IMG/VR virus record: IMGVR_UViG_3300033145_000557
Span: 1-26,479 of that record
Strand: one strand, 5' to 3'
DNA length: 26,479 bases
Source: a virus
Made by a program: the position numbers and the translations under genes
Part shown: positions 1 to 26,479 of the stretch, one piece after another
Layout: each line of letters starts with the position of its first letter
How positions within the stretch are numbered: position 1 is the first letter of the stretch
Notes under the pieces: model-generated
Seen by the model: only the letters and a program-made list of their open reading frames with translations
What the model was told of the DNA's origin: nothing
The model's database searches: none

Positions 1-1
1 T

Positions 2-394
2 ATTAAGATCATAAAACATTGGGATCAAATAAAAGCCGCATTTATAGACGGCCTAAAATGGCTTTCAGCGGTTCACGATAAAATGGGGCTTTTTGCGCTT
101 TTGAATCCATTCACGGCGTTAATCCTTGGAATCAAAACACTTATAAAATATAAGGATAAAATATCAAAGGTCCTTGGTTTGGGGAAGCCGAATTTGCTTT
201 ATCAGACAGCAGAACAAAAACAAACAAATATGCCGACAAGCCCGAACGCAGGACTTGCACAAACAATCAGACAGGAAACCGAAAACAGATCACGGGTATC
301 AGTTGATTTTAGCAATTTGCCAAAAGGCACAGACGTTAAACAGACGGGCAGTGCACCCGGCTTTGATCTAGGATTAGGATTTGCAGGAGCTTAA
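2..394 (+). CDS. Phage tail tape-measure protein, C-terminal end (partial)
   Basis: The frame is open from the first complete codon at base 2, so this is the end of a longer gene cut by the window edge. The ATG at 83 is internal. The visible 130 residues contain a hydrophobic stretch after the internal Met (LFALLNPFTALILG) and finish with a valine/glycine-rich segment (VSVDFSNLPKGT ... GFDLGLGF). That ending is typical of Mu-type tape-measure proteins. The protein sets tail length and sits inside the tail tube. It is followed without a gap by the gp43-like gene, which is the Mu gene order. The family assignment rests on the C-terminus and the context only, because the long coiled-coil body is not in the window. 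Confidence 0.8.
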   Translation: MKIIKHWDQIKAAFIDGLKWLSAVHDKMGLFALLNPFTALILGIKTLIKYKDKISKVLGLGKPNLLYQTAEQKQTNMPTSPNAGLAQTIRQETENRSRVSVDFSNLPKGTDVKQTGSAPGFDLGLGFAGA

Positions 395-1720
395 ATGCCG
401 TATCCGGTAACACTAAAAGACGCATCCTACACAGCACCTTCAGGCGCTTCAATATCTTTTGATTTTGAGGTCGTGAGCCGCGAGGTGAACCACAGAATAG
501 GCACGTTTGAGTTTTCCGGGGTCAATGGTACTCTTCATCAAGACAAGGGCGTCAGTGGTGAAATATACCCACTCGATGTCTTTGTTCATGGCCCGAACTA
601 TGATCTTGAGGCTGATAGATTTGTCACGCTGGCAAAAGAGACCGGTCCCGGTTTCCTGTTTCATCCACGGTGGGGCAAAAAACGAGTACAAATATTATCG
701 ATAACGCAGTCCGAAAATTTTGTTTCAGAAGGCGGTCAAGCTCGATTTGCCGTTCAATTTCAGGAAACGCTTGAGCGAGAATTTCCGAAAACCGGGACGG
801 CACCCCAGCAAGAAGTCACGGCCCTTGCAGATAATGCACAAGATAAGGCGATTAATAATTATGCCGACCAGGTAAATGTGGATGGTTTAGCTGATAAACT
901 ATCCCTCGAACAGGAGATTATTTTATCAGCCGGAAAAGTCAATGATATTCTTGCTTCGATTACAAGCAGGTCTCAGGATATCGCAACGGAGTTCAGGGGC
1001 TATATTGATAATGTTATAAACAATGCAAATAAATATGTTCAAGACGCCTTTTCGTACGCTACGCAAATAACATCGGCCATTCGGGTTGTTTCAGAAGTTC
1101 CGGGCAGGATCGGTTCTCAGTTGCAGGGGTACAGTAACCTTTTTGACGTGCTTAAATTGAGGGATGTCACACAGGCGATCAACCAGACCAGAAACGCACT
1201 TTTGATCGACGAGCTTTTAGGAGCGTCGGCCATTAGCTCTGCGGCTGAAAGTACGAATAATGCATTTAACGAAACGTCGACCCTTTCAAGAGATTCTAAG
1301 GGCAAGGCTGCGATAACGGTACCAGAAATCGGTACCGGCTTTCAATCTCGCGATGAGGTTTTAGCGGCCGTGATCTATTTGCGGGATAATTCACAGGCCA
1401 TAACGGACATGCTTGATGCTGGCCAGGTTCTTTTTGAAGATTCGTTATTGTCAGATTCTTATATTCAGAGCGTTCAATCCTATGTGCCAACATGGGAAGT
1501 TGTCGCCACTGTGATAAAAGCGGGCCTTGACCTTTCTTTTTCATTACCGATAAAAAGATCAATCGTGCTGGCAACTTCCAGGACGGTATTAGATTTAGCC
1601 TATGAATTTTATAAAAACATTGACGATATCACCTTGGATTATTTGATTTTAACGAATGCTTTGACCGGCAATGATATTATTGAAGTTCCGAGGGGTAAAG
1701 AGATAATTTTTTATGAGTAA
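395..1720 (+). CDS. DNA circularisation-type tail protein (Mu gp43-like)
   Basis: This is a 441-residue protein. The first 130 residues match the DNA-circulation N-terminal domain of Mu-like phages: a beta-rich segment with GxFEFSGVNGT, a DVFVHGPNYD block and a FLFHPRWG motif. The rest is mostly helical with no clear motif. The ATG directly follows the stop of the tape-measure gene, with AGGAG 5 bases upstream. In Mu-type phages this gene lies between the tape measure and the hub gene and is needed for tail assembly at the baseplate end; 'DNA circularisation' is a historical name. The position here is the same, which strengthens the call. Confidence 0.88.
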   Translation: MPYPVTLKDASYTAPSGASISFDFEVVSREVNHRIGTFEFSGVNGTLHQDKGVSGEIYPLDVFVHGPNYDLEADRFVTLAKETGPGFLFHPRWGKKRVQILSITQSENFVSEGGQARFAVQFQETLEREFPKTGTAPQQEVTALADNAQDKAINNYADQVNVDGLADKLSLEQEIILSAGKVNDILASITSRSQDIATEFRGYIDNVINNANKYVQDAFSYATQITSAIRVVSEVPGRIGSQLQGYSNLFDVLKLRDVTQAINQTRNALLIDELLGASAISSAAESTNNAFNETSTLSRDSKGKAAITVPEIGTGFQSRDEVLAAVIYLRDNSQAITDMLDAGQVLFEDSLLSDSYIQSVQSYVPTWEVVATVIKAGLDLSFSLPIKRSIVLATSRTVLDLAYEFYKNIDDITLDYLILTNALTGNDIIEVPRGKEIIFYE

Positions 1721-2834
1721 CCTTGCAACCAAAATTCAAGCGGATTCACCGGATCAAACGGCCATAATTCTTGACGGCACACGGATTGAGCAGTTTTCGG
1801 ATGAATCTGTCTTGCTAACGATTGACAATGTTGGCAACGGCTTTTCTTTTAACGTGCCGTTTTTCCCAGGCACAAAGATTTACAGGGACCTATTCAGACC
1901 GTTTAAATATCAGGAACTACAGATTTATATCGGCGGGAATCTCATTATCAACGGAACGGTTGAAAAAATTGCGCCGTCTGTAACCGATACATCTAATTCC
2001 GTTAATGTTCAAGGTCGTAGTAAAACTGGCGTTTTGGTAGATTGCACATTTGAAAAAGATGATACGATGGAGTTTCAGAAAGCGGCTCTTGATGAAATAG
2101 CTAATTCGGTAGTTAGTAAGTTTGGGATAGAAACATCATTTCCGGACGGCCCCGGTGCAATCTTTGAAAAGGCCGGGCCAAGTTCACCGACTGAAACCGT
2201 TTTTAACTTTTTGCAAAACCTGTCAAGACAGCGAAGTCTTTTGATGAGTCAAAATCCTGCAGGAGAACTTCTTTTCAGGCGTGCCAAAACATCCGGCGTT
2301 CCGGTTGCCGAACTGATCGAGGGTCAACAGGGAATTCTTATATCAACGGCTTCTTTTGACGGCACAAAGAGATTTTCAAAATATGATGTTTTCGGTCAAG
2401 AGTCTGGCAAAAATGACAACTTCGCTCAATTGTTGGCGGCTATTTCAAAGAAACCGGCAGAGGTGGACGTTTCAAGCAAAGACGTGACAGATAATTCAAT
2501 TTTTGCGATACGGCCAAAATCTATACAGGGAAACGATACAAATCAGGGGAATATTGAGAATGTGGCAACATGGACATTAACGTCTGATATCGCAGGATCA
2601 ATCAATATCCCGATAGGCTATGAAAACTGGCTCAGGCCGGATGGTCAATTGTGGGCAGAAAATGAGCTTATATTAGTTCAGGCACCATCGATCATGATCT
2701 ATAAACCGCATGTTTTATTAATTAAATCAGTCAATTTTCAATCAACAGCCGATTCAAAAACGGTTGAACTTGGATTGACAATACCGGAGGCATACAGCGG
2801 TACAGTACCGGAGGCGTTTCCATGGGACGAATAG
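1713..2834 (+). CDS. Baseplate hub protein (Mu gp44 / P-like)
   Basis: This 373-residue protein is close in length to Mu gp44. It belongs to the phage hub family, which forms the trimeric ring under the tail tube and carries the spike. Features seen are an N-terminal beta domain with F-x-VPFFPG and YQELQIYIGG, a middle VNVQGRSKTGVLVDCT segment typical of the family, and a C-terminal part with RPDGQLW. It overlaps the gp43-like gene by 8 bases and the spike gene by 13, which suggests translational coupling. Gene order gp43-gp44-gp45 is conserved in Mu-like myoviruses. Confidence 0.88.
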   Translation: MSNLATKIQADSPDQTAIILDGTRIEQFSDESVLLTIDNVGNGFSFNVPFFPGTKIYRDLFRPFKYQELQIYIGGNLIINGTVEKIAPSVTDTSNSVNVQGRSKTGVLVDCTFEKDDTMEFQKAALDEIANSVVSKFGIETSFPDGPGAIFEKAGPSSPTETVFNFLQNLSRQRSLLMSQNPAGELLFRRAKTSGVPVAELIEGQQGILISTASFDGTKRFSKYDVFGQESGKNDNFAQLLAAISKKPAEVDVSSKDVTDNSIFAIRPKSIQGNDTNQGNIENVATWTLTSDIAGSINIPIGYENWLRPDGQLWAENELILVQAPSIMIYKPHVLLIKSVNFQSTADSKTVELGLTIPEAYSGTVPEAFPWDE

Positions 2835-3406
2835 GCAAGGTCATAAAATCATTTATCTCTAAACTTTCAGGTTCCGGCACAGATGCTCAGTTTTCAAGCG
2901 TTGAAGAGTTTGCCGGTGATCAAAGAACAGTTCAGGTATTCGGTCCCTGCAATGAGGACTTTGCGCCGCCTGAAAATTGCAAAACCTTAAATATTCCGCT
3001 TGGCCGTGGAAGGGGTTTTTTAATATCGGCGGCTTATCATAATCAGCAAATAGCTCCGGTGGCTATACATGGGGAGCGCAGGATTTACAGCACAAATCAA
3101 GCGGGCGATACCGTCAAAGCTGAAATCTTTTTGAGGCAAGACGGAACGATTTATATTGATAACGGGAACGTGACAATAACTGCGAGCCCTTCAGGATTGC
3201 TTGAGATTGAAACGACCGGAAACTCTGAGATAACCAGCTCAAAAACCGTGATAAACAACGATGTTGAGATTGATGGGGATATAAATATGACCGGAGTTAT
3301 AAAAGGTGCTACTGTTTTTAATGGGGCAGATAGTAATTTGCATGTCCATGAGCAAGGTAACGATTCGGATGGTGATGCTGAACAAGATACAGGAGTGCCT
3401 TTATGA
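2822..3406 (+). CDS. Baseplate spike protein (Mu gp45 / P2 V-like)
   Basis: This 194-residue protein is about the size of Mu gp45. The N-terminal half is an OB-fold-like domain (VFGPCNEDFAPP, LGRGRGFLISA, ERRIYSTN). The C-terminal half has short alternating beta segments (IYIDNGNVTITA, LLEIETTGNSEI, INNDVEIDGDINMTG) typical of a trimeric beta-helix spike. Near the end is an HVH motif (H174, H176). An HxH motif in this family binds a single metal ion at the spike tip. The protein pierces the outer membrane during injection. About 18 acidic or polar residues follow the HxH motif. Confidence 0.87.
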   Translation: MGRIGKVIKSFISKLSGSGTDAQFSSVEEFAGDQRTVQVFGPCNEDFAPPENCKTLNIPLGRGRGFLISAAYHNQQIAPVAIHGERRIYSTNQAGDTVKAEIFLRQDGTIYIDNGNVTITASPSGLLEIETTGNSEITSSKTVINNDVEIDGDINMTGVIKGATVFNGADSNLHVHEQGNDSDGDAEQDTGVPL

Positions 3407-4239
3407 CAGCAATACGAATAATAGATAATCATGCCGAGCTATCAAACATCGGAACAAAAACGCATGCACAGATAGATACTCATATTGATAATGCAGGCAT
3501 ACACATAGAGGCGGAGAGCGGCACAGCCCAAGGCCAGATGGCGTTTTGGGACGCAACTGCGGAAAAGTGGTGCAAAACTGAAACTTCTGAATTGTTTTGG
3601 GATGATACAAATAAAAGATTTGGTTTGGGAACAGCAAGCCCAACAGCAATGCTGTCTTTAGAAGCAGGCGATCTCTATGAAATAGACACGACAGGAACAA
3701 ATAATTTAGACATAACAACAAAAGCAACTGATGGCGGGAAAATATCTTTAAGCACAAGGCGCAATGCTGGAACAGGTTTAACTATTGATACAGCCAACAG
3801 AGTGGCATTAGGGCATACAAATCCAAGACTCGTTTTTGATATAAAAATCTCTGATCATGCAGGTTTATTATTTGAAACAACAGGGGTTGATAAAGATGCT
3901 TTTATAAGAATGGTTACAAAAACTTTAGGAGATGCAAACGGATGGTGGCAAATAGATGTTGATGAAAGCAATTCTCAACTCTTTGAAATTAAACATGCCC
4001 CCACTGGTTCCTCTACGACACATTTAGTAATAAAAACTGACGGCAACATCGGAATTGGCACAACTTCGCCAACCGCAAAAGTCGACATCAACTCAGATAT
4101 TCTAAGGTTAAGAACAGCCAAGACTCCTGCCAGCGCAGGGGCGGCGGGCAATCAGGGTGACATTTGCTGGGATGCAGACTATGTTTACGTTTGCACGGCA
4201 ACAAATACGTGGAAACGGGCAGAGCTATTAACATGGTAA
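3403..4239 (+). CDS. Putative tail fibre or appendage protein
   Basis: This 278-residue protein overlaps the spike gene by 4 bases (ATGA). It has low-complexity, beta-rich segments with repeated GLGTASPTA / GIGTTSPTA motifs (about residues 75-85 and 218-228). These are common in phage fibre shafts before a C-terminal head. The C-terminus (GDICWDADYVYVCTATNTWKR) resembles the short receptor- or capsid-decorating domain found at the ends of many phage fibre-like proteins. No S74 peptidase domain is visible. Its place between spike and wedge genes suggests a virion-attached accessory protein. The function is inferred from composition and context. Confidence 0.6.
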   Translation: MTAIRIIDNHAELSNIGTKTHAQIDTHIDNAGIHIEAESGTAQGQMAFWDATAEKWCKTETSELFWDDTNKRFGLGTASPTAMLSLEAGDLYEIDTTGTNNLDITTKATDGGKISLSTRRNAGTGLTIDTANRVALGHTNPRLVFDIKISDHAGLLFETTGVDKDAFIRMVTKTLGDANGWWQIDVDESNSQLFEIKHAPTGSSTTHLVIKTDGNIGIGTTSPTAKVDINSDILRLRTAKTPASAGAAGNQGDICWDADYVYVCTATNTWKRAELLTW

Positions 4240-4250
4240 AGGAGTAAAAC

Positions 4251-4421
4251 ATGGAAAATCAAGTAGCGGGAATTAACATCGCAGATTATGTGGCTAAAAA
4301 AGAAAAAAGATTGCTGACGATTGGGAGATTGGGCGATGCATATGCGATTGTAGTAAAAGCATTTGATCCTGAAACAGGCGCTGAAAAACAGCCGAAACAG
4401 CAGATGATATTCAGGCATTGA
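4251..4421 (+). CDS. Small hypothetical phage protein (56 aa)
   Basis: A short ORF starts at an ATG 11 bases after the previous stop, with AAAGGAG just upstream. The product begins MENQVAGINIADYVAKKEK and ends QQMIFRH. It has no signal, membrane segment or known motif. It could be a small structural or chaperone-like protein tied to the neighbouring appendage genes. The strong ribosome site and the fit between two genes support it as real. I do not recognise the family. Confidence 0.55.
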   Translation: MENQVAGINIADYVAKKEKRLLTIGRLGDAYAIVVKAFDPETGAEKQPKQQMIFRH

Positions 4422-4466
4422 TTACAGATTTTGAGGCGCTGAAATGAGTTTAATGAGGGAGCAAGT

Positions 4467-4646
4467 ATGAGAACATGGGATTATTGGAAAGTCATTTTAT
4501 TTTGTTTTATTATTAGCATCATTTGTCTTTGTTTTATGAGTTGTGTCACGACTGAAAGACAGTTGTTTCTTGAGGTACAGGCAGAGATTGAGACGAACAA
4601 ACTTTTGATCGAGCAGGGCGAGTCACCTATTTGGATTCAGCGATAA
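4467..4646 (+). CDS. Small putative lipoprotein (59 aa)
   Basis: The ORF begins at 4467 after GAGGGAG. The product has a short N-terminus (MRTWDYWK), a hydrophobic stretch (about residues 9-24, VILFCFIISIICLCFM) and then MSC at 24-26. This looks like a lipobox with the acylated Cys at residue 26. A 33-residue polar tail follows. Small phage lipoproteins can act in lysis (o-spanin-like) or in blocking superinfection. Here the gene is far from the lysis genes, so the role is open. It is tightly flanked by SD-led genes. Confidence 0.55.
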   Translation: MRTWDYWKVILFCFIISIICLCFMSCVTTERQLFLEVQAEIETNKLLIEQGESPIWIQR

Positions 4647-4656
4647 AGGATATGGA

Positions 4657-5157
4657 ATGAGCTTAACCTTACGAACATGCAGCATGGGCGGCTCTCAAAC
4701 CGGGCTGGTCGGCACGATTGGAGTTACAATCCTTAATGCCGATGGCACAACACAGACTGCCAGAGCAACGGCTGATATTTACGAAATCGGGGGCGGTTGT
4801 TATGGCAAAGAGTTGACGTTTCCTGACGACTTCAAGGGTTCGATTGTTTGGGATACAGGCGGCGGAAGTCCGGTCTATGCGGTTGAAGAATTTGATAGCA
4901 GCCAGCTTGATGCTATTCAGACAGACCTTGATACCCTGACAGATGCCAGGGGCGAGCCTGGACAAGGTGCTTTGCCGGTTTCAGCTTCGACAAATTTAAA
5001 AATCGATTATGTATATAAAATTCTCAGGAACTTGAAAAAGACAACAGCTACGCTTATTGAAATATATAATAATGATGGCGATACTGTTGATCATAAAATG
5101 AACATTTCTGACGATGGAACAACTTATACAGAAAATGAAATCGGAAGCGGCCCATAA
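4657..5157 (+). CDS. Hypothetical phage structural protein (166 aa)
   Basis: The protein has an N-terminal beta-rich domain (GLVGTIGVTILNADGTT, GGGCYGKELTFPDDFKGSIVWDTGGG), a short linker (about 80-110) and a C-terminal domain (YVYKILRNLKKTTATLIEIYNNDG). Similar two-part proteins are common in phage tail regions next to baseplate genes. The TFPDDFxGSIVWDTGG block suggests a carbohydrate-binding or Ig-like fold, but this is an inference. It overlaps the next gene by one base. The function is unknown. Confidence 0.65.
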   Translation: MSLTLRTCSMGGSQTGLVGTIGVTILNADGTTQTARATADIYEIGGGCYGKELTFPDDFKGSIVWDTGGGSPVYAVEEFDSSQLDAIQTDLDTLTDARGEPGQGALPVSASTNLKIDYVYKILRNLKKTTATLIEIYNNDGDTVDHKMNISDDGTTYTENEIGSGP

Positions 5158-5414
5158 TGGCGGTTGACAGTGCAGTAAAAAGGAAATCGGCAACTCACAA
5201 TATGAAGCCGGGGTTATCAGGCGGCTTTCCGGGCATGACCGTACAGGAACGGCGGCGAGCTTCTGTATGGTCATATGCGGGATCGGGACTACCGGAAGGC
5301 TGCTTAATAATGACCATTACAAGCGTTGCACCAAGGGCTGCCGTTAGTGGTATTGCGCCGAGTATTGTGATTGGTAGCAGTGCTCCAAGAGTCTTGATTG
5401 AAGGAAGGTGCTAA
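5157..5414 (+). CDS. Hypothetical phage protein (85 aa)
   Basis: The start codon ATG overlaps the stop of the preceding gene (TAATG). The N-terminus, VDSAVKRKSATHNMKPGL, is of a kind often seen in short ORFs of phage tail regions (a VDSAxKRxSA opening). It is followed by VQERRRASVWSYAGSG and a hydrophobic small-residue segment. No catalytic motif or signal peptide is clear. The position in a string of coupled genes supports expression with the virion genes. The function is unknown. Confidence 0.6.
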   Translation: MAVDSAVKRKSATHNMKPGLSGGFPGMTVQERRRASVWSYAGSGLPEGCLIMTITSVAPRAAVSGIAPSIVIGSSAPRVLIEGRC

Positions 5415-5761
5415 TGATACCTAAACTACCCCTTGTAGCTGTTGAACGGTCAACATATTATCCGGTCGCATCTTTTTTTGATGAAGACGGAAACGCTGAA
5501 GATGTCAAAACTCTGACATGGACGCTTACTGATATTTCAGGGAATATAATTAATAGCCGCAAAGATATTGTCGTTTCAAATCCATCTTCATCGGAAACAA
5601 TAGTTTTGTCCGGTGATGATCTTGCAATTTTTGCTAACGATAGATTGAGACGCATAATTACATTTAACGCTACATATGATAGTGCTCTTGGAAACGATCT
5701 ACCTTTGAATGGCGCGGCTGAATTTAATATTGTTCAATTAGTAGCGATTGAGGATTCATAA
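5414..5761 (+). CDS. Hypothetical phage structural protein, Ig-like (115 aa)
   Basis: I place the start at ATG 5414 (TAATG overlap with the previous stop), with AGGAAGG 5 bases upstream. A GTG at 5408 in the same frame would add two residues but would lie on the ribosome site. The protein is beta-rich (STYYPVASFFDEDGN, LTWTLTDISGNIIN, SETIVLSGDDLAI). This alternation is expected of a small Ig-like or decoration domain. It is coupled by TAATG to the gp46-like gene. No precise function can be given. Confidence 0.6.
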   Translation: MIPKLPLVAVERSTYYPVASFFDEDGNAEDVKTLTWTLTDISGNIINSRKDIVVSNPSSSETIVLSGDDLAIFANDRLRRIITFNATYDSALGNDLPLNGAAEFNIVQLVAIEDS

Positions 5762-6219
5762 TGACGGATCAGTTCGATGGTGATGTAGCATATCCTTTAA
5801 CACCTGACGGCGGCCAGATAATATACACAGGCGGTCAACCGCTGATGGACCCGGGCGGCTTGGAAAATGCTGTCAACATATCTCTATTTACAGCTTTTGG
5901 ATATTGGGCAAATGCGCTGAACGATAACGATCCGGATAAACAAATCGGATCAGACTTTGAAGAAAGGATAAGGCCGAAAGCGATTACGACGGCATATCTG
6001 AGGGACGTTGAAGATGCGGCAATGGATGCTTTACAATGGATGATCAATCAGAAAATTGCACAAACAGTTGAAGCAGTTGCAACCTGGCCGAAACTAAACC
6101 AGGTTAATCTTGCAATCTTAATCACAATGCCGGATGGTGAAACGGCCACAGTCAGATATGAATTGAACTGGGAAGCCGGGGCGTTGTTTTCGGTCACTGC
6201 GAAAGTCGAGGGTATATAA
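5761..6219 (+). CDS. Baseplate wedge protein (Mu gp46-like)
   Basis: This 152-residue protein matches the phage gp46 family in length and features: DGDVAYPLTPDGGQIIYTGGQPL at the N-terminus, a central helix-rich LFTAFGYWAN segment, and a C-terminal VRYELNWE. It corresponds to the small wedge protein of the GPW/gp25 class that joins sheath and baseplate. It is followed, with one-base overlap, by a gp47/J-like gene and then gp48, the standard Mu wedge order. Confidence 0.88.
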   Translation: MTDQFDGDVAYPLTPDGGQIIYTGGQPLMDPGGLENAVNISLFTAFGYWANALNDNDPDKQIGSDFEERIRPKAITTAYLRDVEDAAMDALQWMINQKIAQTVEAVATWPKLNQVNLAILITMPDGETATVRYELNWEAGALFSVTAKVEGI

Positions 6220-7334
6220 TGCCAGCTCCTGAAATACCTACCACAGAAGAAATTAACGATAGAATTATCAGTGATATTGAATCCAGTATTGGACAGTCAA
6301 CGCCGTTGTTAGCCAAAGCATTCAATCGTGTTTTGGCCTTTGCGCTTGCCGGTGTTTTCACAATCCTTTATAAATTCGGCCAGTGGGCCATCAAGCAGAT
6401 TTTTACGATAACTCAAGATGACGATAGCCTTGAATTAAAAGGCAATCAATATAATATAGCCCGGAAAGATGCAACCGCCGCCGAATTAACAGCAAGTTTT
6501 ACGGGTGACAATGGCATAAATATACCAGCCGGGCAGCAATTCAGGGGTGACTCAAACGGGCTTTTATATTCTGTCCAGTCAACCGAAACGATAGCGGGCG
6601 GCACAGCATCAGCTAATGTTTTATGTCTGACATCAGGCGAAAATAGCAATCTTGTAAACGGCTCAACTCTTACTATCTTGCAGCCAATTGCCGGACTTGA
6701 CAATCAGGCAACAATATCCGCAACCGTGACCGAGGGCGAAGACCAGGAAAGCACTGAAGACTATCGGGCAAGAATTTCAGAACGTGAAAAAACGCCTCCA
6801 CAGGGCGGCGCCTTGATTGACTATATCCTTTGGGCTAAAGAAGTTGCTGGAATCACCAGGGCCTTTGCATGGGGTCATAGAGAGGTGCCAGCGATCACAG
6901 AAGGACATATCTATGTTTATCCGTTAAACGATGGCGAAACAAGCAGGATACCCTCCAGCGCGAAATTAACAGAGGTGCAGGAATATATTGACGATCCATC
7001 ACGGGCACCGATGCAAGCAGTAACTATTAACGTACCAGCCATGACTGAAAAAGTAATTGACATTGATGTGACAGCGCTTGAACCGGACACCGCAGCAATC
7101 CAAGCCGCATTTGCCGAAAACGTTGAAGCGTATTTGCTCGAAAGGGAACCTCAACAATTTACAGATCAGCTTGACGTTAAAAACGTGATATCAAGATCAG
7201 GCATTGAGGCGATTTATATTAATTCCGGCGCTCAATCCGTAACGCTGACCATGAGCGATGGCGGCATAGTAGAAGACACCACGCTTTTGTTTAATGAGCT
7301 GGCAATTTTAGGAACGATAACGGGGCCTCCATGA
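6219..7334 (+). CDS. Baseplate wedge protein (Mu gp47 / baseplate J-like)
   Basis: This 371-residue protein is of usual length for the baseplate J family. Family marks are an N-terminal amphipathic helical part with LELKGNQYNIARKDATAAE (71-89), IPAGQQFRG (102-110), an ESTEDYRARI block (177-186), PPQGG (193-197) followed by AGITRAFAW, and a C-terminal part with a VDVTALEPD-type strand. It builds the wedge ring of the baseplate with the gp46- and gp48-like proteins. The ATG overlaps the previous stop by one base and its own stop overlaps the next start by four. Confidence 0.92.
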   Translation: MPAPEIPTTEEINDRIISDIESSIGQSTPLLAKAFNRVLAFALAGVFTILYKFGQWAIKQIFTITQDDDSLELKGNQYNIARKDATAAELTASFTGDNGINIPAGQQFRGDSNGLLYSVQSTETIAGGTASANVLCLTSGENSNLVNGSTLTILQPIAGLDNQATISATVTEGEDQESTEDYRARISEREKTPPQGGALIDYILWAKEVAGITRAFAWGHREVPAITEGHIYVYPLNDGETSRIPSSAKLTEVQEYIDDPSRAPMQAVTINVPAMTEKVIDIDVTALEPDTAAIQAAFAENVEAYLLEREPQQFTDQLDVKNVISRSGIEAIYINSGAQSVTLTMSDGGIVEDTTLLFNELAILGTITGPP

Positions 7335-7933
7335 TAAATTTGGTTGAAAAGCTGATACCGAAAAAGGGTTTTTTATGGCGGATATTTCCCGGCTATTTCG
7401 CAGATTTGCTTTTTGCGCTTAATGCAGAGCCAAAAAGAATCAGGAATTATTTACAAGCCGTTATCCGGGAATCTAATCCTGGAACGGCCATAGATACGCA
7501 GGAAGATTGGTATCAACAATATGGCTTAATTTATAAAGATACAAAATCGTTAGAAGAAAAACAGGGTGAAACACTTGAGAGATATATGGCTCTTGGAGAT
7601 CAGAACATCGTATATTTGCAGGATCAAGTTGAAAAGGCCGGATTCTTAAATATAACGCTGTCCGAAAATGCACCGCCTCCACTTGCGAGTTCTAACGTTT
7701 GCGGAGTGGCAAGAACAGGGGCGGCGGTATGTTGGGCGGGTGGCGCATTTGGTGCTAATTGGATATTTTATTATTTTGTTATTGGTACGGTCGACAATGA
7801 TCAGGAATTTAACAGGCTAAAAGCTTTATTGGAAAAGTTAGCTCCCGGCCACCTTGTGCCGGATTTTAGTGTAATAAGCTCTGATAATGTTTGCGGCGTC
7901 GCTGTTTGTGGCGTAGCAACGTGCGATGGATAG
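7331..7933 (+). CDS. Baseplate protein (Mu gp48 / YmfQ-like)
   Basis: This 200-residue protein follows gp47 with an ATGA overlap. Typical features are LIPKKGFLWRIFPGYFADLL near the N-terminus, an EDWYQQYGL block and a C-terminal ALLEKLAPGHLVPDF (the KPAHT-like end of the DUF2313 family). It links wedge and fibre in Mu-type tails. Two similar cysteine/valine/glycine segments, NVCGVARTGAAVC in the middle and NVCGVAVCGVATC at the C-terminus, resemble the short Cys-containing segments often seen in this family. Confidence 0.85.
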   Translation: MINLVEKLIPKKGFLWRIFPGYFADLLFALNAEPKRIRNYLQAVIRESNPGTAIDTQEDWYQQYGLIYKDTKSLEEKQGETLERYMALGDQNIVYLQDQVEKAGFLNITLSENAPPPLASSNVCGVARTGAAVCWAGGAFGANWIFYYFVIGTVDNDQEFNRLKALLEKLAPGHLVPDFSVISSDNVCGVAVCGVATCDG

Positions 7934-7943
7934 GAGGTGTTAA

Positions 7944-8624
7944 ATGTTTAAAACTACAGCGCTTGACAGCGTGGGAAATGCATATGTTGATGAGGTTGGT
8001 GTTACTCCGGGGACACGAATAGAAGCCGATGATCTAAACATCAAACAGGACGAACTTGTAAATGCTGTTGAAGCTGCGGGGTTGACACTGGACGCTGCGG
8101 GCGTTAAGCGCAGTCAGATAGCGCAAGCAATGTTTCTTAATGGCGTTGGCGCTCAATCAATGGATGATGGCGGTACTGCGAACGCAAAAATATTAACGCC
8201 CTCTACCGGAGCATCTGGCTATGTTTTTGGAGAGAACTACACACAATTAGATGGCGCACTTTTCGTTTTTAAAAATGTGGTATTAAGTACAGGTGCTGTC
8301 ACGATTGATTGTGGTCAAACTGCCGGAACATTACTTGGGGTTAAATCATTAACACTACCGGATGGTTCAGCTTTGACCGGAGGCGAATTATTAGCGGACG
8401 CCTATGTTCTAACCTTATACGATTTGGGCAATGACAGATTTGAGCTTGTTGGTACAGCAAAAGTTTCCGATGCTGTTTATGGCGCAGGATGGAATGGAGT
8501 GTTGGATATTGCGCCCAGCAAGAATGCTGTTTATAATAAGGTAGAACTTTTGGATGATGCTATAGCAGCAAAAGTTTCCGATGCTGTTTATGGCGCAGGA
8601 TGGAATGGAGTGCCGGAAAGGTAG
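7944..8624 (+). CDS. Tail fibre protein, N-terminal part (frame broken)
   Basis: The ORF starts after TAGGAGGTG and codes for 226 residues. The N-terminal 180 residues (TALDSVGNAYVDEVGV ... DGSALTGGELLADAYVLTLYDLGNDRFELVGTAK) look like a fibre attachment and shaft. A repeat of about 37 residues starting AKVSDAVYGAGWNGV then begins. The frame ends at TAG 8622 because an 80-bp tandem duplication (8538-8617 and 8618-8697) shifts it. Removing one copy would give a single 374-residue fibre ending at 9148. The gene follows gp48, the normal fibre position in Mu-like phages. As it stands the product would lack its receptor-binding tip. Confidence 0.75.
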   Translation: MFKTTALDSVGNAYVDEVGVTPGTRIEADDLNIKQDELVNAVEAAGLTLDAAGVKRSQIAQAMFLNGVGAQSMDDGGTANAKILTPSTGASGYVFGENYTQLDGALFVFKNVVLSTGAVTIDCGQTAGTLLGVKSLTLPDGSALTGGELLADAYVLTLYDLGNDRFELVGTAKVSDAVYGAGWNGVLDIAPSKNAVYNKVELLDDAIAAKVSDAVYGAGWNGVPER

Positions 8625-8697
8625 AACTTTTGGATGATGCTATAGCAGCAAAAGTTTCCGATGCTGTTTATGGCGCAGGATGGAATGGAGTGCCGGA
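8538..8697 (+). repeat. Perfect 80-bp tandem duplication inside the fibre gene
   Basis: Bases 8538-8617 and 8618-8697 are identical over 80 positions; each begins AAGGTAGAAC and ends GTGCCGGA. Eighty is not a multiple of three, so the duplication causes a frameshift, and exact removal restores one ORF from 7944 to 9148. It lies within an older in-frame 111-bp repeat: the AKVSDAVYGAGWNG unit begins at 8457, 8568 and 8648. Confidence 0.95.
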
Positions 8698-9148
8698 TAT
8701 TGCGCCCAGCAAGAATGCTGTTTATGATAAGGTAGAATTATTAGATGCATCCATCTCTGCAGCTGCGTCACGGGCAGAACAGGAAGCAGGGACAGAAGCT
8801 GCTAAATATGTAGCTCCAGCAACTCAACGATTTCATCCAAGCGCATGCAAGGCTTTTGTGGTATTCGATGGAGACCCGGTTGCGATTTTAGGCACTGATT
8901 ATAATGTAACTTCCATTACTGATTTGGGGGTTGGAGATTATAGGGTAACCTGGGACACTAATTTTTCCAATGTTAATTATGTTTGTATTGGGATGAATAC
9001 ATCAGCAGGATCTGGAGATAGTGAAACGATTTCCCAGAAAGCTGGAACACCTGCTGTAGGGGCAATAGACTTGCAATCAAGGCGAGCTTCAACTGGTGCA
9101 AGCATAGATCCTACCCATGTTTTCATAGCTGCATTTGGCGATCAATAA
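8600..9148 (+). CDS. Tail fibre protein, C-terminal part (frame broken)
   Basis: This open frame carries the rest of the fibre: the last repeat (AKVSDAVYGAGWNGVPDIAPSKNAVYDKVELL), a short coiled-coil-like segment (AAASRAEQEAG) and a C-terminal domain of about 110 residues. That domain (YVAPATQRFHPSACKAFVVFDGD ... VGDYRVTWDTNFSN ... HVFIAAFGDQ) is a common beta-rich tip domain of phage fibres. The ATG at 8600 has no good ribosome site (GCAGGATGG), so separate translation is doubtful. It more likely became separated from 7944-8624 by the 80-bp duplication. Making a whole fibre would need loss of one repeat copy or a frameshift during translation. Confidence 0.7.
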   Translation: MEWSAGKVELLDDAIAAKVSDAVYGAGWNGVPDIAPSKNAVYDKVELLDASISAAASRAEQEAGTEAAKYVAPATQRFHPSACKAFVVFDGDPVAILGTDYNVTSITDLGVGDYRVTWDTNFSNVNYVCIGMNTSAGSGDSETISQKAGTPAVGAIDLQSRRASTGASIDPTHVFIAAFGDQ

Positions 9149-9158
9149 GGAGAAAAAC

Positions 9159-9587
9159 ATGAATAAAAGAATAATCTATACACAAGATAATGGAGTTGTG
9201 GCAGTAGTTGTGCCAACAAAAGACATAGAGAAAACAATAGAAAGGGCTGTCTTGCCTTATACGGATTCATATGAAATTATAGACAAGTCTGAAATTCCAA
9301 CAGATAGAACATTTAGAAATGCATGGAAAAAAGATGGAAAAAAAATTAAAACAGATATGCCAAGAGCCAGAAATATTCATCTGAACAATATCCGCAAAAA
9401 AAGAGATAAGAGATTAAAGGAAAAAGATATTGAATGGCAAATTGCAATGGAAAAGGGCTTGACAGACAAAGCACAGGCTATCGCAACAGAAAAACAAACA
9501 CTAAGAGACATTCCACAAACCTTTGATTTAGATCAATATACAGAACCCGACGCCTTAAAAGATGCGTGTCCCGACGAATTAAAATAA
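9159..9587 (+). CDS. Fibre-associated phage protein (142 aa)
   Basis: The chosen start ATG 9159 has AAGGAG at 9148-9153. An upstream in-frame TTG at 9135 lies inside the fibre gene. The 142-residue protein has a central charged segment (DMPRARNIHLNNIRKKRDKRLKEKDIEWQIAMEKG) predicted to be helical, and ends with a TLRDIPQTFDLDQYTEPDALKDACPDEL motif. This ending is frequent in small proteins encoded directly after phage fibre genes. It may act as a fibre chaperone or be a minor tail component, but no such activity can be read from the sequence. Confidence 0.68.
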   Translation: MNKRIIYTQDNGVVAVVVPTKDIEKTIERAVLPYTDSYEIIDKSEIPTDRTFRNAWKKDGKKIKTDMPRARNIHLNNIRKKRDKRLKEKDIEWQIAMEKGLTDKAQAIATEKQTLRDIPQTFDLDQYTEPDALKDACPDELK

Positions 9588-9632
9588 TAATCTATTGGTC
9601 AATAGGAATGTTGAATCTGATCGGAGGCTGAA

Positions 9633-9890
9633 ATGGACAATCTTTTACAAACCGGAGGGGCCGGTGGTCTTGGGGCTGTTCTTGGAGCTTTGATTTCTTT
9701 TTTTGGTTTAAAAGATCGAATAATCACAGTGGATAAACGAGTTGATTCAATGGTAGAAAATGTAGTTTTCAAAGACTCTTGTAAATCAACGGTAAGTGGC
9801 ATACAAAGAGAACTTGACAGCCAGACAACCCTTATAACTGAAGTTAGAGACGACATTAAGGATATTTTAAAGGAGATGAAAAAGACGTGA
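9633..9890 (+). CDS. Small membrane-anchored lysis-module protein (85 aa)
   Basis: ATG 9633 follows CGGAGG. Residues 8-25 (GGAGGLGAVLGALISFFG) form one probable membrane segment. The rest is a polar helix with heptad-like spacing (TVDKRVDSMVENVVF, STVSGIQRELDSQTTLITEVRDDIKDILKEM). Such N-anchored coiled-coil proteins occur next to endolysin genes and may be accessory holins or spanin-like. It overlaps the endolysin gene by 4 bases (GTGA). No direct motif settles its role. Confidence 0.62.
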   Translation: MDNLLQTGGAGGLGAVLGALISFFGLKDRIITVDKRVDSMVENVVFKDSCKSTVSGIQRELDSQTTLITEVRDDIKDILKEMKKT

Positions 9891-10294
9891 AATACAAATA
9901 CGGCAAAAGATCCGAACTAGTATTGTCCGAAGTCAACTTCCCGCTGCAATTATTGGCACGTGAAATGCTGGCAATGGGAATTATGGACATAGCTGCAATT
10001 TGCGGAAGAAGAGGAAAAGAGGCCCAAGAAAAAGCTTTTGCAAAGGGCTATAGCAAGGCCAGGTGGGGGCAGAGCAAGCACAATGTGGAAGCTCCTGCAC
10101 TATCTGATGCACTTGATCTGGCTCCGCTGGTAAACGGCAAGATACCATGGAGTGAAGCTGACAGAGGTTTTGAATATTGGTATATTATGGGCGGTATGGC
10201 CATGGCTGTTGCTAAAAAATTAAGCTTAAATATTCAATGGGGTTATTATTTCAGTTTTCCGGATCTTGGACATTTTGAAAGCATAGAGGTGTGA
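9887..10294 (+). CDS. Endolysin, M15-type peptidase
   Basis: This 135-residue protein starts at GTG 9887, which overlaps the previous stop; AAAGGAG lies about 11 bases upstream. It matches the M15 (VanY / T5-endolysin-like) metallopeptidases of phages. The zinc-ligand pattern is visible as SKH (H65), DALDLAP (D77) and DLGHFE (H129, with catalytic E131). RRGKEAQEKAFAKGYSKARWGQ before the first His is also typical. These enzymes cut the L-Ala-D-Glu or D-Ala peptide bonds of peptidoglycan. The usual DxPHFE is DLGHFE here, a small change next to the ligand. There is no signal peptide, so export would depend on the holin. Confidence 0.87.
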   Translation: MKYKYGKRSELVLSEVNFPLQLLAREMLAMGIMDIAAICGRRGKEAQEKAFAKGYSKARWGQSKHNVEAPALSDALDLAPLVNGKIPWSEADRGFEYWYIMGGMAMAVAKKLSLNIQWGYYFSFPDLGHFESIEV

Positions 10295-10296
10295 AA

Positions 10297-10710
10297 ATGG
10301 ACATCATGGGAATAGGCACAGCGGTCATGGGTGCTATCGACACGGTAGCCGATAAGTTCTTTGTTGATGCCGCAGACAAGGAAAAGTTCAAGCTGGCAGC
10401 CCTAAGATTAAAACAAGAGGGCAAATTCAAAATAATCGAAAAACAGTTATCGGCCATAATTGCCGAAGCTCAAAGTAAGGACAAGTGGACATCCAGAGCA
10501 AGACCATCTTTTATGTATGTCATGTATGCTTTGATTCTTTTTTCAATCCCGCTTGGAATCTTAACTATTTTCAATCCTGAAGCTGCGGTATCTCTTACCG
10601 ATGGTGTGCAGGCGTGGCTCAATGCGATACCGAACGAATTATATACATTGTTCGGCGTTGGCTATCTTGGCTACACCGGAGCGCGATCATGGGATAAGAA
10701 TAAAAAATAA
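10297..10710 (+). CDS. Holin, three-TM (GTA-holin-like)
   Basis: ATG 10297 is preferred over the in-frame GTG 10291 because GAGGT sits 6 bases before it. The 137-residue protein begins with an amphipathic region (MGIGTAVMGAIDTVADKFF), then a charged helix (DKEKFKLAALRLKQEGKFKIIEKQLSAIIAEAQ), KDKWTSRARPSF, and two hydrophobic segments (MYVMYALILFSIPLGILTIF and LYTLFGVGYLGYTGARS). The W-x-SRARP motif before the first TM is typical of GTA/three-TM holins. It would form holes in the inner membrane so the endolysin upstream can reach the wall. Confidence 0.82.
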   Translation: MDIMGIGTAVMGAIDTVADKFFVDAADKEKFKLAALRLKQEGKFKIIEKQLSAIIAEAQSKDKWTSRARPSFMYVMYALILFSIPLGILTIFNPEAAVSLTDGVQAWLNAIPNELYTLFGVGYLGYTGARSWDKNKK

Positions 10711-11444
10711 TGAGTTTTCAAACCGACACCGACAAGCAGATCAAAAAGCTCAATCATCGATTGAATCAAATTGGTAGCAATGGCATTCCGCTTGCAGCAG
10801 CGGGAACATTAAATAACCAAGCATTTGAGTCACGGAAAACGTCAATCAGAGCATTTAAAAGAAAGCGGACTGTGCGCTCTAACTGGACAGAGCGTGGAAT
10901 GCTGTTTGAAAAGACACGAAGCGGAATCCCGATTAGACAGATGGAGTCCCGCAGCGGCAATATTCGGGACTATGCGGCTTTGCTCGAACATGGCGGAACC
11001 GTCAAGCCGGATGGTAGTATTTTGGAAATCCCGGCACTCGGTTCAAGAGTTTCAAAAAGCAAAAAGAAAAAAATAGCCAGAAGATTTAAATTAAGCCAGC
11101 TTGGAAAAGTGCGGCGGCTCCCCGAAATCAGCGGATCACCAACAAAACGGTTTGCGGCTATGCTTAATATCGCACGGAAAGAAAAGTATTACGGGCCGTT
11201 TATGATTACGAAGCAGGACGCAGGCGGCGAACGTTTACCGGTCGGTATCTTTAATCTTTCCGGCCACGGCAAGGGACGCAGGGGCGGCGGTCAAATAACA
11301 ATGCTCAGGAAGTTACAGGCAAGCGCATATGTTCAGGGCCGTCCCTTTATAGCTCCGGCAGGTAAACGGATTGGCGGCATAATGGATAAAATCTATATCA
11401 AGCAAGCCAAGCGAGTACTGGCAAAATTCGGCAGAGACATATAA
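10710..11444 (+). CDS. Basic phage protein, possible tail completion or morphogenesis protein
   Basis: This 244-residue protein is very basic (SKSKKKKIARRFKLSQLGKVRR) and is coupled to the holin by TAATG. Features seen are NNQAFESRKTSIRAFKRKRTVRSNWTERG near the N-terminus, YAALLEHGGTV in the middle, and IFNLSGHGKGRRGGGQ and GRPFIAPAGKR towards the end. The N-terminal ARK/R..WTxR layout and the LEHGG block recall minor tail proteins of the Z/HK97-gp10 class that finish the tail end. Such a gene is normally near the head-tail joining genes, so its place after the holin is unusual. The assignment is tentative. Confidence 0.5.
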   Translation: MSFQTDTDKQIKKLNHRLNQIGSNGIPLAAAGTLNNQAFESRKTSIRAFKRKRTVRSNWTERGMLFEKTRSGIPIRQMESRSGNIRDYAALLEHGGTVKPDGSILEIPALGSRVSKSKKKKIARRFKLSQLGKVRRLPEISGSPTKRFAAMLNIARKEKYYGPFMITKQDAGGERLPVGIFNLSGHGKGRRGGGQITMLRKLQASAYVQGRPFIAPAGKRIGGIMDKIYIKQAKRVLAKFGRDI

Positions 11445-11537
11445 TCAATCAGGTCGTGGCACCGTTCGGCCTTAAGCGCAAGTTCTTCCGGCGGGACAGC
11501 AGCGCAAATGGTGCATCTTCCTCCTGGGGCTGGATCA

Positions 11538-11582
11538 AGGCGGCTGGGCACCGCCTCCGGCCCCCCTCCCTTCCTTTTTTTT
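11538..11582 (+). terminator. Possible late-operon terminator
   Basis: AGGCGG (11538-11543) pairs with CCGCCT (11551-11556) over a 7-base loop. A C/T-rich run ending in eight T (11575-11582) follows about 18 bases later. The distance between stem and T run is longer than in a standard intrinsic terminator, so the call is weak. It lies about 95 bases after the last late gene. Confidence 0.3.
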
Positions 11583-11864
11583 GCCAAAAGGCAATTTACT
11601 CAAAAATCGCAACGCTCTCAAATGCCCTACAATCGACGATCTCATGACTCCCTACCCTATCCTATGCGTTTAAAATTACACACCCCTTAAAAGCGACACG
11701 TATTATCAATAAAAACAATCGCTTACAAGCACAGGGCAAAAAGCCCCTCCCCTCAATCCAAATCTAAAACAACCACTTGTTAATACCATAAACAATTAAA
11801 AACCATAAATCCCTTAATTAATTCGACCTATTTTTCGCAAAAAAAGAAGAAAACAGCCCTATTC

Positions 11865-11894
11865 AGCGAAAATGAGCGAAAATGAGCGTAAATC
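11865..11894 (+). repeat. Threefold 10-bp direct repeat (possible operator or origin)
   Basis: AGCGAAAATG occurs twice in a row (11865-11884), followed by the related AGCGTAAATC (11885-11894). The 10-base period places the units on the same face of the helix. It stands in A+T-rich DNA about 75 bases before the early promoter. Arrays like this are often binding sites for a repressor or an initiator protein; which applies here cannot be told. Confidence 0.5.
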
Positions 11895-11968
11895 TATAAA
11901 CTTAATTAGTTTGACCGCATATTTCCGGCTAACCACCTCTTATTACCCATAATCAGCCTCAACCGGGT

Positions 11969-11997
11969 TTGCATGATATAAATAAATATATTATATT
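11969..11997 (+). promoter_or_regulatory. Probable early promoter
   Basis: TTGCAT (11969-11974) and TATATT (11992-11997) are separated by 17 bases in strongly A+T-rich DNA. Transcription would begin near 12004 and enter the zinc-ribbon gene at 12027, whose AAAAGGAG is at about 12011-12018. All genes from 12027 to 23700 are closely packed behind it, so it may drive the whole early operon. The -35 box matches the sigma-70 consensus at 4 of 6 bases. Confidence 0.5.
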
Positions 11998-12026
11998 ATG
12001 ATCAACATTAAAAAGGAGCGAACAAA

Positions 12027-12179
12027 ATGCGACCGCTGAATAACGACACTTTCCGTATGTATTGCATGAAATGCGGAGCCGAAGATAAAAACGTCTCTGT
12101 ATCAAACACCGACCCGAGGTGCCGGAAGTGTGGGGGCAAGCTCGACTTTGCGCCGGTTGAAAAAAAGGTGGAGAAATGA
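12027..12179 (+). CDS. Small zinc-ribbon protein (50 aa)
   Basis: ATG 12027 follows AAAAGGAG. The 50-residue product has two CxxC knuckles, YCMKCG (C13, C16) and RCRKCGG (C32, C35), spaced as in zinc ribbons, with short basic and polar ends. As the first gene after the early promoter it may bind nucleic acid or a host protein, a common job of first-expressed phage genes. Its stop overlaps the next start (ATGA). Confidence 0.7.
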   Translation: MRPLNNDTFRMYCMKCGAEDKNVSVSNTDPRCRKCGGKLDFAPVEKKVEK

Positions 12180-12295
12180 TCATAAATCAAGAGAATAGAC
12201 GTCGAAGCAAGATCGGTATGTTTATTGACATTATGTTATTTGTTTTGATCGTATTTTTAGGATATGTGTCGGTTGTTATATTTTTATGTCTATAA
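12176..12295 (+). CDS. Tiny single-TM protein (39 aa)
   Basis: The start overlaps the previous stop by 4 bases. The product is a basic N-terminus (NQENRRRSK) and one hydrophobic helix to the end (MFIDIMLFVLIVFLGYVSVVIFLCL), so it is probably a single-span inner-membrane protein with its N-terminus in the cytoplasm. Such short phage membrane proteins can act in exclusion or host-membrane change. The evidence for it is coupling and composition only. Confidence 0.5.
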   Translation: MIINQENRRRSKIGMFIDIMLFVLIVFLGYVSVVIFLCL

Positions 12296-12307
12296 AGGAG
12301 AAAAGCA

Positions 12308-12700
12308 ATGATCAAAAAAGATGAAATCCCAACATTAGAAATTGACATGAATACTAAATGCTCAATCTGTTCAGAGAATGGCGTGACTAAAAGCGGGCTC
12401 TGCCTCAAGTGTGTGGCAAAAAAACTCAAAGGGCAAGCTATCGGCTATAGTATAATTCGGCAGGCACAAACTGAGTTATGTTACATGCTTGAAGAGTACC
12501 AGAAAGAAATAGATGAAGCCTATATCAAGGCCGATGGTGATTTGACAATAGCCCTGGGATTGAAAATGGCAGGAACCAGGATGGCGGGAGAGGTCGAATT
12601 AACAGTGTCGATCAACTTTGTCGAAAGCCGGATCAAACATGCTGTCAAAGTTACAGTGAACGAAAACCAGATGCAGCTACCGGGGATGGAAAACTCATGA
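12308..12700 (+). CDS. Hypothetical early protein with N-terminal zinc knuckles
   Basis: ATG 12308 has AAAGGAGA upstream. The 130-residue product has two CxxC pairs near the N-terminus (KCSICSENG, C18/C21; LCLKC, C32/C35). A helical middle part follows, then a C-terminal beta-rich segment (GEVELTVSINFVESRIKHAVKVTVNENQMQLPG). The C-terminal pattern is common among uncharacterised proteins encoded beside phage recombination genes. It may assist nucleic-acid work, but the function is not known. It overlaps the next gene by ATGA. Confidence 0.65.
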   Translation: MIKKDEIPTLEIDMNTKCSICSENGVTKSGLCLKCVAKKLKGQAIGYSIIRQAQTELCYMLEEYQKEIDEAYIKADGDLTIALGLKMAGTRMAGEVELTVSINFVESRIKHAVKVTVNENQMQLPGMENS

Positions 12701-12894
12701 AGCCAAACATCGAAAAGATCGAAATAGCCCTACGCAAATCCCGGAAATATATCAGGACGGTTGAAGCGTGGATAATGAGCGGACATCCAACAGATCTCCA
12801 AAAAGAACTTGCCGGGATTCTTAGGGATTTTACAGAGGGCGATGAAATCAAATCAATCGAAGATGCGCTTTTGGAATTAGGAATAATAATATAA
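12697..12894 (+). CDS. Small hypothetical early protein (65 aa)
   Basis: Coupled to the previous gene by an ATGA overlap. The product is mostly helical, with alternating charged and hydrophobic residues (MKPNIEKIEIALRKSRKYIRTVEAWIMSGH ... LQKELAGILRDFTEGDEIKSIEDALLELGI). No domain or motif is recognised. Location between the zinc-knuckle gene and the exonuclease suggests a role in the early replication block. Confidence 0.6.
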   Translation: MKPNIEKIEIALRKSRKYIRTVEAWIMSGHPTDLQKELAGILRDFTEGDEIKSIEDALLELGIII

Positions 12895-12902
12895 GGAAAA
12901 AT

Positions 12903-13805
12903 ATGCTTAAACAGGGAATATATTTAGACACGCCGGATAAAGAATATCGCTCATGGCCAGCGATAAATTACAGCTCGCTTTCAAAGTTCAATGAGTCTCA
13001 AGACCACGCCCTCATGGACTGGCCGTCTAAAAGCTACTTTGAAGAGGGCTCAGCTTTTGAGCTTTTAATAGAAGATCGGGCCAAAGGGACGAAAAAGTTT
13101 GCCGAGCGGTTTTTTCTTGCCGATGCGCCAGGTGCAATGCCGGAAGATTTAGCAGGTTGGATTGAGGGCGAAGAAAATCTTGAAACGAAATACCGCCTTA
13201 AAAAAGACGGTAGTCTTAATATGCAATCCAAGAGACTGCACGGTTGGCTTGACGCTTGTCGGGACAACCCGGGCATGATGCCGATGGGTAAAGACCAGAT
13301 GGAAATGCTCAACAAGATGGTTGATAATTTCATGCTTTGCAAACCCCTTCTAGACATGGGTTCTGAAAACACGTTAGCCGAAATCCTGCCGCATTGCGAT
13401 TTTCAGGTACCGGTGCTTTGGTATGCGGGTAAAATGCGAAAGAAGGCGCTGCTTGATTGCCTCTTTGAGACAACAGAACGGATATATATCTTTGACATCA
13501 AGACTGCCGCTGATTTAACCAGATATCCATACGCATTGAAAGACTATGGATGGATTCAGGAGGTACATTACACGGCCGGGATGAAATCTATTTTTCCGGA
13601 CAAAGAGATCGTGTGGCGGTTTTTGGTATCCTCAAAAGCCGAGCCGTGGCTTGCACAGCCATTTCAGGTCGATCCATACAGCATATCAAGCGGCGGCATG
13701 GAAGCATATTATGATTTGTGTAAGCGGTATCAAGCGTGGATTGACGAAGGGAAGCAGCCGAAGGGTTGGAAAGAACTTGAAAAAGTAAGGATATTTTTTG
13801 AATGA
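12903..13805 (+). CDS. PDDEXK-type exonuclease (DUF3799/RecE-like)
   Basis: This 300-residue protein begins YLDTPDKEYRSWPAINYSSLSKF, the usual opening of phage RecE/Cas4-like nucleases. A GSAFELLI motif (49-56) is where these proteins carry G-x-x-x-H. The PD-(D/E)xK core is seen as KALLDCLFE (D185) and IFDIKTA (D198, K200), followed by WIQEVHYTAG (Q219, Y223). Such enzymes resect double-strand ends to give single strands for annealing proteins. It is coupled (ATGA) to the RecQ-like helicase and lies 1.2 kb before a probable annealing protein, a fitting set for recombination. Confidence 0.82.
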   Translation: MLKQGIYLDTPDKEYRSWPAINYSSLSKFNESQDHALMDWPSKSYFEEGSAFELLIEDRAKGTKKFAERFFLADAPGAMPEDLAGWIEGEENLETKYRLKKDGSLNMQSKRLHGWLDACRDNPGMMPMGKDQMEMLNKMVDNFMLCKPLLDMGSENTLAEILPHCDFQVPVLWYAGKMRKKALLDCLFETTERIYIFDIKTAADLTRYPYALKDYGWIQEVHYTAGMKSIFPDKEIVWRFLVSSKAEPWLAQPFQVDPYSISSGGMEAYYDLCKRYQAWIDEGKQPKGWKELEKVRIFFE

Positions 13806-15034
13806 AACAGCATGAAATACTAAAAACCATCTTCGGCCATGATGAATTCCTGTCGATACAATCTTCTGTCATTGGCAGCGTTTTGGCGGGCAAAGATACG
13901 TTAGCAGTAATGCCGACCGGAGCCGGGAAATCTCTTTGTTATCAAATACCGGCACTGGTATTCGATGGCTTAACGGTTATTGTGTCACCGCTGATATCGC
14001 TGATGAAAGATCAGGTTGACCAGCTTTCAAAGCTAAATATTCCGGCCGCATTATTAAACAGCGCATTGTTAGTCAAGCCATACCGGGAGAATATCGCAAA
14101 GCTAAAGAGCGGTAAAACCAAAATGCTTTATGTAGCGCCTGAAACATTTTTAAAGCCGGACATTTTAGAATTATTATCATTGGCAAGCGTAAATTGTATA
14201 GCGGTAGATGAGGCACATTGCATATCAAAATGGGGTCATGATTTTAGGCCGTCATACAGAAGAATATCACAGGCAAGAAAGCTCTTTAAAAACGCCGTGT
14301 GTATTGCATTAACAGCAACGGCAACAGAGCAGGTCAGGTTCGATATTCAAAAGAACCTTGAATTTGTAAAAGAAAATGAGTTTATCGCATCATTTGACAG
14401 ACCAAATCTGCTGATCAGAATAACTGGCAAGTGGAATCCAGTGAATCAAACCGAAAGCATCATAAGAAACAATGATGGAAGTTCCGGGATTATATATTGT
14501 TCATCACGAAAAACGACCGAATATGTAAGCAGGGCTTTATGCGAGGTCGGGCTTTCCGCAATTCCGTATCATGCCGGGATGAAGGCCAAAGACCGTGCCA
14601 AAAATCAAGAATTATTTATGGGTGGAGAAATTAAAATAATAGTCGCTACAACAGCATTTGGCATGGGCATTGACAAGCCGAACATCCGGTTTGTTATACA
14701 TTATGATTTGCCACAGTCAATTGAGGGTTATTATCAGGAGATCGGGCGAGCCGGGAGAGATGGCCTGTTCTCAGATTGCACTATGTTATTCAGCTCTTCC
14801 GATGTTTCAAAAATAAAATGGGCTATTCAGTTCAAAAAAGACCACGCTCAAAAGTTGGCAAACATACACTTGAGGGATTTATTGCAATTCATCAAATCAG
14901 GATCATGCCGAAGGAAATTGCTATTGAAGTATTTTGGAGAAAGGTATTTACAAGAAAATTGTCAGATGTGTGATAATTGTCTCATGGCGATTAAAGCAAA
15001 CACAAACAAATCAATTAATCGAAAAAGGAGCTAA
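13802..15034 (+). CDS. recQ-like: RecQ-like ATP-dependent DNA helicase, short form
   Basis: This 410-residue protein has the full RecQ helicase core: MPTGAGKS (Walker A, 37-44), DEAH (136-139) followed by the aromatic-rich CISKWGHDFRP loop, ALTATAT (169-175), and QEIGRAGRDG late in the second lobe. A zinc-binding part follows (C369, C387, C390, C393). The protein stops soon after, so the winged-helix and HRDC domains of the host enzyme (about 600 residues) are missing. It unwinds 3'-tailed DNA and could feed ends to the exonuclease encoded just before it (ATGA overlap). RecQ genes are uncommon in phage operons. Confidence 0.9.
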   Translation: MKQHEILKTIFGHDEFLSIQSSVIGSVLAGKDTLAVMPTGAGKSLCYQIPALVFDGLTVIVSPLISLMKDQVDQLSKLNIPAALLNSALLVKPYRENIAKLKSGKTKMLYVAPETFLKPDILELLSLASVNCIAVDEAHCISKWGHDFRPSYRRISQARKLFKNAVCIALTATATEQVRFDIQKNLEFVKENEFIASFDRPNLLIRITGKWNPVNQTESIIRNNDGSSGIIYCSSRKTTEYVSRALCEVGLSAIPYHAGMKAKDRAKNQELFMGGEIKIIVATTAFGMGIDKPNIRFVIHYDLPQSIEGYYQEIGRAGRDGLFSDCTMLFSSSDVSKIKWAIQFKKDHAQKLANIHLRDLLQFIKSGSCRRKLLLKYFGERYLQENCQMCDNCLMAIKANTNKSINRKRS

Positions 15035-15036
15035 AA

Positions 15037-16401
15037 ATGAAAAATGCCGGAAAAGATCAAAACCCATTTCACGCGCCCACAGTTTCAGAGGGCGCACAAG
15101 TCCCGATTGAGCAGCACAGAGCTATTCAGGAAGTTCAAGCAGCAATGATTATAGCCAAGAAGTTTCCACGGGACCAGCACGCTGCTTTTGATCGTATCAT
15201 GACCGCATGCGAACGGCCAAAGCTGGCCGAGGCCGCAAGTTATAATTACCCTAAAGGCAAAACGATGGTAACCGGTCCAACTATCCGACTCGCCGAAGTC
15301 ATGGCCCAGAACTGGGGAAACATGGAATTTGGTATCAGGGAGCTTTCCCAAGATGCCCATAGCTCAGAAGTCCAGGCATATGCATGGGACATGGAAACCA
15401 ACGTCAGGCAATCAAAAACGTTTGTCGTGCCACACAAAATGAAGGCGCATGGATCATTTAAAAAGCTGGATGATCCACGTGACATTTACGAGCATGTGGC
15501 TAACATGGGGGCCAGAAGATTGAGAGCTTGCATCCTGGGCGTTATCCCTGGTGATATTGTTGATGCTGCGGTCATTAAGTGCGAAGAAACCCTGAAAAAA
15601 GGTGACGGCAGGCCCCTGGAAGATATGATACGTGGCATGTTGGAAAAGTTTAAAAAAATAGAAATATCTAAAGAGTTGATCGAGGCCCGTTTACAGCATA
15701 AGTCAACGGCTATTGTGCGCTCTCAATTAGTTGAGCTTGGCAAGATATACAACTCAATCAAGGGCGGCATGAGCAAGCGGTCGGATTGGTTTGATGTGCC
15801 GAAATCGCAGCAATCCACAGAAGCTTCAGACCTAACCAAAGCAATCCAGAAAAAAACCGCTGAACAGAATGTGGAGCCAAAAGAGGAAAAACGGCCCACA
15901 ACGGAAAAGCTTGAACCGACAAGCGTTGAACATGAAACTACAGACCAGAAACCTATAAAAGTGGAGGAAATTATCACGCCCGATTTCCGCAGCGAATGGA
16001 TCAGGCTACAAGGCCCCGGATTTTCAACCTACTTCCATAAAAATCGGGCGGCGTTTGAAGCTGCATCAATTGAGATACAGGAAGAGGCTCGAGTTAAATG
16101 GTTAAAGCTGTATCCTGAAACGCCTTGGCCGCTTTCAATCGATAGTGAAATTGCTATAGACCTGTCAGAATACACAATTGAAGAATTAAACCGCATCCAT
16201 GCACGCATAGCCGCTATTGGCAAGGGGGCTGTTGACATTGTTGAGCGGGAAACTGGGTTGACCTGGGGCGCATGCAGGAACCATCCAGAAATGGCACGGG
16301 AATTTCTTTTAAATTGTTTTCAGGAATATCAGCGGTCTGGAAAAGACCCGGCGGTGTTTTTGTCGCCGAATAACGGGGACAGAGGGGAGGACTTGGTATG
16401 A
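15037..16401 (+). CDS. Probable phage recombination / single-strand annealing-type protein
   Basis: ATG 15037 follows AAAAGGAG. The 454-residue protein has a conserved-looking N-terminal part (EVQAAMIIAKKFPRDQHAAF, ERPKLAEAASYNYPKG, VTGPTIRLAEVMAQNWGN, FGIRELSQ, DPRDIYEHVANMGARRLRACILGVIPGD). It also has a low-complexity acidic and basic linker (about 265-315) and a C-terminal domain of its own. I know this N-terminal pattern from phage genes next to nucleases and SSB-like proteins, where it is taken for a RecT/Erf-type annealing protein; that function is inferred, not read from a catalytic motif. The exonuclease-helicase-annealing set supports it. Confidence 0.6.
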   Translation: MKNAGKDQNPFHAPTVSEGAQVPIEQHRAIQEVQAAMIIAKKFPRDQHAAFDRIMTACERPKLAEAASYNYPKGKTMVTGPTIRLAEVMAQNWGNMEFGIRELSQDAHSSEVQAYAWDMETNVRQSKTFVVPHKMKAHGSFKKLDDPRDIYEHVANMGARRLRACILGVIPGDIVDAAVIKCEETLKKGDGRPLEDMIRGMLEKFKKIEISKELIEARLQHKSTAIVRSQLVELGKIYNSIKGGMSKRSDWFDVPKSQQSTEASDLTKAIQKKTAEQNVEPKEEKRPTTEKLEPTSVEHETTDQKPIKVEEIITPDFRSEWIRLQGPGFSTYFHKNRAAFEAASIEIQEEARVKWLKLYPETPWPLSIDSEIAIDLSEYTIEELNRIHARIAAIGKGAVDIVERETGLTWGACRNHPEMAREFLLNCFQEYQRSGKDPAVFLSPNNGDRGEDLV

Positions 16402-17726
16402 GACTAAAACTTGAAGATATAATAATACAGAATTTTGCGAAGGTGTCATATATATCTGTCAGCTTTGACAAAAACTTGACCTACATTATCGGCGAAAACG
16501 GAGCAGGGAAAACAACAACCGGACTTAATGCTGTCTGGTTTTTGCTTAAAGGCTTATCCCAAAAAGGCGATGGCGTTATCGCTGAACGTTTCCGGTTTAT
16601 CGGGCCGCATGGGAAAAGTGCAAATGTTATAGGCAATCTCTATGATGAAAAAGAGGGTATTACTATCAACATCAGCCGGAAGCTCCTAAAAAATAGCACG
16701 GAGCTTAAAATCAAGGCGTCGGACGGACGGCAGCTTGACCAGAGGTGGCTCGACTCAATCTTTAATTCATTCCTTATTGACCCAATGGGATTTAGTCGGC
16801 TGTCCGGGAAAGCTCAGGCTTTGGCTTTTGGGGCTGATACCGCAAGGTTTAATACGAAGAAAAAAGAGCTTGAACTTGAGCGCCGGGACATTGGCCGGGA
16901 CGTGAAGCGATTACAGGGCGTGGTTGATTCGATGGTTGATTTGGAGAAAGTTGAACCTGTCAAGGTTGATGAATTAATGATCGAGCTAGAAAAGAGGCAG
17001 GGGTTAAACCGGGCACGAGATACCGCAATTGAAAGCCTTGAAAAGATGGACAAGGATTTTACAGCATCGGAACTGAACATCGAAATCATTAAAGGCGATA
17101 TTGAAAACCTGCGCCTCAAGCTTGTAAGGGCTAAAGCCGACCTTGATCGTAAAGATAAGGTCAGATGCGATAAGGCTAAAGAAGTAAAAGCTATGAAAAT
17201 TGCCGATGAACAGGAGGTTAAAGATCAGATTACAGAAGCCGACCAGGTCAACAAGAAGGCCGCTGATTATGAATCTTTCCGTGAAAACGAAGCCGCCCTT
17301 GAAGATATAAAGCTTAAGTATGAAAGCAAAGCGGTTGCGATTAAGGATAATGAAACTAACCGCACCGAATACTTGAAATCTCTGAAGCTACCATGGCCGA
17401 ACATCTCAATAAACGATGAAGGCGAGTTCCGGCTGAACGATAAGCCGTTTTGCGCTCCATATTTCTCAACCGGAGAAATCCTTAAATTCGGTGCCAGAAT
17501 CGGCAGTAAATTAAAAGGCGGCTTAAAATATGTCTATTTTCCGAATTCCGATTCCCTGGATGATAAAAACCGGGAAGCTGTTTTTAAGATTTTGACCGAT
17601 GACGGGTTCCAGATTGTGGCCGAATCGGTCAGGCCTGTGAACAAAGAAGATGTGGCGACCATCACGCTGAAAGAGATGAAGGTCGTTGAACCTTACGATG
17701 AAAGCGGGGGAGATGGATTGAAATGA
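16398..17726 (+). CDS. SMC/SbcC-RecF-like ATPase
   Basis: This 442-residue protein overlaps its neighbours by ATGA on both sides. It begins LEDIIIQNFAKV and has IGENGAGKTTTG (Walker A, 32-40). It then has a long charged helical arm (about 150-330, with many E, K, D and L), then a signature-like FSTGEILKFGARIG (356-369) and a Walker-B-like strand KYVYFPNSDSLDD (377-389). This is the layout of a small SbcC/RecF-type ABC ATPase without a zinc hook. The acidic Walker-B residues are not at the usual place (PNSDS), so ATP hydrolysis may be altered. It probably works on DNA ends or recombination intermediates. No SbcD-like nuclease is encoded beside it. Confidence 0.78.
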   Translation: MRLKLEDIIIQNFAKVSYISVSFDKNLTYIIGENGAGKTTTGLNAVWFLLKGLSQKGDGVIAERFRFIGPHGKSANVIGNLYDEKEGITINISRKLLKNSTELKIKASDGRQLDQRWLDSIFNSFLIDPMGFSRLSGKAQALAFGADTARFNTKKKELELERRDIGRDVKRLQGVVDSMVDLEKVEPVKVDELMIELEKRQGLNRARDTAIESLEKMDKDFTASELNIEIIKGDIENLRLKLVRAKADLDRKDKVRCDKAKEVKAMKIADEQEVKDQITEADQVNKKAADYESFRENEAALEDIKLKYESKAVAIKDNETNRTEYLKSLKLPWPNISINDEGEFRLNDKPFCAPYFSTGEILKFGARIGSKLKGGLKYVYFPNSDSLDDKNREAVFKILTDDGFQIVAESVRPVNKEDVATITLKEMKVVEPYDESGGDGLK

Positions 17727-18055
17727 AAAAAATCTATTTAGCTGCACCATATGTTCACAAAAACCCTGACATCAGAGCACAAAGGGTTGAAGCCGTTAAT
17801 AAAAAAGCCGCTGAGTTAATGATGTCCGGCAATCTTGTTTTCAGCCCGTTATCACACTCACATCCGATTTCAGAGCATTGCGTTGTTGATCCTTGTGACC
17901 ATGATTTCTGGTTGCGTCAAGACTTGTGGATTCTGGCTATCTGTGATGAGTTTCATATTTTGTGTCTGGATGGCTGGACTGAATCAAGGGGGATTGATAC
18001 CGAATATCAACGTGCGCAGGATTTGAGAAAACCGGTGGTTTATCATGCAATATAA
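17723..18055 (+). CDS. DUF1937 / nucleoside 2-deoxyribosyltransferase-like protein
   Basis: This 110-residue protein opens with MKKIYLAAPYVHK, the first strand of the family. It has VFSPLSHSHPIS, DHDFWLRQDLWILAICDE and WTESRGIDTEYQRAQDLRKPVVY, all hallmarks of DUF1937, a branch of the deoxyribosyltransferase fold. The acidic residue in TESRG and the SPxxHSH block line the presumed base/sugar pocket. In phages such proteins may change nucleotide pools or modified bases, but the substrate is unknown. It overlaps both neighbours. Confidence 0.82.
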   Translation: MKKIYLAAPYVHKNPDIRAQRVEAVNKKAAELMMSGNLVFSPLSHSHPISEHCVVDPCDHDFWLRQDLWILAICDEFHILCLDGWTESRGIDTEYQRAQDLRKPVVYHAI

Positions 18056-21000
18056 CGATTTTCTGAAAACAAAGATATGCATCGGGGACTTGCAGGGTTT
18101 TTCGGTAAACAAAAACCAGCTAAACCCGATATTATTGCCGCATCAAAAAGACATATCCATCTGGGCGCTGGCCGGTGGCCGCAGGGCCATTTTTGCATCG
18201 TTCGGCCTTGGCAAGACATTTATGGAGCTGGAAGTTTTAAGGCTGATCGGTCAAAAAGAAGGCGGTCGACAACTCGTTATAGCTCCCCTGGGCGTACGAC
18301 AAGAATTTAAGGTCGATGTTGAAAAACTGGCAGCCGGTAACGATCCGAATATAACCGATGAAAAGAGACAAGAGCTTGAAATTTGGAAAAAAGACAACCA
18401 GGTTTTAACAGAAATAAAATTCATACGCAGAAACGATGAATTGACAGACGATGGATTATATATCACTAATTACGAAAGCATCCGGGACGGTCGCCTTGAT
18501 ATAAATATGTTCAACGGTGTCAGCCTTGATGAAGCATCTGTCTTGCGATCGTACGGCTCTAAAACATTCCAGAACTTCCTAACATTGTTCCAAAATATCA
18601 AATATAGATTTGTAGCAACAGCTACCCCTTCACCAAACCGATACAAAGAGCTTATTCATTATGCCGGATTTTTGGGCATTATGGATACAGGACAGGCCTT
18701 GACTCGATTCTTTCAGCGGGATAGCAAAAAAGCTAATAATTTGACGATATACCCGCATAAAGTTGAAGAGTTTTGGTTGTGGATATCGAGCTGGGCTATC
18801 TTTATTCAAAAACCGTCTGACCTTGGATATAGTGACGAAGGCTATGAGCTACCCGAACTTCGAATCCATTACCATGAAGTTAAATCGGATTCTGAAAACT
18901 TTGCCGATAAAAATGGGCAGGTAATGATGTTTTCGGACGTTGCCATGTCACTACAGGCCGCATCTAAAGAAAAAAGGGAGTCGATTAAAAAGCGGGTTGC
19001 AAAGGCTGCTGAAATCGTTGCGCATGATCCTGACAGACATTTTATTTTGTGGCATGACCGGGAAGCTGAACGCCATGAATTAAAACGGCAAATTGCCGAC
19101 GTTACGGATGTTTACGGCTCCCAGGACTTAGAGATAAGAGAAGATCGAATAATCAATTTTTCAATCGGAAAGTTCAAACGGCTGGCGACTAAGCCAATAT
19201 TGTCAGGTAGCGGTTGCAATTTTCAGAGGCATTGTCACACGGCCATATTCGTAGGGGTTGGCTTTAAATTTAACGATTTCATCCAAGCAATTCACAGAAT
19301 CCACCGCTTTTTACAGCTGAAGAGATGCGATATTCACCTGATCTATACAGACCGGGAAAAGAGCGTTTTGAGAGTTTTAGAAGGCAAGTGGGTTCGACAT
19401 AACGAAATGGTGGAAAAAATGACAGAGATTATTAAGAAATATGGGCTATCACACAAAGAAATGGCCGGAGAGCTAAAAAGATCAATCGGAATTGAGCGCC
19501 TGGAAGTCAAGGGCGAAAAATTCACGCTTGTAAATAATGACAGCGTTGAAGATAGTAAAACGTTAGAAGAAAATTCGGTCGATTTGATTTGCACATCAAT
19601 ACCGTTTGCGAATCATTACGAATATACTCCCTGTCATGATGAAAAAACAGAGGTCCTTACAAAAAGAGGGTGGATTTATTTTAAAGATTTAACGATGAAC
19701 GATTATATATCAACGGTAAACAAAAAATCCCTTGTTGCAGAATGGCAAAAACCTTCCGAGGTCATTTATAAACATTATAATGGTGAAATGATACATTTTA
19801 GAGAGCGTAACAGCATTGATCTTATGGTTACACCTGATCATAAAATGCTTGTCGATAATCGTGTTGGAAATCACAAATCAGGTAGAAAAACAAAACAATT
19901 TAAATTAATTTCAGCGCAAAACTTAAGCGATAATTATGTGTTTAGAAAATGGCAGATGGTAACGACTTCTATTCCAGGCACCGGCGATTATCCCAAAAAC
20001 GTTGCGATGCCGAAATGCGACCACCGAAAGGGCGTTAAAATTATACAGAAATTAAAAACAGAAGATGTTATGGAATTAGCGGGCTGGTATATTTCGGAAG
20101 GGCATTGCAGGTATTCAGAAAATAAACAGAGACGGGGCGAAATAACAATATCTCAAAGCCAGAGCGCAAATCCTATTTATAGAAACGAAATAATAGATCT
20201 CTTTGACAGGCTCGGGCTTAATCCAAACTGTAATAATAAAAAAAACATTACAGGGTGGAATATTAATATAGCTGAATTTTTAAGAAATGAATTTGGCAGC
20301 GGTAGTTATAATAAAAAAATTCCACAATGGGTTAAGGCACTGCATCCTGATTTACTCAAAATACTCAGAAATACAATGATGAAGGGCGATGGTAATTCTA
20401 ACGGACTTGCCTATACTTCTTTTAGCCACAAACTTTGTGATGATTTCCAAGAGATATGTTTTTTTACTGGATGGAGGGCATCTGTTTCTAAAAACATTGT
20501 GAGAATCGGCCAAAAAAATAAATACCCTGAAATTAGAAACAGGCCCATAAAAACTAACTATAATGGAATGATCGGGTGCGCGACCGTGCCAAATCATACT
20601 TTGGTTACAAGAAGAAACGGCAAGATTATTGTGAGTGGAAACTCATATAACGATTTCGGCCATACATCAACAAATGATCAGTTTTGGGAGCAGATGGACT
20701 TTTTAACTCCGCAGCTATTAAGAATTTTAAAACCGGGTAGGATTTATGCTTGCCATACTAAAGACCGTATTTTATTTGGTAATGCAACTGGAAAGGGTGC
20801 GCCTACCGTTTCACCGTTTCATGCAGAGGCTATTTTTCATGCTCAAAAGCACGGCTTTGATTATATGGGCATGATCACTGTTGTTACCGATGTTGTACGT
20901 GAGAACAACCAGACATACCGGCTCGGATGGACGGAAAATTGCAAAGATGGTACTAAGATGGGTGTTGGCTCACCGGAATATATATTGTTACTCCGAAAAC

Positions 21001-21617
21001 CACAAACAGACCGGTCAAGGGCGTATGCTGATGAGCCGGTTGTTAAAAACAAGAAAGACTACACACGTGCTAGGTGGCAGGTAGACGCTCATGCCTTTTG
21101 GAGAAGTTCCGGGGACAGGCTTTTAACATACAAGGAAATGGAAGGATACGGGCCGGATGTGTTATGTAGACTTTTTACTCAGCGCTCCCTTGAAAATATT
21201 TATGATTATGAATCTCATATAAAAATCGGGGAGTCTCTCGAATTAAATGGCCGATTGCCGGCTTCTTTTATGGCAATCGCACCGGGCAGCCACAATGCGG
21301 CAGTGTGGCACGATATAAACCGGATGTTCACGCTCAACAGCGCACAGAAACGGCGCAACTTACAAATGCACGTTTGTCCGTTACAGTTTGATATAATAGA
21401 TCGGCTGATTGTCAGATATTCAAACGAGGGCGAAATGGTTTATGATCCGTTTTGCGGTATTGGTTCGGTACCACTTCGGGCTCTCAAACTGAAAAGGCGA
21501 GCTGCAGGTTGCGAACTTAATGCTGATTATTTTTTAGATAGTGTTCGATATTGTCAAGCAGAAGAGCGAAGCGCAAAACAGATAACATTATTTGATTTTG
21601 AAAATTTAAATAACTAA
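18045..21617 (+). CDS. SNF2-type helicase / DNA methyltransferase fusion, interrupted by an intein
   Basis: This is a 1190-residue ORF; removal of the 337-residue intein leaves 853. The N-terminal 480 residues are a superfamily-2 helicase with FGLGKT (53-58), LDEAS in motif II (161-165), ATATPSPNR in motif III (191-199) and QAIHRIHRFLQ as motif VI. The C-terminal part is a beta-class amino-methyltransferase. Motif IV is TSIPF (517-521) and motif I, DPFCGIGSVPLRA, starts at D1134, so the catalytic motif comes before the AdoMet motif. Such enzymes make N6-methyladenine or N4-methylcytosine. The middle position of the usual (S/D/N)PP(F/Y) is Ile here. It overlaps the DUF1937 gene and sits before rusA. 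A phage self-modification or replication role is likely; the recognised sequence is unknown. Confidence 0.87.
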   Translation: MQYNDFLKTKICIGDLQGFSVNKNQLNPILLPHQKDISIWALAGGRRAIFASFGLGKTFMELEVLRLIGQKEGGRQLVIAPLGVRQEFKVDVEKLAAGNDPNITDEKRQELEIWKKDNQVLTEIKFIRRNDELTDDGLYITNYESIRDGRLDINMFNGVSLDEASVLRSYGSKTFQNFLTLFQNIKYRFVATATPSPNRYKELIHYAGFLGIMDTGQALTRFFQRDSKKANNLTIYPHKVEEFWLWISSWAIFIQKPSDLGYSDEGYELPELRIHYHEVKSDSENFADKNGQVMMFSDVAMSLQAASKEKRESIKKRVAKAAEIVAHDPDRHFILWHDREAERHELKRQIADVTDVYGSQDLEIREDRIINFSIGKFKRLATKPILSGSGCNFQRHCHTAIFVGVGFKFNDFIQAIHRIHRFLQLKRCDIHLIYTDREKSVLRVLEGKWVRHNEMVEKMTEIIKKYGLSHKEMAGELKRSIGIERLEVKGEKFTLVNNDSVEDSKTLEENSVDLICTSIPFANHYEYTPCHDEKTEVLTKRGWIYFKDLTMNDYISTVNKKSLVAEWQKPSEVIYKHYNGEMIHFRERNSIDLMVTPDHKMLVDNRVGNHKSGRKTKQFKLISAQNLSDNYVFRKWQMVTTSIPGTGDYPKNVAMPKCDHRKGVKIIQKLKTEDVMELAGWYISEGHCRYSENKQRRGEITISQSQSANPIYRNEIIDLFDRLGLNPNCNNKKNITGWNINIAEFLRNEFGSGSYNKKIPQWVKALHPDLLKILRNTMMKGDGNSNGLAYTSFSHKLCDDFQEICFFTGWRASVSKNIVRIGQKNKYPEIRNRPIKTNYNGMIGCATVPNHTLVTRRNGKIIVSGNSYNDFGHTSTNDQFWEQMDFLTPQLLRILKPGRIYACHTKDRILFGNATGKGAPTVSPFHAEAIFHAQKHGFDYMGMITVVTDVVRENNQTYRLGWTENCKDGTKMGVGSPEYILLLRKPQTDRSRAYADEPVVKNKKDYTRARWQVDAHAFWRSSGDRLLTYKEMEGYGPDVLCRLFTQRSLENIYDYESHIKIGESLELNGRLPASFMAIAPGSHNAAVWHDINRMFTLNSAQKRRNLQMHVCPLQFDIIDRLIVRYSNEGEMVYDPFCGIGSVPLRALKLKRRAAGCELNADYFLDSVRYCQAEERSAKQITLFDFENLNN
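19632..20642 (+). mobile_element. Intein with LAGLIDADG homing endonuclease (337 aa)
   Basis: In-frame insertion from C530 to N866 of the fusion protein. Block A starts at the Cys (CHDEKTEVLTKRGW). Block B has TPDH (intein residues 67-70). The LAGLIDADG copies are ELAGWYISEGH (148-158, acidic E156) and ILRNTMMKGDG (244-254, D253). The C-terminal block has VPNHTLVTRRNG and ends VSGN, with Ser as the first residue after it. The penultimate residue is Gly, not the usual His. It lies 8 residues after the TSIPF motif, so the methyltransferase needs splicing to work. All splice and endonuclease marks are present, so it may be active. Confidence 0.93.
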
Positions 21618-21626
21618 GGGGGAATG

Positions 21627-22070
21627 ATGAAAATTCAATTTTTTGTACCAGGTGTTCCGGCGACGGCCGGAAGTAAAACGCCATTTATATATAAATCTAA
21701 AAAAGATGGAAAACAGCGTGTCGCTATGTCGCCAGCTAATAAACGGCAAAAACCATGGATGTCGGATGTTAAGGTTTTTGCGGAAGAAGTTTACAATGGT
21801 AATCCTGTAGCGGGACCGGTCAATCTTTGTATATCGTTCTATTTGCCACGACCAAAAAGTCATTATGGAACCGGTAAAAATGCAACCAGATTAAAAGATT
21901 CAGCTCCGGAATATCCGACTGGGAAGCCTGACTTGACCAAATTGATCAGAGCCGTCGAAGATGCGCTGACCGGAATTATTTGGCGCGATGATAGCCAGGT
22001 TATTTCACAGAGGACAGACAAACGCTATGGCGATAAACCAGGCGCAAATATTTGTATTGTGGGGATTTAA
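21627..22070 (+). CDS. rusA: RusA-like Holliday-junction resolvase
   Basis: I choose ATG 21627 (147 residues); an ATG at 21624 is nearly on top of AAGGGGGA. The protein has the RusA layout: FFVPGVPATAGSKTPF at the start, an FYLPRPKSH strand, then GKPDLTKLIRAVEDALTGIIWRDDSQV with the acidic catalytic residues (KPD, EDAL, RDD) and a C-terminal strand. RusA cuts four-way DNA junctions, which fits with the exonuclease, RecQ and annealing genes upstream. It is the last clear replication gene of the operon. Confidence 0.9.
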   Translation: MKIQFFVPGVPATAGSKTPFIYKSKKDGKQRVAMSPANKRQKPWMSDVKVFAEEVYNGNPVAGPVNLCISFYLPRPKSHYGTGKNATRLKDSAPEYPTGKPDLTKLIRAVEDALTGIIWRDDSQVISQRTDKRYGDKPGANICIVGI

Positions 22071-22072
22071 TA

Positions 22073-22300
22073 ATGATAAATTTTATTAAAGACATGTTTA
22101 AATTTGACATGGTTGACGAACAAAAAACAAAATCATTTTATGAGAAATTGTATAAAACTATTAACCGAGCTGAAAAAGCCAGAACGTCAATTTTACATTC
22201 CAACCTGCCGGAAAAAGACAGGCTACAAATCGCTGATGAAATTCTTTATTTGATTGATGCTTTAAACGAGTTCTCAAAAATAAAAAGAATGGAGGTATAA
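22073..22300 (+). CDS. Small hypothetical helical protein (75 aa)
   Basis: I use ATG 22073, just after the rusA stop (TAATAATG); a TTG at 22052 in the same frame would begin inside rusA. The product is helical and charged (MINFIKDMFKFDMVDEQKTKSFYEKLYKTINRAEKARTSIL ... RLQIADEILYLIDALNEFSKIKRM). No motif is recognised. It is a small soluble early protein between rusA and the O-antigen-ligase-like gene. Confidence 0.55.
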   Translation: MINFIKDMFKFDMVDEQKTKSFYEKLYKTINRAEKARTSILHSNLPEKDRLQIADEILYLIDALNEFSKIKRMEV

Positions 22301-22305
22301 AAAAC

Positions 22306-23700
22306 ATGGAAGCGCTGATTGTTTTAACATTAATTTTTATGTCCGCATTGCCGCGCATCTCTCATAGATTTTCAATGCCGGGCTCTTTTGCATTGGCAAT
22401 ATCATTTCCGGTAGTTCTCTGGATGTATTCGATTCATGGTATTGGATTGCATGTTACGTCATACATGGCTGCCTTGGTTGCTGGTATTGTCTTTGAGCTG
22501 ACCATATCAACCATCCTCTCAGATCGTCCTGATATGGCCATAAAACATTTAATCATCTATTCCGCAGCCGTATTTATCGGCGTGGCGTTTGCCGGCTATG
22601 ACATTTGGTTAATTGTTATATGCTTAGCTATTATTCATTGTATTTTTATCTGTGTTCCGTTGGAGTACAAAAACGCCGGGCTATTGGGAAACCCTAATTT
22701 CGCAGGCGCGTTTTTAGCTCCATGCGTTTTTATAGCATTTTATATTAATGAGCCATTAGCCGTTATTTTATTGGTTATAGTATTGCTTAAAACTAAATGC
22801 AAGGGCGGCATGGTTGGGCTCGCCATAGGGTCAATATTTATCCGACCTGAATTGCCTATAATTCTATCCGTGGTATTATGGTCCTTTGTTTTCAAGCATG
22901 GATTAAAATCACATAATAGTTTACAGGTAAGGTTCGAGATGTGGAAAGCATCGTTTAAATATATGACCATAAAGCAATTGTTTTTCGGTATTGGCGGTGA
23001 TGTTGGCAGGATATTATTTATGAGGGACAGGCACGCAAAGAACAGATTTAGACGGCTTCATTCCGATATAGTTCAAGGCATTTTTGACGGTGGTATGTTT
23101 TACGTCATTTTATATCTTTGGATCGGGATATATTCGATCACGATAGCTCCGCCCGCATTAGCTGCGGCATTGTTAAGCCTAATGGTTGCCGGTCTCTTCG
23201 TAGATACGCAACTGGTTCATTTCACATCAGCCCTGTTTTGGCTGCTTGTGGGCCAGATAAGCTTTTCGTCCACTCCTGCCGTTATCGTGGCGCCATGGAT
23301 GCTACCGGTTGCGATTATCATCTTTATCTTGGTCATTCAAACCTGGGGCAGGGCTTTTATTGCAGATACGATACACGGTATAGCATTTAAGCGTGGTGAT
23401 GGAAAACTCATGGCCATTGCTCACAAGATTAATCCGTCAGATGACCTCGCAACGGCCAGCCTGGTAGGCGCAATGATTCTGTCAAAGCAACATGGCCCTG
23501 CCTTCGATAGAGCGTGGAAACTGGTTGATAGATATAACGGTGATTTGCAAGCAGAAATACCATATTATCTCTTAGCATTAGCTTCGTTTAATATCGGGGC
23601 ATGTTCAATCTCAAGGGCCATGGTGCGGCAATGCCTCGTTTATTGTGACCACGAAGGGGCGAAGAAGCTATTGGGGGAGATTGAGAAGAGGGGATTATGA
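22306..23700 (+). CDS. O-antigen ligase/polymerase-like membrane protein
   Basis: This 464-residue polytopic membrane protein has about ten hydrophobic segments in the first 360 residues, with GGAGGT 9 bases before the ATG. Marks of the WaaL/Wzy family are LLGNPNFAGAFLAP (126-139), a KCKGGMVGLAIG segment where the family often has SRGG, R209-x3-W213, FFGIGGD (226-232), and a periplasmic LHSDIVQGIFDGG (251-263). The C-terminal 100 residues are soluble and helical, like a TPR tail. Such proteins attach or polymerise O-antigen sugars. A phage copy could change the host surface and block superinfection. No other sugar gene is nearby. It is the last gene before the cassette array. Confidence 0.68.
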   Translation: MEALIVLTLIFMSALPRISHRFSMPGSFALAISFPVVLWMYSIHGIGLHVTSYMAALVAGIVFELTISTILSDRPDMAIKHLIIYSAAVFIGVAFAGYDIWLIVICLAIIHCIFICVPLEYKNAGLLGNPNFAGAFLAPCVFIAFYINEPLAVILLVIVLLKTKCKGGMVGLAIGSIFIRPELPIILSVVLWSFVFKHGLKSHNSLQVRFEMWKASFKYMTIKQLFFGIGGDVGRILFMRDRHAKNRFRRLHSDIVQGIFDGGMFYVILYLWIGIYSITIAPPALAAALLSLMVAGLFVDTQLVHFTSALFWLLVGQISFSSTPAVIVAPWMLPVAIIIFILVIQTWGRAFIADTIHGIAFKRGDGKLMAIAHKINPSDDLATASLVGAMILSKQHGPAFDRAWKLVDRYNGDLQAEIPYYLLALASFNIGACSISRAMVRQCLVYCDHEGAKKLLGEIEKRGL

Positions 23701-23718
23701 AAATAGCGGCTGACTGTT

Positions 23719-23789
23719 TCTAAAACGGTATTAGAACCAACAATATCAAAATAGGCAGAAAAAATTCTGTCTAATACTATACGTTATCT
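23719..23789 (+). other. Weak attC-like site A (left border of the array)
   Basis: An inverted repeat GTATTAGA (23728-23735) / TCTAATAC (23770-23777) precedes ACGTTATCT, where the cut would fall after G23783. A small CAGAA/TTCTG stem lies inside. The left AAC box (CTAAAAC) matches poorly and the arms are not symmetrical, so it is the weakest of the candidate left borders. Its place directly before the first cassette gene is the main support. Confidence 0.4.
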
Positions 23790-23805
23790 GTCAGGAGAGA
23801 AGAAT

Positions 23806-24021
23806 ATGGCTGGATACGATGACCCAAATCATGAAGGCAATTCTGAAAAATACCATACTGGCAAACTTTGCATTGAAGGTTGCGGAAGGCCCGCTGGAAC
23901 GGCATGGTCTCCGTATTGGTGTTTTGAATGTAATGTGAAAAGAATCAATCGAATCAACGAACAATTTGAACAGATAACAAGCCGCTTGAGCCGACTCGAA
24001 AAACCGAGCGGCTCAGCTTAG
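23806..24021 (+). CDS. Cassette protein 1, small zinc-binding type (71 aa)
   Basis: ATG 23806 has CAGGAG upstream and begins 22 bases after the cassette border. Cys pairs CIEGC (C22, C26) and WCFEC (C39, C42) suggest a zinc site. The last 16 residues (QITSRLSRLEKPSGSA) and the stop are encoded inside attC site B. No family name is known to me. It may bind nucleic acid or a partner protein, but this is a guess from the cysteines. Confidence 0.65.
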   Translation: MAGYDDPNHEGNSEKYHTGKLCIEGCGRPAGTAWSPYWCFECNVKRINRINEQFEQITSRLSRLEKPSGSA

Positions 24022-24030
24022 ACGTTAAAC
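23972..24030 (+). other. attC site B (59 bases)
   Basis: Left box AGATAAC and right box GTTAAAC (matches GTTRRRY) frame a strong hairpin: TGAGCCG (23987-23993) with CGGCTCA (24009-24015), one unpaired A (23994), then CTCG with CGAG and a 6-base loop. The cut is expected after G24024. This is the typical form and size of a short attC, and the gene upstream ends inside it. Confidence 0.85.
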
Positions 24031-24045
24031 AGCAGGAGCAAAATT

Positions 24046-24312
24046 ATGTGTTATTGCACGATAGATGATGGCCCAGCCGTGTTTTGGGAATCAAGGCCCG
24101 TAGCGAGAAAAACTCATGTATGTTGTGAATGTAGTTCTAAAATCGACCCTGGTGAAAAATATTACCTGTTTAAAGGTGTTTGGGAGGGCGGGTTCGCTAC
24201 GTTCAAGCAGTGCGAGATATGTAAGAATGTGTGGGATGAAGCCATGTCGGGAGGTATTGAGTGTATTTGTTTTGGGAAACTGTGGGAAACTGTGGGTAGT
24301 GACTATGAGTAA
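24046..24312 (+). CDS. Cassette protein 2, cysteine-rich (88 aa)
   Basis: ATG 24046 follows CAGGAG 22 bases after the border. The product has nine cysteines in groups: MCYC (2, 4), HVCCEC (26, 27, 29), QCEIC (56, 59) and ECIC (73, 75), with KIDPGEKYYLFKGVWEGGF between. A CECxxKIxPGE start followed by a W-E/D-G strand is found in small phage-type zinc proteins, so this may be a phage gene taken up as a cassette. The C-terminus is altered by a 10-bp tandem repeat at 24274-24293. Confidence 0.68.
   Translation: MCYCTIDDGPAVFWESRPVARKTHVCCECSSKIDPGEKYYLFKGVWEGGFATFKQCEICKNVWDEAMSGGIECICFGKLWETVGSDYE
24274..24296 (+). repeat. 10-bp tandem repeat at the 3' end of cassette gene 2
   Basis: GGGAAACTGT occurs at 24274-24283 and again at 24284-24293, with GGG after it. 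Ten is not a multiple of three, so a change in copy number would move the reading frame and the stop codon of the gene. With the present two copies the stop is at 24310, just ahead of attC site C. Confidence 0.8.
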
Positions 24313-24318
24313 GCCGCT

Positions 24319-24418
24319 GTTTAACCAGCCGTTACACGCAGACCGAAAAAGCCGGGACGATTTTTAAAAACTGAAAATTCTTGCTGGCTTTTTCGGCAGG
24401 TGAACTTTGACGTTAGGT
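24319..24418 (+). other. attC site C (100 bases)
   Basis: Both end boxes match the consensus exactly: GTTTAAC (24319-24325) for RYYYAAC and GTTAGGT (24412-24418) for GTTRRRY. The arms CCGAAAAAGCC (24343-24353) and GGCTTTTTCGG (24386-24396) pair over 11 bases. The cut is expected after G24412. Confidence 0.9.
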
Positions 24419-24422
24419 GCTT

Positions 24423-24650
24423 ATGAATTTTGACAAAGACTATAAAGAGTTTCTTGAATGGGAAAAAACCAAGGGTGGTACATGTAGCCCGACTGAATTT
24501 ACAGCAGAGGAAGATGTTTCAATTCGACTTTTTGTCGCATACCTGAATTGTAGGTATGCAAATACACACCTAACCAGCGCCATACACTCGGACGGGCAAA
24601 GCAAGGCGGCTGAAATCGAACGACAAATTATAGAAGATGCCCGCCGGTGA
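24423..24650 (+). CDS. Cassette protein 3, hypothetical (75 aa)
   Basis: I use ATG 24423 (a GTG at 24417 is on the attC right box). The product is acidic and helical (MNFDKDYKEFLEWEKTKGG, TEFTAEEDVSIRLFVAYLNCRYA). Residues 49-75 are encoded by attC site D, including LTSAIHSDGQ. No family is recognised. The natural protein probably ends near residue 50, with the tail added by the recombination site. Confidence 0.6.
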   Translation: MNFDKDYKEFLEWEKTKGGTCSPTEFTAEEDVSIRLFVAYLNCRYANTHLTSAIHSDGQSKAAEIERQIIEDARR

Positions 24651-24665
24651 TGGCGGACGTTATAC
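24568..24665 (+). other. attC site D (98 bases)
   Basis: ACCTAAC (24568-24574) matches RYYYAAC exactly and GTTATAC (24659-24665) matches GTTRRRY except one base. The arms pair in four blocks, CGCCAT/ATGGCG, CAC/GTG, CGG/CCG and CGGGC/GCCCG. Unpaired bases A24584, T24588 and A24592 all lie on one arm. This is a textbook attC folding pattern. Confidence 0.93.
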
Positions 24666-24730
24666 GGCAACGAATTTTTGAGTATCTTGAAAATAAAGTT
24701 TAAATATTATCATTTTTATTGAAAAAAGAC

Positions 24731-24759
24731 TTGACAAATATCAAACAAGGCGTTATCTT
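24731..24759 (+). promoter_or_regulatory. Cassette-borne promoter
   Basis: TTGACA (24731-24736), a perfect -35 box, and TATCTT (24754-24759) are 17 bases apart. A TATAAT at 24759-24764 is a further -10-like sequence at longer spacing. Transcription would start near 24766, inside the inverted repeat that leads to the gene at 24810. It is the clearest sigma-70-like promoter in the window and is expected to serve this cassette alone. Confidence 0.7.
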
Positions 24760-24801
24760 ATAATTAAGTGAGCGAGAGAAATATAAACATTTAATTATAA
24801 G
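24757..24801 (+). promoter_or_regulatory. Inverted repeat overlapping promoter and ribosome site
   Basis: CTTATAATTAA (24757-24767) and TTAATTATAAG (24791-24801) are perfect 11-base inverted repeats, 23 bases apart. The right arm ends in the AAG of the AAGGAG ribosome site (24799-24804), and the left arm overlaps the -10 region. It could be an operator for a dimeric repressor or an RNA hairpin that hides the ribosome site. Confidence 0.55.
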
Positions 24802-24808
24802 GAGACAA

Positions 24809-24810
24809 AA
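24809..24810 (+). other. Start point of cassette gene 4a (marker)
   Basis: Zero-length marker for the ATG chosen for the gene 24810-25151: AAGGAG at 24799-24804 is 5 bases before it. Confidence 0.3.
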
Positions 24811-25151
24811 TGAAACTAATTCACGAAAAAAAGGCATTTGAAAAATCATTAATAAAAACTTTGGCAAATATGGTTGTTGTTGGCAAAAACGCAAAACCTA
24901 TATTGGCGGGAGACTTAATCGCCGCCTATGCAAATATTGACCGGATTACAAAAAAAACAAAATGGGCGGTTGAGATCTGGCAGTCTATTATAATCCTGAC
25001 CGAGGCTGACGTAATGATCGGCACGCATAATCCTAAAACCGGAAAAGTACAACGCGCGGACATCGCCCGCACAGAGGGAAATATTGAAAACATCACAAAG
25101 GCCCAAACCATCAACGATCTCTTGATTATTTTTGGGCGAAAAAATGATTAG
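24810..25151 (+). CDS. Cassette protein 4a, hypothetical (113 aa)
   Basis: This 113-residue protein has its own promoter and an AAGGAG site. It is mixed helix and strand (MKLIHEKKAFEKSLIKTLANMVVVGKNA, LIAAYANIDRITKKTKWAVEIWQSIIILTEADVMIG, GKVQRADIARTEGNIENITKAQTINDLLIIFG), with no membrane segment or known motif. It is followed by a strong hairpin. Independent control signals are unusual for a cassette gene and suggest a toxin, antitoxin or defence-type product; the sequence itself does not show which. Confidence 0.65.
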   Translation: MKLIHEKKAFEKSLIKTLANMVVVGKNAKPILAGDLIAAYANIDRITKKTKWAVEIWQSIIILTEADVMIGTHNPKTGKVQRADIARTEGNIENITKAQTINDLLIIFGRKND

Positions 25152-25157
25152 CCCCAA

Positions 25158-25183
25158 AGAGGCCCGGCTTCGGCTGGGCCTCT
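25158..25183 (+). terminator. Hairpin after cassette gene 4a (terminator-like)
   Basis: AGAGGCCC (25158-25165) pairs with GGGCCTCT (25176-25183) and the stem continues (GU pair, GC) to a C(TTCG)G tetraloop, 11 bp in all. No T run follows (CACAAAACC), so it is either an intrinsic terminator of a weak type or an RNA-stabilising end. It begins 7 bases after the stop codon. Confidence 0.6.
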
Positions 25184-25228
25184 CACAAAACCAAAACAGC
25201 CGAAGAGAACTATAAACATTTAATTAGT

Positions 25229-25272
25229 GTCAGAACGAAAACCAAGATTTTTCGGACATTCGAACGTTTGAA
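25229..25272 (+). other. Very weak attC-like sequence E
   Basis: CGAAAA (25237-25242, after CAGAAC) can pair with TTTTCG at 25249-25254, and TCAGAACG faces CGTTTGA. The right box GTTTGAA (25266-25272) does not match GTTRRRY, so this may not be a recombination site. If it is not, genes 24810-25151 and 25284-25463 form one two-gene cassette between sites D and F. Confidence 0.2.
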
Positions 25273-25283
25273 GAGGTAGCTAT

Positions 25284-25463
25284 ATGAGAGGCGGAAAAAG
25301 AAAAGGCGCCGGACGAAAGCCCGGCATCAACAAAATCAGCGTGTCAACGAAATTGACGCGCTGGATTGTTGCATGGTTAAAAACAAGAGAAAATCAGGCA
25401 GTTACGATAGAAACGGCCTTGATTGAGTACTACAAACTACAGAAACCGAAACAGGACGTATAA
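25284..25463 (+). CDS. Cassette protein 4b, small RHH-like protein (59 aa)
   Basis: ATG 25284 follows AGAGGTAG. The product starts MRGGKRKGAGRKPG, a basic opening frequent in small ribbon-helix-helix-like proteins of phages and cassettes. Then come a strand (INKISVSTKLTRWI) and two helices (VAWLKTRENQAV, IETALIEYYKLQ). That is the RHH layout, so DNA binding is likely. The stop TAA (25461-25463) is part of the left box of attC site F. It might regulate the neighbouring gene and its inverted repeat, which is inference. Confidence 0.72.
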   Translation: MRGGKRKGAGRKPGINKISVSTKLTRWIVAWLKTRENQAVTIETALIEYYKLQKPKQDV

Positions 25464-25518
25464 CCAGCCGCTGCAGGCGAGCCCAAAAAGTCGGGCCGCC
25501 TGAGATAGGACGTTATAA
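25458..25518 (+). other. attC site F (61 bases)
   Basis: Boxes GTATAAC (25458-25464) and GTTATAA (25512-25518) enclose a good hairpin: CAGGCG (25474-25479) with CGCCTG (25497-25502), an unpaired A25480, then GCCC with GGGC and an 8-base loop. The cut is expected after G25512. The stop of the gene before it lies in the left box. Confidence 0.85.
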
Positions 25519-25521
25519 ACG

Positions 25522-25743
25522 ATGAAATGTAAGCATTTACGAATAATTATTCAAGAAGAAAGTACCGCTTCGACCACGCATATGCGCGATAGGTCTGGCG
25601 AATGGTCAAATAATTCAGATTTTGGAAACTACACTGGGACCCTTAGGGTTGAATGTCTTGATTGCGGGTTACATAAAACCTATTACAAAAACAAGAAAAT
25701 GCCAAAATGGTTACAAAAATGTTTCAAAGAACTCGGTTTATAA
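25522..25743 (+). CDS. Cassette protein 5, small zinc-binding type (73 aa)
   Basis: The ATG is only 10 bases after the cassette border and has no clear ribosome site. The product begins MKCKHLRIIIQEE (C3, H5) and later has VECLDCGLHKTYY (C45, C48), a split zinc-ribbon pattern around a variable loop (SGEWSNNSDFGNYTG). The stop lies in the left arm of attC site G. Proteins of this kind, with CKH at the start and CxDCG later, are common among small phage and cassette ORFs. The function is not known. Confidence 0.65.
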   Translation: MKCKHLRIIIQEESTASTTHMRDRSGEWSNNSDFGNYTGTLRVECLDCGLHKTYYKNKKMPKWLQKCFKELGL

Positions 25744-25804
25744 CAAGCCGCTTGACCTGGCCGCTCAAAAACAGTTTAATAATGGCTGATTTAAGACGTT
25801 AGGA
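25738..25804 (+). other. attC site G (67 bases, degenerate)
   Basis: Left box TTATAAC (25738-25744) and right box GTTAGGA (25798-25804). The left arm shares 16 bases (ATAACAAGCCGCTTGA) with site B. The arms CTTGACCTGGCC and GGCTGATTTAAG pair with seven Watson-Crick and about three G-T pairs. It is a poorer hairpin than the others, but the ends and position are right. Confidence 0.65.
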
Positions 25805-25809
25805 GGTTT

Positions 25810-26046
25810 ATGAAAATAGTAAAGATAGATAATTGTGCTGTCTGCCCTCACAAAATATGGGTATCACCTACAGAAAAAGTTTGCAGGCTTTCTAATTGTA
25901 AAATTATTAATGTGCCTGTTGCAGCTATCCCGGATTGGTGTCCGCTTGAAGACGCCATCCTAACCAGCGCCATGCACTCGGACGGCGAGGGGCGGAGCAT
26001 TTGTGATTATGGTGAAGATGGTTGTATCTATCTCTTGCGGAATTGA
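25810..26046 (+). CDS. Cassette protein 6, cysteine-containing (78 aa)
   Basis: ATG 25810 has the site AGGAGG at 25801-25806, of which AGGA belongs to the right box of attC site G. The product begins MKIVKIDNCAVCPH (C9, C12), then KVCRLSNCK (C25, C30) and IPDWCPLED (C44), a pattern like small iron- or zinc-binding phage-type proteins ending in WCPLED. From residue 50 on (LTSAMHSDGEGRS ... LLRN) it is encoded by attC site H. The core therefore ends at about residue 49. Confidence 0.68.
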   Translation: MKIVKIDNCAVCPHKIWVSPTEKVCRLSNCKIINVPVAAIPDWCPLEDAILTSAMHSDGEGRSICDYGEDGCIYLLRN

Positions 26047-26088
26047 CTGCGGGAAGCAACTCACCGCCGGTGATGGCGGACGTTAGGA
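25958..26088 (+). other. attC site H (131 bases)
   Basis: Left box TCCTAAC (25958-25964) and right box GTTAGGA (26082-26088). The arms repeat those of site D nearly exactly: CGCCAT/ATGGCG, CAC/GTG and CGG/CCG, with unpaired G25974, T25978 and A25982. A long variable centre separates them. The cut is expected after G26082. Confidence 0.9.
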
Positions 26089-26108
26089 AGCTTTATGGAG
26101 AATAAAAT

Positions 26109-26387
26109 ATGCCAGGGAAAAAACAGATCAAATGGCAAAAAAAATTAGAGGCTTGGAACGAAAATCCTAAAGGCTTGGATGAAATAAATACAATCTTTTT
26201 CGATAAGCAATTAATAGATTTTCCTCCGAAAAAAATTGACAGCACGCCCTTGCCGATTTTTAAAACACTAAAGGCTATGGCGGTTGATATGGGAAAATTG
26301 ACACTTGCAAATACTCTATTTAAAAGGCTAAGGTGGGTTGTTGATAAGGAAACGGGCTGTTGGAATATTGTTTCACACAAAGGATAA
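26109..26387 (+). CDS. Cassette protein 7, hypothetical (92 aa)
   Basis: ATG 26109 has GGAG 8 bases upstream. The product is basic and helical at the start (MPGKKQIKWQKKLEAWNENPKGLDEINTIF), and later has FKTLKAMAVDMGKLTLANTLFKRLRWVVDKETGCWNIV. The first part (the GKKQIKWQKKLEAWNxNPKGLDEI pattern) looks like a small phage- or toxin-antitoxin-type basic protein; I cannot name the family. A cassette that begins at 26083 would need its attC beyond the window edge. Confidence 0.6.
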   Translation: MPGKKQIKWQKKLEAWNENPKGLDEINTIFFDKQLIDFPPKKIDSTPLPIFKTLKAMAVDMGKLTLANTLFKRLRWVVDKETGCWNIVSHKG

Positions 26388-26479
26388 GGAGCGGGTCGAG
26401 GTGTAAGGCGTTGAGCTGTGCGCTGTAAGTCACTGATATTGCAAGGTACTGTGAAAGATTTAAACGGATATCACGGTTA
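26388..26479. other. Right end of window, no supported feature
   Basis: These 92 bases have no clear ORF, tRNA or full attC. TTTAAAC near 26460 could be the left box of another attC that continues outside, but this is weak. Nothing else is recognised. Confidence 0.4.

Follow-up and report, generated by a model that had tools for sequence, protein, structure and literature searches.

The window, a 26,479-base (26.5 kb) metagenomic virus fragment from IMG/VR, carries on its forward strand an open reading frame at 18045-21617 that encodes 1190 residues and runs open throughout, with no stop or frameshift. The encoded protein joins a SNF2-type helicase to an N6/N4 DNA methyltransferase and has an in-frame insert lodged inside. 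The helicase is detected by Pfam SNF2-rel_dom (26 bits, cut-off 24.9) and the methyltransferase by N6_N4_Mtase (48 bits, cut-off 26.7), and the phage helicase family phrog_16 matches the frame at E 1.7e-122, in keeping with the helicase-methyltransferase named in the first-pass annotation of this DNA. The N-extein (18045-19631) holds the helicase domain and the start of the methyltransferase, including TSIPF (19593-19607), a motif IV-like motif that is (nearly) invariant among aligned homologues and whose probable catalytic role follows from the motif order of N6/N4 methyltransferases. The C-extein (20643-21617) starts with Ser+1 of SYNDFGH and comprises the remaining methyltransferase, including motif I, DPFCGIGS (21444-21467), whose DPF.G pattern is conserved among homologues and which by homology would bind SAM. 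The encoded enzyme is predicted from its sequence to have methyltransferase activity. Once spliced, the protein would measure about 853 residues. Uninterrupted homologues of the gene are 51-61% identical, and identity to such homologues calculated for the exteins on either side of the insert spans 45-61%. A megablast of the window against phages returned no nucleotide relatives.

Several other features lie in the window. A phage-encoded RecQ-like helicase with a zinc-binding domain is found at 13802-15034, close to an AAA/SMC-like ATPase (16398-17726). The protein encoded at 22306-23700, 464 residues long with numerous hydrophobic stretches and flanked by a RusA-like resolvase on one side and small ORFs on the other, has no match in Pfam or PHROGs. 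The region 8538-8697 is a perfect 80-base tandem duplication, a length that is not a multiple of three, positioned where a tail-fibre-like frame splits into 7944-8624 and 8600-9148; faulty assembly or recent slippage may account for it.

Intein sequence and predicted structure

The insert occupies residues 530-866 of the frame (19632-20642, 337 residues), a segment without counterpart among homologues. Eight residues separate TSIPF, at residues 517-521, from the first residue of the insert, Cys1, at residue 530. The intein N-terminal model TIGR01445 scores the insert alone at 26.5 bits, above its curated cut-off of 24.5; tblastn aligns it over its full length with the annotated intein of corynephage P1201 ThyX (E 2e-24, 27% identity); and a six-member family profile retrieves solved endonuclease-bearing inteins from the PDB, with PI-PkoII at E 1.9e-14. 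Because of these three matches, the resemblance is not due to chance. A search of viral contigs with the single intein sequence gave no match, but an alignment-based search did find relatives. Fifty-eight viral inteins align with the insert at 26-36% identity, the nearest of them no closer than 33-36%, and the residue counts below are taken from that alignment, which has 59 rows.

Blocks A, B, F and G of an intein are all present. Cys1 (19632-19634), the predicted nucleophile of the first splicing step, is Cys in 59/59 rows. In block B, the TxxH motif reads TPDH at intein residues 67-70 (19830-19841), with H70 kept in 59/59 and T67 in 52/59. Position 4 of block F (F:4) is C316 (20577-20579; Cys in 51/59), H322 follows, and the intein terminates in Gly336-Asn337 (20637-20642) ahead of Ser+1, the terminal Asn being kept in 58 of the 59. 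Each of the two LAGLIDADG motifs carries its acidic residue: E156 in motif 1, LAGWYISEG (20076-20102; E or D in 57/59), and D253 in the MKGDG of motif 2 (20388-20390; D in 57/59). Lys228 (20313-20315), also in the endonuclease domain, is K in 57/59. With the Pfam model LAGLIDADG_3, the insert scores below the cut-off.

The AlphaFold model of the intein (pLDDT 89.6, pTM 0.90) adopts a HINT fold, with Z up to 25 against solved inteins. Over residues 1-337 it aligns with PI-PkoII (Z 25.1), TliVMA (Z 24.9) and PI-SceI (Z about 20), and its endonuclease fold matches those of I-DmoI and PI-SceI. Sequence and predicted structure together indicate that the insert is a full-length intein whose two-motif LAGLIDADG endonuclease is apparently intact. 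The first-pass annotation had described a full intein of this kind, with both acidic residues and placed eight residues past TSIPF; its coordinates and length prove exact, and profile, fold, splice residues and intein-free alleles all agree with it. The GC content of the intein, 35.6% compared with 42-43% in the exteins, is below that of 99% of same-sized segments of the record, which is consistent with separate acquisition; AT-rich coding could account for it too. A decayed element, no longer splicing and leaving the methyltransferase either dead or working with the insert retained, would fit the single copy found among the matches listed, but the uninterrupted frame, the full complement of splice and endonuclease residues and the conserved motifs retained in both exteins make decay very improbable.

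Class 1 inteins have Cys or Ser at position 1, and Cys1 together with TxxH marks the insert as a putative class 1 member. Class 3 membership was considered and rejected, as the Cys1 nucleophile is present and the WCT positions B:12, F:4 and G:5 are M72, C316 and S335. A small probability is kept for class 3-like splicing, in which C316 instead of Cys1 would take the first step, because the AceL NrdHF intein (PDB 6zgq, PMC7891396) is the best match among structures consisting of a splicing domain only (Z 16.4, rmsd 2.0 Å, 143 residues). The two inteins share a Met at B:12, which in AceL NrdHF replaces the Trp of the WCT triplet, a Cys at F:4 that most relatives of the insert also possess, and the absence of a penultimate His (PMC7891396). 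However, AceL NrdHF is split, lacks an endonuclease, begins with Ala1, was placed in class 3 by mutagenesis and is 19% identical to the present intein. Cys1 is moreover universal among the aligned relatives, the class 1 Thr is kept in block B, G:5 is Ser rather than Thr (relatives mostly have Ser or Cys), and Cys ranks as the second commonest F:4 residue across inteins overall (review, PMC4031507).

The C-terminal Gly-Asn had been singled out as a less common end than His-Asn, a view that does not survive comparison. Among 69 viral relatives gathered via a motif in block F, 63 end in Gly-Asn and four in Ser-Asn, a share that describes this group and not all inteins; one odd row, L115, has a frame disturbed at its end. 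The inteins of Dorothy_75 and P1201 likewise end in Gly-Asn. In mycobacteriophage inteins the penultimate His is poorly kept, and an RDF intein with Gly at this position splices completely, whereas its Gly-to-His mutant needs over 5 h to reach about half (Kelley et al., PMC5050341). Since Gly-Asn is the majority end of the group and the Gly-bearing RDF intein splices completely, this end is no oddity and no hint of slow splicing.

Insertion site and uninterrupted homologues

The insertion site was inspected in about 90 homologous loci drawn from IMG/VR and phage genomes. All are uninterrupted, and many show YTP-SYN, the intein-free junction that the first-pass annotation had proposed as a check; removal of the insert thereby restores a conserved host protein. 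Across 486 phage records that match the whole protein, coverage of the query peaks at 72%, equal to the share of the exteins; no record attains 80%. Because the homologues are uninterrupted and the phage matches cover the extein share only, the insert is an addition to a conserved protein. Three further viral loci, which show the N-terminal junction pattern, lack an intein and naturally have Cys as the next residue. The C-terminal junction pattern gave 0 matches in viral contigs and two chance matches, in unrelated genes, in genome contigs. The present record is the sole example of an occupied YTP/SYN site (the slash marking the insertion point) among the matches listed, the scan of viral homologues covering the best 80 of at least 600 candidates. 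Occupation of YTP/SYN was not found in the publications consulted, and the site is apparently new. Such an isolated distribution points to recent selfish insertion rather than to a retained regulator.

The model of the methyltransferase, of middling confidence (pLDDT 73) and used for this placement only, positions the site in a loop that follows the motif IV strand, and because of this location the intein-bearing precursor is probably inactive. Of the earlier proposal that the enzyme is split at its active site until splicing occurs, the break of the precursor beside a catalytic motif is a reasonable deduction. The companion proposal, that DNA modification is delayed or controlled, is unsupported. 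Native inteins insert on average 8.3 Å from active-site residues, compared with 21.1 Å for other Cys/Ser/Thr sites (PMC3359363), and because insertion near active sites is usual, the position of the site alone is no evidence for the timing of DNA modification.

Splicing tuned to redox state, temperature or infection stage could in principle delay DNA modification, given that the site adjoins motif IV and the precursor is probably inactive, and other inteins are reported to splice conditionally (PMC6195587, PMC5790916). Such a conditional intein is nevertheless most unlikely here: nothing in the sequence indicates a sensor, proximity to active sites is the general rule (PMC3359363), the single phage intein with a Gly-Asn end to have been tested splices to completion (PMC5050341), and the isolated distribution at the site suggests a recent selfish insertion. 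It is likewise hardly probable that the intein is a kept switch, with the methyltransferase active only upon splicing triggered in infection; if true, the phage would time its own DNA methylation.

Relation to known inteins

Two phage DNA methylase inteins, DNMT-1 and DNMT-2, were reported in 2016 (PMC5050341), and that of the Dorothy_75 phage methylase was studied in 2023 (PMC9957025). Job42 gp69 and Rita gp73, from cluster F mycobacteriophages, belong to the same helicase-methyltransferase family and contain a class 1-type intein with an endonuclease-type domain, which by description appears to be the DNMT-1 of Kelley et al. 2016 (PMC5050341); the RefSeq annotation of Job42 gp69 is ribonucleotide reductase. 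This intein differs from the present one in its site, MHV/CPLQFD near motif I, about 240 extein residues downstream of YTP/SYN, in its Lys-Asn end and in its sequence, the two being about 22% identical. MHV/CPLQFD, seen in L008 and L009 (Job42 and Rita), is a second, unrelated-looking intein site in the family.

The Dorothy_75 intein (PMC9957025) resembles the present one in its LAGLIDADG endonuclease, its phage DNA methylase host, its Gly-Asn followed by Ser and its broad sequence group, but its host methylase has no helicase domain, its site is WLYG/SGFPKS and it is 26% identical. The P1201 intein, among the best annotated phage matches, agrees in Cys1, the F:4 Cys and Gly-Asn/Ser, but resides in a thymidylate synthase. 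The Bethlehem gp51 RDF intein (PMC5050341), likened by description, is a class 1 phage intein with a penultimate Gly, shown to splice completely, but interrupts another host protein.

Viral inteins of the same group also lie in methyltransferase-like proteins. One (L109, 2501-3547) directly follows DPPY, and another (L163, 2501-3469) is situated between DPFMG and SGTTG. Further related inteins (L126, 2501-3592; L128, 613-1662; L138, 2501-3565) occur at or near catalytic motifs, and the sites in such proteins include a shared G/TRT. The best plasmid match (L096, 1501-2565; LC711081.1; E 5e-34) outscores the best phage match and sits in a radical SAM protein encoded on a plasmid of an uncultured archaeon.

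Discussion

As read from sequence and structural models, the phage helicase-methyltransferase very probably carries a mobile class 1 intein. The 1190-residue precursor would be translated whole. Cys1 would then attack the Pro-Cys junction, with the N-extein passing to Ser+1, and Asn337 would cyclise, leaving the exteins joined as TSIPFANHYEYTP-SYNDFGH. The embedded LAGLIDADG endonuclease would cut intein-free alleles at the conserved DNA of the site loop, and repair of the cut allele would copy the intein in. Since a single occupied allele was found among the matches listed, movement at YTP/SYN is predicted rather than observed. The unspliced methyltransferase, interrupted in the loop that follows motif IV, would probably be inactive, which would favour the keeping of a splicing-competent intein; regulation is not required.

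In conclusion, the intein itself is ordinary and occupies an apparently new site within a known target. An apparently unreported insertion site is thereby added to a phage enzyme family already hit by inteins elsewhere, in line with the repeated occurrence of this group of inteins at catalytic motifs of methyltransferases, as in L109 and L163. Gly-Asn is the norm in this large viral intein group and should not be flagged as odd.
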